Assembly (NCBI GenBank): GCA_024640085.1
Contig: JAHEFR010000071.1
Span: 1 to 64,000, forward strand
Length of the DNA: 64,000 nt
Origin: Gammaproteobacteria bacterium
GTDB lineage: Bacteria; Pseudomonadota; Gammaproteobacteria; Steroidobacterales; XN24
Direction: 5' to 3'
The first letter of the stretch is position 1. Every line of letters begins with the position of its first letter. Made by a program: the position numbers and the translations under genes. Under the pieces are notes generated by a model, which saw only the letters and a list, made by a program, of their open reading frames with translations, made no database searches and had not been told where the DNA came from. This document shows, one piece after another, positions 1 to 64,000 of this stretch.

Positions 1-87
1 TAATAGATCCGCTTCGGATATCCCATCTGCAACACCTCCTCTCCCCTCAAGGGAGACTAGATGTTGCATCGACCGGTTGAAACCGCA
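1..87 (-). mobile_element. Partial IS30-family element (5' end of transposase and one terminal repeat)
   Basis: Only the end of this element is inside the window. Reading leftwards from position 26, the minus strand encodes a start (ATG at 24-26) followed by GYPKRIYY, the counterpart of KYPARIYY at the start of the transposase at 4263-5421. A strong ribosome binding site (AGGAGG) lies about 8 bases upstream of the ATG. Positions 63-87 match the terminal inverted repeat at 5458-5482. The protein residues differ between the two copies, so they are related but not identical. The rest of the copy lies outside the window, so its completeness is unknown. Confidence 0.8.
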
Positions 88-140
88 ACCCAAAGCGGAA
101 ATTAAAGCCGAAGGTGTCGTAAACTCGGTCTAGCGTCGGC

Positions 141-158
141 TGCTGACCCAAAGCGGAC
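141..158 (+). repeat. Short intergenic repeat unit
   Basis: This copy carries the core GACCCAAAGCGGAC, which recurs with variation in several intergenic spacers of the first 6.3 kb. Another copy abuts the IS30 end at 86-99. It lies outside any gene I can support and has no assigned function. Confidence 0.5.
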
Positions 159-248
159 GCTGGCAATTTTCGGATTACGCTGCACATTTGCCACTCTTCA
201 AGATCGTAATATTTTAAGTCAGATCTAGAGAAGGCCCCGTCCTGTCTA

Positions 249-806
249 ATGAACCTATTCGAATTCCTCTTGATTTTGTTATCGCTGATTGTCGGTCTTG
301 GGTTGGCCGAAATTCTGTCTGGCATTGCAAGGTTTCTGAAAAGCGAGGGTGTGCGTGGATTCTCATGGACGCATGGCGTGGCTACGTTAACCGTGTTTAT
401 TGCGCTTCTACAGAATTTTTGGGAGAGCTGGGGCCTTGCGCCTATTGAGACGTGGTCTTTCCCTGCAATGTTATTAATGCTCGGGTCTCCGATCTTTTTG
501 TTTCTGATTGCTCACGTAATGTTCCCGGAACGGGGAAGTAACGTCAGTCTCGATGAATACTACTTTGAACGGGCGCGCTTGATATGGGCGCTTGCCGGTC
601 TCACTGTCGTAGTTGGGACGCTATTCCGACCGCTAGCCTTTGGTATGCCTTTGTGGGTCCTCGATAATATTAGCGCCATTCCCACCCTTGCCGCTTGTGT
701 CCTCTTGAGCTGCGTCAATACGCGTATGCTGCACCGCGTGGTGGTTCCGATCATATTGATATTCGTTTTGCTCGATACACTTGCAGTTAGCTATTCGATT
801 GGATAG
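249..806 (+). CDS. Hypothetical integral membrane protein
   Basis: The 185-residue product is very hydrophobic, with about five or six predicted membrane segments: residues 4-25, 43-60, 70-90, 110-132, 140-157 and 163-180. No catalytic motif or known domain is recognised. It starts directly with a hydrophobic segment and has no cleavable signal. There is no good ribosome binding site before the ATG, so the start is only the most upstream one. It stands alone between IS30 and repeat debris and the DUF4386-like gene, and its AT-richer composition fits an accessory region. Its function is unknown. Confidence 0.7.
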   Translation: MNLFEFLLILLSLIVGLGLAEILSGIARFLKSEGVRGFSWTHGVATLTVFIALLQNFWESWGLAPIETWSFPAMLLMLGSPIFLFLIAHVMFPERGSNVSLDEYYFERARLIWALAGLTVVVGTLFRPLAFGMPLWVLDNISAIPTLAACVLLSCVNTRMLHRVVVPIILIFVLLDTLAVSYSIG

Positions 807-1134
807 GGAGTCAGGGGCTTCACAGGTAAAGCCAAGGAAGGCAGTGAGTGTCTGTTTCTGGCCGGAAGCAGCCGGTCGGTCTCGACCTGAACGGATCTTA
901 TTTCTAGCCTCTCGTGGGGTCTGCAGCGACGCTAGACAGACAATCACCGATCCGGCTTTTGGAAGACCTGGTCCTCACGATCTTTGCCTTGGCGAATACT
1001 GGATCATGTATGCGGTAGCATGGGATGGGCCGCGAAGTTATTTGTCTGTAATCAATCTCTAATCCCCAATAGACGCTCTACAACGGCGCGGTATAGGCTG
1101 CTCCCTTAATCAAGCAAGCATTGAGGTCCGCTTT
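807..1134. other. Intergenic stretch without a supported gene
   Basis: This stretch holds one copy of the short intergenic repeat at 855-880. A reading frame of about 90 codons crosses that repeat and is most likely a translation of the repeat. No tRNA or clear terminator was seen. Confidence 0.5.
855..880 (+). repeat. Short intergenic repeat unit
   Basis: The TTCTGGCCGGAAGCAGCCGG core is a diverged member of the family also seen at 1874-1902, 1951-1972 and 6195-6239. Confidence 0.45.
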
Positions 1135-1791
1135 ATGTCTGGTTTACGCGTGCCCTCGGGCCTTTCGGCGATCCTACTCGGGCTCATCTATATCGCCGCC
1201 TTCGTTTATTTCGGTGCCTTTTTCTCTTATCCGGTAAGCGGAACCCCCGAAGAGAAAATGCGCTTTCTCTCCGATCACCAGTTGCAGGTATCGGTCGTCT
1301 ATTTTTCTATTTATGTGCTGTTCGGGGTTTTTCTGGCGATCGTGGTTGTCGGCGTGCACGAGACACTGAAGAAGGCCAGCCCGCCCATGGCTGCCCTTGC
1401 TTCGATCTTTGGCGTGGTCTGGGTCGGCCTGGTTATTGCGAGTGGGATGATCTTTAACATCGGCTTGGATCAGTCGATTCGCCTGCTTGATGAGAGCCTC
1501 GACACTGCCTTCTCCTTGTGGAGAACTGTTTCGGTAGTCGCCGACAGCCTCGGAGGTGGCAACGAGATAGTGGGCGGCGTGTGGGTCCTGTTGGTAAGTC
1601 TTGTAGCGCTGAAAGCCCTAGTTCTATCGCGGATGCTTAACTACCTCGGATGTCTCGTTGGGATTGCGGGCATAGCTACCATTTACCCTGACGAAGTGTT
1701 TACTGAGGTTTTTGGACTGTCACAAATAATCTGGTTCATTTGGCTCGGCCTGGTGCTTCTGCGCTCGGATTCCGAGTTTGATCCTGGATAG
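1135..1791 (+). CDS. DUF4386-like multi-pass membrane protein
   Basis: The product is 218 residues with about six or seven membrane segments spread over the whole length. The layout, an N-terminal hydrophobic helix, a loop with FLSDHQLQ and evenly spaced helices to the C-terminus, resembles the DUF4386 family of uncharacterised inner-membrane proteins. That assignment is from overall character, not a diagnostic motif. A GAGG sequence about 8 bases upstream supports the ATG at 1135. It is flanked on both sides by spacers containing the short dispersed repeat. It may belong to the same accessory block as the membrane gene at 249-806. No function can be stated. Confidence 0.7.
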   Translation: MSGLRVPSGLSAILLGLIYIAAFVYFGAFFSYPVSGTPEEKMRFLSDHQLQVSVVYFSIYVLFGVFLAIVVVGVHETLKKASPPMAALASIFGVVWVGLVIASGMIFNIGLDQSIRLLDESLDTAFSLWRTVSVVADSLGGGNEIVGGVWVLLVSLVALKALVLSRMLNYLGCLVGIAGIATIYPDEVFTEVFGLSQIIWFIWLGLVLLRSDSEFDPG

Positions 1792-1873
1792 TCAGAGCCA
1801 TCGCGTATAGCCAACGCACGGACCATTGCCAAAGATCTTGCGGAGTATAAGCCTCTGTGGCCCCGGCTCGACT

Positions 1874-1902
1874 TCCGCTTCTGGCCGAAAGCAGCTATTC
1901 GA
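1874..1902 (+). repeat. Short intergenic repeat unit
   Basis: This copy reads CCGCTTCTGGCCGAAAGCAG followed by CTATTCGAC. It is one of two copies in the spacer between the DUF4386-like gene and the TPR gene. Confidence 0.5.
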
Positions 1903-1950
1903 CCTAGCTGCTGACCGCACCTCCCTCAGTTCCCTCTGAGAGTCCGCGTC

Positions 1951-1972
1951 CGACCCAAAGCAGCCATTTGCG
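1951..1972 (+). repeat. Short intergenic repeat unit
   Basis: The CGACCCAAAGCAGCCATTTG core matches the unit flanking the IS30 ends and that at 6220-6238. It lies about 110 bases upstream of the TPR gene, too far to be an obvious promoter part. Confidence 0.5.
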
Positions 1973-2084
1973 GAAACCCATGCGGGGATCAGACACATTT
2001 CACCCTGCAGATCAGTCAAGTCGCAATCTCATTGGCGGTCGATACAGATTGCGGTGCCACCAATCATCAACTACGTATTAGTTT

Positions 2085-4199
2085 ATGAGGCTGCTTTCGG
2101 AACTCAGGCGTCGGAACGTCCTGCGCATGGCCGTGCTGTATGTGGTCACTGCCTGGCTGATTCTGCAGGTCGCCGAAGTGCTGATAGGCATCGTTGTATT
2201 GCCGGACTGGATAGGGCCTGCGGTGCTGACGGTGCTGGCCATCGGCTTTCCCATCGCGCTCATTTTCGCCTGGATCTACGAGATCACGCCCGAGGGGCTG
2301 AAGCTGGAGTCCGAGGTCGATCGCTCCCGCTCGATCACCCACGTCACCGGCCGGCGCATGGACTTCATTGTCATCTCGGTTCTGGCGGCGGCGGTAGTCG
2401 TGTTCGCCGTGGACAAATGGTGGGTCGGTGGCCCGCCGGAGAAGTCCATCGCGGTACTGGCCTTCGAGAACATGAGTGGCGACCCGGAGCAGGAATATTT
2501 CTCCGACGGCATCTCCGAGGAGGTCCTGAATCTGCTGGCGCAGCTACCTGACCTGACAGTGATCTCACGATCGTCGTCGTTTTCCTTCAAGGGCAGGAAT
2601 GTTTCCATCCCGGAGGTGGCGGAGCAGCTGAACGTCGCCCATGTGCTGGAAGGCTCGGTGCGCCGGGTGGGCGACCGGGTGCGCATCACGGTGCAGCTGA
2701 TCGAGGCGGCCTCCGACTCTCACTTGTGGGCCCAGTCCTATGATCGCGAACTTGACGACATTTTTGCCGTGCAGGACGAGATTGCGGCAGCGATCAGTGA
2801 CGCGCTCAAGCTGCGGCTCGCAGCCAGTGGGGGTGAGGGTGCATATCCGGCCGCGATCAAAGCCGCCAATAGCGACGCCTACGACGCCTACCTCAAGGGA
2901 CGCGAGTTGATCCACGACCGGACCGAGGAGGCCCTGCAGGGGGCGATCAGCCATCTCGAGCACTCCATCAGTCTGGACAACAGCTTTGCGCCGGCCCATG
3001 CGCAGCTGGCAATCGCAACGCTCCTCTACCACGGTTACGGTAATGAGGAGGCCAGGCGCATCGCCGCCCGTCACCTGGGCCGCGCCGAGGAGCTCGAGCC
3101 CGACCTGGCCGAGGCCCACGCGGGCCGGGCTTTGTTCACACTACACGACGCCCCGGAGTCCGCCGTTACCCATGCACGGAGGGCGTTGGCGGTGAATCCC
3201 AACTACATCGATGCCATGCACTGGCTGGCGATCGCGCTAAATGCTGTCGGCCGCAATGAGGAGTCGGATGCGGTTTACGAGCAGGAGCTGGTGACCGATC
3301 CGTTGTCGATTGTCGCTCGCAGGACATACGCCGTGCGGCTGATGTCACGCGGACGGGTCAGGGCGGCCCATGACGTCGCCGATCGAATGATGACGCAGAG
3401 TCCGTCGGCGGGTTACAGCTTGCACGCCCGGATTGCCTTCTTCGGGGAGGGCAATCTCGCGGACAGCGTGTCGTGGGGGTTGAGAGCGTCCCGCAACGAC
3501 TTCTTTGCCTGGAACGCCCTCCTGTGCGTCGGCGAGTACGATGAGGCGAGGCGCATCGCCAGATACGGCTACTGGATAGATGTCGCGCAGGCGCGGTGGA
3601 GCGACGCCGTGGAGGCGTCGCAAGAACTCCTGCGGCAGTATCCGAACAGCGCGCAGGGCAACTCAGAAGCGGCCGAAGTGCTGTACCGGGCGGGCCGCAT
3701 CGACGAGGCATTGGCCCTGTACGAACGTGCCCTCGACCTTTCCCCCGAAGGCGGGCCCATCCTCGCCTGGGGACCCTACTACATGGTGCAACTGGCCGTG
3801 GCTCGCCGGAAAGCCGGCGACGAGGAGGGTGCACAGGCAGCCGCAGGAATGATCAGAGGGCTCGTGGCGGAGCACGCCGCTGCGGAAAGCGACCAGGAAC
3901 ACGACGTCGGTGCGGCCATGCTCGCTGCGTTCGACCATGATTCGGCCGGCGCGATCGAGGCGTTGAGATCCGCCTTGCAGCACGGGCTGCGCTCGTGGCT
4001 GGTTCTTGACGATCCTGTTTTCGAAGATCTACGCGACGAGCCAGGATTTGTCGTCCTGCGACAGGAGCTGGATGCAATACTCGCCGAGGAGCATGACAAG
4101 GTGCTGGAGCTGATCTGCTTCAACAACCCGGTACCTATTGACTGGCAGCCTATGCCGGAGACCTGTGACGGGGTGGGGAGCAGCGAAAACTCTGAGTAA
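2085..4199 (+). CDS. TolB-like/FlgO-type domain protein with TPR repeats, membrane anchored
   Basis: The 704-residue product begins with a basic stretch (LRRRN) and two membrane helices near residues 14-33 and 42-64. A third helix lies around 88-106. Residues about 117-235 form the TolB/FlgO-like domain, with KSIAVLAFENMS, YFSDGISEEVLNLL, VLEGSVRR and RITVQLIEA, as found in adenylate-cyclase-like and TPR proteins. The rest is tetratricopeptide repeats, including PNYIDAMHWLAIALNAVGRN. Such proteins are widespread in some gammaproteobacteria but poorly characterised. They are thought to act in signalling or protein scaffolding at the inner membrane. It is a paralogue of the gene at 11143-12966 on the opposite strand. 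The start lacks a clear ribosome binding site. It stands alone, followed directly by the IS30 element. Confidence 0.85.
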   Translation: MRLLSELRRRNVLRMAVLYVVTAWLILQVAEVLIGIVVLPDWIGPAVLTVLAIGFPIALIFAWIYEITPEGLKLESEVDRSRSITHVTGRRMDFIVISVLAAAVVVFAVDKWWVGGPPEKSIAVLAFENMSGDPEQEYFSDGISEEVLNLLAQLPDLTVISRSSSFSFKGRNVSIPEVAEQLNVAHVLEGSVRRVGDRVRITVQLIEAASDSHLWAQSYDRELDDIFAVQDEIAAAISDALKLRLAASGGEGAYPAAIKAANSDAYDAYLKGRELIHDRTEEALQGAISHLEHSISLDNSFAPAHAQLAIATLLYHGYGNEEARRIAARHLGRAEELEPDLAEAHAGRALFTLHDAPESAVTHARRALAVNPNYIDAMHWLAIALNAVGRNEESDAVYEQELVTDPLSIVARRTYAVRLMSRGRVRAAHDVADRMMTQSPSAGYSLHARIAFFGEGNLADSVSWGLRASRNDFFAWNALLCVGEYDEARRIARYGYWIDVAQARWSDAVEASQELLRQYPNSAQGNSEAAEVLYRAGRIDEALALYERALDLSPEGGPILAWGPYYMVQLAVARRKAGDEEGAQAAAGMIRGLVAEHAAAESDQEHDVGAAMLAAFDHDSAGAIEALRSALQHGLRSWLVLDDPVFEDLRDEPGFVVLRQELDAILAEEHDKVLELICFNNPVPIDWQPMPETCDGVGSSENSE

Positions 4200-4255
4200 A
4201 CGGACTCCGAACATTGTTGTGGAACTAGCGCGTAGCCCGAATGTCCGCTCCTGGC

Positions 4256-4280
4256 TGCGGTTTCAACCGATCGATGCAAC
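4256..4280 (+). repeat. IS30 left terminal inverted repeat
   Basis: TGCGGTTTCAACC followed by GATCGATGCAAC pairs with 5458-5482 read in reverse complement, with one clear mismatch (GATCG against GGTCG). It lies just beyond the transposase stop. Confidence 0.8.
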
Positions 4281-5421
4281 ACATTGGCCAAATCGTTCGG
4301 CCGGCGTTTCGAAGTCTAGCGTTTCTCGTGGCCTCTCGTTGAGTCGTCGGGCAACTGCGTTCAGCCGGTTCTGATGAACCTCGGACAGGTCCATGCCTTT
4401 GGGAAAGTACTGCCGCAGCAAGCCGTTGGTATTTTCGTTAGCGCCCCGCTGCCACGGCTGCTGAGGATCACAGAAGTAGACCTTGACGTTGGTGGCCAGG
4501 CTGAACCGTTTGTGATCGGCCATCTCCTTGCCCCGATCCCAGGTCAGTGACTTGTAGAGTTCTCGGGGCAACTTGTGGGCCTGCCTGATAAGCGCGTTGG
4601 TGACCGTCTCGGTGTCCTTGCTCGGCACCCTGACCAGCATGACGTAACGGGAGTGGCGTTCGACCAGGGTGGCGATCTGACTGTGGTGGCTGCCGAACAG
4701 GAGATCCCCTTCCCAGTGGCCGGGCACCGCCCGGTCTTCAACCTCGGCAGGTCGCTCGTGGATCGACACGGTATCGGTAATGCGGCCGTGGTTGTCGGTC
4801 TTCTGCGTATGGTGACGCGAGCGGCGCATCCCGCGGCTGCGCCTGAGATGCTGCAACAGCTCTTTCTTCAAGGCCCCGCGGGCCTGGATGAACAGCGTGC
4901 GATAGATGGTCTCGTGCGACACCTGGCAGGTCTCATCGTCCGGATAGGTCCGCTTCAGCCACCCCGCGATCTGCCGCGGTGACCACTCCAGCTGCAGCTT
5001 CTCGGCCACCAGCCGCGCCAGCGCGGGGTGCGCGGCCAGTTTACAGGTCTTCGGCCGGGACGCCCGCTGCCAGGTCGCCTGCCTCCGTGCTGGCCCGGTA
5101 GTGTCGCCGGCCACCGTTGCGGCGGAGCTCTCGACTCACCGTCGATGGCGAGCGACCCAGTGACACAGCAATCGACTGGATCGAGCGGCCCGCCACCACC
5201 CGACGGGAGATCTCCTCGCGTTCCGCCAGCGTCAGCGCCAGCCGTGAGCGTCGGCGTGGCGGGGGCCGGATCCCCCCAGTGCGCGCGAGGATGCCCCGTA
5301 TCGAGCTATGGCTGCGGCCAAAATGCTCGGCAATGGCGTTTAGCGACTCGCCTTTCCGCCACCGATCCCACATCAGGGCCTTGTCAGCCTCGCTGTAATA
5401 GATCCTCGCTGGATACTTCAT
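4263..5421 (-). pseudogene. IS30 transposase, split by a frameshift
   Basis: The N-terminal part (5421 to about 5085) carries the helix-turn-helix regions, including SPSTVSRELRRNGG. The C-terminal part (about 5085 to 4263) carries the catalytic core: GHWEGDLLFG (first Asp), LTWDRGKEMADH (second Asp) and NENTNGLLRQYFPKG (Glu). The two halves are in different frames and join near 5079-5086, where GAGGCAGGCGACC allows one extra base or two missing ones. On the C-terminal side the reading picks up as QATWQRASRPKTC, as in intact IS30 transposases. I chose the ATG at 5419-5421, with an upstream AGAGGA ribosome binding site. All catalytic residues remain. It may be inactive, or the shift may be a sequencing error or, less likely, a programmed frameshift. 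Confidence 0.85.
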
Positions 5422-5457
5422 CGGCAACATCCTCTTCTCTGTCGCCAGAGACTAGAT

Positions 5458-5482
5458 GTTGCATCGACCGGTTGAAACCGCA
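5458..5482 (-). repeat. IS30 right terminal inverted repeat
   Basis: This is the inverted partner of 4256-4280, and it is repeated at 63-87 in the truncated copy at the window edge. The transposase start lies about 40 bases inside it. Confidence 0.8.
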
Positions 5483-5518
5483 ACCCAGAGCGGACTTTCA
5501 TGCCAGCGAATCATGGCA

Positions 5519-6155
5519 TCAGCGGACCGTTCTATTCTGCAGTTTCTTGATAAGCTTCTTGCACGGGTGTCCGCACAGCCCGAAGCCGGTTTCCCCGACG
5601 ACCACACAATTCAGATCCTCGCTGCAGTCCCGGTCGATCTGGCATGTGCGGCTATGATTTGACCGCGAGCAGATGCCCTGCAATTCGAAAGTTTGCACAC
5701 GTGCGCCATCCACAATGTCTGCTACCGTAACGGTGTACTGTTGGACGTAGTCATGGTGAAAAGAAATCTGGCATCCAAGAGTACCCATCACCTCGTACTG
5801 GTGACCTGGCTGGGCCTGCAGCTCAAAAGCCACCCAAAAGGGGGAGCCCAATAAGTAGTCCGCTTCGAACCGGAGCCAATGGAAGCCGGGCTGCAAGGGA
5901 ATACGATTGTCGACCCCCCATCGTTCGGCATCGGACCAGGCTTGGGCGTCGACCTCCGTCACTACGAAGTGGGCACTAGCCGGGAAGATCCCCCAAGGAT
6001 CTACCAATGCGTAGGAAGCGTGCAGTACCGCACGCTCCGTAGCTGGCTCGCCGATTCTGCTGTATCGCTAAAAAATTCGGACCCGGATAGCCACAGCCCG
6101 CCGTGCAGGAACTCAGAGTCGCCAGCAACACTAATCTGGTCAGCGAATCAGGCAC
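5519..6155 (-). pseudogene. Probable lipoprotein gene broken by a frameshift
   Basis: The downstream frame (about 6060 to 5519) encodes a secreted-looking domain ending in a cysteine-rich tail (CQIDRDCSEDLNC then CGHPCKK). No good start exists in that frame: it opens with an in-frame TAG near 6075, and the first usual start is a TTG inside a natural-looking sequence. In another frame just upstream, a GTG at 6155 begins MPDSLTRLVLLATLSSC, a lipoprotein signal peptide with an LSSC lipobox. The two join if a shift occurs between about 6040 and 6080. I infer one lipoprotein gene with a frameshift or sequencing error. Its family is not recognised. The 3' end lies 36 bases from the IS30 end. Confidence 0.55.
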
Positions 6156-6194
6156 GTCATGACATCCCCAACATACTGAGAGACTAGTCAATAT

Positions 6195-6239
6195 CTGGCC
6201 GAAGAGAGGTTGAAATCGCAGCCGAAAGCAGCCATTCGG
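6195..6239 (+). repeat. Short intergenic repeat joined to an IS30-end-like sequence
   Basis: AGGTTGAAATCGCAGCC followed by GAAAGCAGCCATTCG resembles the outer IS30 inverted repeat plus its flank (GGTTGAAACCGCAACCC then AAGCGGA). It may be a relic of an IS30 end or an empty target site. Confidence 0.45.
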
Positions 6240-6395
6240 GGTTGGCGCCGATGAGCACCGGTGGCTGGGACGGGCAGCTGAAAATCTCAGAATTTGAAAT
6301 CCTGAGGGGCAGGGGAGCCAGTTTTCCAGATTTTCAGTTTTCAAGCGGCCAGGATCTCTCCTGGGAATATCGCCTGTACCTGAAGCCCAGATACG

Positions 6396-6418
6396 AAAAA
6401 GGCCGCCATCAGGCGACC
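6396..6418 (-). terminator. Rho-independent terminator downstream of the secreted protein gene
   Basis: On the minus strand it reads GGTCGCC, a TGAT loop, GGCGGCC and then TTTTT: a 7-bp stem with one G-U pair and a U tract. It lies about 130 bases after the stop at 6549. Confidence 0.65.
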
Positions 6419-6431
6419 TCTCGCAAGCCCA
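6399..6431 (-). repeat. 33-base repeat, copy 1 (terminator-like)
   Basis: It is identical to 10101-10133 except for one C/T difference, and contains the terminator stem plus an adjoining CTCTCGCAAGCCCA. Two copies 3.7 kb apart suggest a dispersed terminator-associated element. Confidence 0.6.
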
Positions 6432-6548
6432 GGACGGGCTTCGGGAATTTGGCTCCGCGCTCGGTCCTGCCGCCGCCGGCGAGACATTCGGCTCGCTGAT
6501 GGCAGGACCTGAACGACCGGAGGCGTCTTTTGGATCAATCAACTCGTA

Positions 6549-7295
6549 TCAGGGACAGGCAGGTGTTACCTCGTACCAGGTCGTGTTGGATCCAGAGGTC
6601 GTGTCGAAGCGACAAACCAGATCGGCTTTGGAGCCTTTGCCACTGAAGATCAACACGTCGACGGTATCGATGCCGTAGGTATCGGTGTCGCCGGGCGAGC
6701 CGTCTTCGGGGCATGCAAACGGATTCAGGTTAGTGCTCTGGGAAATCCGTCCGTGGCTTCTCAACTTCACAGCATCGTATCCGATCACGCCCACTTGATG
6801 GCGAAACACATTGTGCACCTCGAGCGCGCAACCGGTCGGGTCTGTGCAGACCTCGCCGCCCCCCACTGCCACGATGTACTGAGCGTTCGGGTAGCCTTCG
6901 AACAAGAACCCGCCGTTGCAGGTCGCCACGTCATCCGTGCTGGCATTGCCTGTTCCGCTGGCTACCTCGCCGCCGGTGAGGCTGACTGAGACGGTGTGGA
7001 ACTGGTCCTGCACGCAGGTGTACACAGTGTGGGTGCCGTCGGATTTCGGTTTCGCATTGAGCGTGCAGTCCCTCGGGGTATTCCCGGTGCCCAAGACGGC
7101 ACCGTTCCAACGAGCCGTGATGTCGTTAGTGGCGACGTCGCCACCTCCACCGCCGCCTCCGCCGCCACCGCCGGCGCAGGCCGGCTTGTCGGCATATTTA
7201 GGGTCCGTGCAATCGGGTGCCGCAAGGCTGGCGCTACTGACGCACAAAAACAGCAGGCCGGCCCAAGTGCAGCCAGTGGTAATGACCTGATGCAT
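6549..7295 (-). CDS. Secreted hypothetical protein with a polyglycine linker
   Basis: From the ATG at 7293-7295 the product is 248 residues. An upstream AGGGGGAAG ribosome binding site supports this start over one 31 codons further up. The first 26 or so residues form a signal peptide ending SSASLAA. The mature protein opens with a short cysteine-containing segment (PDCTDPKYADKPACA). A run of 11 glycines encoded by mixed GGN codons at about 7139-7171 follows, and then a roughly 180-residue domain with several cysteines likely to form disulfides. No known family is recognised. A terminator lies downstream. The divergent gene is a CadC-like TPR regulator, but nothing in the sequence shows that it controls this gene. 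Confidence 0.75.
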   Translation of the reverse strand: MHQVITTGCTWAGLLFLCVSSASLAAPDCTDPKYADKPACAGGGGGGGGGGGDVATNDITARWNGAVLGTGNTPRDCTLNAKPKSDGTHTVYTCVQDQFHTVSVSLTGGEVASGTGNASTDDVATCNGGFLFEGYPNAQYIVAVGGGEVCTDPTGCALEVHNVFRHQVGVIGYDAVKLRSHGRISQSTNLNPFACPEDGSPGDTDTYGIDTVDVLIFSGKGSKADLVCRFDTTSGSNTTWYEVTPACP

Positions 7296-7614
7296 GACAA
7301 CTTCCCCCTCCGCCCGGTCACATCGGACGGGATGCGTTTGATGAATGACCGCTGGGACACAAAGGTCCCCTGCCCAGAGGTCCGTCAAGCATGTATAGCG
7401 CAGGACCTGACGCCGAGTCCTGAAGAAAACCTAAAGTCGGCCTGAATTTTCCTCAGAAACACTAGTTGTTGGGCCCGTCAGAGGCTTGTGTTGAGAATCG
7501 GACGGCCGTGACCCCCGTTAACTTGGCCGCGCAATCCGTCGGCTCCCGTGGCCTGAATCTGGTGATCACATCAATCACGGCGTATGGTGAATCGGGGGAG
7601 GTCACCCGATCGTA
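7296..7614. other. Divergent promoter region
   Basis: This 319-base gap separates the secreted-protein gene from the CadC-like regulator, so it should hold both promoters. A small palindrome, ATCGGG (7591-7596) and CCCGAT (7605-7610), encloses the GGAGG that may be the ribosome binding site of the regulator. I could not place -10 and -35 boxes with confidence. Confidence 0.45.
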
Positions 7615-9930
7615 ATGGTCATGCCTGAACCAGCCGCCATCAGGATCGAAGACTGGATAGCAGTCCGGTCGACAGGGGAACTCAAGCGAGGCGAACAAAC
7701 GGTCCACCTGGAGCCGCGGGTGATGGACGTGCTCTTCGCCCTGGCCGAATCACCAGGCCGGGCTGTCAGCCTGCAGCAATTGATGGACGCCGCGTGGGGT
7801 GACATCGCCGTCGCCCCGGAAAGTGTCTATCAAGCCATCGCGGCATTGCGTAAGGCGCTAGCGAAGGACTCGGACAAAACCGAGTACATCGTCACCGTGC
7901 CCAAGCGTGGGTACCGACTTGCGGCTCCGGCTACACCCGTCCGGCTCCGAGAAGATCAGGAACAACCAGAACCAGAAACCTATCGCGGTGCGGTTGGGGC
8001 GAAATCCATGAGACGGGCGCTGATGTTGTTCCCGGCTGCACTGGTGCTGATCATCACCGTGTTCCTCGCCCGATTCCCGACGTTCCATTCGGCAGTAGGT
8101 GCCTTACCCGGGAGCATCGTGGTGGTTGCGTCGGACGGTGTGGACGGGGCAATGGCAGACGGGCTCGTGAGGCGTTTCCTGCAATCGGCCTTCATCCGCT
8201 TGCTGACGCCGAGCGTACCGATGTACGCGGGCCCCAACATGGATGAGCAGGTTTTGATGGCCCGGACGCTGGACGCTGATTTTGTCGTAAGCCTGAGCCA
8301 GACGGGGGAGAATCAGATCAAGCTGTCCATCCTGGACCTGACATCTGACGAAATCCGGGAAAGAGAGCACTTCTCGATCGACTACTCGCGCCCGGAAATT
8401 GCGGCCACGGAAGCGACCAAAAGGTTGGAAACGATCATCGGCGCGTCGCGCGTCAACGGCAATAACAAACGCGGCAGAGGGGGATCGACTTCGCAAGCTG
8501 CTCAGCTGGAGGCCTTGGGGCGATATTTCATGCAACGCCGGTTTGTGCGTGACGCGGACCCGCAACTCGCGCTGGACAACGCCGGTGATGCCTTCCGGCA
8601 AGCAATCGAAGCAGATGAGGACTTTGTTCCCGCCTGGACGGGTTTAGCCCTTTCACAAGCGCTTAGATCTGAGTACGGTCCGCGGGAAGACGTCGCCGTA
8701 TACCTGACAATAGGACGCGCCGCGATTGACAAGGCGCTGGCTGTTGCACCGAATTCCGCGGAGGCATACGGTGCTCTGGGTCTCGCAGCAAATATCGAAG
8801 GCGACTATTTGGCAGCCAGAGCAGCGCTGGAAAGAGCCGTCAGCCTTGATCCCGCCAATCCGATGTTGACGCGGTGGCTGGCCGTCACAATGAACAGATT
8901 GGGCTATTATCGCAAGGCCGCAAAGCTCTCGGCCATGGCTGCAGAAGCCGCCCCGTTCTCTCTGGAAATACTGCACTCTGCGAGTATCCACAGCCAATCC
9001 GCGGGGGATCTCAAAGCCTCCATAAAATTTGCCGAGGAGGCTTTGGATCTCCATCCCGAAGATATCTTCACAACAAACAATCTGATGGTCGCTTATCGTA
9101 GGGCCGGGCAGCTCGACAAGGCAATCGCCGCCGGCCGGTCTTTGCTCCGGTCCCTGCAACTCTCAGGCGACGCGGCTGGTAAATTTGACTACGCGATAGG
9201 TATGGTCAGTAATCTCTATCTCGATCTCGGTCTGTTTGAGTCGGCGCGCGTACTTGCCGGGCAGGCCGAGACGGATTTTCCAGACGAGCCAGATACCGTA
9301 AGGAGTCTGGTCCGTCTCGACCTCGCGGAGGGTAACATCGGGTCCGCCCGCCGACGGATCACATACTGGGCAAAACACTCCGACGAAGCCTGGATGACTG
9401 CCGGCCTTGCCGTGTATGCCAATATCGCTGGACTGGACACACTGAGCCTGAAACTCATTGAGTCACTTCCAGAAGTCCAAGGACTTCCGGGCGGAACAAA
9501 TCCGATGCTGGAGGCGGGCCGTTGGCTAAGAACGGATTATTTGTACTTTGCGTCACTTCCGGCTGTCTATCGCGCCCGGCTGCACATTCAGAACGGGGAG
9601 ATAGAGGAGGCCCAGCGGTTGCTCGGTGAGTCAGAGCGATTCCTAGACTATTGGAGCGAACAAGGACTGTCGCGCAACGATTGCCTGTACCTTCTCGCGG
9701 CCGTGCATGCCATGAAGAATGAAACAGATGCTGGTCTGGAGGCACTTCTAGCCGCCGTCGAAAGTGGCTGGCGCGATGCCTGGCGCATCAGACACGATTC
9801 CGCACTTGATGGCCTGAGAGGACATCCCGAATTCGCGGACGTACTCTCCAGACTCGACGAGATCCTGATGAGTCAAAGAAAGAACGTGATCGCTAGGGAG
9901 GCGCGGCGTTCCTTGCCGGCGGAAAGCTGA
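7615..9930 (+). CDS. CadC/ToxR-like transcriptional regulator with C-terminal TPR domain
   Basis: The 771-residue product starts with an OmpR/PhoB-type winged helix at about residues 8-100. Typical signs are HLEPRVMDVLFALAESPGR, the recognition region SVYQAIAALRKAL and the closing IVTVPKRGYRLAAP. One membrane helix follows near residues 138-157, so the DNA-binding domain is cytoplasmic and the rest periplasmic. The long C-terminal part contains TPR-like repeats such as NSAEAYGALGLAANIEGDY and ASIKFAEEALDLHPED. This is the layout of membrane-bound one-component regulators. The target genes and stimulus are unknown. An alternative start lies two codons downstream at 7621. It is divergent from the secreted protein gene at 6549-7295. 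Confidence 0.85.
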   Translation: MVMPEPAAIRIEDWIAVRSTGELKRGEQTVHLEPRVMDVLFALAESPGRAVSLQQLMDAAWGDIAVAPESVYQAIAALRKALAKDSDKTEYIVTVPKRGYRLAAPATPVRLREDQEQPEPETYRGAVGAKSMRRALMLFPAALVLIITVFLARFPTFHSAVGALPGSIVVVASDGVDGAMADGLVRRFLQSAFIRLLTPSVPMYAGPNMDEQVLMARTLDADFVVSLSQTGENQIKLSILDLTSDEIREREHFSIDYSRPEIAATEATKRLETIIGASRVNGNNKRGRGGSTSQAAQLEALGRYFMQRRFVRDADPQLALDNAGDAFRQAIEADEDFVPAWTGLALSQALRSEYGPREDVAVYLTIGRAAIDKALAVAPNSAEAYGALGLAANIEGDYLAARAALERAVSLDPANPMLTRWLAVTMNRLGYYRKAAKLSAMAAEAAPFSLEILHSASIHSQSAGDLKASIKFAEEALDLHPEDIFTTNNLMVAYRRAGQLDKAIAAGRSLLRSLQLSGDAAGKFDYAIGMVSNLYLDLGLFESARVLAGQAETDFPDEPDTVRSLVRLDLAEGNIGSARRRITYWAKHSDEAWMTAGLAVYANIAGLDTLSLKLIESLPEVQGLPGGTNPMLEAGRWLRTDYLYFASLPAVYRARLHIQNGEIEEAQRLLGESERFLDYWSEQGLSRNDCLYLLAAVHAMKNETDAGLEALLAAVESGWRDAWRIRHDSALDGLRGHPEFADVLSRLDEILMSQRKNVIAREARRSLPAES

Positions 9931-10399
9931 GTGCAAGATACTCCTGCCGCGATACTCCAAACCTAGTGCGATCTTCGATGCCGGCGATGAGTTCGGTGGC
10001 TGCAAAACATGGGGAGTAGGCGTCGCAGTGACGAGGCTGATGCAGCTTGACGAGAAAATCAGGACGACTTCTCGTGATGGCTTAGCTCAATAAAAATAGA
10101 AAGGCCGCCATCAGGCGACCTCTCGTAAGCCCAAGTAAGGGCGTAAGTGACAAGTAATAGGGGAAGTGGACTTCTAATGCAGTCCTTGATCCAACCGGTC
10201 AACCAGGTGGAACCGGGTGACGTGATGCCACGATGGATTCGTGGCAAGTTTCACTCGCACGAAATGGTGGTCCTTAATCCTAACTGTACGATCTTTGCAG
10301 AAGGCTAGGTAAGGAATGCAAAATTTATTCGTTGTTCCGAGACTTGAGTGCCGCGTGATTCTTTGTCTGTCTCTTTGTAAGCTGATAGTTCTGGAGTTA
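9931..10399. other. Intergenic stretch without a supported gene
   Basis: It holds the second copy of the 33-base repeat at 10101-10133. A 43-codon plus-strand frame (ATG at 10177 to TAG at 10308) and an overlapping minus-strand frame both stay open, but neither has a recognisable product. Confidence 0.4.
10101..10133 (-). repeat. 33-base repeat, copy 2 (terminator-like)
   Basis: It matches 6399-6431 with one substitution. The stem GGCCGCC/GGCGACC is kept but the U tract is interrupted (TTTCTATTTTTA on the minus strand). It lies 280 bases after the decayed open frame at 10400-10822 on the same strand. Confidence 0.55.
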
Positions 10400-10822
10400 T
10401 CACACGTTCCATAGGACGCCTTCCAACCGGACACCTTGTTCTTCCAGGTCGCTAAAAACCTTAGTCTCTAGATCTTTGTAGCTATCGAGAAGACGAGATG
10501 GAGATGGCCAAGCATCTTTAGATCGTCCGCTGATGGGTCTTAGTTTGGGGATTGGAGGTACCCATTGAGAGATCTCCTGCTTGGGGAGACCAAAGCGGTG
10601 TCTACAGTAGGCATTGCCGGAAGAGATCCGAACAGCGTCCCGCGAAATTGACGCCCAGGTCCAGGTGCAGAACGTTACCAGTTTAAAGAATCCGCGTGCT
10701 TGAGTAGTTTTCTTATCGCCCTCCCAGGCCTTTTGTCTTCTTTCCGCCCCCGAAATCCTACTATGCTGACACCAGCAGGGCCGGATTGGATCTCTGGCGA
10801 ATCCGAAAAGGAACCCTTCAGC
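10400..10822 (-). pseudogene. Open frame of about 140 codons without a start; possible gene remnant
   Basis: This minus-strand frame is open from just after a TAG at 10823-10825 to a TGA at 10400-10402, but contains no in-frame ATG, GTG or TTG in a usable position. Its translation looks protein-like, for example LLDSYKDLETKVFSDLEEQG near the end, with mixed charged and hydrophobic residues. No family is recognised. It could be the 3' part of a decayed gene, with the repeat at 10101-10133 as its old terminator, or chance. Other frames here are interrupted by stops. Confidence 0.25.
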
Positions 10823-10971
10823 CTAGATTCGAAATCCAAGGCTAACTGCCTCCTACTCACATGTTTTTGAGCCGGCAGTGGACCCTCCCTTCCTTCATCG
10901 TAAGAGTGCCCCACAGTTGTCCCAGAGACCGGGCAGCCCACAGCAGAGGTCGTGAAGCCCTTTGATAATAT

Positions 10972-11045
10972 TGGAGCGGGTGATGGGAATCGAACCCACG
11001 TCATCAGCTTGGGAAGCTGAGGTTCTACCATTGAACTACACCCGC
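10972..11045 (-). tRNA. tRNA-Gly (anticodon CCC)
   Basis: Read on the minus strand it starts GCGGGTGTAG and ends CACCCGCTCCA, so the acceptor stem pairs fully and CCA is encoded. The anticodon loop TTCCCAA gives anticodon CCC, in a TCAGC/GCTGA stem. The T arm contains GGTTCGATTCC. It is 74 bases including CCA. A partial second copy lies at 13098-13157. Confidence 0.95.
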
Positions 11046-11048
11046 AAA
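11009..11048 (+). repeat. 40-base direct repeat, copy 1 (inside tRNA-Gly)
   Basis: This segment covers the 5' half of the tRNA, from the anticodon loop to the first base, plus three flanking A residues. It is identical base for base to 13121-13160. The two copies are 2112 bases apart in the same orientation and bracket the TPR gene. Confidence 0.8.
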
Positions 11049-11142
11049 TCAGGGAGTTAGCTCTCTTGCACAGCGAGCTGAGCATAAGAGTGAGAGTACT
11101 CGCATTCTAAGCGATTGTGAGGCGATTAGAGAAGCGGAGACG

Positions 11143-12966
11143 CTAGAGTTCGACGCCCGGCGGCAGGCGGATGTCGAGATCGAGACTCTCGAGTATCTCG
11201 TCGGTCATCTGGTACTGCTCGAGCAGGGCTTGCCAGCGCGGGTCATCGTACAATTTCCTGTACCACACGCGTGTCATCTGAGATCGAATAATCCAGGAAT
11301 TTTCCCGGTCGCGTCTATCGAGCCAGCGGAATGCCTCGTCGTTGTCACCGATCCACGCATAAAGCTGAGCCACGATGAATGGATATTCTTCTTCGTGAAA
11401 CTCGAGAAACTCCGGAAGTAGCGCATTGAATTCCTCGTGACGACCGAAATCGTGGAGGGCCTGGAGGTGGCCTGGATACAATTCGCCCGACTCGGCACGC
11501 ACTTCGGAAAAGATCTCAAGTGCTCTTCCGGTTTCGCCAGCGAACAGGTGCGCGGCACCTAACCGCGCTTTGGCCCACATAAAATCCGGATCGAGGTCAA
11601 GTACATCGCTCAGTCGCGCCTTGGCCGATGCAAAGTCCCCGAGCTGCAAGTATGACTCCACCAACTCCAGATAGCAGCTGATGCACAATGGGTCGCGCTC
11701 GATGAGGTATTCCCCGATCCTGACCGCCAGATCCGGCCGGCCATACATAGGCAAGCTCCGCATCGAACCCGACAGCACCTCGTAATTCACAGGATCGGCG
11801 TCATGTGCGCGTTTCTTGTAGCGCGCTGCGGTTTCGATATCGTTGTCGTGCATAAGCGAGAAAGTGCTCATCCAATCGAGCGCATTCGCATTGTTCGGGT
11901 CGATTGCCAGGGCACGGGTGAACATTTGGCGGACGCGCGTAGCCACGTCCTCATCCGACATATCCGCGTCACCGAAATAAAAGAGATGACGCGCGTACAT
12001 GGACATGGCTTCACCATAACCAGGATCGATCTCGAGCGCGCGCTCGAGTAGCGGCCGCACCCGGGCGATGTCCTCCTCTGTAGCGTCGGAGCTATTCCAA
12101 GTCGTTCGAGCTTGCAGATACAGTGCATAAGCCCGGGGATCGACTCGCTTCGCGTGCGGCTTTCCACCAACCAGCGAAATCTGCAGCTCATCGACGACTT
12201 TCGCCGCAACCTCGTCCTGGATGTCGAAAATGTCGCCGAAATCGCGATCGTAGTTCTGTGAGAACAGGTGCGTATCCGACGCCGCCTCGACGAGCTGTAC
12301 GGTAATCCGAATCCTGTCCGCGGCCGAACGAACTGATCCTTCGACGATGTACGTAACGCCGAGCGCCTCTCCAATTTCCGGGATCGTTGCCGGGTTGTCC
12401 TTGAACGAGAACGCCGACGTCCGCCCCGCGACACGGAGCTCCGGAATTCCCGCGAGCAGGTTGAGCAGTTCCTCGGCGAGGCCGTCGGCAAAGTAGCCCA
12501 GGTCGCCAGCTTCGGAAATGTCTTCGAATGCGAGTACGGCGATCGAGTTCTCGCCGTACTTTTGTCGAATCGCGTCACCTCGCGCCTCGGCGGCAACCTT
12601 TACTTCGCGGTCCCTGTCGCGCACGGGATCAAAAACAAACTTGTCGACGGAAAAATAGGCCACAGCGAGCACGAGCATCGCGATGATCGCCGCATCGAAA
12701 CGCCGCGTTCGCCCGGCCGGCGCAGGAGCCGTCACTTCACTATCACGCCGGAACCCATCCGGCGTCCATTCGAAGACCCACGACAGGATGACCGCTGGCA
12801 CGAACCCGATCGCAAGGACAATAACGACCGCCCGGATAGCCGTATCAGACAAGCCGAACACCGGGAAAAGCGTTTCCACAACCTGGATCAGCAGCCAGGC
12901 AGTAGCCACATACGCGATCGCCACGCGGTGGACGTTGCGGCGCCGGAATTCACCCCACAAGGACAT
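11143..12966 (-). CDS. TolB-like/FlgO-type domain protein with TPR repeats, membrane anchored
   Basis: The 607-residue product has the same plan as the protein at 2085-4199. It has a basic start (FRRRNVHRVA), membrane helices near residues 14-33 and 42-64 and another near 92-106. The TolB/FlgO-like domain spans about residues 140-265 (NSIAVLAFEDIS, YFADGLAEELLNLLAGIPEL, YIVEGSVRSAADRIRITVQLVEAASD), and TPR-like repeats run to the end. It is probably an inner-membrane protein with a large soluble part. Its cellular role is not established. It is the only gene between the two 40-base tRNA-Gly repeats, so it may have arrived or been duplicated with that segment. There is no clear ribosome binding site. 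Confidence 0.85.
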   Translation of the reverse strand: MSLWGEFRRRNVHRVAIAYVATAWLLIQVVETLFPVFGLSDTAIRAVVIVLAIGFVPAVILSWVFEWTPDGFRRDSEVTAPAPAGRTRRFDAAIIAMLVLAVAYFSVDKFVFDPVRDRDREVKVAAEARGDAIRQKYGENSIAVLAFEDISEAGDLGYFADGLAEELLNLLAGIPELRVAGRTSAFSFKDNPATIPEIGEALGVTYIVEGSVRSAADRIRITVQLVEAASDTHLFSQNYDRDFGDIFDIQDEVAAKVVDELQISLVGGKPHAKRVDPRAYALYLQARTTWNSSDATEEDIARVRPLLERALEIDPGYGEAMSMYARHLFYFGDADMSDEDVATRVRQMFTRALAIDPNNANALDWMSTFSLMHDNDIETAARYKKRAHDADPVNYEVLSGSMRSLPMYGRPDLAVRIGEYLIERDPLCISCYLELVESYLQLGDFASAKARLSDVLDLDPDFMWAKARLGAAHLFAGETGRALEIFSEVRAESGELYPGHLQALHDFGRHEEFNALLPEFLEFHEEEYPFIVAQLYAWIGDNDEAFRWLDRRDRENSWIIRSQMTRVWYRKLYDDPRWQALLEQYQMTDEILESLDLDIRLPPGVEL

Positions 12967-13097
12967 GGCTTGATTCTACAGGTGAGGCCAGAACTGAGCG
13001 TACTCAGAAAGCCCACCAGGCCCAGTTGGTTACCGACAGGTGATCCAACGCGTTGAAATTGATCATCAGCGGACCACGGAAATCAGGCGGTTAGGCA

Positions 13098-13157
13098 GAT
13101 GGGAATCGCAGCGACTCCGATTGGGAAGCTGAGGTTCTACCATTGAACTACACCCGC
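13098..13157 (-). pseudogene. Degenerate partial tRNA-Gly(CCC)
   Basis: The 5' half is perfect: acceptor strand, D arm and anticodon loop TTCCCAA. The 3' half is altered. The anticodon stem no longer pairs (TCAGC against TCGGA), the T arm is changed, and the 3' acceptor reads CATCTGCC instead of CACCCGC. It cannot fold as a tRNA. The gap from 12967 to 13316 holds nothing else that I can support. Confidence 0.75.
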
Positions 13158-13160
13158 AAA
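13121..13160 (+). repeat. 40-base direct repeat, copy 2 (inside tRNA-Gly remnant)
   Basis: It is an exact copy of 11009-11048. It would be expected of an att-like duplication or of an old tandem tRNA duplication. Confidence 0.8.
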
Positions 13161-13316
13161 CCGGAGACTTGTCTCGTTAGCCTCACTCACCTAGTACAGA
13201 AGTGCGGCGGCCCGTATTTTAGGCGATTCCTGGTCAGTTGGAGAAGAGATCAATACTGATCACCCCCGTACGCCGCACCGGGGGACGGATTCCGGTCAGC
13301 GATTTCGGGCCGGGTG

Positions 13317-14030
13317 CTACCGGGCGATGGCTTGATTCCTGCCTGGTCCGTTCGACGTGAGCATGGCACGGAGCCCAACCAGCAGGTGCCAGAGAAAAGC
13401 CGCCATGATCGCCAAGCCACCGACACGCAAGTTGTCCCAGTTCGGGCCCGTTGAACCGAACAGGAACGCGGTTATAGCGGCAAAGGCGATGACTTGGCCG
13501 ACTACTCCCAGCCACCTTGAATGGATACGTCGGTGCAGCATCCTCGATGACAGAACCACGATTGCAGCGAACATGAGAAAGATGCCTGGTGTGAAAAAAG
13601 ATAGGGCCAGCTCGTGCGTGCTGATGATGTCCTCGAGCGAAACCACCGGCCGCCCCTCCCCCGACGTATAGGCGTTGATCGCTGCAGGGAGCTGGAATCC
13701 ATCGATTACAAGCGCGATTGCAAACAATCCGAAAGCTATAGTTGCCGTGACTGCCGCGGCTGCCCCGACACGCCGGCTACCGACATTCGCAAGTATCTTT
13801 GCATGCAACCAGTATCCCATTGTGAACAGCAACATAGCCGACAGTCCCATAGCGTGGGAAAGCTGCCAATGCAAGCCTGCGACTTCGGCCAGACGGATAA
13901 TATCCATCGGTGCCTTTGGCGGAAACGCCATGTCGTCCGGCAAAATGGCGAAGATTGGCACCATTCGGGTCAGCATCAGCAATCCGGCCAGCGCCATGAC
14001 GATCCCGGCCCATTTCATATATCTGTCCAT
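13317..14030 (-). CDS. Hypothetical multi-pass membrane protein
   Basis: The 237-residue product has about six or seven hydrophobic helices, near residues 7-26, 55-74, 88-112, 140-162, 173-192 and 200-218. No motif assigns a function. A GGGGAG ribosome binding site about 6 bases upstream supports the ATG at 14030. The gene lies 98 bases downstream of the LytTR regulator gene on the same strand, so the two may be co-transcribed. The pair could be a regulator with a membrane target or partner, but only the arrangement supports that. Confidence 0.7.
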   Translation of the reverse strand: MDRYMKWAGIVMALAGLLMLTRMVPIFAILPDDMAFPPKAPMDIIRLAEVAGLHWQLSHAMGLSAMLLFTMGYWLHAKILANVGSRRVGAAAAVTATIAFGLFAIALVIDGFQLPAAINAYTSGEGRPVVSLEDIISTHELALSFFTPGIFLMFAAIVVLSSRMLHRRIHSRWLGVVGQVIAFAAITAFLFGSTGPNWDNLRVGGLAIMAAFLWHLLVGLRAMLTSNGPGRNQAIAR

Positions 14031-14128
14031 TGGAGCTCCCCGTTGTGAAAGTCACGACGATATGAGCAAATTCACGATCTTGCGATCACTTTGGGACGAA
14101 TGACGCCTCTGCGTGACGAGTTGCAACC

Positions 14129-14902
14129 CTAGCCGGTTACCGCTCGGAGTACAGCGTCCTTATAGGTGCGTGAAACAGGTATCCGATCGCCATGCTCGAA
14201 CTCGATTTCGAAGCGCCCTCGCTTGCTGACGATACGCTGGATAGCCGAAATATTGACGAAATAGGATCGGTGACACTGAACAAGCGCGGGCTGGTCCACC
14301 TGTGCGACCAGACCTGAAAGGGACGTGCGCAGCAACGTCGTCGCAGGCGCGCCGTTCCGCAGGTAATGAACGTCCACATAGTTGCCACCTGCGTGCAGGT
14401 AGACCAGCGTTTCGGGCCCGAGGCTCAGGACCTCCCTGTCGCTTTCTCCGCGCAAGACGATCGTAGAACCCGTCCGGGGCTTGTCAGCGGCCTTGATTCC
14501 CGGCCCTTGGTAACGCGTGCGTTCCCGGTTCCACAGGTCAATGACGAATAGCGCCAGACCGGCTACGAGGGCCACCTGGACGATAATGAGGGCCGCAGTG
14601 CCGGACTCCGACCAGAAGGCGAAATAGGCACTATTGACGACAACTAGACACAAAACGGTCAAGACCATCCGCACGCGGTCATTCACGATTCGGATGTTGT
14701 GCATGGCAAACATCACCGTGAAATTCAACGGGGCACTGCCCGCAATCACCAGCAGATTGGCCAAGGAATCCACGGGTATGCCGAATGGCCTGAAGAGTAC
14801 GAGAAATAGCGCAACCGCCACCGAAATCGCGGCTGCCCGGGTTATGGGAAACTCACCCGGCCCTTCGTGCCGATGACTGCGGTCGGTAGCGGTGGTGCTC
14901 AC
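14129..14902 (-). CDS. LytTR-family DNA-binding regulator with membrane domain
   Basis: The C-terminal 100 residues form a LytTR domain: VYLHAGGNYVDVHY, LLRTSLSGLV, LVQCHRSYFVNISAIQRI and PVSRTYKDAVLRAV near the end. The N-terminal half has about four membrane helices. This fits the membrane-anchored LytTR regulators that bind direct repeats near target promoters. The start is uncertain. I chose the GTG at 14902 (257 residues), since the residues further upstream look unlike protein, but a start at 15043 is possible. The downstream membrane protein gene is the likely co-transcribed partner. LytTR genes often lie beside the membrane protein they control. Confidence 0.75.
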   Translation of the reverse strand: MSTTATDRSHRHEGPGEFPITRAAAISVAVALFLVLFRPFGIPVDSLANLLVIAGSAPLNFTVMFAMHNIRIVNDRVRMVLTVLCLVVVNSAYFAFWSESGTAALIIVQVALVAGLALFVIDLWNRERTRYQGPGIKAADKPRTGSTIVLRGESDREVLSLGPETLVYLHAGGNYVDVHYLRNGAPATTLLRTSLSGLVAQVDQPALVQCHRSYFVNISAIQRIVSKRGRFEIEFEHGDRIPVSRTYKDAVLRAVTG

Positions 14903-15157
14903 GCAAGGAGTATACCCAGAGCAGGCAAACCCGAGCCTGTTGAAAAAGAACGCTCTTGCTGCCAGGAAATTTCCCCTGGGAATGGCATGGAGCAAGGGGG
15001 TCTGCCGACAGACGGCCCCGCGACTGTCATCCGGCACCGTCACTCAGCGCACGGGCCGGACCACCGGACGAAGCGGCGACTCACGGAGCCACCCTGGCGA
15101 ACCCTGTCGAGCAACCGCTGGTTCCGACGACCAGTAACAAAAAAGCCGGTTCGCTGC

Positions 15158-17387
15158 CCCGGTCCTGAGGACCCGGAACACAGCGGAGCGCTCCATCTGC
15201 TTGGCGTGGTATTGCTCCAGAAGTAGGACTACACAGCGGGCAAACGGCTTATCCAGCAGTCCCTGGAGAGCGGGGGCCCGGCACCGGAACGATTTGTCGA
15301 CCTGGGCTCAGCGCACTGGTCTGCCGGCGAACTGGACGACGCCGAGGCCGCCTATCGATCGGCCCTCCAGCTGAACCCCCGCCTCCCATCCGCCTGGTCC
15401 GGGCTTGCGGGCATCCTCCGGGCAGCAGGACGGTATGCAGATGCCATCGACGCAATCAGACAAAGCATACGGAGTGGCTCGAAAACGCCCAGGACGTGGA
15501 TTCAGTTGGCCTCGCTGCTGGCCGAGGTCGGTGACTACGAGGCCGCTCTTCAGTGCTTTCGGGATGCCCTCAGCTTGTTTCCCGGGCACGGACCAGCGGC
15601 GGTTGGCGTCGGGCAGATTCTGCTCAGGATGGATCGCGTGGGGGAAGCCGAAGAAGCCTGTCGAGACGCTCTGGCCGCCAACCCCGGCGACCCGGACCTG
15701 CTCGCGTTGTATGGCGAGACCTTGCTGACCGCCGGCCGTTTGGATGCGGCCGAAGCGGCACTCAGTTAATCGCTGGCCACCAGGCCAAGGCAGGCCTGGA
15801 CCTGGTTCAATCTGGGCAGAACGCTGATCGACGCGGGAAGGCTGGACGCCGATTTCCTGCTGCGCTGGCTGTCGTTCGAGGGACCACCCCCGGGGATCGT
15901 CCGCCAGGCGGCGATCGATCACGTCAAGAGGCTGCCGGCCTGCCAGTGGTTCAGTCGACAACGGGGGCAGGCCGGCGAGGAAGCGGTGCCGGAACTCGGA
16001 TCGGAAGCAGCCTGGGCGCTCGTTGCCGACCCGGTACTTCGCCTGCTGGCAAGTCGGGCGATAATCGATGACCTGGAGCTGGAGTCGGTACTGACCGACG
16101 TCCGGCGCGCATTCCTGCTGCACCTCACGGAGCAGGATTTTGGCTCCGGGGCGCTGGATTTCCTCGGCGCGCTGGCGGCGCAATGCTTCAGCAACGAAAT
16201 CGTGTACTACCAGACAGCCAGCCAGCGAAGGCGCGGCGGCCGATCGGTTGCGGGTCAGCCTGGAGACATCGCTGACCGGTTCCACGGCCCTGGCGCCAGA
16301 GGCCGTCGCGCTCATGGCCACCTACATGCCACTGCACCGCCTCGCTGGAAGCGACCGGCTGCCCGAGCGGCGCGAGCTGCAGCACAGCCAAGTCCTGCAG
16401 GAGATTTTCAGGCAACAGATCATCGAGCCGCGGGAAGAGATGCAGCTTGCCCGGGACATCCCGTCGCTGACCGACATTTCCGACCCGGTATCCAGGACAG
16501 TGCGCGACCAGTACGAACAGAACCCGTACCCGCGATGGCGCGAGATCGCGCGATTGGAAACCCGGCCGATCGAGGCCGTCCTGACGGGCCTGTTCCCGTA
16601 TCTCCGACAGACCCGAGTCCAATGGCCCCGGACACCCCGCGTGCTCGTCGCGGGCTGCGGGACAGGACGCCAGTCCATTACCATCGCGCAGAGATTTGCG
16701 AACTGCACCGTCAAGGCCGTCGATCTCAGTCTTGCCAGCCTCGCCTATGCCAAACGCAAGACGCTGAAGACCGGATTGACCAACATCGATTATGCCCAGG
16801 GGGACATCCTGGAGCTCCGGCATATCGGAGAAAGACTCGATGTCATCGAGTCCACAGGCGTTCTGCATCACCTCGCCGATCCGTTGGCCGGCTGGCGCGT
16901 CCTGCGGGACCTCCTGGCGCCGGGCGGATTCATGAAGATCGGCCTGTACAGTGAGACGGGGCGGATCCCTGTTGTCGCCGCCCGCGAACTGATCAGGGAG
17001 AAGGGATTTCCCGCGACACCCGACGGCATGCGCGAAGCCAGGCGAGCAATTGGCCGGCTGGGTCCGGCTCACCCGCCCCGCCGGGTCCTTGACCGACCTG
17101 ACTTCTATTCCATGTCCACCTGTCGCGACCTGATCTTTCACGTCCAGGAGCATCGCCTGGACATTCCCACGATTGCCAGTTGGCTTTCAGAGCTGAAGCT
17201 GGATTTCCTGGGATTTGAGCCGGTGTCCGCTGCCGCGGCGCGTGACTATCGCGAGCGCTTCCCCGACGATGAGACGATGCGTCGTCTCGAGAACTGGGAC
17301 AGGTTCGAGCGCGACCACCAGAGCACCTTCGCCGGAATGTACATGTTCTGGACCCGCGATCCCGGTCAAGCCGTGTCCCCAGAGTAG
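15158..17387 (+). pseudogene. TPR/class I methyltransferase fusion gene, broken by two stops and a frameshift
   Basis: A continuous TPR reading frame (such as GALHLLGVVLLQ, DLGSAHWSAGELDDAEAAYR and GDYEAALQCFRDALSLFPGH) runs through an in-frame TAG at 15224-15226 and a TAA at 15767-15769. It then continues as a linker typical of TPR-methyltransferases (LDFLGALAAQCFSNEIVYYQ) up to about 16225. There the sense passes to another frame, starting AAADRLRVSLETS, and continues intact to 17387. That last part is a SAM-dependent methyltransferase with VLVAGCGTGRQSI (motif I), VKAVDLS, DVIESTGVLHHL and LLAPGGFMKIGLYS. Three independent lesions argue for a real pseudogene rather than one sequencing error. 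The methyltransferase part could still be made from an internal start. The 5' end is not resolved, and the upstream 14903-15157 shows nothing. Confidence 0.8.
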
Positions 17388-17560
17388 CGAGAATCCTGGA
17401 ATTTCACGGCGGCGGCGAAGCGACACACCCGCAGCGGTGACGGCCGGCCGACGACATCGCCAGGCAGAAGCACCCTGCCGATCCGGCATCCAGCGCCCCA
17501 GCGCTGCCGTCTGCAGATCGGGGCGGCCAGATAGCGGTGGTGAAGCAATGGCTCGGCAGC

Positions 17561-18406
17561 TCAGCTCGGCAACTCGCGAAGATCCTTCACGCGGGCATTC
17601 TCGGCGTCGAACTCGGACCACACGTAACGCGTCGTATAGCCGATGGGGAACGTCCCGCGCTTGGTCCAAAGAGGGTGACGGTAATCCCCGAGAGCCGCCT
17701 GGTATATCGGCAGCTGCTCGCGGATTCCCGGTATCTCCTCGATATGGGCGGCGACCGCGGATTTCGCCTGCTCGTATAGCTTGACGTCGAGCCACTCCAG
17801 GTCCCTGATCTCGTCCAGGGCTTCCCGGCTCAGGTCCGACATCTGCAGTCGCTTGTCCACCCCGCCACGCTGTTTGACGTAGAGCATGTTCTCCAGCGAC
17901 AGGCCCAGGCAATCCCGGAACAGGAGCATGCTTTCATCGAACCGCTCGGTGATTCCCACCGCGGAGAAGCTGTCCTTCAGAAAGTTGGGGTCGCGCCCAT
18001 CGAAGCCGAGCCACCGCGACTGGTGATTGCACTCGTGGTACTTCTCGACGTAGCGGCTCAATGTCATCGTCCTGTTGTAATGATTGACGTGATTGAACGA
18101 CGACAACAGACGACTGACTGGCTCGCGCAATAATGTGATCAGCCGGTATTTTCCGATCACGTCACCTAACCAGTTCTTTGCCCACGGCTGGGGGAAATCC
18201 GGGAAATGCCTGAACATCATGTGGAACTGATCGCCCGCGACCAGCCGGGGATGGACGGCCCACCAGTCGATGGGGTCCATGTAACTCAGTCCGTGTTTCA
18301 CGCAATAGGGAAACAGGATCGATGACGCGAGCGAGGTACCTCCCGTCTTTCTCAACTTGAGGTAGACAACGCGTCTTTCGGGACTCTGGCCTGGATCTAT
18401 CGCCAT
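17561..18406 (-). CDS. Sulfotransferase family protein
   Basis: LKLRKTGGTSLASSI near the N-terminus is the 5'-phosphosulfate binding loop, and LLREPVSRLLSSFNHVNHYN is the 3'-phosphate binding motif of PAPS-dependent sulfotransferases. The enzyme would move sulfate from PAPS to a glycan, lipid or protein hydroxyl. The acceptor cannot be read from the sequence. I chose the ATG at 18404-18406 (281 residues) because it lies just before the conserved VVYLKLRKTGGTS. The frame is open for 52 more codons upstream. It is divergent from the unrecognised 389-residue gene and near an LtaS-like gene, so a role in envelope modification is possible. Confidence 0.85.
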   Translation of the reverse strand: MAIDPGQSPERRVVYLKLRKTGGTSLASSILFPYCVKHGLSYMDPIDWWAVHPRLVAGDQFHMMFRHFPDFPQPWAKNWLGDVIGKYRLITLLREPVSRLLSSFNHVNHYNRTMTLSRYVEKYHECNHQSRWLGFDGRDPNFLKDSFSAVGITERFDESMLLFRDCLGLSLENMLYVKQRGGVDKRLQMSDLSREALDEIRDLEWLDVKLYEQAKSAVAAHIEEIPGIREQLPIYQAALGDYRHPLWTKRGTFPIGYTTRYVWSEFDAENARVKDLRELPS

Positions 18407-18645
18407 GAGCACACTATGCGCATCCCCGTAGTTTACTTCGATCGCCAGACCATACCAACAGGACCGATCAGGTGTCGGTTTGGGGTAAAAAGCGCCTTGG
18501 ATATACCCCCGCTTGCGTCGATGGACAGGGTCGGACAAGCGTCGTCCGGGTCGCCTTGTCATTGCAGGTTGGATCCCGGAGCCGGCACGACGGCGCGGCC
18601 CAGGGTGAACCCGCTGCCAGGACCTGAGCTATTCTTCGGGGCTGA

Positions 18646-19815
18646 ATGACCACGAAATCAAAAGACGGCGAATCCGGTACAGGCGCGGCCATGGACGCCG
18701 AGGAACTCCAGCGGTTCCGCGAGGCCGCCCGTCAGCATGCGGTCCTGATGGGCATCCCGCCGGGGGCCGCCGATCAGGTCGTCTGGCCGGATGCCGACGC
18801 GACGGCTCCCACACCGCCCGCGGAAGCCCGCGGCGCTTATCCGGGCGTCATCGAAGTCCTCATGCGTCCCGGCAACCTGGCGATCCGGGACACGAACAAG
18901 GGGAGTCTGCGCCGCAAGACGGTCCCGGAGCAGCTTCATGCCATCGCCAAGCTCGACCTGTACCGGCAGTTCGAGGATGCGCTGCGGATAATATGGCCCG
19001 GTATCGAGCGATGGCTGACGACAGAGGATTGCCTGCTCGGGAGCATCGAGACCGTCACCGTCCGCGACCCCACTGGACGTGAACTGCAGGGCAGTGCCCT
19101 GCGGCCCCTTTCCCAGGCGCGGCTGGCGCACATCGTCGCCGAACCCTCCTTCCGCCGGACCTGCATCTACGTGTCCTATTACGTCCGCTCGGTCTGGAGG
19201 GCACACATCCGGATCTGGGCCGACCAGCGTATCCGCCGCGGTGACAGACGGGTCGTCGCGCGCCATTTTCAGATTGCCGCCGGCAAAGAGACACACGAAG
19301 AGTTCATCTGGAGCGGCGTGAATACCGCCGTCAAGCTGATGATCAACAGCCTGGTGCTGCTTTACGAGCTCTACGCCCGCAGGGAGGGCATGGCCGCCGT
19401 AGACAGGGGTGTCTGGACGCGTATGTCGGAAGCCAACCGGCCCTTTGTCAGCCTGTTCGCGGCTGTCGGCCTCAACGACTTCGTCGCATTCGACGAAATG
19501 GTCGGTGAAGCCCGCGATCCCGAAAGCGAGGCGTTCCAGGAGCGAGAAGGCCTCAGGAACTGGGCACGGAAAGGCGATCGCACCCATCAATACCAACCTT
19601 TCTACGAGGCCCGGTTCTTCCGGCTCGAGGACGACCAGAAAGGGATTCCCCGCCTGGACCTGAATCCGGAGGCGTTCACCGCCGAGATGAGGAGCGCCTT
19701 CGGGAGCGACATCATGATACGGCGCTGCCCGGCGCTGCGTGTCGGCGTGATCAACCACGTATACGGCTGGATCAGCAATGCCGTTCTCCATGTCGCGGGC
19801 ACAGCCCTGATCTAG
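18646..19815 (+). CDS. Unrecognised protein of 389 residues
   Basis: I do not recognise this gene. The product has no signal peptide and no clear membrane helix, although the region around INSLVLLYELYA is hydrophobic. It is rich in Arg and acidic residues, with aromatic-rich stretches (ASFRRTCIYVSYYVRSVWRA-like around residues 165-185) and a C-terminus that ends in a mildly hydrophobic segment (YGWISNAVLHVAGTALI). Codon use and composition match neighbouring real genes and the frame is clean. No ribosome binding site is evident before the ATG at 18646. It is divergent from a sulfotransferase and upstream of a lipoprotein and an LtaS-like gene. Confidence 0.75.
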   Translation: MTTKSKDGESGTGAAMDAEELQRFREAARQHAVLMGIPPGAADQVVWPDADATAPTPPAEARGAYPGVIEVLMRPGNLAIRDTNKGSLRRKTVPEQLHAIAKLDLYRQFEDALRIIWPGIERWLTTEDCLLGSIETVTVRDPTGRELQGSALRPLSQARLAHIVAEPSFRRTCIYVSYYVRSVWRAHIRIWADQRIRRGDRRVVARHFQIAAGKETHEEFIWSGVNTAVKLMINSLVLLYELYARREGMAAVDRGVWTRMSEANRPFVSLFAAVGLNDFVAFDEMVGEARDPESEAFQEREGLRNWARKGDRTHQYQPFYEARFFRLEDDQKGIPRLDLNPEAFTAEMRSAFGSDIMIRRCPALRVGVINHVYGWISNAVLHVAGTALI

Positions 19816-19951
19816 GGCCCTGTCGGTCTCGATCAATACGGGCTTCCGGCCGCCATCGCCCCTCACAGGAAACCGCGATGCAGGACCCGGGTGTTATCGT
19901 TATGGCGAGCGACGACGATCGCGACGGTGACATCTCGATGCGGGAGGCGAA

Positions 19952-20932
19952 ATGACGAAATCAGGCGGGCTCCTCAGAACGGTAGAAGCGCTAGTGGTGG
20001 CGGTGGTTGTCGTGGGCATGACGGCATGCGGCAAATCGCCGCCGCCGACACCGATAACGGCCGCGCCTCCCGGTGCGGTCGTCGAGGTGATCGCCCGGGG
20101 CCTGCAGTTCATCGCACCAGAGGAAGTCCCCTCCGGGTGGACCACCTTCCGGTTCCGCAATGAGTCCGGCATGACCCACTTCGCGATGATCGAACGGCTG
20201 CCGGACGGCTATGGGATCAGGGATCAACAGGAACAGGTGGCACCGATCTTCCAGCAGGGCATGGATCTCCTGAACGCCGGTGACGCCGACGGCGCCATGG
20301 CGAAGTTTGGCGAGCTGCCGGAGTGGTTCGGACGGGTCGTGTTCATGGGCGGCCCGGGACTCACGGGCCCGGGGCAGATCTCGGAGGTCACAGTATTTCT
20401 CGAACCCGGCACCTACCTCCTGGAGTGCTACGTCAAGACCAACGGCGTCTTCCATTCCTACAACCCGGCGCCGGACGCCTATGGGATGGTGCACCAGTTC
20501 CAGGTAACCGAAGCCGTTTCCCCCGCCGGGGAGCCGGACGCCGATATCCGCATCACCCTGTCCGGCGAGCGGGACATCGAGGTCGTCGGAGACACCACGC
20601 CGGGCGAACACGTGGCGCAGGTGGTGTTCGAAGACCACAAGATCTACGAGAACTTCGCCGGTCACGACGTGCACCTTGTCCGACTGGAGGACGATACAGA
20701 TCTCTCGCAGCTTGCAACGTGGATGGACTGGCGCCAGCCCTCGGGCCTGGAGACGCCCGCGCCGGCGCTGTTCTTGGGCGGGACCAACGAAATGCCGGCA
20801 GGCCAGACCGCCTACTTCAATATCTCGCTGGAGCCAGGGCGCTACGCGTGGATCGCCGAGGTGCCCGATCCCGAGGGAAAGGGGATGCTGCAAGTCTTTA
20901 CCGTGAGCGGGGACCATACAGGAGGCTACTGA
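19952..20932 (+). CDS. Hypothetical lipoprotein with two beta-sandwich-like regions
   Basis: The 326-residue product begins with a signal peptide ending VVVGMTACGKS, a lipobox-like site with Cys near residue 26, so it is probably a lipoprotein. The mature part shows two similar stretches. One is EEVPSGWTTFRFRNESGMTH with VFLEPGTYLLECYV. The other is NEMPAGQTAYFNISLEPGRY with AWIAEVPDPEGKG. Such paired strands recall cupredoxin-like folds, but the usual His/Cys/His copper ligands are not obvious. It is followed after 188 bases by the LtaS-like gene in the same direction. No substrate or partner can be named. Confidence 0.75.
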   Translation: MTKSGGLLRTVEALVVAVVVVGMTACGKSPPPTPITAAPPGAVVEVIARGLQFIAPEEVPSGWTTFRFRNESGMTHFAMIERLPDGYGIRDQQEQVAPIFQQGMDLLNAGDADGAMAKFGELPEWFGRVVFMGGPGLTGPGQISEVTVFLEPGTYLLECYVKTNGVFHSYNPAPDAYGMVHQFQVTEAVSPAGEPDADIRITLSGERDIEVVGDTTPGEHVAQVVFEDHKIYENFAGHDVHLVRLEDDTDLSQLATWMDWRQPSGLETPAPALFLGGTNEMPAGQTAYFNISLEPGRYAWIAEVPDPEGKGMLQVFTVSGDHTGGY

Positions 20933-21120
20933 CGGCGCGGCCAGTTGCGCCGGGAACCGATCACCGCCCGCCGATCATGCCCCCGGGCCGGAACTCCCGG
21001 CGTACCGTGACAGCGGTATACCTATCGTCTCCCGGGACATAGAATCCTCCTCCGCCTGCGATCCCGCCCGGCACCCCGCCGCGCCGTGATCCAACCCGGC
21101 GAACAGACGATGTCGAAGTC

Positions 21121-23073
21121 ATGAAGCAGAGCATGTTCAGTGACCGGGACGGGCCCGGAATATCCTGGGGCAGGATGCTCGCCTACACGGCCCTGGCGTG
21201 CCTTGCGGTGCTTGCGCTGTCTCGGGCCGGCCTCGTGACCTGGCAGCTCGGCCGGGTCGAGGCTGCGGGTGGATCCCGGCTCGTGTTTATCTTTCTCCAG
21301 GGCCTGCGATTCGACGTCGTCACCCTGGGGCTGCTGCTGGGCCCACCGGCGATCCTGAGTCCTGTGTTCGCAACCAGCAGGCGGCTGGCCGGGGGCTGGA
21401 TTCGTTTTCTCAGGGTCTACTGCCTTCTCGTCCTCGCCATCGTCGTGTTTCTGGAAGCGGCGACGCCGTCGTTCGTCAACGAATTCGATGTCAAGCCCGA
21501 CCGGCGCTTTGTCGAATACCTGATCTATCCGAAGGAAGTGTTCGGCATGCTGATATCCGCCTATGGACTTCAGCTTCTGCTGGCAACCGCTCTGGTGGCG
21601 GGCGCGGTATACGTCCTGAACCGTGCGCTGGGTCGGCAAGTCGCGCCGGGCGAGAGGCTGCCGCTCTGGCGAGCGGCCTTGCTCGTGCCGCTGCTCGCGG
21701 TCATCTCGGTGGCGGCGGTCCGCTCCACCCTGGATCATCGCCCGGTCAATGCCAGCACCGTCGTCTTCTCGACCGACCCGCTGGCCAACCAGTTGCCGCT
21801 CAATTCCACCTACACCGTGCTCTACGCCCTGTACGAGATGACTGGCGAGGAAGAAGATTTTTCATACCGGACCGTGACACTGGAAAGGGCCGTGGCGGCG
21901 GTGCGAGACGAGATGCGGATCCCACAGGACGATTTCACCGCCGGCGCGGACTCGACCCGGCACAGGCAAACGGCGACCACGCCGCGGGATCGTCCGCTCA
22001 ATCTGGTGATCGTGCTGGAAGAAAGCCTCGGCGCCGAATTCGTCGGATCCCTGGGCGGCCTGCCGCTGACCCCGGAACTCGATAGCCTGCGCGACGACGG
22101 CATCTGGTTCGAGAACCTGTATGCGACGGGCACCCGCTCGGTGCGAGGCATCGAGGCCGTGGTCTCCGGCTTCCCGCCGACCTCGGCCCGCAGCGTGGTC
22201 AAGCTCCCCCGGTCCCAGACAGATTTCTTCACCATTGCCTTCCTGCTCGGCTCGAAGGGCTACAACACTTCGTTCATCTACGCCGGCGAGCCCCAGTTCG
22301 ACAACATGGCGCGCTTCCTGGCCAACAACGGCTTCCAGCAGATCATCGGCCGTCACGATTTCATCGGCGAGGTGTTCGAGGGGGACTGGGGCGTATCCGA
22401 CGAGGACCTGTTCCGGCTGGCAGACCGGTTCTTCAGGCAGCAGCCGCCCGACCGGCCGTTTTTCAGCCTGCTGTTCACCGCCTCCAACCATTCGCCCTGG
22501 GATTACCCCGCCGATCGGATCGATCCCTACAACAGCCCGGCTGCCACCCGGGAGAACGCGGTCAAGTATGCCGACTACGCGCTGGGCGAGTTCATCCGCG
22601 CCGCGGCGGCCGGGCCGTACTGGGACGACACCGTTTTCCTGGTGATCGCCGACCACTGCTCGCGGACCTACGGAGCCGAACTGGTCCCGGTCGAACACTT
22701 CCGCATCCCGGGATTGATCCTCGGAGAATCCGTGCAGCCGGAGCGCATCGACCGGGTCGTCAGCCAGATCGACATGCTGCCGACCCTGCTTTCACTGATC
22801 GGCATCAGCAGCGAGCATCCCGCCATTGGCATCGACCAGACTCGTCGGGACCTCGCCGGTTTCCCCGGCAGGGCGGTGATGCAGTACGGCAGTTCCCAGG
22901 CCTATATGGAAGGGGAGCGGGTTGCGATTCTGCAGAAGGGATTGCCGGCCAGGCAATTCGTCTATCGGTCCAGCGCGCTGTCCGCCGTGGCAGACGACCC
23001 GGCATTCCTCGCAAAAGCCGAAGCGCTCGCCAACTGGCCGTGGCTGGCGTATCTCAATCATACTTACCGCTGA
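21121..23073 (+). CDS. LtaS/MdoB-like sulfatase-family membrane enzyme
   Basis: The 650-residue protein has about four or five N-terminal membrane helices within residues 15-210, then an alkaline-phosphatase/sulfatase superfamily domain outside the membrane. Motifs include NLVIVLEESLGAEF (metal-binding acidic start), YATGTRSVRGIEAVVSGFPP (candidate nucleophile Thr in TGTRS), FSLLFTASNHSPWDYP, VIADHCSRTYG (metal-binding Asp-His) and HFRIPGLIL. This is the pattern of lipoteichoic acid synthase and phosphoglycerol transferase enzymes, which in Gram-negatives modify periplasmic glucans or other envelope glycans. The exact acceptor is unknown. The upstream spacer 20933-21120 shows no other gene. 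The sulfotransferase and lipoprotein nearby suggest an envelope-modification neighbourhood. Confidence 0.85.
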   Translation: MKQSMFSDRDGPGISWGRMLAYTALACLAVLALSRAGLVTWQLGRVEAAGGSRLVFIFLQGLRFDVVTLGLLLGPPAILSPVFATSRRLAGGWIRFLRVYCLLVLAIVVFLEAATPSFVNEFDVKPDRRFVEYLIYPKEVFGMLISAYGLQLLLATALVAGAVYVLNRALGRQVAPGERLPLWRAALLVPLLAVISVAAVRSTLDHRPVNASTVVFSTDPLANQLPLNSTYTVLYALYEMTGEEEDFSYRTVTLERAVAAVRDEMRIPQDDFTAGADSTRHRQTATTPRDRPLNLVIVLEESLGAEFVGSLGGLPLTPELDSLRDDGIWFENLYATGTRSVRGIEAVVSGFPPTSARSVVKLPRSQTDFFTIAFLLGSKGYNTSFIYAGEPQFDNMARFLANNGFQQIIGRHDFIGEVFEGDWGVSDEDLFRLADRFFRQQPPDRPFFSLLFTASNHSPWDYPADRIDPYNSPAATRENAVKYADYALGEFIRAAAAGPYWDDTVFLVIADHCSRTYGAELVPVEHFRIPGLILGESVQPERIDRVVSQIDMLPTLLSLIGISSEHPAIGIDQTRRDLAGFPGRAVMQYGSSQAYMEGERVAILQKGLPARQFVYRSSALSAVADDPAFLAKAEALANWPWLAYLNHTYR

Positions 23074-23159
23074 CCCGTCGGGCGTCGACCTGAGACAGCG
23101 CCCGGCAACCCGGTTGGGAACCCCCAATCACGCACCGAAACCAGAAGAGGATGGCCTGC

Positions 23160-23453
23160 ATGCCTATTCGCGACCGACGTCCGGGGAGACCCCTGGCAGC
23201 CCTGATCGTAGTCCTCCTCGGCTCTGCCGTGGCCGGATGCACTAGCAGCCCGACCAGGACCGAGTGCCCCGACGGCACCTTTGTCCAGGGGACCAAGTGC
23301 GAGTTGACCGCGGACGGGACCTATATCGGAGACACCGCCACGATCCCGGAAGACGTCGCCAACAGGACCGCAGACGAGATCGACGAGGAGGCCAACGAGG
23401 AATCGGGTATGGAGCCCGTCGAAGTCGAGGTCATCGTCATCGACAAGACCTAA
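23160..23453 (+). CDS. Small lipoprotein
   Basis: The 97-residue product has a basic start (RDRRPGRP), a hydrophobic helix and the lipobox AVAGC, then an acidic tail with DEIDEEANEESGMEPVEVEV. The first cysteine would be lipidated. A second ATG three codons upstream (23151) is possible, but AGAGG lies about 9 bases before the ATG at 23160, which I prefer. The mature part is short and acidic with two cysteines and no known domain. It is convergent with the ABC transporter operon. Confidence 0.65.
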   Translation: MPIRDRRPGRPLAALIVVLLGSAVAGCTSSPTRTECPDGTFVQGTKCELTADGTYIGDTATIPEDVANRTADEIDEEANEESGMEPVEVEVIVIDKT

Positions 23454-23524
23454 CCCCGCTGCCGAGGCTTGTCCCGGATAATGACGGCTACCACAGACGG
23501 CTGCCGCCGTCGCGCAAACGATAC

Positions 23525-24622
23525 CTAGTCGAGGCGTTTTCGGAACCGCAGTACCGCCAGGGTGATCGCGACGGCGAAGAACGTCACGAGAGCCCAGACC
23601 TCAGGCAACAGCTCTCCTATACTTGCGCCCCGCAGGACGATCCCCCTGATCAGCCTGACGAAGTGAGTCAGGGGTAGCACCTCTGCGATTTGCTGCGCCA
23701 GGGGCGGCATGCCGTCGAAGGGGAACATGAATCCCGATAGCAGGATCGACGGCAGGAACACGAACAACGTCAGCTGCATGGCCTGGAACTGGGACTTGGC
23801 GAGGGTCGAGATAAGCAACCCCAGCGTCAGACTGGCCGCGATGAAGGCCAGGGCGGCGACATACACGTCGCCAAGATGGCCGCGCATGGGGACCCGGAAC
23901 AGGAAGTGTCCCACCAGCAGCACGATGGTGACCTGAATCAGGCCGATGAGGATGTAGGGCATCAGCTTGCCTAGCATCAGTTCGGTGGTGCGCACCGGCG
24001 TAGTGATCAGCAGTTCGAGGTTTCCGCGCTCCCGTTCGCGGACGATGGCCACGGCGGTGAACAGGACCATGGTCATGGTGAGAATCACGCCGATCAGGGC
24101 GGGTACGATCTGTACCGCGGATCGGCGCTCTGGATTATAGAAATTCCGCAGCTCGAACAGCTGGCCGCTGTTCCGCGCCGGGGCGACGATGAGCGGGGAC
24201 GGCATCTTCAGTAGCTGGATCGCCACGTTGAGGATGGTGGGATCGCTGCCGTCTGCCAGCAATTGCGCGGCCGGCCTGGCGTCATCCGCGAGGCGGCGTT
24301 CGAAATCCGCCGGGATGTACAGGCCGATGGTGATCTCGCCGCGACGGAGGGCCTCCATAAGGCCATCCGGTCCATGGGTCTGGAGGACGAAGCGGACCAC
24401 CTGGCCGGCCTGCATGTCCTCGACCAGCTGGCGTGACAGGGCGGTGTTCGCCTCGTCGGCCACACCCGCCCGCAGATGGCGAACGTCCATGTTGATCGCA
24501 TAGCCGAACAGCAGGATCTGCAGCACCGGGATGCCGACCACCATCCCCAGGGTCAGTCGGTCCCGGACGAGCTGTCGGGCTTCCTTGGCGGCAACGGCGC
24601 GGATGCGGCGCAGGGACTTCAC
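23525..24622 (-). CDS. ABC-2 type transporter permease (YbhS/YbhR-like)
   Basis: The 365-residue protein has one N-terminal helix (LTLGMVVGIPVLQILLFGYAI), a large periplasmic region of about 150 residues and five more helices in the C-terminal half. Family features include RERERGNLELLITTPV and LSGFMFPFDGMPP. This is the ABC-2 permease layout of YhhJ/YbhR-type exporters. It overlaps the ATPase gene by four bases (24619-24622), so translation is probably coupled. With the ATPase, the HlyD-like adaptor and the TetR regulator it forms an export pump operon like E. coli cecR-ybhGFSR. Only one permease gene is present here, so it probably works as a homodimer. Confidence 0.9.
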   Translation of the reverse strand: MKSLRRIRAVAAKEARQLVRDRLTLGMVVGIPVLQILLFGYAINMDVRHLRAGVADEANTALSRQLVEDMQAGQVVRFVLQTHGPDGLMEALRRGEITIGLYIPADFERRLADDARPAAQLLADGSDPTILNVAIQLLKMPSPLIVAPARNSGQLFELRNFYNPERRSAVQIVPALIGVILTMTMVLFTAVAIVRERERGNLELLITTPVRTTELMLGKLMPYILIGLIQVTIVLLVGHFLFRVPMRGHLGDVYVAALAFIAASLTLGLLISTLAKSQFQAMQLTLFVFLPSILLSGFMFPFDGMPPLAQQIAEVLPLTHFVRLIRGIVLRGASIGELLPEVWALVTFFAVAITLAVLRFRKRLD

Positions 24623-25557
24623 GAGGCCGGCCCCTCCCGCGACATGCGGGTGGCCGCCACGAACACGTCTTCGAGGCTGGCGGCCGTGCGCTGGACGCTG
24701 GCGGGAAGGCGTTCCTCCTCCAGGCGCTTGCCGATCCGGGCCTCGGGGTCGGTCATCGTGGGATCGACGAGGATGTGCAGCAGCGAACCGAGCTGGGTGA
24801 CGCTACGCACTTCACGCACCGTCATCAGGACATGATGTGCCTGCCTCGGGCGATCGCAGGCCACCTCGATGACTGTCGCATCGATGTCATTCATCAGGGT
24901 TTTCGGGGCACCCCTGGCGGCGACCCGGCCCCGGTCGAGGATCGCCAGCTCGTGGCAGCGCTCGGCCTCGTCCATGTAGTGAGTGGATACGAGGATGGTC
25001 GTGCCAGTCTCCACCTGGTCGAACAGGCTCTCCCAGAACTCCCGGCGGCTCTGCGGATCAACGGCGCTCGTGGGCTCGTCCAGCAACAGCAGCGCGGGCC
25101 GGTGCAAGGTCGCTGCCGCCAGGGCGAGCCGCTGCCTTTGTCCGCCGCTCATGGTCCCCGCACGCTGCCGCCGGAGATCTTCGAGGCGGTACTCCCGTCG
25201 GGCCTCGAAGATGCGGTCCCGCTTGTCTCGGCGGGGCAGCCCGTAGATCTCGGCCACGAACTCTAGGTTCTCGTCTACCGACAGATCGTCGTAGAGGGAG
25301 AACCGTTGGGTCATGTAACCCAGCTCCCGGCGGACGGCCTCGGGCTCGCGGGTGGCGTCGTACCCCATGACTTTCACCTGGCCTTCGGACGGGCGCAGCA
25401 AACCGCACAGCATCCGGAACGTGGTGGACTTGCCCGAGCCGTTGGGTCCGAGGAAGCCGTAAATCCGCCCTTTAGGGATCTCCAGGTCGAGGTGATCCAC
25501 GGCGGTCACCGCGCCGAAGCGCCGGGTCAGTCCGCTGGCGGTGATCGCGATGTCCAT
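24619..25557 (-). CDS. ABC transporter ATP-binding protein (YbhF-like)
   Basis: Walker A is GPNGSGKST, the signature is MSGGQRQRLALA, and Walker B is LLLLDEPTSAVD. The His switch lies in STHYMDEAERC. The protein is 312 residues from the ATG at 25557, with a C-terminal extension beyond the core domain. It powers the exporter with the permease at 23525-24622. The frame is open another 27 codons upstream, but the start at MDIAITASGL fits the family and leaves a 4-base gap to the adaptor gene. E. coli YbhF has two ATPase domains, and this one has a single domain. Confidence 0.92.
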   Translation of the reverse strand: MDIAITASGLTRRFGAVTAVDHLDLEIPKGRIYGFLGPNGSGKSTTFRMLCGLLRPSEGQVKVMGYDATREPEAVRRELGYMTQRFSLYDDLSVDENLEFVAEIYGLPRRDKRDRIFEARREYRLEDLRRQRAGTMSGGQRQRLALAAATLHRPALLLLDEPTSAVDPQSRREFWESLFDQVETGTTILVSTHYMDEAERCHELAILDRGRVAARGAPKTLMNDIDATVIEVACDRPRQAHHVLMTVREVRSVTQLGSLLHILVDPTMTDPEARIGKRLEEERLPASVQRTAASLEDVFVAATRMSREGPAS

Positions 25558-25561
25558 CGCC

Positions 25562-26536
25562 TTACTCGGCCGGCGCTCCCGGCAGATCAGGGAAGCTCGC
25601 TTCCACCGGCAATCCCGTCGGGAGACGCTCGGCGGCATCCCCCAGGAGGGTCACCTCTGCTACGTAAGCCAGCCGGCTGCGGTCCCGCTCGGTGAGCGCA
25701 AAGTACGGAGTGAAAACGGCGTCAGACGAGACGGTGCGAACCCGCCCCTGGATGGGATCGGGGATGCCGTCAACCCGTATCGTGGCGGGCATGCCGGGAG
25801 TGATCCGGGCCCGGACTGTCTCGGGCACGTAGACCCGGGCGTAGGGACTGGTGTCGGCCAGCAGCACCATGACCACGGCGCCCGCTGCGGGGCGGTCCCC
25901 GACCTTGTAGGGGATCGAATCCACCACGCCCGCGACGGGGGCCCGGAGCTGAAGCCGTTCCAGTTCCAGGGTCAGCTCTGCCGCGTGGGCCCTGGCGGCC
26001 CCGAGTTCGGCTCTGGCCTGATCCAGTTCCTCTGCCGTGGTGCCGGTCACAAGTTCCGACAACCGCGCGATGGCCTCGTCCCGGTTTGCCGCCGAGACTT
26101 CCTGTCGGGCCCGGGCATCGTCCAGGTCGGACTCACTCAGAAGGCCCCGCCCCACTAGCTCCTCGATGCGCTTCAGCGCCTTGTTGTCCGCCACGAGCTG
26201 GCTCTCGGCGCCCTCCAGGCGGGCCCGCGCGGCGCTGATCTCCTCCGCCCTCGGTCCGCGCTCCAGCTCTGCGAGCCGGCGAGAGACCCGCTGCTCCGTC
26301 GCCCTGGCCTGCTCTACCCGCGCCTCCACGAGCTTGGGGTCCTGGCGCGCCAGCAACTGACCTGGCTCTACCACGTCCGCCTCCCGAACCGGAATCTCCA
26401 CGAGCACTTCCCAGGCCTGGGCCGGGATTTCTATTCGATCCCGCTCGAGGGTGCCGACAAGGGGGAACGGCGAATCCGACACCTCACAGGCGGCCACAAG
26501 CACTACCAGGGGGAGGAGGAGCCTGAGGCGGTTCAT
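25562..26536 (-). CDS. HlyD-family membrane fusion (adaptor) lipoprotein
   Basis: From the ATG at 26536 the product is 324 residues. The signal peptide ends LVVLVAACE, a lipobox, so it is probably a lipoprotein anchored in the inner membrane. The barrel-sandwich halves flank a long coiled-coil hairpin (about residues 75-185, rich in Ala, Arg and Glu), and LQLRAPVAGVVDSIPYKVGD is the characteristic lipoyl-like motif. It links the ABC pump to an outer-membrane channel that is not encoded here. The ATG overlaps the TetR stop (ATGA at 26533-26536), so the operon is tightly coupled. Confidence 0.9.
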   Translation of the reverse strand: MNRLRLLLPLVVLVAACEVSDSPFPLVGTLERDRIEIPAQAWEVLVEIPVREADVVEPGQLLARQDPKLVEARVEQARATEQRVSRRLAELERGPRAEEISAARARLEGAESQLVADNKALKRIEELVGRGLLSESDLDDARARQEVSAANRDEAIARLSELVTGTTAEELDQARAELGAARAHAAELTLELERLQLRAPVAGVVDSIPYKVGDRPAAGAVVMVLLADTSPYARVYVPETVRARITPGMPATIRVDGIPDPIQGRVRTVSSDAVFTPYFALTERDRSRLAYVAEVTLLGDAAERLPTGLPVEASFPDLPGAPAE

Positions 26537-27189
26537 GGCTGCGCTCCGCGGTAGAAAAGCTCGCTGGCGTAAGCGCTCCAGCGGCTGACGAAGTCCTTTT
26601 CGAAATCCACGTCCAGCACCCTCACCAACATGGGCCTGGCGAGGAAGGGGAACACGCACAGGCTCAGCACGGAAACCAGCGCGAGGCGCGGATCCAGGTC
26701 CGCCCGGACCCGGCCGGCACGCTTGTCGGCCTCCAGGGCGATGCCGATAAGGTGCCGTGCCCGGGAAGCGAAGCGCTCGATGAAGTGGCGCTGGAAGGTC
26801 TCTCCACCGGCCTGCATCTCGCGGAAGACCAGGGGCGGCATCCAGGGATTGGCCCGAAACATCCCCAGATAGGCGGCCATGAAGTCCGCCACGGTCAGGG
26901 ACTGAGGAAGGTCCGCTGTGCGGGCCTCGAGCTGAGACAGGACCGGAGAAATGATCTCCTCCAGGAGGGCCCGGTAAAGGCCGTGTTTATCGTCAAAGTA
27001 GTAGTGGATCATGGCCGGCGTGGAGCCAGCAGCGGCGGCGAGTTGGCGGGTCGATACCGCGTCGAAACCGTGTCGCGTAAACAGGTCCCTGGCAGCCATC
27101 AACAGTTGCCCCCGGACATCCCGCGATTCCTCCGCGGCCGGCCGGCCCCGTCCCCGCGCAGGCGATCCTCTCCTCTGTATTTTGCTCAT
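26533..27189 (-). CDS. TetR-family repressor of the ABC export operon
   Basis: The 218-residue product has the N-terminal helix-turn-helix at about residues 28-72 (LFTRHGFDAVSTRQLAAAAG followed by STPAMIHYYFDDKHGLYRAL). The rest is a helical ligand-binding domain with a C-terminal region like that of the CecR/YbiH type. It is the first gene of the operon with the adaptor, ATPase and permease. A perfect palindrome at 27199-27218, just upstream of its start, is the likely operator, so it should repress itself and the pump. The inducer is unknown. Confidence 0.92.
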   Translation of the reverse strand: MSKIQRRGSPARGRGRPAAEESRDVRGQLLMAARDLFTRHGFDAVSTRQLAAAAGSTPAMIHYYFDDKHGLYRALLEEIISPVLSQLEARTADLPQSLTVADFMAAYLGMFRANPWMPPLVFREMQAGGETFQRHFIERFASRARHLIGIALEADKRAGRVRADLDPRLALVSVLSLCVFPFLARPMLVRVLDVDFEKDFVSRWSAYASELFYRGAQP

Positions 27190-27198
27190 GCTCGCAAT

Positions 27199-27218
27199 TT
27201 AATCAAACGGTTGATTAA
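27199..27218 (-). promoter_or_regulatory. Probable TetR operator palindrome
   Basis: TTAATCAA, a 4-base spacer ACGG, and TTGATTAA form a perfect 8-bp inverted repeat 10 bases upstream of the TetR start. It stands in an AT-rich patch of an otherwise GC-rich region, typical for a promoter and operator of this family. Confidence 0.75.
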
Positions 27219-27335
27219 TAATCAAGAGAAACCTCTGGGCGGCCCGCAGGAAGTGGCCAGGACCGGGCAGCCCGGGTTCCTACCGGTCAGAGAGCCTCCG
27301 CCGGGCGTGGGATAGGAGGAGCGTCCGTGGAAATG

Positions 27336-27368
27336 GAAGCCGGGGCCGGACATTCCGACCCCGGCTTC
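27336..27368 (-). terminator. Hairpin downstream of the heme/PKD protein gene
   Basis: The arms GAAGCCGGGG and CCCCGGCTTC pair perfectly, with a loop that can also pair partly. It lies 19 bases past the stop of the gene at 27387. There is only a weak T-rich tail (CATTTCC on the minus strand), so it is a weak intrinsic terminator or a 3'-end hairpin. Confidence 0.5.
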
Positions 27369-27386
27369 GACCACCAGCCCGGATGG

Positions 27387-29198
27387 CTAGCGGTTGGAAC
27401 GGGCGATGGCTCGCCTGCGCGTCATGGTCGTCACTGCCGCCAGGAGGATGAGAAGCCAGGGCCCGGACCCGCCGATACCGCCGGATCCGTCCGAGTCGTC
27501 TGATTCCTCCGGATTGTCGTCGTCGCCACCGCCGTCCGTCGCCGCGAGGAACGCGGCGATATCGCCGATATCCGAGTCGGACAGACAGGAGAGATAGCGC
27601 ATCTCGCTCTCCTCGCCGATGGCCTCGGCGATTTCGCCGGCGCTGTCACCCCGGACGTCCTCTCCGACCCGGCCGCCGGAACCAGTCGGCCCATGGCAAC
27701 CGGCGCACGTCGTGACGTAACGCTGCTCACCGTCGGTGGCAGTGGAGTTCAGGTAGTCCGACAGGGCCTCGATATCGGCATCGGACAGCACACCCTGCAG
27801 GAACTGCATGGCGGGCACGCCCCCCGGAAACACGCTGGTGCCGAAAATCGAGCCCTGGATGACGCAGGACCTGGCCCCCGCGACCCGGTGGACCCCGGCA
27901 AGCGTTTCGTCATAGGCCGGGTTCTCCCAGGGATCGCCGTGGCAGCCGAGGCAGTTGATGTTGTACAGCGCCTCGCCGTCGTCGGCCGGCGGGGGATCCG
28001 TGATGTCCGCCGTCGTCGTAGTCGGTGTACTGTCGGCCTGGCCATCGTTCACGACCAGGGTCACCGTGTACACCGCGGCCGATCCGTAACTGTGGCTCGG
28101 AGTGGGACCGTCGCCTGTCGCTCCGTCGCCGAAATCCCAGTGGTACATGAGGGGGTCACCGTTGGCGTCCGAGGATCCGGTCCCGTCGAAACGGACCAGG
28201 ACACCGGTCTGCCCGTCATAGGGACCCCCCGCATGGGCCACCGGCGGCACATTGACCAGCGGCGCGTCGATAGTGGCGGAGGTGGTGTCAGCGACGCTGC
28301 CTACCTGGCCGTCGTTCACCACCAGCGAGACTGCGTAGACGCCTGCAGACCCGTACGTATGGAGTGGCGCGACGCCTGTCCCGACGTTGCCGTCACCGAA
28401 GTCCCAGGCGTAGCTGAGGGTGTCGCCATCTGCGTCCGAGGATGCGGAGCCGTCGAATTGAACGTCCACCCCCGCCTCCCCCATATAGGGACCGCCGACA
28501 GCCGCCACCGGGGGTTGGTTGACGACCGGTTCCGCCACTTCCGCCGTGGTGCTTTCCGCCAGACTGTCCGCCTGGCCGTCGTTCACCGTCAGCGAGACAG
28601 TGTAGCTTCCCGCCGACGCATAGGCGTGGGACGGGGTGGCGCCGCTGCCACTGCTGCCGTCGCCGAAGTTCCACGCGTAAGACAGAGGATCGCCGTCGGC
28701 GTCCGACGAACCGGTACCGTCAAACTGTATGGCCGTGCCGGCCTCGCCCTGGTACGGGCCGCCGGGGACGGCCACCGGAATGGCGTTGTCCTGGGGCGGG
28801 TCCAGGGGACCCGAGATACTGGCGGGTGGGCTGGCGACATTGCTGCAGCCGGGCGTGGTCGGGACGCACCAGCCCGGCTGGGCGCCGGCATTGATCTCGA
28901 CGAGGTTGTTGCCGCCCACGCTGGGCTGCCCGTCTGCCGTATCCGAGTCCAGGCCTTCAGCATTCTGGATGGCGGCCACGGTGCACACACCAATATCCGC
29001 CCCGTAGCCGTTCCGGGAAGGGATGCTAGTGTGACAGGTCTGGCAGCCGGCGGCCGCGTAGGTCGATCCGGGGCCTGCTCCGTAGAGATTCTGGAAAGAC
29101 GACGAGCAGTCGCCGTTGCTCAGGGCGGGCGTGGTCCAGGCCGCCGCCAGCAGGGTCATCGCAACCACAAAGGTGGATCGGTTCGGGAGGACGTTCAT
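27387..29198 (-). CDS. Secreted c-type cytochrome-like protein with three PKD domains and a GlyGly-CTERM-like tail
   Basis: From the ATG at 29198 (ribosome binding site AGAGGTGA) the product is 603 residues with a signal peptide of about 27 residues. Three heme c motifs are visible: CQTCH near the N-terminus, then CLGCH and CAGCH in the C-terminal third. Between them lie three PKD domains, each with DADGD or DANGD, a W(D/N)FGDG core and VVNDGQ or TVNDGQ. The C-terminus has an acidic, Gly-rich stretch, then GPWLLILLAAVTTM and RRR, matching the GlyGly-CTERM sorting signal cut by rhombosortase. It is therefore probably exported and surface attached, perhaps in electron transfer. No rhombosortase or cytochrome partner is in the window. 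Confidence 0.85.
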   Translation of the reverse strand: MNVLPNRSTFVVAMTLLAAAWTTPALSNGDCSSSFQNLYGAGPGSTYAAAGCQTCHTSIPSRNGYGADIGVCTVAAIQNAEGLDSDTADGQPSVGGNNLVEINAGAQPGWCVPTTPGCSNVASPPASISGPLDPPQDNAIPVAVPGGPYQGEAGTAIQFDGTGSSDADGDPLSYAWNFGDGSSGSGATPSHAYASAGSYTVSLTVNDGQADSLAESTTAEVAEPVVNQPPVAAVGGPYMGEAGVDVQFDGSASSDADGDTLSYAWDFGDGNVGTGVAPLHTYGSAGVYAVSLVVNDGQVGSVADTTSATIDAPLVNVPPVAHAGGPYDGQTGVLVRFDGTGSSDANGDPLMYHWDFGDGATGDGPTPSHSYGSAAVYTVTLVVNDGQADSTPTTTTADITDPPPADDGEALYNINCLGCHGDPWENPAYDETLAGVHRVAGARSCVIQGSIFGTSVFPGGVPAMQFLQGVLSDADIEALSDYLNSTATDGEQRYVTTCAGCHGPTGSGGRVGEDVRGDSAGEIAEAIGEESEMRYLSCLSDSDIGDIAAFLAATDGGGDDDNPEESDDSDGSGGIGGSGPWLLILLAAVTTMTRRRAIARSNR

Positions 29199-29323
29199 CT
29201 GGTCACCTCTTGATGTCGTATCAGGCACCCGTGTTCCGGTGTCTGCATCCAAGGCTCCGTCGATCCCCCCGGCAGAACGATGACTCCGCACCATGCCACC
29301 CCTCGAAGGAAACCCAAATATCA

Positions 29324-29350
29324 TATATGTGTGCATAATTGACACATATA
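29324..29350 (-). promoter_or_regulatory. Inverted repeat in AT-rich promoter region of the heme/PKD gene
   Basis: TATATGTGT and ACACATATA form a perfect 9-bp inverted repeat around a 9-base spacer. On the minus strand a TTGACG with AATTAT 17 bases later overlaps the repeat and could be the promoter, about 130 bases upstream of the ATG at 29198. An operator for an unknown regulator is likely. Confidence 0.5.
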
Positions 29351-29567
29351 CATAATTCGTCAAGACCGGAACGATGAAAAAATGCCGCCTCGCGCTCAAG
29401 TGACGCAAAAGACAGAGGAAATTCAGGCCGAAGGAGAGCCGCACCGACCCCCACCGAGCGACCATCCGCGCGCGGTGGTCGCTGCCTGACCCGGCCGCCA
29501 GCGACCGGCGGCAGGTCCGGCAGACCGTGGCGAGGCCCCCTCGGGAGGCCTGTCCGAAAAGGACAAC

Positions 29568-29598
29568 GGCCTCCCCCCTGCCAGACAGGGGAGAGGCC
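29568..29598 (-). terminator. Terminator-like hairpin after the YeeE/YedE operon
   Basis: GGCCTC...CCCCTG pairs with CAGGGG...GAGGCC around CCAGA, followed on the minus strand by GTTGTCCTTTT. It starts about 50 bases past the stop of the gene at 29648. Confidence 0.5.
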
Positions 29599-29647
29599 GC
29601 TACAGGCAAGAGCCAGGTACCAGGGCTGCCGAGGCTTGCCCGCTAAT

Positions 29648-30247
29648 CTAGTGCGCTGGCACGCCGCGGGGCAGCGAACGGGAGCCCCGGCCCGGGCGAT
29701 CGGGCAGCGCCCACGCCACGACGACCAAAGCCAACCCCACCACGAGGGCTACCAGCCAACCTGGCACACCGGTCAGCACTGCGCCGTAAGCGTCGTTTCC
29801 GGTGACCGCGAGGGTGGTCTTCCCTCCCAGGATGTGGTCCAGAAGACCGGAGGCCTTCCAGGCGGGGTAAGTAACCATGTAGGCGAATGCACCGAGCAGG
29901 CCACCGAGCACGAAGGCCCCGGCATCACGGCGTCCATCACCGAGGGCCGCCAGTCCGGTGCCAGGACAGTAGCCGGCGGTGCCGAATCCGAGACCAAGGA
30001 TGGCGCCACCGATCACAACGCCCGCGTAGCTGTCCTTGACCGACAGATGGCCGCTGTCGATAAGGCCGGCCGCCATCAGCAGGAAAAGGCCGATGGAACT
30101 CAGGCCGACGCCCAGCAGAATGGCCTTCATGAGATGCAGATCGGTGAGCCGGAGCATGTTCAGGATGTTCTCCGGATTCGACGCGCCCACCCGGTGAAGG
30201 ACGAAGCCGAACCCGGTGCCCAGAAAGATGGCGAGAAAGATTTCCAT
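29648..30247 (-). CDS. YeeE/YedE family sulfur-compound transporter subunit
   Basis: The 199-residue protein has about five membrane helices. The family signature GFGTAGYCPGTGLAALGDGR carries the conserved cysteine and the GTG motif, and the N-terminus reads LGTGFGFVLHRVGASNPENI. YeeE/YedE proteins are inner-membrane carriers linked to uptake of thiosulfate or related reduced sulfur. This is the second gene of a two-gene half-size pair and starts 10 bases after the first. The pair probably acts as a unit, like a split YeeE. No rhodanese or sulfur-oxidation gene is adjacent. Confidence 0.88.
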   Translation of the reverse strand: MEIFLAIFLGTGFGFVLHRVGASNPENILNMLRLTDLHLMKAILLGVGLSSIGLFLLMAAGLIDSGHLSVKDSYAGVVIGGAILGLGFGTAGYCPGTGLAALGDGRRDAGAFVLGGLLGAFAYMVTYPAWKASGLLDHILGGKTTLAVTGNDAYGAVLTGVPGWLVALVVGLALVVVAWALPDRPGRGSRSLPRGVPAH

Positions 30248-30257
30248 GACTGTCCTC

Positions 30258-30836
30258 CTAGACCCGGCTGCCGCCGCGCCCGTACATCAGGATGGCGGCG
30301 GGGATAGCGGTGGCGAACGCACCGGCGGCGAACAGATATCCGGAAAGGGATGTCTGCATCATGCCGCTCATCATGTGTCCGCTGGTACATCCGCCTGCGA
30401 GCCGGGAGCCGTACAGCACCAGGAATCCGCCGAGGAAGGCGATCGCGTAGCGCTTGCCCGGGCTCGCCCCGAACCGTTCTCGCCAGGCCGCCGGGGCCAC
30501 TCTGTCACTCGCCTGTGGCCGCGGCCCGCCGGTAACCCGCGACAGGAACGCGCCGAAAACGATGGCAAGAACGAACACGAAGCCGTAATTGACGGGTTTC
30601 GCCACGTGGGATGCGTACTTTCCCCCGCTCTTGGCGAGATAGGCGTTGCTGCTGGCGAAGCCGGACTTCGTGCCCGGGTCCTCGACCACCACATCGGGGC
30701 TGATCTGGTCCCAGATCATGCCGTCGGCGATGACGAACTGGGTCGACACGCCGATGGGTTTCACCAGCCACACCGCAATCAGGAAGGCCAACGCGAGGGC
30801 GATGCCGCCGCGCAGCCAGTCGAGTTGTCCGGTCAT
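30258..30836 (-). CDS. YeeE/YedE family sulfur-compound transporter subunit
   Basis: From the ATG at 30836 (GGAG 9 bases upstream) the product is 192 residues. A GTG three codons earlier would overlap that ribosome binding site. It has about four membrane helices and the family motif LYGSRLAGGCTSGHMMSG, where the Cys is the conserved sulfur-binding one. A soluble-looking loop (residues about 45-70) separates the first and second helices. It is the first gene of the pair with 29648-30247, and both are probably transcribed from the AT-rich region just upstream. Confidence 0.88.
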   Translation of the reverse strand: MTGQLDWLRGGIALALAFLIAVWLVKPIGVSTQFVIADGMIWDQISPDVVVEDPGTKSGFASSNAYLAKSGGKYASHVAKPVNYGFVFVLAIVFGAFLSRVTGGPRPQASDRVAPAAWRERFGASPGKRYAIAFLGGFLVLYGSRLAGGCTSGHMMSGMMQTSLSGYLFAAGAFATAIPAAILMYGRGGSRV

Positions 30837-30888
30837 GGGATCCACTCCGAAAGGAACTTGGAGCGGATATTACATTATTACTTTCTAA

Positions 30889-30901
30889 ATTAGCAACTAA
30901 T
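30889..30901 (-). promoter_or_regulatory. Small palindrome upstream of the YeeE/YedE pair
   Basis: ATTAG, CAA, CTAAT lies within an AT-rich promoter stretch (30867-30905), 53 bases before the first start. ArsR-family sulfur regulators such as BigR use AT-rich palindromes near such genes, so an operator is possible. No regulator gene is adjacent. Confidence 0.35.
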
Positions 30902-30940
30902 GAAAGACTGAGGATCTATCGGCACCTGCGGGACAGCTCG

Positions 30941-31606
30941 CTACAGCTCGGCCCACATGCGCAGGAGGTTTGTCCTGATGGCATCCACCAGGACCCGGCT
31001 TCCCTGGGGATCGCCTGCCGCGTACAGCACATTGTCGATCTGCTGGAGCTGAGCGAGCACGTCCCGGTGCCGCTGGTCCCGCACCATGCTCTGGAACCAG
31101 TTGATTGCCACCAGCCGCTCCCCCGACTGGAGTGGCGCCACGCGATGGACCGTCGTGGACGGATAGATGACGGCGTCTCCGGCATCGCCCTTGAATCTCA
31201 GCATGCCCGAGCCCGACTGGATTTCCAGTTCGCCGCCCTCGTACTCGTCCGGACCGGAAATGAACACGGTGCAGGACACGTCAGACCGCATTGGCGGCTC
31301 AGAGCGGAAGATGGCCGCATCCACATGAAAACCGTAGGTCATGCCCGCCGTGTAGCGACAGACGGTGGGCCTGGAAATCTGCTTGGGATACACCAGGTCC
31401 TTGACCGCCTGGTTGCGGGCCAGGGCCGCGATCACCACGTCCGCAGCGCGCTCTCCGTGAGGATCTCCGTAGGGCATCTGGAGATTGTTCTTGATGCGGG
31501 AATTGGGGTTGGTGACCTTGCCTTCCACGAACTTGCCCTTCGATGCGAGTTCGCGGACCTCGGCCACCTCTTCTTCGCTCAGGACATTTTTCAGATGTTG
31601 CAGCAT
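30941..31606 (-). CDS. PKHD-type Fe(II)/2-oxoglutarate hydroxylase (YbiX/PiuC-like)
   Basis: The 221-residue product has the metal-binding HxD in YGFHVDAAIF, the distal His in STTVHRVAPLQSGERLVAINW and the 2-oxoglutarate-binding Arg after it. The start MLQHLKNVLSEEEV matches the family. These enzymes use iron, oxygen and 2-oxoglutarate to hydroxylate an unidentified substrate, and in other bacteria are often linked to iron-siderophore uptake genes. No TonB receptor is visible here. It is divergent from the DUF1302 gene across about 127 bases. Confidence 0.92.
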   Translation of the reverse strand: MLQHLKNVLSEEEVAEVRELASKGKFVEGKVTNPNSRIKNNLQMPYGDPHGERAADVVIAALARNQAVKDLVYPKQISRPTVCRYTAGMTYGFHVDAAIFRSEPPMRSDVSCTVFISGPDEYEGGELEIQSGSGMLRFKGDAGDAVIYPSTTVHRVAPLQSGERLVAINWFQSMVRDQRHRDVLAQLQQIDNVLYAAGDPQGSRVLVDAIRTNLLRMWAEL

Positions 31607-31733
31607 GGCGGGCGCCCCGGTTCCGTTGCCTGATCGCCCAGTTTACTCGAAAGGGGGGGCAGCCCGGCTCGACGGCGGGCGGGTCTTCGGCAGGGGCCCG
31701 CCCGGATCCGGTCTCGTCTGCTAGATTACGGGG

Positions 31734-33614
31734 ATGCCATCTCGCGCGGGTACAACAGCGGGACGCCCTGCCGGGGTTCCGACGACACGGATCGTCGCTG
31801 CCGTCCTGATCCTGTCGGGACTGACCCTGTCACCCGGGATCTGCCCCGCCATGGACTTCCGCGCCGGCCCCGTAGACGGCTTGCTGGACCTCACGCTTTC
31901 CTACGGGGTCCTCATTCGAACCCAGAATCGTGACGACGATTTCATCGCCATCGCCAACGGCGGCAACGCGCCGACCGCCAACCTGGACGACGGCGATCTC
32001 AATTACGGCACCGGCGTGGTCTCCAACATGGTGTCCACGACCTCGGAACTGGAACTGTCCTGGGAAAACTGGGGTCTGTTTACCCGCGCGGTCGCGTTCT
32101 ACGACTGGGAGCAGAAGAAGGGGCATCAACCCCACCGCGAGTTCGACAGCAAGACCCTGAAGGCCATCGGCTCCGATGCGGAGATGCGCGACTACTTCGT
32201 CTCGACACAGTTCACCTGGGCAAATATCCCGATCCAGGTGAGGGTCGGCGATCAGGTCATCAATTGGGGCGAGACCAACTTCGTGCGCGACGGCGTCGAC
32301 GTCATCAATCCGTTCGATCTGGTGGCGGCATTCCAGCCGGCCCGTGACGCGAGGGACACTCGCACGCCGCAGGGGATGGCCTGGGCGGTGGCCAATCTCA
32401 CCGAGACGTTCGCCCTCGAAGGATATTACCAGTACGACTGGGAGGGACTGCGACTGCCGCCTGCGGGTAGCTTCTTCTCGACCAACGATCTGATCGGCGA
32501 AGGCAGCCTAAACTTCGCCACGGTAGGACGCGGCCAGTTCTCCGATCTCGGCACGGACCTCGACGCCTATTACGAACTGCCCCAGGGCACCCTGGGCTTC
32601 GACGAGACTTACTTCCAGTACCCGGAACGGTACAGGGACTACCCGTCGGACCACGGTCAGTACGGCGTGGCCCTTCAGGCGATCACCCGGGGTAACAACG
32701 CGCTCAAGATCGGACTGCATTTCATCCGTTACAACAGCAGGCTGCCCCTCGTGGGCAGCCTGACCGCGAGCCAGTCCGCCATCGACGCCACGTCTCAGGC
32801 GGACGTCGATGCCGTCGCAGCCGGGTTGGTTCCCGACTATCTGGAGACGGGCCTGACCCCGGAGGAAGCAGAGGCCGCCTCGATGGAGACAGCCAGCCAG
32901 CTCGTCCTCAACCGGTACGTGAACCAGGCCGGCTACTTCACCGAGTACCCCGAAGACATCAAGATGATCGGCATCACCTTCAATACCGCGACACTTCGAA
33001 CCGGCACCCTGGTCGCCGCCGAGTTTTCCCACCACTTCAATTATCCTTTTCAGATTGCATTAAACGAGATCTTCGACGCGTCACTGTCACCCGTGGAATT
33101 CGACGACAGCTACAAGGACAACACACTCGGCGTATACGGCGCCGACCAGAAGGTCAATGGGTACACACGGCTCGACCGGACCCAGGGGTCGGCATCGGCG
33201 ACCCAGTTCTTCGGGCGGCGGCTCGGGGCGAGTCAGACCACTCTGGGCGTGGACGCCGCCTTCGTGTACATCCACGACATGCCGGGGGCCGGCGATCCGC
33301 CGTTACAGGCCCCCGGTGGCGGCAATCAGACGTCCTGGGGTTATCGGCTTTCTGGCCAACTCCAGTACAACAGCGTGTTCGGCGGCGTAAACCTGTTTCC
33401 GCGTGTGCTGTTTGCTCATGACGTCAAGGGGTATACGCCCGGGCCGCTGAGTACTTTTGTCGAGGACCGTAAGGTCGTCAGCGTCGGTCTCAGGGCGGAG
33501 TACATCAACCGGTGGATCGGTGACATCAGCTACGCGGTTTTCTTCGACGGTGAACCGAGCAATCCGCTGGTGGACAGGGACTACATCCGCCTGCAGGTGA
33601 GCTACGGATTCTGA
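31734..33614 (+). CDS. DUF1302 family outer-membrane protein
   Basis: The 626-residue protein has an N-terminal signal peptide (to about residue 40, ending ICPAMD). It then has alternating polar and aromatic strands ending in QVSYGF, with a terminal Phe as in outer-membrane barrels. Motifs typical of DUF1302 include RVGDQVINWGETNF and the DVINPFD segment. The family is usually paired with DUF1329, as here two bases downstream, and is linked to outer-membrane or surface functions, often near RND-type exporters or lipid-related genes. The exact role is not known. The long N-terminus before the hydrophobic core may mean a start further downstream. Confidence 0.88.
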   Translation: MPSRAGTTAGRPAGVPTTRIVAAVLILSGLTLSPGICPAMDFRAGPVDGLLDLTLSYGVLIRTQNRDDDFIAIANGGNAPTANLDDGDLNYGTGVVSNMVSTTSELELSWENWGLFTRAVAFYDWEQKKGHQPHREFDSKTLKAIGSDAEMRDYFVSTQFTWANIPIQVRVGDQVINWGETNFVRDGVDVINPFDLVAAFQPARDARDTRTPQGMAWAVANLTETFALEGYYQYDWEGLRLPPAGSFFSTNDLIGEGSLNFATVGRGQFSDLGTDLDAYYELPQGTLGFDETYFQYPERYRDYPSDHGQYGVALQAITRGNNALKIGLHFIRYNSRLPLVGSLTASQSAIDATSQADVDAVAAGLVPDYLETGLTPEEAEAASMETASQLVLNRYVNQAGYFTEYPEDIKMIGITFNTATLRTGTLVAAEFSHHFNYPFQIALNEIFDASLSPVEFDDSYKDNTLGVYGADQKVNGYTRLDRTQGSASATQFFGRRLGASQTTLGVDAAFVYIHDMPGAGDPPLQAPGGGNQTSWGYRLSGQLQYNSVFGGVNLFPRVLFAHDVKGYTPGPLSTFVEDRKVVSVGLRAEYINRWIGDISYAVFFDGEPSNPLVDRDYIRLQVSYGF

Positions 33615-33616
33615 AC

Positions 33617-35008
33617 ATGCCAATGACATCTCGCATGAGGGGCCCTCGCGCCATGTTCCTCGCCCTGTCGATGCTGTGGATGCTGTGGGCGGCGATCGCC
33701 AGCGCGGAGCCCCCGCGCGCGACCCCTGCCGAACTGGGCGGCCCTGATTTCACGTTCCTGGGCGCCGAACGCGGCGGCAATGCGGATGGGACGATCCCGG
33801 CCTGGGACGGGGGCATCACTTCTCCTCCCGACGACTACGATCCCCTCAGGCACGAGACGGACCCCTTCCCTGACGATCCGGTGTTATACACCGTGACGGC
33901 GCAGAACATCGACGACTACGCCACCCACCTCAGCGACGGCCAGCAGGCTCTGCTCCGGAAGTATCCGGAATCGTGGCGGATGAACGTCTACCGCAGCCGC
34001 CGATCCGCCTCCTATCCGGACTGGGTGTACGAGGCCGTGGTCGAAAACGCGACTCAAGCCGAACTAAAAACGGAGGGGGCCGGTGGCGTCCGCGGAGCGA
34101 GGGTCAGCTCACCATTCCCGATCCCCCGGAACGGGGTCGAGGTCGTCTGGAACCATGATCTTCGATGGCGCGGCCTCAGGCTCAAGCGCTCTACCGGCAA
34201 GGCCGCCGTCACCCGCAAGGGGCGTTACACGGTGGTTCTGTCGGACCTGGACATCGGTTTCCCGTACGGCGTGCGCGAGTCGACGCCGTTTACCCGCAAG
34301 TATCCAAACATCATGGTGGTGTACCGATCGCGGACCATCGAGCCTTCATTCGTGGCAGGCGACGGCGGGCTGATCATCGAACCCATCGACCAGACCAATA
34401 GCCCGAGAAAATCGTGGATATACACGCGGGCGCTTAAACGCGTCGTCCGGACTCCGACCTTCGGCTACGGGATGCCAGGTAACGACACCGACGGACTGCG
34501 GACAGTGGACGAGTTCGAGCTCTACAACGGCTCGCCGCACATGTTCGAGTGGACCCTGCTGGGCAAGAAGGAACTGCTGATCCCCTACAACTCGTACCGT
34601 ATCCACAGTTCGGATCTCGGCTACGATGACATCCTCCAGCATCACCATGTCAACCCGGAACTGGCACGCTTCGAACTGCACCGGGTATGGGTCGTCGAAG
34701 GGCGCCTGAAGGAAGGGATGCGCCACGTATACTCGCGCCGGGTGTTCTACGTTGACGAAGACAGCTGGCAGGTCTCCGTCAGCGACAGTTACGACCTCCA
34801 GGGCGGGCTCTGGCGGACGGCCATGGCCTTTGGCCTGAACTATTACACCGTCCCGGTGCATCTCAGCACCCTGGAGGTCTTCCAGGACCTGATCCAGAAT
34901 CGCTATTACGTGGACGGTCTGGATAATCGGCGCGCGCCCTATGAGTTCCTCGACAAGGCCGACCCCAGGGAATTCAGCCCCAACGCCCTGCCCTATTACG
35001 TCAAGTAG
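33617..35008 (+). CDS. DUF1329 family exported protein
   Basis: The 463-residue protein has a signal peptide with a hydrophobic core LALSMLWMLWAAIASA and starts two bases after the DUF1302 stop. Typical family stretches are NADGTIPAWDGGI, near residue 60, and SWRMNVYRSRRSASYPDWVYEA. DUF1329 proteins have a LolA/LolB-like fold and are thought to act in the periplasm with the DUF1302 partner. A likely operon, 31734-35008, contains only these two genes. Nothing in the sequence shows the cargo. Confidence 0.88.
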   Translation: MPMTSRMRGPRAMFLALSMLWMLWAAIASAEPPRATPAELGGPDFTFLGAERGGNADGTIPAWDGGITSPPDDYDPLRHETDPFPDDPVLYTVTAQNIDDYATHLSDGQQALLRKYPESWRMNVYRSRRSASYPDWVYEAVVENATQAELKTEGAGGVRGARVSSPFPIPRNGVEVVWNHDLRWRGLRLKRSTGKAAVTRKGRYTVVLSDLDIGFPYGVRESTPFTRKYPNIMVVYRSRTIEPSFVAGDGGLIIEPIDQTNSPRKSWIYTRALKRVVRTPTFGYGMPGNDTDGLRTVDEFELYNGSPHMFEWTLLGKKELLIPYNSYRIHSSDLGYDDILQHHHVNPELARFELHRVWVVEGRLKEGMRHVYSRRVFYVDEDSWQVSVSDSYDLQGGLWRTAMAFGLNYYTVPVHLSTLEVFQDLIQNRYYVDGLDNRRAPYEFLDKADPREFSPNALPYYVK

Positions 35009-35144
35009 CCCGGCGCAACGCTGCGGCCATCACTGTAATCTCTCTGTAAGCCTCTCGTTAGGGGCCCGTTAGGGTCCCAGCCCGATGCTGTCTTCCGTGC
35101 CGACAGGGACTATCCCGATTCGGCAGGACACGGAGGAGAGACAA

Positions 35145-35390
35145 ATGATAATTCGTTCCTACCTGAGGACTGTCGCCCTGGCGATCGTGCTGGTTCTGGC
35201 GGCGGTCACCGCCCGCCCGGCATCCGCCGACACCAGGGTCGAGGCTGATATCTTCGGCGACAGCCTCTCCGACGGCGGCAACGTCTATGGCCTCAGCGAC
35301 GAAGTGGCGGGCTTCCTTGCGGCCCACCCCCAGGGCGCACCGGACCGCGCCGCCGCTGTGGTGCGGGGTGTGTGCTACCGGACACGTTGA
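35145..35390 (+). pseudogene. Truncated GDSL-type esterase gene remnant
   Basis: The ATG at 35145 has a strong ribosome binding site (GGAGGAGAG). It is followed by a signal peptide ending ARPASAD and then IFGDSLSDGGNVYGLSD, the GDSL block with the catalytic Ser. The expected downstream blocks (Gly, Asn and the Asp-His pair) are missing. The frame ends at 35390 after 81 codons, and no other frame to 35518 restores it. It is probably the 5' remnant of a secreted esterase or autotransporter passenger. The 35391-35518 spacer shows nothing else. Confidence 0.65.
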
Positions 35391-35518
35391 GAAGGCGCTA
35401 CCACCAGCGCGGGACGCCTGTCGCGTGAGCGAGGGCCGAGCAGGGACGCCCGGCTCGATTCCGTTTCCGGGTCAGCAGGTGCCACGGCAACGCGATCGAC
35501 GCCGGCAGCACCGGGCGA

Positions 35519-38122
35519 TCAGATCAGGACTTCCTCCGCCGGTTCCCTCAGGTTATAGCGGGAACTCATGGCGTGACCGTATGCGCCGGCGTTGGCGATG
35601 AGCAGTACGTCGCCCTCCCGGGTCTCGGGCAACAGGCGGTCCCGGCCCAACCGGTCGCCAGACTCGCAGATCGGCCCGACGACCGTCACCAGTTCCCGCC
35701 CGGGTTCGCCAAGCCGACTAAGGTTGACGATGCGATGATAGGCGCCGTAGAGGGCCGGCCTGATCAACGAATTCATGCCGGTGGCAATGCCGACGAAGCG
35801 GGCGCCCGACTTCCTCTTGGTCTGGGTGACCCGGGCCAGCAGCACCCCGGCCTCGGACACCAGGAAGCGGCCGGGTTCGAGCCAGAACCGGTAGTCCGGC
35901 AGGGCTGACCGCACCTCGCCCAGGGCCCGGTCAAGGGCCGCCAGGTCGAGCGGCGCGTCGCCCTCCCGCTCCGGCACGCCGAGGCCACCGCCCAGGTCGA
36001 GGAAGCGGACGTCCGGCAGCATTGCTGCCGCCTCCGTCAGGCCCAGGGCCACCCGCTGCCAGTGCAGCGCGTCCCGGATGCCGCTGCCTCCGTGCACGTG
36101 CAGACCGACGACCCGTGCTCCGATGCGGTCCACTCCGGTCTTCAGGCTTCGCATGTCTTCGACGCCGATGCCGAATTTCGACTGGACCCCGGCGGTGTGC
36201 ACGTGCTGGTGGTGGCCGCTGCCCTCCCCCAGGTCGAGACGGACGAATATCTCTCCCCCCTCGAATACCTCGGGCCAGGCTTCGAGGGGGAACATATTGT
36301 CGACGGTGACCCTGACCCCCGCCTCAAAGGCGTCGGCATATTCTCCCCGTCCGGCGAAGTTGGGAGTGAACAGGACCCCGGACCGGTCGATATCCGGGAA
36401 CAGTTCCAGTACGCGAGCCAGTTCCCCGGGGGAGACGCACTCCATGCCGAGCCCGGCCTGGCTGAATGTCTGCAAGACGCCAGGATGGGGATTGGCCTTG
36501 ATGGCATAGAAGACGCGGTCGATGGATGTCAGTCCGTCGAGGGTGGCGGTGGCCGCCTCCAGGGTCTCGCGATCATAGACGTAGGCGGCGGACCGCCCTT
36601 CCATCAGTGCCAGCAGTTCGTTCCGCTTCCTCTCCCACCATGGGATTTTTCTCCCGGCGGCGGCCGACGCGGCCGAAGTCAGCTGCTCCCAGGTCGGGCC
36701 GAACTGGGCGTCCGCCTCCTCGCCCCCGACGATGAGCCCATGGAGCGCCCGGACCAGCCTGTCCGCCTGGTCTTCCTCGATGACGACGGTGAAATTCAGA
36801 TCGCTGGCAGCCTGACTGACCAGGTAGATCTCGTGCTCCTCGAACGCCTCCAGTGCCGGCGCAAGCCGATGCAGGTTGGCCCGCATCTTTGATCCCACCA
36901 AGCTGACAGCCGCGCACGGCCGCAGGATGCGGACCCGGCAGTGAGATTCCAGCCGACGGCAAAGGTCCTCGACGACCAGGTCGTCCAGGGCGGGCCCGGT
37001 TTCGTCGAGCGTAACAGTGACCACCGATTCCGAAGTGGACACCAGGTCGATTGACAGCCCGAGCTGGGCGAAGACCCCGAACACGTCGGCGAGGAACCCG
37101 GCTTCCTGCCACATCCCCAGGGATTCCATAGAGACCAGTGTCAGGCCGCGGCGTGCCGAGACGGCCTTGATCCGCGGCCCGTCCGCGCTTCCCCCGGCCT
37201 GGATCACGGTGCCTTCCATGTCCGGACGGGCGGTATCGAATATTTGCACCGGGACGCCTGCCCGACGAGCGATGGGCAAACACCTGGGATGCAGCACCTT
37301 GCCGCCGGTGGCGGCGATCTCCTGGGCCTCCGCGAAGCTCAGTTTTCTGATGAGCCGGGCGGAGGGGATGATCCGGGGGTTGGCGCTGAACATCCCGGGC
37401 ACGTCGGTCCAGATTTCCAACCTGCGAGCGCCGAGGCGGGCGGCGAAATAGGCCGCAGACGTATCGGAACCGCCCCGTCCCAGAAGAACCGTCCGACCCT
37501 TATCGTCCGAGGCGATGAATCCCTGGGTCACGACGACTCCGTCGTGGGCCGACCACAGCTCGGCCAGGCTGTCGTCGTAGTCGCTATCACAGACTGCCGA
37601 CAGGAAACCCCGGGGATCGTGGGCCGAGTGCACCCGGGTACTGCGGAGGACGTCGCGTGCATCGACGGCCAGGACACGGAATCCCTGCCCGGACAGCCAG
37701 GCGGCGACGATGGCGGAGGCCATCAGCTCGCCGAGAGCCATGAGCCTGGCCTCCAGGGGCGCGCTGGTCTCCCCGGTAAGCCCGATGCCGGCTGCCAGAC
37801 GCCGCATCTCCTCCAGCAGTTCCGTCAGCCGCGTCGGGGTCTCGAGGTCCAGGTCGGAAACCAGCCGCGCATGCCGCTCCTCGATCTCTTTCAGCAGGCG
37901 CTCCCGGGTCTCCGGTGCCGGCAGGCGGGCGAGGGTCTCCAGCCGGTCGGACACGCCGGCCAGGGCCGAATGCACCAGCACAGGCCTGAATCCATCGCGC
38001 TGGCGCTTTCTGAGGACGTCCGCGATCCCCGGCCAGTTGGCAGCGCTGGCCACGCTCGTGCCGCCGTACTTGAGAACAACCCAGTCAGCCCCGCTGGACT
38101 TCTCTGCCTTTCCTGCCATCAC
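35519..38122 (-). CDS. lysAC: Bifunctional aspartate kinase/diaminopimelate decarboxylase
   Basis: The 867-residue fusion joins the first and last enzymes of lysine biosynthesis. Residues 14-310 are aspartokinase (KYGGTSV at 18-24, GRGGSDTSA at 215-223), followed by two ACT domains for feedback control at about 325-460. Residues about 490-867 are diaminopimelate decarboxylase: the PLP lysine lies in FYAIKANPHP (Lys543), with HVHGGSG at 675-681, EPGR at 749 and the active-site CESGD at 819-823. Such fusions are known from Xanthomonadales and relatives. The ATG at 38122 is the first of two adjacent Met codons. The rimO gene lies 108 bases upstream on the same strand. Confidence 0.95.
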   Translation of the reverse strand: MMAGKAEKSSGADWVVLKYGGTSVASAANWPGIADVLRKRQRDGFRPVLVHSALAGVSDRLETLARLPAPETRERLLKEIEERHARLVSDLDLETPTRLTELLEEMRRLAAGIGLTGETSAPLEARLMALGELMASAIVAAWLSGQGFRVLAVDARDVLRSTRVHSAHDPRGFLSAVCDSDYDDSLAELWSAHDGVVVTQGFIASDDKGRTVLLGRGGSDTSAAYFAARLGARRLEIWTDVPGMFSANPRIIPSARLIRKLSFAEAQEIAATGGKVLHPRCLPIARRAGVPVQIFDTARPDMEGTVIQAGGSADGPRIKAVSARRGLTLVSMESLGMWQEAGFLADVFGVFAQLGLSIDLVSTSESVVTVTLDETGPALDDLVVEDLCRRLESHCRVRILRPCAAVSLVGSKMRANLHRLAPALEAFEEHEIYLVSQAASDLNFTVVIEEDQADRLVRALHGLIVGGEEADAQFGPTWEQLTSAASAAAGRKIPWWERKRNELLALMEGRSAAYVYDRETLEAATATLDGLTSIDRVFYAIKANPHPGVLQTFSQAGLGMECVSPGELARVLELFPDIDRSGVLFTPNFAGRGEYADAFEAGVRVTVDNMFPLEAWPEVFEGGEIFVRLDLGEGSGHHQHVHTAGVQSKFGIGVEDMRSLKTGVDRIGARVVGLHVHGGSGIRDALHWQRVALGLTEAAAMLPDVRFLDLGGGLGVPEREGDAPLDLAALDRALGEVRSALPDYRFWLEPGRFLVSEAGVLLARVTQTKRKSGARFVGIATGMNSLIRPALYGAYHRIVNLSRLGEPGRELVTVVGPICESGDRLGRDRLLPETREGDVLLIANAGAYGHAMSSRYNLREPAEEVLI

Positions 38123-38230
38123 ATCCCCGGTTGCGATCTGCCCGGGCCGATCCCCGGACGTTCCATTCTGCGACCATCCGATCCGCTCCGAAACCGGCGG
38201 CGATCCTTCCGGGGATCCGCGCCTGCCCGC

Positions 38231-39577
38231 TCAGAGCGGGTTCGAGTCCGGACCGGCCGGGACCGCCAGGAGATCGTAGGTGTCCGCGCCCGTGATCTCG
38301 ACCTCCGCGAACATACCCTGTCCGAGTCCGTGGCCGCCCTCGACAATGACCCGGCCGTCAATCTCCGGCGCATCCCCCGGTCCCCGCGCCATGGCCGCCC
38401 CGCTGTCGCGGTCGATCTCGTCCACCAGCACCGTCATCCTGCGGCCGATCTTTTCGGCCAGACGCTCTTCGCTGATGCGGGCGGCCACCTGCATGAAACG
38501 CTGCCAGCGGTCCTCCTTCACATCCTCGTCCACCGGGTCGTCCAGGGCATTGGCGGCGGCCCCTTCCACGGGCGAGTATTTGAAGCAGCCCACCCGGTCC
38601 AGTTGCGCCTCGGCCAGCCAGTCGAGAAGTTCCTCGAACTCCGCGTCTGTCTCCCCGGGGAACCCTACGATGAAGGTACTGCGCAGGGTCAGCTCGGGAC
38701 AGGTGTGCCGCCAGCTGCTTATCCTGGCCAGCGTGTCCTGGGCGTGGGCCGGACGCCGCATGAGCCTGAGGATGCGGGCGTTGGCGTGCTGGAACGGGAT
38801 ATCCAGGTAAGGCAGCACCTTGCCCTCGGCCATCAGCGGTATAACCTTGTCCACGTGGGGATAGGGGTAGACGTAGTGCAGTCGGACCCAGGCCCCGAGT
38901 TCGCCGAGTGCCTCGCACAGAGCCTGGAAGCGGGTCTCCATCCGCCTGCCATGCCATTCGTCTTCGCGGTACCGGAGATCCGATCCGTATGCGCTGGTGT
39001 CCTGGGAGATGACCAGCAATTCACGCACCCCGGCGGCCACCAGACGCTCGGCCTCCCGCATGACGTCGCCGATTGGGCGGCTGGCCAGTCGACCCCGGAG
39101 GCCCGGGATGATGCAGAAGGTACATCGGTTGTTACAGCCTTCGGAGATCTTCAGGTAGGCGTAATGCCTTGGCGTCAGCTTCACGCCCTGGGGCGGCAGC
39201 AGGTCCAGGAAGGGATCGTGGGGCGGTGGCAGATGCTGATGGATGGCGGACATCACCGCCTCGTAGTTGTGGGGCCCCGTAACAGACAGCACGCGCGGAT
39301 GTGCATCGGTCACCGTGGTCGGGCGTGCGCCCAGACAGCCGGTCACGACCACCCGGCCATTCCGGTCCATGGCCTCACCGATGGCGGCGAGCGACTCGTC
39401 AACGGCCTCGTCGATGAACCCGCAGGTATTCACGACCACCAGATCGGCGCCCTCGTATTCAGCCACCGTCTCGTAACCCTCGGCCCTGAGCTGGGTCAGG
39501 ATCCGCTCAGAATCCACCAGCGCCTTGGGACAGCCAAGGCTGACGAAACCGATCCTGCCTGTACGATTCGTAGTCAA
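38231..39577 (-). CDS. rimO: Ribosomal protein S12 methylthiotransferase RimO
   Basis: The 448-residue protein carries the three domains of methylthiotransferases. The UPF0004 domain has cysteines in [22 protein letters not shown] and TGCLGARP. The radical SAM domain has [17 protein letters not shown], holding the CxxxCxxC cluster site. A C-terminal TRAM domain follows. It adds a methylthio group to Asp89 of S12. The length is usual for the family. The gene is divergent from thiS across 261 bases. Confidence 0.96.
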
Positions 39578-39838
39578 ACCCGGTACCTCAGGAGAGGGGC
39601 GCCTATGCTAAAGCATCCTGGAAAACGGCGGAATTCTATGTCGCTGCAGTACCCGAGAAACAGTCAGGAGCGGATACCCCAACGTCGAAACCCATCGCCT
39701 GCCTCCGACTCGTCCGTACCGACCCATTTGCCCCGCCTGATTTGTCGTCTGGGCCCCATGCGCTGGCCGGCTGGCGGCCAGCTCGGCCGCATTACGCGGC
39801 GGTGTAGAATAAGCAGTCCGCCCACGGACACATGCTGA

Positions 39839-40039
39839 ATGAACATCACCCTGAACGGAGACAGCCGGCGAGTCCCCCAGGGGACCACGGCAACAGACCT
39901 GGTCAACAAGCTCGGCCTGGCCGGTCGCCGGTTTGCCCTGGAGGTGAACGGAGAGATCGTGCCCAAGAGCGAGCATGACAGTTTCGAGTTCCGCAGTGGT
40001 GACGAAGTGGAGATCGTCCACGCCGTCGGTGGTGGCTGA
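39839..40039 (+). CDS. thiS: Sulfur carrier protein ThiS
   Basis: The 66-residue product has a ubiquitin-like fold start ([10 protein letters not shown]) and ends VGGG, the C-terminal glycines that become a thiocarboxylate. It delivers sulfur to ThiG for the thiazole part of thiamine. The ATG is followed immediately by the conserved beginning. No TPP riboswitch is visible in the 261-base gap upstream, where I see no CTGAGA-type core. thiG starts 26 bases downstream, in the same direction. Confidence 0.93.
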
Positions 40040-40064
40040 CGGCACCGATGGAGAGAGTCTGAAC

Positions 40065-40874
40065 ATGGCGACGCCTGCTGAACATACCCGTGCCGCGGAG
40101 GATACATTCCGGATCGGCCACCGCGAATTCCGCTCCCGATTGCTGGTTGGCACCGGCAAATACCGGGACTTCGATCAGACTCGGGCCGCAATCGAGGCCA
40201 GCGGCGCAGAGATCGTCACGGTGGCGATCCGGCGGACCAACATCGGACAGGACCCGGGGGAACCAAATCTGCTGGATTTCCTGTCTCCGGACCGGTACAC
40301 GATCCTGCCGAATACGGCGGGCTGCTACACCACCACGGACGCGGTCCGCACCTGCCGCCTGGCGAGGGAACTGCTGGATGGCCATAACCTGATGAAACTC
40401 GAGGTCCTCGGCGACGAGAAGACCCTGTTTCCGGACGTGACCGCCACCCTCGAGGCCGCCGAAACCCTGGTGGCCGACGGATTCGAGGTCATGGTGTACA
40501 CCAACGACGATCCGATCATGGCCCGCCGGCTGGAGGAGATCGGCTGTGTATCCGTCATGCCGCTGGCCGCGCCTATCGGCTCAGGGCTGGGGATACGCAA
40601 CCCTTACAACATCCTCACCATCGTGGAAAATGCCACGGTCCCGATCCTGGTGGACGCGGGGGTCGGCACTGCCTCTGACGCGGCGGTCGCGATGGAACTC
40701 GGTTGCGACGGCGTCCTAATGAATACCGCCATAGCCGGAGCCAGGGAGCCGGTGCTGATGGCCTCGGCCATGCGCAAGGCCGTCGAGGCCGGGCGGGAGG
40801 CCTTCCTGGCCGGCCGGATCCCCCGGAAACGCTTCGCCTCCGCTTCATCGCCGCTGGACGGGACCTTCTTCTGA
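40065..40874 (+). CDS. thiG: Thiazole synthase ThiG
   Basis: The 269-residue product has the Schiff-base lysine in [16 protein letters not shown] and the family signatures [27 protein letters not shown] and [20 protein letters not shown]. It condenses deoxyxylulose phosphate, the thiocarboxylate of ThiS and dehydroglycine to the thiazole. I chose the ATG at 40065, with GGAGAGAG upstream. A longer frame start at 39975 lies inside thiS and is a shadow. trmB follows 6 bases after the stop. Confidence 0.96.
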
Positions 40875-40880
40875 CGGGCC

Positions 40881-41567
40881 ATGCAGCCGCGTCGCCGCCA
40901 GGTCCGGAGCTTCGTGCGGCGGGCCGGCCGCACCACGGCGGCCCAGTCCAGAGCCCTCCACGATCTCTGGCCGGTCTACGGTATCGAGCCGCCCGGTCGC
41001 CCTCTGGATCTTGACGTCCTGTTCGGACGGAGCGCGCCCCGCGTCTGCGAAGTCGGATTTGGCAACGGCGAGGCGCTGGCAACCCTGGCCCACGCGCGGC
41101 GGGACGTGGATTTCCTTGGCATCGAGGTGCACGAACCCGGCATCGGCCACCTGCTGCTGGCCATCGAGAAGACCGACCTGTCCAACATCCGTATCGCGCG
41201 GCAGGACGCCGTCGAGGTGATCGCGGAATGGCTACCCGCCGCCTCCCTCGACCGGCTGCATCTGTACTTCCCCGACCCCTGGCCCAAGAAGCGCCATCAC
41301 AAGCGCCGGATCGTGCAGCCGGCGTTCCTCGACCTGGTGGCGCGAGCGCTGAAGCCCGGTGGGATCCTCCATATGGCGACGGACTGGGGCCCGTACGCGG
41401 AACGGATGCTTGAGGTGGCCGGCGGATCGGCCGCCTTCCGCAACGTGGCCGGTCCCGGGGCGTATGCCCCGCGTCCTCCCGAGCGCCCTGAGACAAGGTT
41501 CGAGCGGCGAGGCCGGCGCCTGGGCCACGAGGTCAGGGACCTGTTGTTCCAACGTCTCCCGTGCTAG
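40881..41567 (+). CDS. trmB: tRNA (guanine-N7-)-methyltransferase TrmB
   Basis: The 228-residue protein has the SAM motif VCEVGFGNGEALATLA and the family-specific DRLHLYFPDPWPKKRHHKRR, and ends with the TRFERRGRRLGHEVRDL segment. It methylates G46 of tRNA. It is the last gene of the thiS-thiG-trmB unit, 6 bases after thiG, and is convergent with the MarC-family gene 7 bases on. Confidence 0.95.
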   Translation: MQPRRRQVRSFVRRAGRTTAAQSRALHDLWPVYGIEPPGRPLDLDVLFGRSAPRVCEVGFGNGEALATLAHARRDVDFLGIEVHEPGIGHLLLAIEKTDLSNIRIARQDAVEVIAEWLPAASLDRLHLYFPDPWPKKRHHKRRIVQPAFLDLVARALKPGGILHMATDWGPYAERMLEVAGGSAAFRNVAGPGAYAPRPPERPETRFERRGRRLGHEVRDLLFQRLPC

Positions 41568-41574
41568 GCCGGGT

Positions 41575-42204
41575 TCAGCCGGTCTGGAACACGTTCTGCA
41601 CCCCGTCCAGCACGTACTGCACGGCCAGAGCGGCCAGAACGACACCGAGCAGGCGGCTGATCACGTTCGCCCCAGTGACTCCCATGACTCGCATGATCCG
41701 GGTGGTGGACAACAACAGCACAAGGGTGATGGCGAGGACGCCGAATATGACGGCCAGCACTGACAGGTAAGCCAGCGGCTGACCGCGGGCGTCCACCACA
41801 AACAGGAGAAGCGTGGCCAGGGACCCAGGGCCCGCAATCAGCGGAAACGCCATGGGGAAAACGGAAATATCCTCGCGGTACCGGGCCTCGTCCTGCTCGC
41901 GGACCGTAGTGGAGCGCAGGCCCGACTGGCGCGCGAAAACCATGTCCACGGAGAGCAGGAAGAGCAGCATTCCACCGGCGATCTTGAAGGCGTTGACGGT
42001 CACCCCCAGCGCCTGCAGGACGTAATCGCCCGCAACCGCGAAAACCACGAAGATCAGCGCGGAAATGGCGATGGATTTATACGCCATTCTGCGACGATAT
42101 CCGGGCTCGCCACCACGGGTGAGGGCGGCGAACATGGGCACCAGAGAGATCGGCTCAATGACCAGGAAGAAAACGACGAAGGTCTTGATCAGTTGTTCGA
42201 TCAT
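41575..42204 (-). CDS. MarC family integral membrane protein
   Basis: From the ATG at 42204 the protein is 209 residues with six hydrophobic helices. Family features are VIEPISLVPMFAALTRG near the N-terminus and PLIAGPGSLATLLLF in the middle. MarC family members were once linked to antibiotic resistance, but their transport function is unproven. A TTG-based start five codons upstream is less likely. The gene is divergent from the acidic protein gene at 42340. The spacer holds TATAAAT at about 42253 and a near-perfect palindrome around GAATTC at about 42268-42287. Confidence 0.85.
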   Translation of the reverse strand: MIEQLIKTFVVFFLVIEPISLVPMFAALTRGGEPGYRRRMAYKSIAISALIFVVFAVAGDYVLQALGVTVNAFKIAGGMLLFLLSVDMVFARQSGLRSTTVREQDEARYREDISVFPMAFPLIAGPGSLATLLLFVVDARGQPLAYLSVLAVIFGVLAITLVLLLSTTRIMRVMGVTGANVISRLLGVVLAALAVQYVLDGVQNVFQTG

Positions 42205-42339
42205 TGTGCTTTGCCACACCGGCAGGGTTCTTGCGCCGCTGCTATGCTGCGCTATAAATAGGAAGAGGGCGCCGAATTCGACGCCCCCGTAAACAGAAGG
42301 CGTCGATTATAGCGACACGCCGATATCCGGGGAACACAG

Positions 42340-42633
42340 ATGGCGGCAGAGATTCCAATCATAGGCGACTGGTACCAGAAGCCCAGTGGCGTGCTGTTCG
42401 AGGTCGTCGCCATCGACGATGAGGACGGCACGATCGAGATTCAGCATTTCGACGGCACGATTTCTGAAGTCGACGTGGAAGCATGGATCACGAGTGGATA
42501 CGTGGCTGCGGAAGCCCCGGAGGATTTCACCGGCTCCCTGGATATGGAAGCCGAGGATTCTGGCCTGGACACGGAAGTGGCGGGACACCAGGAATGGGCC
42601 GATCCGCTGGAGTATCTGGACCGGGCGGAATAA
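42340..42633 (+). CDS. Small acidic conserved hypothetical protein
   Basis: The 97-residue acidic protein starts AAEIPIIGDWYQKPSG and resembles DUF6763-type proteins with a short beta-rich domain (VLFEVVAIDDEDGTIEIQHFDGT followed by an acidic tail). I know of no function. Its compact, conserved start and coding-like composition support it as a real gene. It is convergent with the Rieske gene, three bases apart. Confidence 0.7.
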   Translation: MAAEIPIIGDWYQKPSGVLFEVVAIDDEDGTIEIQHFDGTISEVDVEAWITSGYVAAEAPEDFTGSLDMEAEDSGLDTEVAGHQEWADPLEYLDRAE

Positions 42634-42636
42634 ACG

Positions 42637-43008
42637 TCAGTCCGGGTAGACCACGACCTCCCCCGCTTCCACCGATACGCGCAACGGCGCCAGCGAGCGG
42701 CCGGGGCAGGGCCCGCCAATGCATTTCCCGCTCTCGATTTCGAATGTGGCACCGTGAACCGAACACAGGATGAGATCCCGTTGCTTGGAGAGGAAGGCAT
42801 GGGGTTTCCAGTGCAGCGGGTTGCCGGCATGAGGACAAACATTGCGGTAAGCGAACACCGCCTTGCCCTTCCTGACCACAAAAGCCGTATGGCCCTCCGT
42901 CGGCTGGTCGAGCGAAAAACCACGGGCGTCCCGCTCACCGAGTTCCTCCAGGCGGCAGACCGGCACGCGCCTCTGCCTCATCTCGCTGTCGCCGGGCCTG
43001 GCCGCCAT
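42637..43008 (-). CDS. Rieske [2Fe-2S] ferredoxin-type protein
   Basis: The 123-residue protein holds the two cluster motifs NVCPHAGNPL (CxH) and CSVHGATF (CxxH), with the gap typical of small Rieske ferredoxins. It would carry one electron in the cytoplasm, either alone or for a partner oxygenase not seen here. Two starts are possible: 43008 or an inner ATG at 42981. It overlaps nothing and is divergent from the NTF2-like gene across 14 bases, so the promoters must overlap the genes. Confidence 0.9.
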   Translation of the reverse strand: MAARPGDSEMRQRRVPVCRLEELGERDARGFSLDQPTEGHTAFVVRKGKAVFAYRNVCPHAGNPLHWKPHAFLSKQRDLILCSVHGATFEIESGKCIGGPCPGRSLAPLRVSVEAGEVVVYPD

Positions 43009-43022
43009 GGCAGCCCTCCATC

Positions 43023-43424
43023 GTGAGCCTCGCCACGGCAGACGCTGCCGAAACAGAGTTCTACCGTGTTTTTGCCGCCGGCGACCTCGACGGCATGCTG
43101 CGGGTATGGGCCGAGGTCGACAGTGTCGTTTGTGTCCACCCGGGGCAGGAAACGCTGGTTGGACAGTCGTCCGTGGCCGAGAGCTGGCGCGACATCCTCG
43201 GCCCGGCGAGCGGCTTCGACATCGTCTATCAGTGCGTCGCGAGATACGAAAGCGGTGACCTGGCCCTGCATACGGGAGTAGAACAGCTCAGGGTCGACGA
43301 CGAGGAAGTCGCTTCCCTGACGGTGACCAATGGCTTCCTGCGCACCGAAAAGGGATGGCGCATGATCTACCACCACGCCGCGCCCATCCACGCCAGCCAG
43401 GGGCCCGCCGGACCCGTCCACTAG
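43023..43424 (+). CDS. SnoaL/NTF2-like protein
   Basis: The 133-residue product has the alpha-beta pattern of the SnoaL/NTF2-like (YybH-type) fold, with EFYRVFAAGDLDGMLRVWAE at the start and GWRMIYHHAAPI near the end. Such small proteins can be ligand-binding or minor enzymes, and the sequence does not say which. Its end overlaps the stop end of the convergent ampG gene by four bases. Confidence 0.8.
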   Translation: MSLATADAAETEFYRVFAAGDLDGMLRVWAEVDSVVCVHPGQETLVGQSSVAESWRDILGPASGFDIVYQCVARYESGDLALHTGVEQLRVDDEEVASLTVTNGFLRTEKGWRMIYHHAAPIHASQGPAGPVH

Positions 43425-44761
43425 GGCGCGGCCCGCTGACGCCGCATGATGTAGAGGATCAGCACGATCGCGGGCAAGCCAGTCGCCGCCGCATAGACGA
43501 AAAAGACCGCGTAACCCCAGGCCTCCACGACGACCCCGGACCAGCCGCTGATGAACTTTCCCACCACCGACATCAGCGAGCTGAACAAGGCGTACTGGGT
43601 CGCTGTATAAGCTTGGTTGGTCAGCGACGACAGGTATGCGATAAAGGCGACCCCGGCGAGCCCCATGCTGAGGTTGTCGCCGCTGATGGTGAACACAAGT
43701 ATCCGGATATCCGGGCCGGCCAGCGCCAGCAGCACGAACATCAGGTTGGTGAGCGCGAGCATGACGGCGGCAAACAGCATGGTGGGCAAGTTGCCCCAGC
43801 GCGCCACGAGTACGCCACCGAGCCCGGCTCCGACGATGGTCATGAGGAACCCGAAGATCTTGGCCACGCTGGCGATCTCGGACTTGGTGAACCCAAGGTC
43901 GAGGTAGAACGGATTCGCCATAATCCCGAGAACGCGATCGCTGATGTTGAAGGTCAGGATCAGCGCCAACAGGACGATGGCGAACTTTCCGTTGCGCCGG
44001 AAGAACTCCACGAAAGGGGCGATCACCGCCCCGCCGATCCAGTCCGCCGCCCGGGCCAGGCCGCCGGAGTGTCCGCCGCCACGCCAAAGGCGCCGCGTGA
44101 TCTCGGACTCCATGGCGTCCGTCTCCACCCCGCGACGATGCTCCGGCTCCCGGATCACCAGGGTCGTCAGCAGGCCGATGCCCATCAATGCCGCCATGCC
44201 CCGATAGGCCGTCCCCCAGTCGTAGAAATCGGCCAGGTAAAGGGCCCCGGCTCCACCGACCAGCACCGCCGCCCGATACCCCAGGTTGTAGCTAGCGGCC
44301 ATCGCGCCCTGCCGACTGATCTCCACTGCCTCGATTCGATAGGCGTCGATGGTGATGTCCTGGGTGGCAGAGCAAAATGCCACCAGCAGCGCCACGGCCG
44401 CCACCAGGCCAATTTCGGCCGCGGGATCCAGGTGCGACAGAGCTGCCACGCCTGTCAGGATGCCGACCTGGGCCAGCAGCATCCAGGACCGCCGCTGGCC
44501 CATCAGCCGCCCGAGCACGGGCAGCCGCAACCTGTCCACGAATGGCGCCCACAGCACCTTCACCGAGTACATCAATCCGACCCAGGCGAAGAACCCGATT
44601 GTGGCGCGGTCAACGCCATAGTCCCGGAGCCAGGCGGACAGTGTCGAGAAGACAAGGGGAAAAGGCAGCCCAGCAGCGAATCCCAGAAACAGCATGCCGG
44701 CGACTCGCGGGTGCCTGTAGACCTCGATGGAGCTGCGCCAGCCGCGCGACGGATCCCGCAC
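43421..44761 (-). CDS. ampG: AmpG-like muropeptide transporter (MFS)
   Basis: The 446-residue protein has twelve predicted membrane helices. Family-typical sequences include RVAGMLFLGFAAGLPFPLVFSTLSAWLRD and WAPFVDRLRLPVLGRLMGQRRSWM. AmpG imports anhydromuropeptides released from the wall for recycling. In some species it also controls beta-lactamase expression. The gene starts one base after the stop of xthA, and the two are probably co-transcribed. Confidence 0.9.
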   Translation of the reverse strand: MRDPSRGWRSSIEVYRHPRVAGMLFLGFAAGLPFPLVFSTLSAWLRDYGVDRATIGFFAWVGLMYSVKVLWAPFVDRLRLPVLGRLMGQRRSWMLLAQVGILTGVAALSHLDPAAEIGLVAAVALLVAFCSATQDITIDAYRIEAVEISRQGAMAASYNLGYRAAVLVGGAGALYLADFYDWGTAYRGMAALMGIGLLTTLVIREPEHRRGVETDAMESEITRRLWRGGGHSGGLARAADWIGGAVIAPFVEFFRRNGKFAIVLLALILTFNISDRVLGIMANPFYLDLGFTKSEIASVAKIFGFLMTIVGAGLGGVLVARWGNLPTMLFAAVMLALTNLMFVLLALAGPDIRILVFTISGDNLSMGLAGVAFIAYLSSLTNQAYTATQYALFSSLMSVVGKFISGWSGVVVEAWGYAVFFVYAAATGLPAIVLILYIMRRQRAAP

Positions 44762-44762
44762 T

Positions 44763-45545
44763 TCAGGCAGACCCCAGGTCCAGATCGTAATCGATGGTCA
44801 GCGGCGCATGATCCGAATATCGCTTGCGCTTGTAGATGCGGGCGGCGCTGACCGCTTCTCGCAGTCCCGGGGTCACAACCTGATAGTCGATCCGCCACCC
44901 GACGTTCTTCTCCCAGGCCCGGCCACGATTGGACCACCAGGTGTACTGGTCAGGCTCATGGTTGACGACCCGGAAGGCGTCTACGAAACCGACGGGACCA
45001 AAAAGCTCGTCCATCCAGGCCCGCTCCTGGGGCAGGAATCCCGAGTTCTTCTGATTGGCGCGCCAGTTCCTGAGGTCGATAGGCTTGTGGGCGATATTCC
45101 AGTCGCCACACAGGATGTACTCCCGCCGCCGTCGCCGTATCTTGCGGAGCCATGGCATGAACAGATCCAGGAAACGGAACTTGGCCTGTTGCCTGGCCTC
45201 GCTGGAGGAGCCGGAGGGAAGGTAGACCGACGCCACGGACAATCTGCCGAATTGGGCCTCGATGTAACGCCCCTCCCGGTCGAACTCCTCGAATCCCAGC
45301 CCGCGGATGATCCTGTCGGGCGCTCTGCGCGAGTAGATGGCGACACCGCTATACCCTTTCTTCTCGGCGTCGAAGTAATGGCAGTGGAAGGGTCCGGGCC
45401 TGAAGGTTCCGTGGTCCAGCTGGTGCTCCTGGGCCTTGGTTTCCTGTATGCAAATCACATCGGCCCGCTGGGCGGGCAGCCAGCGGAAGAAGCCCTTGCG
45501 TGCGGCCGATCGGATGCCGTTGGCGTTGAGTGAGACGACTCGCAT
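44763..45545 (-). CDS. xthA: Exodeoxyribonuclease III
   Basis: The 260-residue enzyme has the motifs of the AP endonuclease/ExoIII family: VVSLNANGIRSA, ICIQETKAQ (catalytic Glu), LCGDWNIAHKPIDL (Asp and Asn) and YSDHAPLTIDYDL (His at the active site). It cuts abasic sites and removes 3' blocking groups. It lies divergent from pyrE and one base upstream of ampG on the same strand. Confidence 0.94.
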   Translation of the reverse strand: MRVVSLNANGIRSAARKGFFRWLPAQRADVICIQETKAQEHQLDHGTFRPGPFHCHYFDAEKKGYSGVAIYSRRAPDRIIRGLGFEEFDREGRYIEAQFGRLSVASVYLPSGSSSEARQQAKFRFLDLFMPWLRKIRRRRREYILCGDWNIAHKPIDLRNWRANQKNSGFLPQERAWMDELFGPVGFVDAFRVVNHEPDQYTWWSNRGRAWEKNVGWRIDYQVVTPGLREAVSAARIYKRKRYSDHAPLTIDYDLDLGSA

Positions 45546-45635
45546 GGACGATGACCTGGGGAGGAGCGTGTATCATACCGGAGCGCGACTCCAGCGCGCC
45601 CGACCGCTCTCCTGGCCTCCGACGACCGACCAGCC

Positions 45636-46289
45636 ATGCAGGACTATCAGGAAGATTTCATCCGTTTCTGTCTCCAGCGCGGAGTCCTCCGGTTTGGCGA
45701 ATTCACCCTGAAATCGGGACGGGTGAGCCCCTACTTCTTTAACGCCGGCCTGTTCAACAGCGGCGGCGCCGCGCTGGCCCTTGGGCGTTACTATGCCCGG
45801 GCCCTGGTGGAGTCGGGCGCGCGGTACGACATGCTGTTCGGGCCCGCCTACAAGGGGATCCCCCTGGTCACCGCCTGCGCCTCGGCGCTGGCTGAACGAT
45901 TCGATCTCGATGTGCCCTTCGCCTACAACCGGAAGGAAGCCAAGGATCACGGCGAGGGGGGGCAGATTGTTGGCGCTCCTTTATCCGGGCGGGTGCTGAT
46001 CGTCGACGACGTGATCACCGCCGGGACCGCGATCCGGGAGTCCTCCGACCTCATCGCCGCGGCAGGCGCTACGGGGGCAGGCGTGCTCATCGCCCTGGAC
46101 CGCCAGGAGCGGGGTCGCGGTGAGCTGTCCGCGGTCCAGGAAGTGGCGGCGGCCCTGCAGGCGCCCGTGATCAGCATCATCGGGCTTGCAGACCTGATCA
46201 CACATCTGGAGGGCGATCCGGCGCACGGCGGATTGCTCCCCGCCGTCCAGGCCTACCGTGACCGCTACGGTGTCGGAAATGAGACCTGA
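45636..46289 (+). CDS. pyrE: Orotate phosphoribosyltransferase
   Basis: The 217-residue enzyme has the PRPP-binding motif [32 protein letters not shown], the first loop, and the substrate loop [15 protein letters not shown] are also visible. It forms OMP in pyrimidine synthesis. The start [18 protein letters not shown] is typical. It is divergent from xthA across 90 bases, as in many gammaproteobacteria. Confidence 0.95.
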
Positions 46290-46329
46290 GCCTCGCTTGA
46301 TCCGGACAATCTATGCTATATCGAGGCTC

Positions 46330-46929
46330 ATGAAAGCTCTGCATATCATGATTTTCGTCGGGGCGCTGGCCGTCGGCTCCGCTCAGGCGGAAGTGATCAA
46401 GTGCCTGGACAAGGACGGCAACGTCATATTCGCGGACACCATGTCGGCGGAATGCGTCGGGCCGGTTGGGGAGAAAGAGACCGCTGAGGCAACCGGCTCC
46501 CGGGACGAATCCCTGACCAACGACGCGGAACTCCAGCGTCGGGCCGAGAACGCCCGCCAGGCAGAGGCGGACAGGGTGCTGCTGATGACCTATCTCTCCG
46601 TGGAGGAGATCGAGGACGTCCGGGATCGGCGGATCGAGCAAATCGACGCCAGGAATTACGTCACCGAGCGTTACCTGGACCGGTTGAGGGAACAGCTGGT
46701 GGAACTCGAGGCCGCGGCCGCCGAGCAGCCGGCGTCAGATTCGGGGCCCGGCGGTCCTGCGGAGATTCCCGCGGATCTGGAAGCGGACATCAAGTCCACG
46801 CGCGCCTCCATCGAGGACTACGAAGGCCGCCTTGCGGCCGGCGTCGCCGAGCAGGAGCGGATCCGCGAGAAGTTCGCGGCCGACATCGCCCGCTTCGAGG
46901 AACTTGCGGGGGTCACGGCGGGGAACTGA
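46330..46929 (+). CDS. DUF4124-like periplasmic protein with coiled coil
   Basis: From the ATG at 46330 the product is 199 residues. A signal peptide ends GSAQA, then EVIKCLDKDGNVIFADTMSAEC gives the DUF4124-like motif. A charged coiled coil follows (residues about 65-195, rich in Arg, Glu and Ala). The frame is also open 24 codons upstream, but those codons overlap the end of pyrE. No function can be stated. The dut gene is convergent, with a 26-base gap. Confidence 0.75.
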   Translation: MKALHIMIFVGALAVGSAQAEVIKCLDKDGNVIFADTMSAECVGPVGEKETAEATGSRDESLTNDAELQRRAENARQAEADRVLLMTYLSVEEIEDVRDRRIEQIDARNYVTERYLDRLREQLVELEAAAAEQPASDSGPGGPAEIPADLEADIKSTRASIEDYEGRLAAGVAEQERIREKFAADIARFEELAGVTAGN

Positions 46930-46955
46930 ACGAGGTGTCCCCGGGGGTTCCGGGA

Positions 46956-47411
46956 CTAGTGACGCCCGGAGTGGCCGAACCCGCCCGCGCCGCGCTCGCT
47001 CTGCTCAAAATCGTCCACCACCTCGAATCGCGCCTGCACCACCGGCACAAGGACCATCTGCGCGATACGCTCGCCTGGCTTGATGACAAAAGGCTCGGCG
47101 CCGCGATTCCAGCACGACACGAACACCTGGCCCTGGTAGTCGGAATCGATCAGCCCCACCAGGTTCCCCAGCACGATGCCGTGCTTGTGACCCAATCCCG
47201 AGCGGGGCAGCAGCACGGCCGCCAGTGACGGGTCGCCGATGTGGATGGCCATACCCGTGGGCACCAGGAAGGTGTCACCGGGATTGACCGTGATTGCCTC
47301 ATCCAGGCAGGCCCGTAGATCCACCCCCGCCGAGCCCTCCGTGGCGTATTCCGGCAACGGGAACTCGTCCCCCAGGCGGGGGTCCAGGATCTTCAACTGT
47401 ATGACCTGCAC
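46956..47411 (-). CDS. dut: Deoxyuridine 5'-triphosphate nucleotidohydrolase (dUTPase)
   Basis: The 151-residue enzyme has all five trimeric dUTPase motifs: [43 protein letters not shown] and the C-terminal [11 protein letters not shown]. It removes dUTP and supplies dUMP. It is 6 bases downstream of coaBC on the same strand, a conserved pairing (coaBC-dut). Confidence 0.96.
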
Positions 47412-47417
47412 CGGAAC

Positions 47418-48626
47418 CTAACCCTTGCGGCTAGCCGACCGTTCGGCGATCAGCAGAATCAACTGGCGAGCGAGATCTTGCTTGTTCCCCGGGGGCAGTT
47501 CTTGGCCGCCGCCGGGCCAGAGGATCGTCAACCGGTTGTCGTCGCAGTCGAATCCGACCCCCGGACCGACCCGGTTGGCCGCGATCATGTCCAGGCCCTT
47601 GGCCTTGAGCTTAGCCTGGGCATTGGCCTCCACGTCCTGGGTCTCGGCGGCGAACCCGACCATGAATGGCCGGCCCTCCCAGGCCGCGATGGTTGCCAGC
47701 ACGTCAGGATTCCGCGTCAGCGCCAGTTCAAGCTCCCCTGCCGTCTTCTTGATCTTCTGATCCGATGGCGAAACGGGCCTGTAGTCGGCCACCGCCGCCG
47801 CCGCGATGAACACGTCCGCGTCCCGGGCCGCGGCGCTGGCCGCAGCCAGCATCTGCTCGGCCGACTCCACGTCCTGTCGCTCCACACCGGGTGGAGTCGC
47901 CAGATTCACCGGCCCTGCGATGAGTGTGACGGCGGCCCCTTCGAGCCGGGCCGCCCGGGCCACGGCGAATCCCATCTTCCCGGAACTGCGGTTGGTCAGG
48001 TATCTCACCGGGTCGATGGGTTCACGGGTCGGGCCAGCGGTGACGACAACCTTGCGGCCGTCGAGCAACCCCTTTCCGGGATCGAATCGGGCTGCCACTT
48101 CCTCCGCCAGGTCGGGGGGTTCGAGCATACGACCGGGGCCGGTCTCCCCGCAGGCCTGATCTCCGCGGGCGGGTCCGAGGATGCTGACGCCACGTCCCCG
48201 GAGTGTTTCGATGTTGTCGCGGGTGGCAGGGTTGCTCCACATGGCCCGATTCATGGCCGGCGCCAGCAAAACCGGCGCCTCGGTGGCCAGGCACAGGGTC
48301 GCCAGCAGATCGTCGGCCATCCCTGCGGCGAGGCGGGCAATGAAGTCGGCGCTGGCCGGCGCCACAAGCACCACATCCGCCCAGCGCGCCAGCTCGATGT
48401 GACCCATGGCGGCTTCGGCTGCGTCGTCCCAGAGCTCCAGTCGCACGGGGTTGCCGGACACGGCCTGGAAAGTCATGGGCGTCACGAACCGCGCAGCGCC
48501 GGCGGTCATGACCACCTGCACCCGGGCGCCGCGCTCGGTGAGACGGCGCACCAGGTCCGGGCTCTTGTAGGCGGCGATACCACCGGAAACGCCCAGGAGC
48601 ACGTTTTTTCCGTCAAGCTCAGCCAT
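47418..48626 (-). CDS. coaBC: Bifunctional phosphopantothenoylcysteine decarboxylase/phosphopantothenate-cysteine ligase
   Basis: The 402-residue protein fuses CoaC (residues 1-190: [18 protein letters not shown], the active His in [15 protein letters not shown], the PAMNRAMW motif and the catalytic Cys of [11 protein letters not shown]) to CoaB ([26 protein letters not shown] and SDQKIKK). It makes 4'-phosphopantetheine from phosphopantothenate, cysteine and CTP. It is divergent from radC and upstream of dut. Confidence 0.96.
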
Positions 48627-48705
48627 TTATCCCTGTCTCCGACCGCGGTCAGGGAGCTTATCCTATGCCCGGCCGGTGCGAAACCGGCTCGCCCAGGGAA
48701 GGGAT

Positions 48706-49395
48706 ATGACCGGGAAACCCATTCACGCCTGGCCGGCGGGCGAACGCCCGAGGGAGAAGCTCCTCGAGCGCGGACCGCAGGCCCTGTCCGATGCGGAGCT
48801 CATCGCCGTACTGTTGCGTACCGGTGTTCCCGGCGCCTCGGCCGTTGCCCTGGCCCGTGAACTGCTCACCCGGTTCGCCGGGCTGCGCCCCCTGTTCTCG
48901 GCCGCTCCCGAGGCGGTCTGCTCCACCCCGGGAATTGGTCCGGGCAAGTATGCCCAGCTCCAGGCAGCCCTGGAACTGGCCCGCCGATGCCTGGCGGAAC
49001 CCCTGCGGCGAGGAGCCGTGCTCGATAGCCCGTCCGCGGTAAGAGAGATGCTGCAGGCCAGGCTGCAGGACCGCCCCTATGAGGTTTTCTGTTGCATCTT
49101 CCTGGACAACAGAAATCGGGTGATACGGCTTGAGGAGCTGTTCCGCGGCACCATCGACGGCGCCAGCGTCCATCCGCGGGAGGTCGTGCGCCAGGCGCTG
49201 GTCCTCAACGCCGCCGCCGTTATCCTTGCCCACAATCACCCTTCCGGGGTGGCGGAACCCAGCCAGGCCGACGAGTTCATCACCCGGCGGCTCAAGAGCG
49301 CGCTGGCCCTGGTGGACATCCGGGTCCTGGACCACCTGGTCATCGGCGATGGCACCGCCGTGTCATTCGCCGAAAGGGGGCTGCTGAACGGCTGA
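48706..49395 (+). CDS. radC: RadC-like JAB domain protein
   Basis: From the ATG at 48706 (ribosome binding site GGGAAGGG) it is 229 residues. The zinc-binding JAMM motif lies in [17 protein letters not shown], with an HhH region near [17 protein letters not shown]. RadC was long assumed to act in DNA repair, but this is unproven. The position next to coaBC and before rpmB-rpmG is conserved in gammaproteobacteria. Confidence 0.93.
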
Positions 49396-49490
49396 AAGCC
49401 CCTGCCCGCCTTGCGCGGCGCCCGGCCTGCTGGTATAAAGGCCAGCTCTTTGGGCCGCCCAGCGGCGCCGGATCCTTGAGGAATTCAGCG

Positions 49491-49727
49491 ATGTCGAGAG
49501 TCTGTCAGATCACCGGCAAGCGCCCGATGTCGGGCAACAACGTATCGCATGCCAACAACAAGACACGGCGGCGATTCCTGCCCAACCTGCATACGCACCG
49601 TTTCTGGCTGGAGAGCGAGAAGCGCTACATCAAGCTGCGCGTGTCCCACCAGGGTCTCCGGACCATCGACAAGGTGGGTCTGGAGAAGGTCATAGCCGAC
49701 CTGCGCGCCCGCGGCGAGAAGGTCTGA
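49491..49727 (+). CDS. rpmB: 50S ribosomal protein L28
   Basis: The 78-residue product starts [20 protein letters not shown], diagnostic of bL28, and ends LRARGEKV. The ATG at 49491 is chosen over one five codons earlier because it is the family start. A TATAAAG about 55 bases upstream (near 49434) may be the promoter. rpmG follows 11 bases downstream. Confidence 0.97.
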
Positions 49728-49738
49728 GGAGGTCCGCC

Positions 49739-49894
49739 ATGCGTGACAAGATCCGCCTGATGTCCACGGCCGGGACCGGTTTTTACTACACCACCACCAA
49801 GAACAAGCGCCTCCATCCGGAGAAGCTGGAAGTGCGCAAGTACGATCCCAAGGCCCGCAAGCATGTGGTCTTCAAGGAAACGAAGATCAAGTAA
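49739..49894 (+). CDS. rpmG: 50S ribosomal protein L33
   Basis: This 51-residue gene (ATG at 49739, TAA at 49892-49894) has a ribosome binding site GAGGAGG 6 bases upstream. The product begins [20 protein letters not shown] and ends [11 protein letters not shown], diagnostic of bL33. It lacks the zinc-binding cysteines of the C+ type, so it is the zinc-free form. It is the second gene of the rpmB-rpmG operon, followed by a strong terminator. Confidence 0.97.
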
Positions 49895-49910
49895 AGGCAC
49901 GGCCATGGGC

Positions 49911-49942
49911 AAAAAAAACCCCGCTCACAGCGGGGTTTTTTT
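49911..49942. terminator. Bidirectional rho-independent terminator
   Basis: CCCCGCT, a CAC loop and AGCGGGG form the stem, flanked by eight A on one side and seven T on the other. It can end rpmB-rpmG from the left and the fatty acid desaturase gene from the right. Confidence 0.92.
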
Positions 49943-49960
49943 ATGACTGGACGGAGGCCC

Positions 49961-51154
49961 TCAGGCCATGGCTGCCGGCCCCGTCGTATAACCGCGAAGG
50001 GTCGCCGCGAACTCCTGCAGAGCCCGGATGCCGCTGGCCTCGGCCTGCTGGCACCACTCCTTGATCTGGGCGATGAGGCGCTCGTTGCTGACCACGCCGC
50101 GGCCGTCCCACAGGCGCGTCAACCGCTCGCGGAATTCGTGGACCGTCCTCAGGGCCTGACTGGACTCCAGTAATTCGCCGAGACGGGCCCGGGCACGAGC
50201 ATCGAGCAGGGCCGGCTGCCGGGTCACAAGCAGTCGCGCGCGGCGCGGCAGACTCATCCCCCGATCGCGCAGATTCGCCAGTTCCCGCTTCAGCACCGGC
50301 ACGCTGACGGTCCTGGTGTAGTCCCGCATGACGTGCATGCGGTTGACGATGACGGCACGCGCCGTCTCGAGATCGACCACCTTCCTGCCGGGCTCTACCG
50401 CCGGCCTCGGAGCGACGCGGCGTACATGGGCGAGACCGAGCGCCGACAGGACCCGGATGGCGCCCCAGCCGATGTCCACTTCCCACCGCCGGATCGAGAA
50501 CCTGGCGGAACTCGGGAAAGCGTGGTGATTGTTATGCAACTCCTCGCCGCCGAGGACCAGCCCCCAGGGAACGACGTTGCGGGAGGCATCATCGCATTCG
50601 AAGTTGCGGTAACCCGCATAGTGCCCGACCCCGTTGACGATACCGGCGGCCAGCATGGGCTGGGAAACCATCTGCACGGCGATCATGATGATGCCGGGGA
50701 CGCCGAAGAGCACGAGGCAGGAGATCACAAACAGCCAGATGCCCAGATTCCGGTGCCCGCTGTACAGCCTGTTCTCCAGCCAGTCGTCCGGGGTGCCCCT
50801 GCCGTACTTGCGCAGGGTCTCCGCGTTCGTCGCTTCCTCCTGGTACAGCTCGGCGCCTTCCAGCAGTACCTTCTTCAGTCCCACAATCTGCGGGCTATGG
50901 GGGTCATCCGGCGTCTCGCAACGGGCATGATGCTTGCGATGTATGGCCACCCACTCACGGGTAACGATGCCGGTACTCATCCACAACCAGAAGCGACAGA
51001 AATGCCGGATGGCGGGATGCAGGTCAAGGCCGCGGTGAGCGGCGTCGCGGTGCAGATACAATGTGACCGCGAGAACGGTAATCTGGACCATGATCAGGGA
51101 TACGGCAACGTATCCCCAGACGCTCAGTCCCAGTACGCCATACAGATAATCCAT
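49961..51154 (-). CDS. Fatty acid desaturase (acyl-CoA/acyl-lipid, membrane-bound)
   Basis: The 397-residue protein has the three His boxes of the membrane desaturase family: HRDAAH, HRKHH and HNNHH, separated by hydrophobic helices. It would introduce a cis double bond (often delta-9) in a fatty acyl chain, using a di-iron centre. The extra 120 or so C-terminal residues beyond the core (from about residue 275) are helical and charged, and are seen in related gammaproteobacterial enzymes. It shares the bidirectional terminator with rpmG and is divergent from mutM. Confidence 0.92.
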   Translation of the reverse strand: MDYLYGVLGLSVWGYVAVSLIMVQITVLAVTLYLHRDAAHRGLDLHPAIRHFCRFWLWMSTGIVTREWVAIHRKHHARCETPDDPHSPQIVGLKKVLLEGAELYQEEATNAETLRKYGRGTPDDWLENRLYSGHRNLGIWLFVISCLVLFGVPGIIMIAVQMVSQPMLAAGIVNGVGHYAGYRNFECDDASRNVVPWGLVLGGEELHNNHHAFPSSARFSIRRWEVDIGWGAIRVLSALGLAHVRRVAPRPAVEPGRKVVDLETARAVIVNRMHVMRDYTRTVSVPVLKRELANLRDRGMSLPRRARLLVTRQPALLDARARARLGELLESSQALRTVHEFRERLTRLWDGRGVVSNERLIAQIKEWCQQAEASGIRALQEFAATLRGYTTGPAAMA

Positions 51155-51270
51155 GGACGGAGAGCCCTCCGTGAGTGCGGCCGGGCACTATAGGGAACCA
51201 CGGCCGGCAAAGCAAAATAGACGTTTTCCAGATTAGCGCCGGTCAACAGCCGACGATCAGCCCGCCTATC

Positions 51271-52086
51271 ATGCCTGAATTACCCGAAGTTGAAACTACG
51301 CGCCGCGGCATCCGCCCCTGGCTCGAGGGCTCCCAGGTGACCGCGGTCCGCGTCCGACAGCGGATGCTGCGGTGGCCCGTGCCCCGCCGCCTGGACCGGG
51401 ATCTGCCGGGACAGACAGTCAGGGAGGTCCGCCGGCGGGCCAAATACCTTCTTGTCTGCGCCGACAACGGCACCCTCATCATGCACCTGGGAATGTCCGG
51501 CAGCCTGCGCGTCTTGCGCGATATCCCCGCGCCCGGCGCCCATGACCATATCGACCTCGAACTCTCGTCCGGACGGACACTCAGGTTCAACGATCCGCGC
51601 CGCTTCGGCGCCGCGCTGTGGACCACCCGCGACCCCCTCGGACACCCGTTGCTCCGCGACCTGGGACCGGAACCCCTCGAACCGGGCTTCGACGGAACCT
51701 ATCTCCATGCCGTGTCCCGCGGTCGGCGGGCGGCGATCAAGACCCTGATCATGAATGCCCGGGTGGTGGTCGGCGTCGGCAACATTTACGCCAGCGAGGC
51801 GCTGTTCCGGGCGGGGATCCACCCGACCCGGCCGGCCGGCCGCATCTCCCTGGCACGCATGGAGCGGCTGGCGGCAGCCATCCGCGACGTGCTGGCGGAG
51901 GCGATCGCCGAGGGCGGCACCACCCTCAGGGATTTTGCCTGGGGAGAGGGTCAGCCCGGATACTTCGCGCGGGAACTGCGCGTCTACGACCGCGCCGGCC
52001 TGCCCTGCCCGGTCTGCGAGACGCCGGTGAGACGGCGGGTCCTGGGCCAGCGGTCCACCTATTACTGTGTCAACTGCCAGCGCTAG
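51271..52086 (+). CDS. mutM: Formamidopyrimidine-DNA glycosylase
   Basis: The 271-residue protein begins with the catalytic PELPEVE (Pro2 and Glu3) and has the conserved Lys in RRAKYLLV. The helix-two-turn-helix region is [15 protein letters not shown], and the C-terminal four-Cys zinc finger reads [15 protein letters not shown] and YYCVNCQR. It removes oxidised purines. The ATG at 51271 is the family start; an upstream frame extension is not coding. Confidence 0.97.
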
Positions 52087-52189
52087 GGGTCAAAGAGTGA
52101 TTATTGCCGTGTGACAGCCGACGTGGCGGGACCGGAGACTGGCGGCCAGACTTGCGCGTTAAAACGAGAAGAAATGAGTCTCTGACCCC
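52086..52189. repeat. About 104-base element with imperfect inverted ends (REP/RAYT-like)
   Basis: It starts with GGGGTCAAAGAGTGATT and ends with ATGAGTCTCTGACCCC, which are imperfect inverted copies of each other (ends GGGGTCA against TGACCCC). The GGGGTCAGAG-type motif is known from intergenic repeats associated with REP-associated tyrosine transposases in several gammaproteobacteria, but no such transposase is nearby. It fills the gap between mutM and the gamma-glutamyltransferase gene. Confidence 0.55.
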
Positions 52190-52195
52190 GATCTC

Positions 52196-53878
52196 TTAGT
52201 AAATCCAGACGCTGGCGCCGCCTTGATTGCGCGGGTCCGAGACCGCCTCGACCTCCTCCGAATCATAGTCCCAGGTGACAATCTGCATATTGCCGTACAG
52301 CCGGTCGAGTTTCTGCACCTTATGACCCATGGCCTCCAGCCGCCTGATCTCGTCGGTGGAGAACGCGCCTTCTTCATGGACCAGAAAATCCGGCTGATAT
52401 TGATGATGATAGCGGCGCAGACTCACGATCGACCGAGCGTCGGCGCCGTCTATCCAATCGAGCAGGCCCAGCAGGACCATGGTGATGATCCGGCTGCCGC
52501 CCGGCGTGCCGAGGATGAGGAGGCCCCGTTCAGACTCGGCAAACGTTGGCGACATGCTGGACAGCATGCGCTTGCCCGGCGCCACGGCATTGGCGTCGCC
52601 TCCGACGAGCTGGAACACGTTTGCCACCCCGGGTTTGATGGAAAAATCATCCATCTCGTTGTTCAGGAAGACGCCCGTGCCCGGAACCATGTAACCGCAA
52701 CCGAACCAGGTATTGATGGACAGGGTCGCTGCCACCCGATTGCCGTCGGCGTCCAGGATGGAGAAATGGGTCGTGTCGTCACCCTCGCTCGACGGCACAT
52801 AGCCGGGAAGCATGTCGCTGGGCGTCGCCCGGTCCTGCAGGATCGACGTTCGCTGGCCGGCGGCGTACATCGGGTGGGTCAACATCTTCACGGGAACCCT
52901 GACGAAAGCCGGGTCCCCGAGGTATTCGGCTCGATCCCGATAGGCCCTGCGCATGGCCTCCACCGTCAGGTGAACCCGGGTGACCCGGTCGATATCCGCC
53001 AGCGGGTATCCGGACAGGATGTTCAGCATGTCGGCCAGCGCAACGCCGCCGGCCGAAGGCGGCGGCGCGGAGATGATCCTGGCGCCGCGATAGTTGAATA
53101 CGACCGGCTCCCGCTCCACGACCCGATAGTTCGCCAGGTCCTCCTCTGTCCAGATGCCGCCCTCGGCCCTCACGCCTGAGACCAGGCGGCGCGCCAGATC
53201 ACCCGTGTAGAAGCCGTCCCTGCCCTCCGACGCGATCGACTCCAGTGTGTCGGCCAGGTCCGGCTGAACGACGATGTCATCGATCCCGGGTACAACGCCG
53301 CCGGGGAGATACACCGCGCTGGCCGCCGGCCACCTGGCAATGATGCCCTTTTTGGCCTTTACCGCAGTCTGCAGGCGCTCGTAGACGGGAAACCCTTCCC
53401 GCGCCAGACGGATGGCCGGCTGCAGGCTCTGGGCCAGGGGCAGTCGGCCATAATGCTCCGCCAGGTAATCCAGTCCGGCAGGAATACCGGGTATGCCCGC
53501 TGCCAGGGGGCCGTCGAGGGAAGCACGGCCGATCGGCTTGCCCTTCTCGTCGAGAAACATGTCGGGCGCCGCGGCGGCAGGCGCCACCTCTCGGGCGTCC
53601 ACCATCACGTCCAGCCCGTCTTCCGCGCGATGCAGCAGCAGGAATGCCCCGCCGCCAAGGCCTGCCTTGAAGGACCTTACCACCCCCAGCACCGCCGATA
53701 CCGCGACGGCGGCATCGAAGGCATTACCGCCTTGTTCCAGAATCTCGTGTCCGGCCTCGGTGGCCAGTGGATGAGCGGAAGCGATCGCCGCCTTGCCGGG
53801 TCGGCGGAGATCCTGCCCCTGGACCGGCAGGACGGTTACGATCAGGAATACGAGAAGGAAAGCGCGAAGTCGATTCAT
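52196..53878 (-). CDS. ggt: Gamma-glutamyltransferase
   Basis: The 560-residue precursor has a signal peptide (ending LPVQGQ) and the autocleavage site at Thr in DDTTHFSILD, which becomes the nucleophile of the small subunit. Other signatures are NTWFGCGYMVPGTGVFLNNEMDDF, SSMSPTF and RIITMVLLGLLDW. It removes or transfers the gamma-glutamyl group of glutathione in the periplasm. Gene order next to the ferredoxin and coaD is as in many Pseudomonas-like genomes. Confidence 0.94.
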   Translation of the reverse strand: MNRLRAFLLVFLIVTVLPVQGQDLRRPGKAAIASAHPLATEAGHEILEQGGNAFDAAVAVSAVLGVVRSFKAGLGGGAFLLLHRAEDGLDVMVDAREVAPAAAAPDMFLDEKGKPIGRASLDGPLAAGIPGIPAGLDYLAEHYGRLPLAQSLQPAIRLAREGFPVYERLQTAVKAKKGIIARWPAASAVYLPGGVVPGIDDIVVQPDLADTLESIASEGRDGFYTGDLARRLVSGVRAEGGIWTEEDLANYRVVEREPVVFNYRGARIISAPPPSAGGVALADMLNILSGYPLADIDRVTRVHLTVEAMRRAYRDRAEYLGDPAFVRVPVKMLTHPMYAAGQRTSILQDRATPSDMLPGYVPSSEGDDTTHFSILDADGNRVAATLSINTWFGCGYMVPGTGVFLNNEMDDFSIKPGVANVFQLVGGDANAVAPGKRMLSSMSPTFAESERGLLILGTPGGSRIITMVLLGLLDWIDGADARSIVSLRRYHHQYQPDFLVHEEGAFSTDEIRRLEAMGHKVQKLDRLYGNMQIVTWDYDSEEVEAVSDPRNQGGASVWIY

Positions 53879-53906
53879 GGCTGGATCATGGGTGCGGTCA
53901 ACGGGG

Positions 53907-54158
53907 TCAGCCGCTGGCTTTCAGGCCGCGGCATTTTTCCTGGAGCCGGGCGTGGGTCTCCTGGTGCTCGGGATCGACAACAATGCAGTCCACCGGACAG
54001 ACCTCCCGGCATTGGGGCTCGTCGAAGTGGCCCACGCACTCGGTGCAGCGGTGCGGGCGGATCTCGAAAATCTCCGGGCCCATGTAGATGGCCTCGTTCG
54101 GACACTCGGCGGTGCACACGTCACAGTTGATGCAGGTCTCCAGGATCTTCAGCGCCAT
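53907..54158 (-). CDS. yfhL: YfhL-family 4Fe-4S dicluster ferredoxin
   Basis: The 83-residue protein has two cluster-binding sets: CINCDVCTAECP, and CTECVGHFDEPQCREVCPVDC with the 8-residue insertion between cysteines typical of YfhL. It carries electrons at low potential and its partner enzyme is not certain. It starts 18 bases after the end of coaD on the same strand. Confidence 0.93.
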   Translation of the reverse strand: MALKILETCINCDVCTAECPNEAIYMGPEIFEIRPHRCTECVGHFDEPQCREVCPVDCIVVDPEHQETHARLQEKCRGLKASG

Positions 54159-54176
54159 GGCCAGTGCAGGTTCCCG

Positions 54177-55309
<1,133 letters not shown>

Positions 55310-55413
55310 TGCAGTCGGCGGAAAAGTTGCGACGGGTCGAATAACGAGCGTAGTCTTACTAGAATCGTCACGATAACATCGAAAATGCCCTCTCTTCCGG
55401 AGGAGTCAGAATA

Positions 55414-57822
55414 ATGAGAAAGCTGTACCCCCTCGTCCTCGCCCTGTTCGGACTGTCGCTCGCTGGCTGCTTCTCCGATTCCGGTGATCCAGGCCCTGAT
55501 CCCGAGACCGGCAGCACCGGATTTGAGAACCCGATTGGTGTCTCGCCTGACGACGTGCCAACGGGGTTCTACGCATCCTTCGATCCTACCGTCGGACTGA
55601 TGCCCTACCCCAACGACATACTGGGATTTCTCGCCAACGGCAGCACCGACGGCACACTCAATCTGACCAGCGTCAGTTTTCAGCTTGCCGCCAGTTCGTC
55701 CTTCGGCGCGCCGCTCAACAATATCGATGGATTTTCGATCTTCTCTCGAATGCAGGCGAACTTCTCTGACTCCGTCAATGGAGCCAGCCTGAATCCGCTC
55801 TCCGTATTCCTGATCGAGGTGGCCCTCGATCTCTCGACCCGGGCCGTGATCGGCCTGTCGGACCAGACGCTCTGCAAACTCGCCCTGGCGCCCCAGGCCG
55901 CCTGCCCCCCCGAGATATTCGGCACCGGCAACCCGTTCCTCATCCAGGGCGTCGACTACAACCTCTCCGTGGCGCCGGACGTCGGCTCCGGGGGCCAGAC
56001 CATCCAGCTCGACCCGCTGCGGCCGCTGAATTCGTTCACGTTCCAGCAGTTCACACCGGGCGCCATCAACGGCTACCTGATGATCGTGACCAACAAGGTC
56101 ACCGATAGTGCCGGCACCCCGGCCTCGGCCGACGCGGCCTACGAGCAGATCAAGCAGGGCTATCTGGCCGGGCTCATCCAGATTCCCGAGGACCCCTCAC
56201 AGATCGATCCGGATTCATTGACCCAGGAAGAGCTGCTGGCGCTGTTCATCGCCGCCCAACTGGCGACGGTGGACGCGTTGTCCGGAGCGGGGGCACCGCT
56301 GACGGTAGAAGACGTGGTGGTGACGGCGAGCTTCTCGCCCCAGGACACCATGACCGTCATACAGACGGTCAACGGGTACGAGAGCCTGAGGAATCGCCCG
56401 TCGCAGATCGCCCAGGCACTCCTTCCCGTAGACGTGCCCGTGCCTGGTGTCGGTGTCCTTCCGGCCGGCACGCCGGTGACGACTGGCTTGCTCCGCACAG
56501 CCGGCGGCTTCCCCCCGGAGGCGAGCAAGAATAACGGCAATATCTACGTCGGCGGGGTCAACATCCCGTATTACCAGCAAACGCCGACGGAGGCGTCGGG
56601 GGGTTACAACGTCCTGTCCAGCTACTGGGTCGCCGAGGCCGGTGGCAACGTACTCGGGGATCCCGACAGCACCGTGATCTGCCGGTGGAACCCGAACCCC
56701 GTGCTACGGGACAACATTACCATCCCCCTCCTGATGGCCATCCCCAACGACAATTCGGCGTGGGTGCAGGCGGCGAAGGCCCAGGGGTTCCCCGTGCCAC
56801 TTCCGACGGGGTGGCCGGTGGTCATCTATCAGCCCGGGTTTACCCGAAACCGGACGGACCTGCCTCTGGTGGCGGAGCCCTGGCTCGACCAGGGTTTCGC
56901 GGTGATCAGCATCGACCTGCCGTTCCATGGCGTCACGGCGACCGATCCCGCCCAGAGCCTGACCGCCTTGCTCCGTGTGCCGGGAACCACGGAGCGGACC
57001 TTCGATCTGGATTTGAGGAATAACGCGGACCCCGCCATCCTGGTTCCGGACGGGCTGATCGACCCGTCATCGGTCAACCTGCTCAACCCCGCGCCCAACG
57101 GGCTGCTGACCACCAGGGACAATCTGCGGGAGGCGGCAGTCTCCATGCTGTCCTTTGCCCGCAGCGTGGGCGTTATGGATATCGACGGCAATCCGGACAC
57201 GACGGATTTCGATGCCTCGCAGATCAATTACGTCGGCCATTCGGGCGGAGCGATCCTGGGCGCGACCCTGGTCGCCTTGTCGGATGATTTCGCGACCATC
57301 AGCCTGGCGACGTCCGGCGCGGGTATCGTCAAGCTGCTCGCGGACAGCGACGTCGAGGAGGGATTCGGATTCATCCTCACCGGCCTGCAGAAGGGCCTGT
57401 TGACGCAGGGGATCCTCCCGAATAGCACCACATACAACAACTACCTGCGTGATATGCAGAATATCTGGAACGCGGGCGACCCCATCGGCAGCCTGCACGT
57501 AGGGATAAACAGTCCGACGCCGGTATATGGCAACCTGCTCAACACCGACGTGGCCGTCGTCCCTTCTGCCAGCCTGAGGGCCTATGACGGACTTGGATTG
57601 CCCCAGATCACGACACCTGGCGTCAATTTCGCTTCGAAGGGGTTCACCCGGATCCTCGATGGAGCCCATAGCAGCTACATCAATCCCAGTGTCAACCTGG
57701 CCGCCACCACCGAGATGCAGACGGAAGTGGCGGTTTTCGTGGGTGGCAACGCCCTGGCCGGGATACCCGGCATGGGACAGGTCATCCTGATCCAGGATCC
57801 GTCGATTGTGGAGACCAACTAG
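55414..57822 (+). CDS. Large surface lipoprotein with alpha/beta hydrolase domain (Pla-1/cef or VolA-like lipase)
   Basis: The 802-residue protein has a signal peptide with the lipobox LAGC, then a long extracellular N-terminal part with Ig-like or beta-rich segments. The C-terminal hydrolase domain holds the nucleophile elbow in NYVGHSGGAILGATL (GxSxG), with PVVIYQPGFTRNRTDL as the oxyanion region. This layout and the length match the Pla-1/cef family of extracellular lipases and the VolA lysophospholipase lipoproteins. The ribosome binding site GGAGGAG and ATG at 55414 are clear. It would act at the outer-membrane surface. A strong terminator follows. Confidence 0.8.
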   Translation: MRKLYPLVLALFGLSLAGCFSDSGDPGPDPETGSTGFENPIGVSPDDVPTGFYASFDPTVGLMPYPNDILGFLANGSTDGTLNLTSVSFQLAASSSFGAPLNNIDGFSIFSRMQANFSDSVNGASLNPLSVFLIEVALDLSTRAVIGLSDQTLCKLALAPQAACPPEIFGTGNPFLIQGVDYNLSVAPDVGSGGQTIQLDPLRPLNSFTFQQFTPGAINGYLMIVTNKVTDSAGTPASADAAYEQIKQGYLAGLIQIPEDPSQIDPDSLTQEELLALFIAAQLATVDALSGAGAPLTVEDVVVTASFSPQDTMTVIQTVNGYESLRNRPSQIAQALLPVDVPVPGVGVLPAGTPVTTGLLRTAGGFPPEASKNNGNIYVGGVNIPYYQQTPTEASGGYNVLSSYWVAEAGGNVLGDPDSTVICRWNPNPVLRDNITIPLLMAIPNDNSAWVQAAKAQGFPVPLPTGWPVVIYQPGFTRNRTDLPLVAEPWLDQGFAVISIDLPFHGVTATDPAQSLTALLRVPGTTERTFDLDLRNNADPAILVPDGLIDPSSVNLLNPAPNGLLTTRDNLREAAVSMLSFARSVGVMDIDGNPDTTDFDASQINYVGHSGGAILGATLVALSDDFATISLATSGAGIVKLLADSDVEEGFGFILTGLQKGLLTQGILPNSTTYNNYLRDMQNIWNAGDPIGSLHVGINSPTPVYGNLLNTDVAVVPSASLRAYDGLGLPQITTPGVNFASKGFTRILDGAHSSYINPSVNLAATTEMQTEVAVFVGGNALAGIPGMGQVILIQDPSIVETN

Positions 57823-57853
57823 GTTTCAGCCCCCGCGAAGAAGGGGCGACTCG

Positions 57854-57882
57854 AAGGGCGGCCGCATGGCCGCCCTTTTTTT
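57854..57882 (+). terminator. Rho-independent terminator after the lipoprotein lipase gene
   Basis: AAGGGCGGCC, a GCAT loop and GGCCGCCCTT followed by TTTTT form a perfect 10-bp stem with a U tract, 32 bases past the stop. Confidence 0.93.
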
Positions 57883-57958
57883 GGACTGGGCTGCCCCCCA
57901 TCCGGCACCAAGTCCATCGCCGCTTCGGTTACGATATCCGCCTCCCAGGATGCCGCCC

Positions 57959-58972
57959 ATGACCTCCACGAAGACTCCCGAAATAGACTCCGCCGGCAAC
58001 GGCACATGCGAAACCGAAAGCGGCCCGGAGCGCCGCAGGGGCTTCTTCCGTCGGCTACGTCAGCGACTCAACAAGGGGCAGTCCTGGCTGACATACGACC
58101 TGGCCCACCTGCTCCCGGGAGGCAAGCCCAGCGAGGACTTCCTCGAAGAGATGGAGACCCGGTTGCTGTCCGGCGACGTGGGCGTAAACGCCACGACGCG
58201 GATCATGGAGGGGCTGGACAAGAAACTCTGGCGGGATGAGCTGAAGGATGCCGGGGCGGTAGTGGATACGATCCGCGCCGCAATGCTGGATATTCTCGCG
58301 CCTTGCGAAGCCCCCCTCGCGATCCCCGGGGCGCCGCGACCGTTCGTCATCCTCATGGTCGGCGTCAACGGTTCCGGCAAGACCACCACGATCGGAAAGC
58401 TCGCCCGCCGGTTCAGGGACCAGGGGCTGAATGTCATGCTTGCCGCGGGAGACACCTTCCGCGCCGCCGCGGTGGAGCAGTTGCAGGTCTGGGGCGATCG
58501 TAACGGGGTGCCGGTTATCGCCCAGCAGGCCGGCGCCGATCCCGCGGCGGTGATGTTCGACGCCCTGGAAGCCGCCAGGGCCCGCGATGCAGACGTCCTC
58601 ATCGGAGACACTGCCGGGCGCCTCCACACACAGGACAACCTCATGGAGGAACTCAAGAAGGTGAAGCGCGTGCTCACCAAGCTCGATGCCTCGGCGCCCC
58701 ATGAAACCCTGATCGTGCTGGACGCCAGCCTCGGCCAGAACGCGCTGGTGCAGGCGGCGCGCTTCCACGAAGCCGTCGGGCTGACGGGAATCGTCATGAC
58801 CAAGCTGGACGGCACTGCCAAAGGGGGTGTCCTGCTGGCAGTGGCGGAGAAACTGGGAGTGCCGATCCGGTTCATCGGCATCGGCGAGTCGGCGGAGGAC
58901 CTGGACGAGTTCCGCGCCGGCCCGTTCGTGGAAGCGTTGCTGGGAACCGGCGGCGGGACGGAATCCCCGTGA
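57959..58972 (+). CDS. ftsY: Signal recognition particle receptor FtsY
   Basis: The 337-residue GTPase has the NG domain: GVNGSGKTTTIGKLARR (P loop), GDTFRAAAVEQL, GDTAGRLHTQDNLMEEL and MTKLDGTAKGG. The N-terminal acidic A region is short (under 30 residues), with FFRRLRQRLNKGQSWL after it. I chose the ATG at 57959 because AGGA sits 8 bases upstream. An ATG three codons earlier overlaps that ribosome binding site. It docks SRP-ribosome complexes at the membrane. The GTG of ftsE overlaps its stop (GTGA). Confidence 0.96.
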   Translation: MTSTKTPEIDSAGNGTCETESGPERRRGFFRRLRQRLNKGQSWLTYDLAHLLPGGKPSEDFLEEMETRLLSGDVGVNATTRIMEGLDKKLWRDELKDAGAVVDTIRAAMLDILAPCEAPLAIPGAPRPFVILMVGVNGSGKTTTIGKLARRFRDQGLNVMLAAGDTFRAAAVEQLQVWGDRNGVPVIAQQAGADPAAVMFDALEAARARDADVLIGDTAGRLHTQDNLMEELKKVKRVLTKLDASAPHETLIVLDASLGQNALVQAARFHEAVGLTGIVMTKLDGTAKGGVLLAVAEKLGVPIRFIGIGESAEDLDEFRAGPFVEALLGTGGGTESP

Positions 58973-59640
58973 TCCGGTTCGAACACGTCTTCAAACGGTA
59001 TCCGGGCGGACGCGAGGCCCTGGCGGGCGTCGACCTCGCCATGGAGTCCGGTGACATGGCATTCCTGACCGGCAGGTCCGGCGCGGGCAAGAGCACGATG
59101 CTCAAGCTCATTGGTCTACTCGAGCGCCCCACCCGCGGCCAGGTCATCGTCGGCGGCCGCAACACCGACGGCATCGGCCGGCGTCAGATCCCGGCATTCC
59201 GCCGGCAGATCGGCATGGTCTTCCAGGATCACAAACTGCTCCATGATCGCACGGTGTTCGACAACGTGGCCCTCCCGCTGGTGATCCGCGGCATCGGGAG
59301 GAAGGAAATCGGCAAGCGCGTCCGGGCGGCCCTGGATCAGGTCGGGCTGCTGCATACCGAGAAGGTCAAGCCGATGACACTGTCCACGGGAGAACAACAG
59401 CGCGTCGGTATCGCCAGAGCAGTGGTCAGCAAGCCTTCACTCCTGATCGCCGACGAGCCGACCGGCAATCTGGACCCGGACCTGTCCCTGGAAATCATGC
59501 GGATTTTTGAGCGATTCCACGACGTGGGAGTGACGGTGCTGATCGCGAGCCACGACCTGCACCTGATTGGACAGCTCGGCCACCGGCGCATCGAGCTGGT
59601 CGATGGCGGCGTGTCCGGCGGGAGCCCTGCCGATGGCTAA
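58969..59640 (+). CDS. ftsE: Cell division ATP-binding protein FtsE
   Basis: The 223-residue ATPase starts with GTG at 58969, overlapping the ftsY stop. Walker A is GRSGAGKST, the signature is LSTGEQQRVGIARA and Walker B is LLIADEPTGNLDP. The Q loop reads GMVFQDHKLL. With FtsX it regulates cell wall hydrolases at the division site. The ftsX start lies inside its last codons. Confidence 0.96.
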   Translation: MIRFEHVFKRYPGGREALAGVDLAMESGDMAFLTGRSGAGKSTMLKLIGLLERPTRGQVIVGGRNTDGIGRRQIPAFRRQIGMVFQDHKLLHDRTVFDNVALPLVIRGIGRKEIGKRVRAALDQVGLLHTEKVKPMTLSTGEQQRVGIARAVVSKPSLLIADEPTGNLDPDLSLEIMRIFERFHDVGVTVLIASHDLHLIGQLGHRRIELVDGGVSGGSPADG

Positions 59641-60670
59641 ACCCATGGCGCGACCCAGGACCCGTCGCCCGGAGCGCCCGGGCAGGCCCCCCCGGCCGTC
59701 GGCGCGGCCGAAGCGCGAGCGCGCGTTCCGGTTCCGATGGCCGTCCCTGTCCAGCGGTCTGGCGGATCATGCCCGGGTCCTGGTGGCGAGCCTGGGGCAG
59801 CTTGCGGCCCAGCCGGTGTCCAGCGTTATGACAGTGGCGGTCATCGGCATTGCCCTGGCCCTGCCGGCCGGCCTGCAGCTGCTGGTGTCCAACGCCCGGA
59901 TCCTGAGCGGCCACTGGGAGGGCGCGGCCGAATTGTCGGTCTATCTCAAGGAGGATGTGAGCCTGGACGCTGCCCGCAAGCTGGCGGACGTGCTTGTCGC
60001 GGATCCGGAGATCGCGGCCGTCAGGCTGATCTCCGCCGACGAAGCGCTGGCGGAATTCAGGGAATATTCCGGTTTCGGCGCGGCCCTCGACGTGCTTCAG
60101 GACAATCCACTGCCCCATGTGCTTGTCCTGCTGCCCGCCGGAAGCGAGGCGTCCGCGGACACCCTGGACAGGCTGCGCCGCCGACTGGCCGAGACGCTGC
60201 CCGCCGATCAGGTCCAGGCGGACACGGACTGGGTCGCCAGGCTGCAGGCGATGCTGGAGCTTGCCCGGCGAACGGTATTGCTGGCCGGGCTGCTGCTGGC
60301 GCTCGGAGTGGTCATCATCGTCGGCAACACCATCCGCCTTGACATACAGAATCGCCGTGACGAAATCGAGGTCACCAAGCTCATCGGCGCCACCGACGCC
60401 TTCATCCGCAGACCATTCCTCTACACGGGCATCTGGTACGGCCTGATGGGGGGCCTCCTCGCCCTGGCCCTGGTCACCGTGTCCCTGGTCGCACTCGAGG
60501 ATCCGGTTCGGCGACTGGCCGGCCTCTACGGCAGCGCCTTCAGTCTGAGCGGCCCGGGTGCCCGCGGGAGCGCGATCATTGCCGGAGCCGGGATGGCGCT
60601 AGGCTGGCTGGGCTCCTGGATCTCCGCGACCCGCAACATGCGTCGGATCGAGCCCGGTGGGCAGCAGTAA
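59633..60670 (+). CDS. ftsX: Cell division protein FtsX
   Basis: The 345-residue membrane protein has a basic N-terminal tail rich in Arg and Pro (residues 2-45), a first helix (VMTVAVIGIALALPAGLQLL), a periplasmic loop of about 120 residues, and three more helices in the C-terminal half. GNTIRLDIQNRRDEIEVTKLIGA is the family signature. The ATG at 59633 overlaps the end of ftsE by 8 bases. The long basic tail is similar to that of other gammaproteobacterial FtsX. Confidence 0.94.
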   Translation: MAKPMARPRTRRPERPGRPPRPSARPKRERAFRFRWPSLSSGLADHARVLVASLGQLAAQPVSSVMTVAVIGIALALPAGLQLLVSNARILSGHWEGAAELSVYLKEDVSLDAARKLADVLVADPEIAAVRLISADEALAEFREYSGFGAALDVLQDNPLPHVLVLLPAGSEASADTLDRLRRRLAETLPADQVQADTDWVARLQAMLELARRTVLLAGLLLALGVVIIVGNTIRLDIQNRRDEIEVTKLIGATDAFIRRPFLYTGIWYGLMGGLLALALVTVSLVALEDPVRRLAGLYGSAFSLSGPGARGSAIIAGAGMALGWLGSWISATRNMRRIEPGGQQ

Positions 60671-60714
60671 CTTCCTGTTTTAGCTATATTTATGACATGG
60701 AACTCGACCGGCAC

Positions 60715-60741
60715 TTAGCACTCTAATGGATCGAGTGCTAA
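60715..60741 (+). promoter_or_regulatory. CIRCE element (HrcA operator) upstream of rpoH
   Basis: TTAGCACTC, nine bases (TAATGGATC), GAGTGCTAA matches the CIRCE consensus at every conserved base. HrcA binds this site to repress heat-shock genes. It lies 31 bases upstream of the rpoH ATG, over the likely promoter. Confidence 0.93.
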
Positions 60742-60744
60742 AAT
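60715..60744 (+). promoter_or_regulatory. Probable sigma-70 promoter of rpoH
   Basis: TTAGCA (60715-60720) and an extended -10 TGCTAAAAT (60736-60744) are separated by 18 bases. Both boxes lie in the CIRCE arms. Transcription would start about 20 bases before the ATG at 60772, just ahead of the GGAGGAAAGG ribosome binding site. Confidence 0.5.
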
Positions 60745-60771
60745 AGCGAGTCGTCGGAGGAAAGGTCATAT

Positions 60772-61638
60772 ATGAGCACAGCCCTGGTACAGAGGAATCT
60801 CCAGTTCCTGCCGTCCGGACCGGTCGGCAGCGTGGATGCGTACATGCAGGCTGTTTCCGTCATCCCGGTGCTGACCGAGGAGGAGGAGCAGTTTCTGGCG
60901 GGCCGCTTCCAGGACGACGGCGATCTCGATGCCGCCCGGCAGCTCGTGCTCTCCCACCTCCGCTTCGTCGTCCATATCGCCCGCGGTTATACCGGCTACG
61001 GCCTGCAGCTCGGCGACCTGATCCAGGAAGGCAACATCGGACTGATGAAGGCGGTCAAGCGCTTCGATCCGACCGTTGGCGTGCGGCTTGTCTCTTTCGC
61101 GGTCCACTGGATCCGAGCGGAGATTCACGAGTTTGTGCTGCGCAACTGGAGAGTCGTCAAGGTCGCCACCACCAAGGCCCAGCGGAAGTTGTTCTTCAAC
61201 CTGCGCAAGGCCAAGGCGCATCTGGGATGGCTGAGCGCGGACGAAACAAGGGCGGTGGCAGAGGATCTGGGCGTCTCAGAGCGGGACGTGACCGAGATGG
61301 AGCAACGCCTGTCCGCGCGCGACCTGGCATTCGACCCGGCGCCGAACGCCGGGGACGACGATACCGTGTATACGCCAGCTGCCTACCTGCCGAGCCCGGA
61401 GTCCGATCCCGCCTTCAGCGTGGAGCGGGATGACTGGGAGACGGCGGCATCCGATCGCCTGCAGGTGGCCATGGAGCGGCTGGACGAGCGCAGTCGCCAT
61501 ATCCTCGAAGCGCGGTGGCTGACGGAAGACAAACGCACCCTGCAGGACCTGGCTGACCATTACGGTGTATCCGCCGAGCGGATCCGTCAGATCGAAGCCA
61601 ACGCCCTGAAGAAATTACGGGGCATGATGATCGTCTGA
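60772..61638 (+). CDS. rpoH: RNA polymerase sigma-32 factor RpoH
   Basis: The 288-residue sigma factor has region 2 ([20 protein letters not shown] and [37 protein letters not shown]), the RpoH box [12 protein letters not shown] and region 4 ending [21 protein letters not shown]. It directs transcription of heat-shock genes. The length is usual. It starts at 60772 with a strong ribosome binding site, right after the CIRCE element, and is the last gene after ftsYEX, the usual order. No sequence features of its RNA thermosensor were checked. Confidence 0.97.
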
Positions 61639-61699
61639 GCGTCCTCGGGGCTCGCGCCGTGATTCTATTGGATTCGGCGTTGGCCCGATTCTTTTCCGC

Positions 61700-62452
61700 C
61701 TAGTGCCGTCTCGCCAGCCACATCCAGCTTCCGGTCAACGCGAGCAGCAGCAGCAGTATCGCCGCGCCGTCCATCAACAGGACGCCGAAGCTGCCGCCGA
61801 GACGGCCGCTGTGCAAGTCGAGGACGACACGTTCCATCGGCAATACGCGGCTGACGAAGTCCGCCTGCAACACGGCCAGCTCGTCGGCCGGTAGCGGATC
61901 CGGCAATGACCAGTTGACCCGGGCCGGTTCGATGCCCGGACTCCCCCACTGAAGGGATTCGATACCGGCGGAGTACATGGCGTCGCCGGCTCTCAGGACG
62001 ACTGACCCGTCCTCGCCCAGCCCGAGTCCGTCGAGCCCGGCCGGAACCCCGCTCTCGGTGCCGAGGCGATCCACGATCTGGCCGTCCGGGGTGACGATCA
62101 GGACCTCATCGTCCACTGCCAGTGCAACGAAGTTTCCCGCAGCGACCGCGCCGCTGAGCCGGGTGTAATGGCCGGGGATCGGCTGTCGGTCCAGGTAAAG
62201 CCGGTCCCCGAGCAGCGCGACTCTGGACTCATCCGCGTGATGGCTGACCGCCTGTTCGGGAGCCTCTATGCCATACCAGTCAAGCAGCCATCCGGCGGTG
62301 GCGAATCGCTCGTCCAGCCGCAACGATTCGGTATGGTTCAGGGCCAGACCGGTCAGGCTGAGGATCAGCACAAGCAGGGCAGCCACGATGCCGAAGCGGC
62401 GGTGCCATTTCCAGAACGACCGCCAGCGCGCGATACCCCTAGCCTGGCTCAC
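61700..62452 (-). CDS. PepSY-type membrane protein
   Basis: From a GTG at 62452 the product is 250 residues. It starts with ARWRSFWKWHRRFGIVAALLVLILSLTGLALNH-type sequence (residues about 6-40), typical of PepSY-associated TM proteins, and ends with DLHSGRLGGSFGVLLMDGAAIL followed by a C-terminal helix and WMWLARRH. The middle part is a soluble, extracytoplasmic beta-rich domain. Such proteins are linked to redox or iron-reduction functions. The start is not certain, since an ATG 19 codons further up is possible. It overlaps the FMN-binding gene by 14 bases. Confidence 0.8.
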   Translation of the reverse strand: MSQARGIARWRSFWKWHRRFGIVAALLVLILSLTGLALNHTESLRLDERFATAGWLLDWYGIEAPEQAVSHHADESRVALLGDRLYLDRQPIPGHYTRLSGAVAAGNFVALAVDDEVLIVTPDGQIVDRLGTESGVPAGLDGLGLGEDGSVVLRAGDAMYSAGIESLQWGSPGIEPARVNWSLPDPLPADELAVLQADFVSRVLPMERVVLDLHSGRLGGSFGVLLMDGAAILLLLLALTGSWMWLARRH

Positions 62453-63023
62453 TACCGACCACCCGGGAATCCAGATAAAGGACCATGCGGGCGAGGCGTG
62501 TGATGGCACTCACGGACAGGGTGGCCCCCGAGATACTGTCGATGCTCCTGTCCAGACCCCCGTTTTCGGATAGGGCAGCCTGGCGGAACTGGTCGGTGAA
62601 GAACCCGTGGCGGACCTCCCACCCCCGGCTCTCCCGGAAGACCAGGACCTTGACGGACTCGATCCGGCCGCCGGACACGACGATACCGGTGGTGATCGGC
62701 TTCTCCTTGCCGATTTCTTCCACTATCCATGCCGTCCTGTCTCCCTGTTTCCAGTAACGGAGGCGCATTGTAGCCGGGGGATGGCCCAGAATCCCGGAGA
62801 CGCCCTCGCGCAGGTCGGCGGTGAGCCAAATGGCCCCCGGAGAGGGCGGGGAACCGGCGAAGACCTCATGGAGGAAATCCTCCGGCGCCTGATAGACACC
62901 CATGGCGCCCGCAGCCAGCGGCGACAGGATGGCGACCAGGAACCCCGCCAGCCGCCGTCCTGGTGGACGGCGGCGTGGCCACGCGCCTGATTCCCGTGAC
63001 AGATTCCCTGTCTCAGAAGGCAT
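62439..63023 (-). CDS. FMN-binding domain protein (flavinylated, extracytoplasmic)
   Basis: From the ATG at 63023 the protein is 194 residues. A basic stretch (RRRPPGRR) precedes a hydrophobic segment (LAGFLVAILSPLAAGAMGV), which is a signal or anchor. The FMN-binding domain ends with DSISGATLSVSAITR, matching the flavinylation motif D(G/S)xSGAT(S/T), where the Thr would carry FMN through a phosphoester bond. No ApbE flavin transferase is seen in the window. It lies between an outer-membrane barrel gene and a PepSY protein gene, overlapping both, so the three are probably one operon. Confidence 0.85.
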   Translation of the reverse strand: MPSETGNLSRESGAWPRRRPPGRRLAGFLVAILSPLAAGAMGVYQAPEDFLHEVFAGSPPSPGAIWLTADLREGVSGILGHPPATMRLRYWKQGDRTAWIVEEIGKEKPITTGIVVSGGRIESVKVLVFRESRGWEVRHGFFTDQFRQAALSENGGLDRSIDSISGATLSVSAITRLARMVLYLDSRVVGSEPG

Positions 63024-64000
63024 AGCCGAGGCCGAGGTTGAAGCCATTGTCGTCATCCGAGCCCTGGTTGTCCTGCTGCTGCACGTCGAACTTCAGAACC
63101 ACATCGGGGATCGGCCAGTAGTTGATGCCAACGTTGAGCTGTCTGTATTCAGTGTCGTTGGAAGCCCCGGCGTTGTTGTCCCAGACGTTGTATCGGGCGA
63201 AGGCGCCGAACTCCCCGGGGATACTCCACAGGCTGCCGCGGATCGAAGGCTCCACGTACCAGCCCTCCTGTCTATCCCGGCCGATGGCCGCCGGATCCGA
63301 GGCGTCGATGACGTCCCCGTCGTCCAGGTCCCACCGGGCATACAGGGCCCGGAGGCCGAAGGGTCCCTTGCGGATCTCTGTGTGGGCCTCCAGCAGCGTA
63401 GCGCCGATCCCCTGATCCCCCTGGGTGATGTCCACCTGGTACTGGCCGGATATCCCCAGTTCCACTCCCGGCACACCGGTCCACCTCAGCATGGCGGTAT
63501 AGGCGGGATCGTTGGCCCTGGCCTCCGACACCTTCTGGCGGCCGCTGCGGATGCGATAAGCATTGCTGCCGGACTGCGGCACGTCCAGGCCTGAGGTCAC
63601 TGCCACATCGTAGCTGAGTCCCGCTGCCAGCTCCCCATGCAGGTCCACGCCACCTTCCCACCAGGTCGTGGGGATGATGTTCGTCTCCACCGGGTTGCGC
63701 TCCACTCCGTAGAAGGTGTTGGGCTCGTGGGTCTGATTGAGGATGCCGATGGGCAGCAGGAACACGCCGGCGCGGCTGGCCGTCCGCTCTCCCAGGGTGA
63801 AGTTCAGGTAGGCCTGCTCCAGTTCGACCTCTCCGTTCTGTCCGTCACCGGAGACAGCGTGCTCGAGTTCCACCTCGGAAACCAGCCGGATGTTTTCGTT
63901 GAAATCGTGATTGAAGGCAAGAACGAAACGGTGGAAATCGATCTCCTCCTTGCTGTCGAGATTGTTGTAATGAAGCTCCCCGTAGCCGCCGATATGGGTA
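63013..64000 (-). CDS. Outer-membrane beta-barrel protein (porin-like), N-terminus outside the window
   Basis: The frame is open from 63013 to the window end, about 329 codons visible. Alternating strands end with GFNLGLGYAF, a terminal Phe as in outer-membrane barrels. Segments such as RFVLAFNHDF, AYLNFTLGERTASRAGVFLLP and NVGINYWPIPDVVLKFDVQQQ have barrel-strand character. The start lies upstream of position 64000. I cannot tell the substrate; the fold resembles general or phosphate-type porins. It overlaps the FMN-binding gene start by 11 bases. Confidence 0.85.
   Translation of the reverse strand, partial: THIGGYGELHYNNLDSKEEIDFHRFVLAFNHDFNENIRLVSEVELEHAVSGDGQNGEVELEQAYLNFTLGERTASRAGVFLLPIGILNQTHEPNTFYGVERNPVETNIIPTTWWEGGVDLHGELAAGLSYDVAVTSGLDVPQSGSNAYRIRSGRQKVSEARANDPAYTAMLRWTGVPGVELGISGQYQVDITQGDQGIGATLLEAHTEIRKGPFGLRALYARWDLDDGDVIDASDPAAIGRDRQEGWYVEPSIRGSLWSIPGEFGAFARYNVWDNNAGASNDTEYRQLNVGINYWPIPDVVLKFDVQQQDNQGSDDDNGFNLGLGYAF

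Follow-up and report, generated by a model that had tools for sequence, protein, structure and literature searches.

In Escherichia coli, the sigma-E promoter of rpoH, the gene for sigma-32, is named P3. The gene is driven there by sigma-70 as well as by sigma-E, as described in PMC11609203. CIRCE, the operator of the HrcA repressor, has been predicted before rpoH in Geobacter sulfurreducens, at position -51 (Rodionov et al., 2004; PMC545781, Table 8). According to PMC8533110, GroE modulates the binding of HrcA: in Campylobacter jejuni it stimulates HrcA binding to DNA and heat inactivates the repressor, and the model of HrcA titration was first put forward for Bacillus subtilis. Here we describe a gammaproteobacterial locus whose sequence suggests that HrcA probably gates a compact double promoter of rpoH, one part for sigma-70 and the other for sigma-E.

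The window, by which we mean the whole stretch of DNA analysed (64,000 nucleotides), carries ftsY, ftsE, ftsX and rpoH in this order on the + strand, with 101 nt between the end of ftsX and the start of rpoH. The features are as follows.

57806..58972, + strand: ftsY, start codon uncertain (TIGR00064, 345 bits)
58969..59640, + strand: ftsE (TIGR02673, 284 bits)
59738..60670, + strand: ftsX, start codon uncertain (TIGR00439, 348 bits over 59738-60667)
60699..60705, + strand: predicted sigma-E -35 box GGAACTC, its GAAC starting 15 nt before CIRCE (from conservation of GAAC)
60715..60741, + strand: CIRCE operator (predicted HrcA site), a 9-9-9 inverted repeat with 18/18 consensus bases
60715..60720, + strand: predicted sigma-70 -35, TTAGCA, in the left CIRCE arm (consensus scan)
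60722..60726, + strand: predicted sigma-E -10, TCTAA, with TC from the left-arm end and TAA from loop positions 1-3 (from the 22-nt spacing)
60736..60744, + strand: predicted extended sigma-70 -10, TGCTAAAAT, in the right arm plus AAT (consensus scan)
60756..60760, + strand: probable ribosome-binding site GGAGG (read off the sequence)
60772..61638, + strand: rpoH, sigma-32, 288 aa (TIGR02392, 407 bits, cut-off 323, equivalog; NF005143, 422 bits)

The CIRCE reads TTAGCACTC-TAATGGATC-GAGTGCTAA and is separated by 30 nt from the ATG of rpoH (60772). It is the single match in the window at ≤3 mismatches. A chance origin was considered and rejected, the expectation being 0.01 per window at that stringency. 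The original prediction of a perfect operator before rpoH, TTAGCACTC-N9-GAGTGCTAA, is thus borne out with 0/18 mismatches; its right boundary, 60744, comprised the CIRCE and the AAT that completes the sigma-70 -10. No terminator-like site was found within 60600-60800, and the ftsX side is a possible source of read-through into rpoH.

The assembly scanned (3.19 Mb, 73 contigs, 95.8% complete) encodes rpoE (312 bits) and hrcA, the latter in a cluster of the order hrcA-grpE-dnaK-dnaJ. A search for hrcA had been proposed with the original prediction as a check on it; the gene was found (TIGR00331, 343 bits, cut-off 197), and its absence from the genome is rejected by this match. A search for other CIRCE copies had also been proposed, at groESL and at the hrcA-grpE-dnaK cluster. 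The whole-assembly scan located one before groES/groEL, with 1 mismatch, and no further ones at ≤3 mismatches, the hrcA-grpE-dnaK-dnaJ cluster included. Since CIRCE sits at groESL and rpoH and not at that cluster, we predict that in this genome HrcA acts on groESL directly and on grpE-dnaK-dnaJ only via rpoH. The grpE gene is preceded by a strong sigma-32-like site, CTTGAAA-13-CCCCAA (12/13 bases). The best such site upstream of hrcA scores 8/13, no higher than the shuffle background (one consensus was used; shuffling the sequence ahead of hrcA base by base 100 times gave maxima of 8-9/13). Upstream of groES, a 10/13 match, the last bases of which fall on the start codon, is not credited, and CTTGACT sites score 9/13.

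The operator at rpoH is widely shared by relatives of the host. The sample of the order consisted of 59 genomes including the host, 57 of them with rpoH (G040 and G048 are without). A CIRCE with ≤3 mismatches and a 9-nt loop lies ahead of 52 of the 57 genes, and 42 of these sites are perfect. One more genome, G055 (L016), has a CIRCE with a 10-nt loop before rpoH and shows both promoter signatures; it stands outside the 52 and, added by eye, brings the total to 53/57. The four rpoH genes without the operator (G017, G030, G042, G053; 94-95% complete) all belong to one genus, and these genomes have neither an hrcA match nor a CIRCE anywhere in the genome. Joint loss of hrcA and CIRCE in the order may have been one event. 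Three other genomes of the order (G009, G018, G056) have kept CIRCEs though they have no hrcA match.

The class-wide sample, one genome per family (n = 143), contains rpoH in 130 genomes at E ≤1e-65 and hrcA in 102 (98 over cut-off, with partial sub-cut-off calls in G124, G151, G180 and G188). Presence of rpoE was scored at E ≤1e-50 (107/143; 97 over the curated cut-off). For G089 the first of two rpoH matches was used, and four rpoH upstream regions were positioned by match coordinates. A CIRCE (≤3 mismatches) precedes rpoH in 96/130 genomes overall, 88/93 of those with hrcA vs. 8/37 of those without (Fisher 9e-17); this and the other Fisher p-values overstate independence because the genomes are related. 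At ≥90% completeness, the figures are 80/85 and 4/30. The same loci read backwards gave 0/130 matches at ≤3 mismatches. The five hrcA-bearing exceptions are G071, G083, G094, G129 and G178. Of the eight genomes with a rpoH CIRCE and no hrcA, four are 62-85% complete and four (G074, G132, G185, G192) 97-99%. CIRCE at rpoH is the rule among the sampled hrcA-bearing Gammaproteobacteria. The wiring had originally been seen as a departure from E. coli; it is one, in that E. coli rpoH has no CIRCE, but it is no oddity, being shared by 88/93 of the sampled hrcA-bearing members of the class. In two genomes (G068, L332; G192, L344) an extra right-arm-like stretch, AGAGTGCTAAAATTT and ATGCTAAAATTA, respectively, abuts the 5′ side of the rpoH CIRCE, as if duplicated.

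What distinguishes the rpoH operator is that promoter elements appear to be built into it. A sigma-70 consensus scan of 60600-60800 returned a sole promoter, TTAGCA-18-TAAAAT, with TG before the -10 (shuffles give 0.1). The site has 9/12 consensus bases, a spacer of 18 and the pattern TGnTAnnnT. TTAGCA has 4/6 bases of the -35 consensus, which we count against the model. The claim that a sigma-70 promoter lies within the CIRCE arms finds support in this lone match at 60715-60744. At the end of the -10, three bases past CIRCE, a T is present in 52/52 order-level and 86/96 class-level rpoH sites vs. 0/16 groESL CIRCEs, the controls being 16 sites from the CIRCE loci retrieved, a subset of all groESL sites. 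That the T might be part of the HrcA site itself is not preferred, as none of the 16 groESL CIRCEs carries it.

The two arms also vary differently among the 95 class-level sites with a 9-nt loop. The commonest variant of the left arm is TTGGCA, closer to TTGACA, with A changed to G at position 3 in 26/95; the right-arm mirror of this position is altered in 2/95. Drift on the left against a steady mirror on the right is expected if the left arm doubles as a -35 and the right as a -10. Right-arm position 3 is altered in 9/95 sites and its left mirror in 1/95, which the dual role of the arms does not explain.

A single promoter had been envisaged originally. The sigma-70 site is indeed present, but this reading is incomplete, having missed an overlapping sigma-E-like site, GGAACTC-N16-TCTAA. 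The host's rpoE promoter has an identical distance from GAAC to TC, 22 nt. In the order, 45 genomes have an rpoE match above the cut-off; in the 20 rpoE upstream regions examined from this set, GAACT is followed by TC 22 nt on in 18 and 23 nt on in 2, with the -10 reading TCTA in 17 regions and TCAC in the other 3. At rpoH, GAAC lies 14-16 nt ahead of CIRCE in 46/53 sites of the order (for L030 the distance was taken as 15, not the automatic value of 7). The loop starts with TAA in 33/52 and CAA in 5/52, or with either in 38/52 vs. 0/16 groESL CIRCEs. GAAC 16 nt ahead is found in 2/16 of these controls (L054 and L056, one genus), where the loop starts with CTC. The groESL CIRCEs of the order (e.g., L036-L040, L054, L056) are preceded by CTTGAAA...CTATTA, which by eye has the look of a sigma-32/sigma-70 hybrid.

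The exceptions in the order are few. GAAC is missing at 7/53 sites, five of them in genomes with no RpoE match over cut-off (G011, G018, G031, G043, G054); in the other two, G025 and G056, which do encode RpoE, the box differs from GAAC by one base. Conversely, GAAC is present without a full RpoE match in G013 (82% complete) and G044 (73%), and with partial RpoE matches in G015 and G024. In G014 and G027 it is accompanied by the loops CCT and CCC.

In the class-wide sample, where 13-17 nt upstream of CIRCE were searched, GAAC is found 13-16 nt ahead in 64/96 CIRCE sites and exactly 15 nt ahead in 51; any other distance accounts for ≤10 sites each. All 64 are among the 85 sites of rpoE-bearing genomes vs. 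0/11 in genomes without rpoE (Fisher p 1.5e-6), and the box is missing at 21 of the 85. Position 3 of the loop, the end of the sigma-E -10, is A in 57/64 sites with GAAC vs. 12/32 without. The loop starts at the 64 sites are TAA (20), TCA (11), AAA (6) and rarer others. Among the class rpoH regions that lack CIRCE, a strict sigma-E pattern is found in 3/34, so that retention of the sigma-E site after CIRCE loss, the state of E. coli, is not general at that strictness. Two genomes with no hrcA match, G134 (L321) and G132 (L272), have a GAAC box beside a decayed CIRCE (4 and 3 mismatches, respectively), a possible intermediate state towards the E. coli arrangement.

The composite is also recognizable when genes are ignored. 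A gene-blind scan of a genome collection with the pattern GAAC-N10-12-CIRCE and a YAA loop gave at least 117 matches. Among the 117 listed, 112 sit 6-99 nt before rpoH on the same strand; of the remaining five, L180 and L197 are cut off by the end of their stretch, L124 and L125 are records from Clostridia, and L183 shows no rpoH match. Carriers among the matches listed include Woeseiaceae, Haliea, Halioglobus, Chromatocurvus, Alcanivorax jadensis, Dyella, Rhodanobacter, Ectothiorhodospira magna and Aromatoleum buckelii. The nearest rpoH proteins among the matches listed, that is, within composite-bearing genomes only, are of two Woeseiaceae MAGs (70-71% identity). Three MAG records titled Bordetella parapertussis (L157), Klebsiella pneumoniae (L158) and Rhodospirillales (L116) carry such an rpoH; the titles are perhaps wrong. 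In an exact phylum-wide scan the composite was found in 5/398 genomes including the host, all within the class and four before rpoH, a number that says little on frequency because many of the genomes are from few families and exact matching misses variants. In the fifth genome, G129 (contig C8, 47854-47895; L370), the GAAC-CIRCE composite lies just ahead of clpB; this genome has hrcA and an rpoH without CIRCE. Here the operator module may have been put to a second use.

From the operator, hrcA, rpoE, the promoter-like elements, their geometry and their co-conservation, all present in the sequence, we propose the following course of events. RNA polymerase with sigma-70 would use TTAGCA/TGCTAAAAT and polymerase with sigma-E would use GGAACTC/TCTAA. 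HrcA on CIRCE would cover the -35 and -10 of sigma-70 and the -10 of sigma-E, and because the bound repressor covers their elements, neither holoenzyme would start rpoH. When GroE is occupied by misfolded cytoplasmic protein, or when HrcA is inactivated by heat, HrcA would leave CIRCE; release under either condition is proposed by analogy. With HrcA gone, sigma-70 would yield a basal pulse of sigma-32, to which sigma-E would add under envelope stress. Sigma-32 would then turn on the remaining regulon, a sigma-32-like site being present before grpE, and groESL would be derepressed directly by the same release of HrcA. Binding by HrcA, exclusion of polymerase, the releasing signals and the sign of the response at rpoH are inferred; taken together, we consider the gating of a double promoter the probable reading.

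Other readings of the locus can be weighed against the same data. HrcA might repress just one rpoH promoter, that of sigma-70, and the GGAAC box and TAA loop might be incidental. The consensus match in 60600-60800 fits this simpler picture, and the T that closes the -10 is more widely kept than GAAC (86/96), also at 91% of the 32 class-level sites without GAAC. An incidental box, however, should not recur at one exact distance in 51/96 class-level sites, track the presence of rpoE and show the spacing of rpoE's own promoter, and we regard the sigma-E element as unlikely to be incidental. A perfect inverted repeat could, on the other hand, be a relic or be bound by another protein, HrcA no longer controlling rpoH here. 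Eight of the 37 class genomes without hrcA do keep the CIRCE at rpoH; the other 29 do not have it, and in two genomes with no hrcA match, G132 and G134, the site has decayed (3 and 4 mismatches, respectively). The host has a perfect site, an intact hrcA and a retained groESL site, and for it we think this reading highly improbable.

It is also conceivable that local promoters are minor and that CIRCE is mainly an operator or roadblock on read-through from ftsY-ftsE-ftsX, or an RNA hairpin within that transcript. The end of ftsX on the same strand 101 nt upstream, with no terminator-like site in 60600-60800, makes some read-through plausible. The conservation of sigma-70 and sigma-E elements in and around CIRCE argues for local initiation, and an mRNA begun at the predicted local starts would contain no more of CIRCE than the right arm and so could not fold into the hairpin. 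We consider this explanation very unlikely as the main role of the site, and prefer the double promoter gated by HrcA.

If true, sigma-32 synthesis hinges on the state of both the cytoplasm (GroE/HrcA) and the envelope (sigma-E) through one fused CIRCE: about 45 bp join the HrcA repressor and the sigma-32 activator, usually taught as alternatives, and sigma-E envelope stress. For many bacteria it would be predicted that sigma-32 rises without hrcA and that sigma-E has an effect on rpoH only once HrcA has been released. There is perhaps an even chance that the ancestral gammaproteobacterial heat-shock circuit was a cascade topped by HrcA, and that the circuit of E. coli is the remnant after the loss of HrcA and its operator, with the sigma-E promoter left. 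In this light, the model built on E. coli looks derived. Lineages without HrcA would then have had to shift the gating elsewhere, e.g., to rpoH translation or sigma-32 turnover.

Among described systems, Geobacter sulfurreducens is like the host in having a perfect CIRCE before rpoH and groESL also in the regulon (PMC545781). Unlike the host, whose cluster has none at ≤3 mismatches, it carries a CIRCE at hrcA-grpE-dnaK-dnaJ. It is a single delta-proteobacterial case, and an overlap of sigma-E and sigma-70 elements is not described in the available text of PMC545781. Apart from the CIRCE before Geobacter rpoH, nothing of this arrangement is described in the accessible portions of PMC545781, PMC1978210, PMC3135505, PMC3989490, PMC11609203, PMC9866376, PMC8533110 and PMC10696704. 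In the excerpts of the open-access literature searched we found neither a CIRCE/sigma-E composite nor a general gammaproteobacterial link of HrcA to rpoH; Permina and Gelfand (2003), on HrcA regulons of beta-, gamma- and epsilon-proteobacteria, or RegPrecise may list rpoH. Thus, CIRCE before rpoH was already predicted in 2004, for Geobacter sulfurreducens, and the CIRCE/sigma-E composite appears, from these partial sources, to be new.

The operator and the repressor family are those of the Bacillus subtilis type of HrcA/CIRCE system, which serves groESL and dnaK operons. The placement differs: at the 16 groESL sites a promoter-like sequence is seen, by eye, ahead of the operator, whereas the rpoH operator has its promoter elements within the arms and loop. 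The rpoH upstream region of E. coli K-12 is without CIRCE (the best match in 260 nt has 7 mismatches), and the absence of hrcA from E. coli, stated in the original prediction, agrees with the lack of an hrcA family match in that genome, one of 14 controls. E. coli K-12 nevertheless shares with the host the gene order ftsE-ftsX-rpoH, and before its rpoH stands GAACTT...TCTGA, with the same 22 nt from GAAC to TC.
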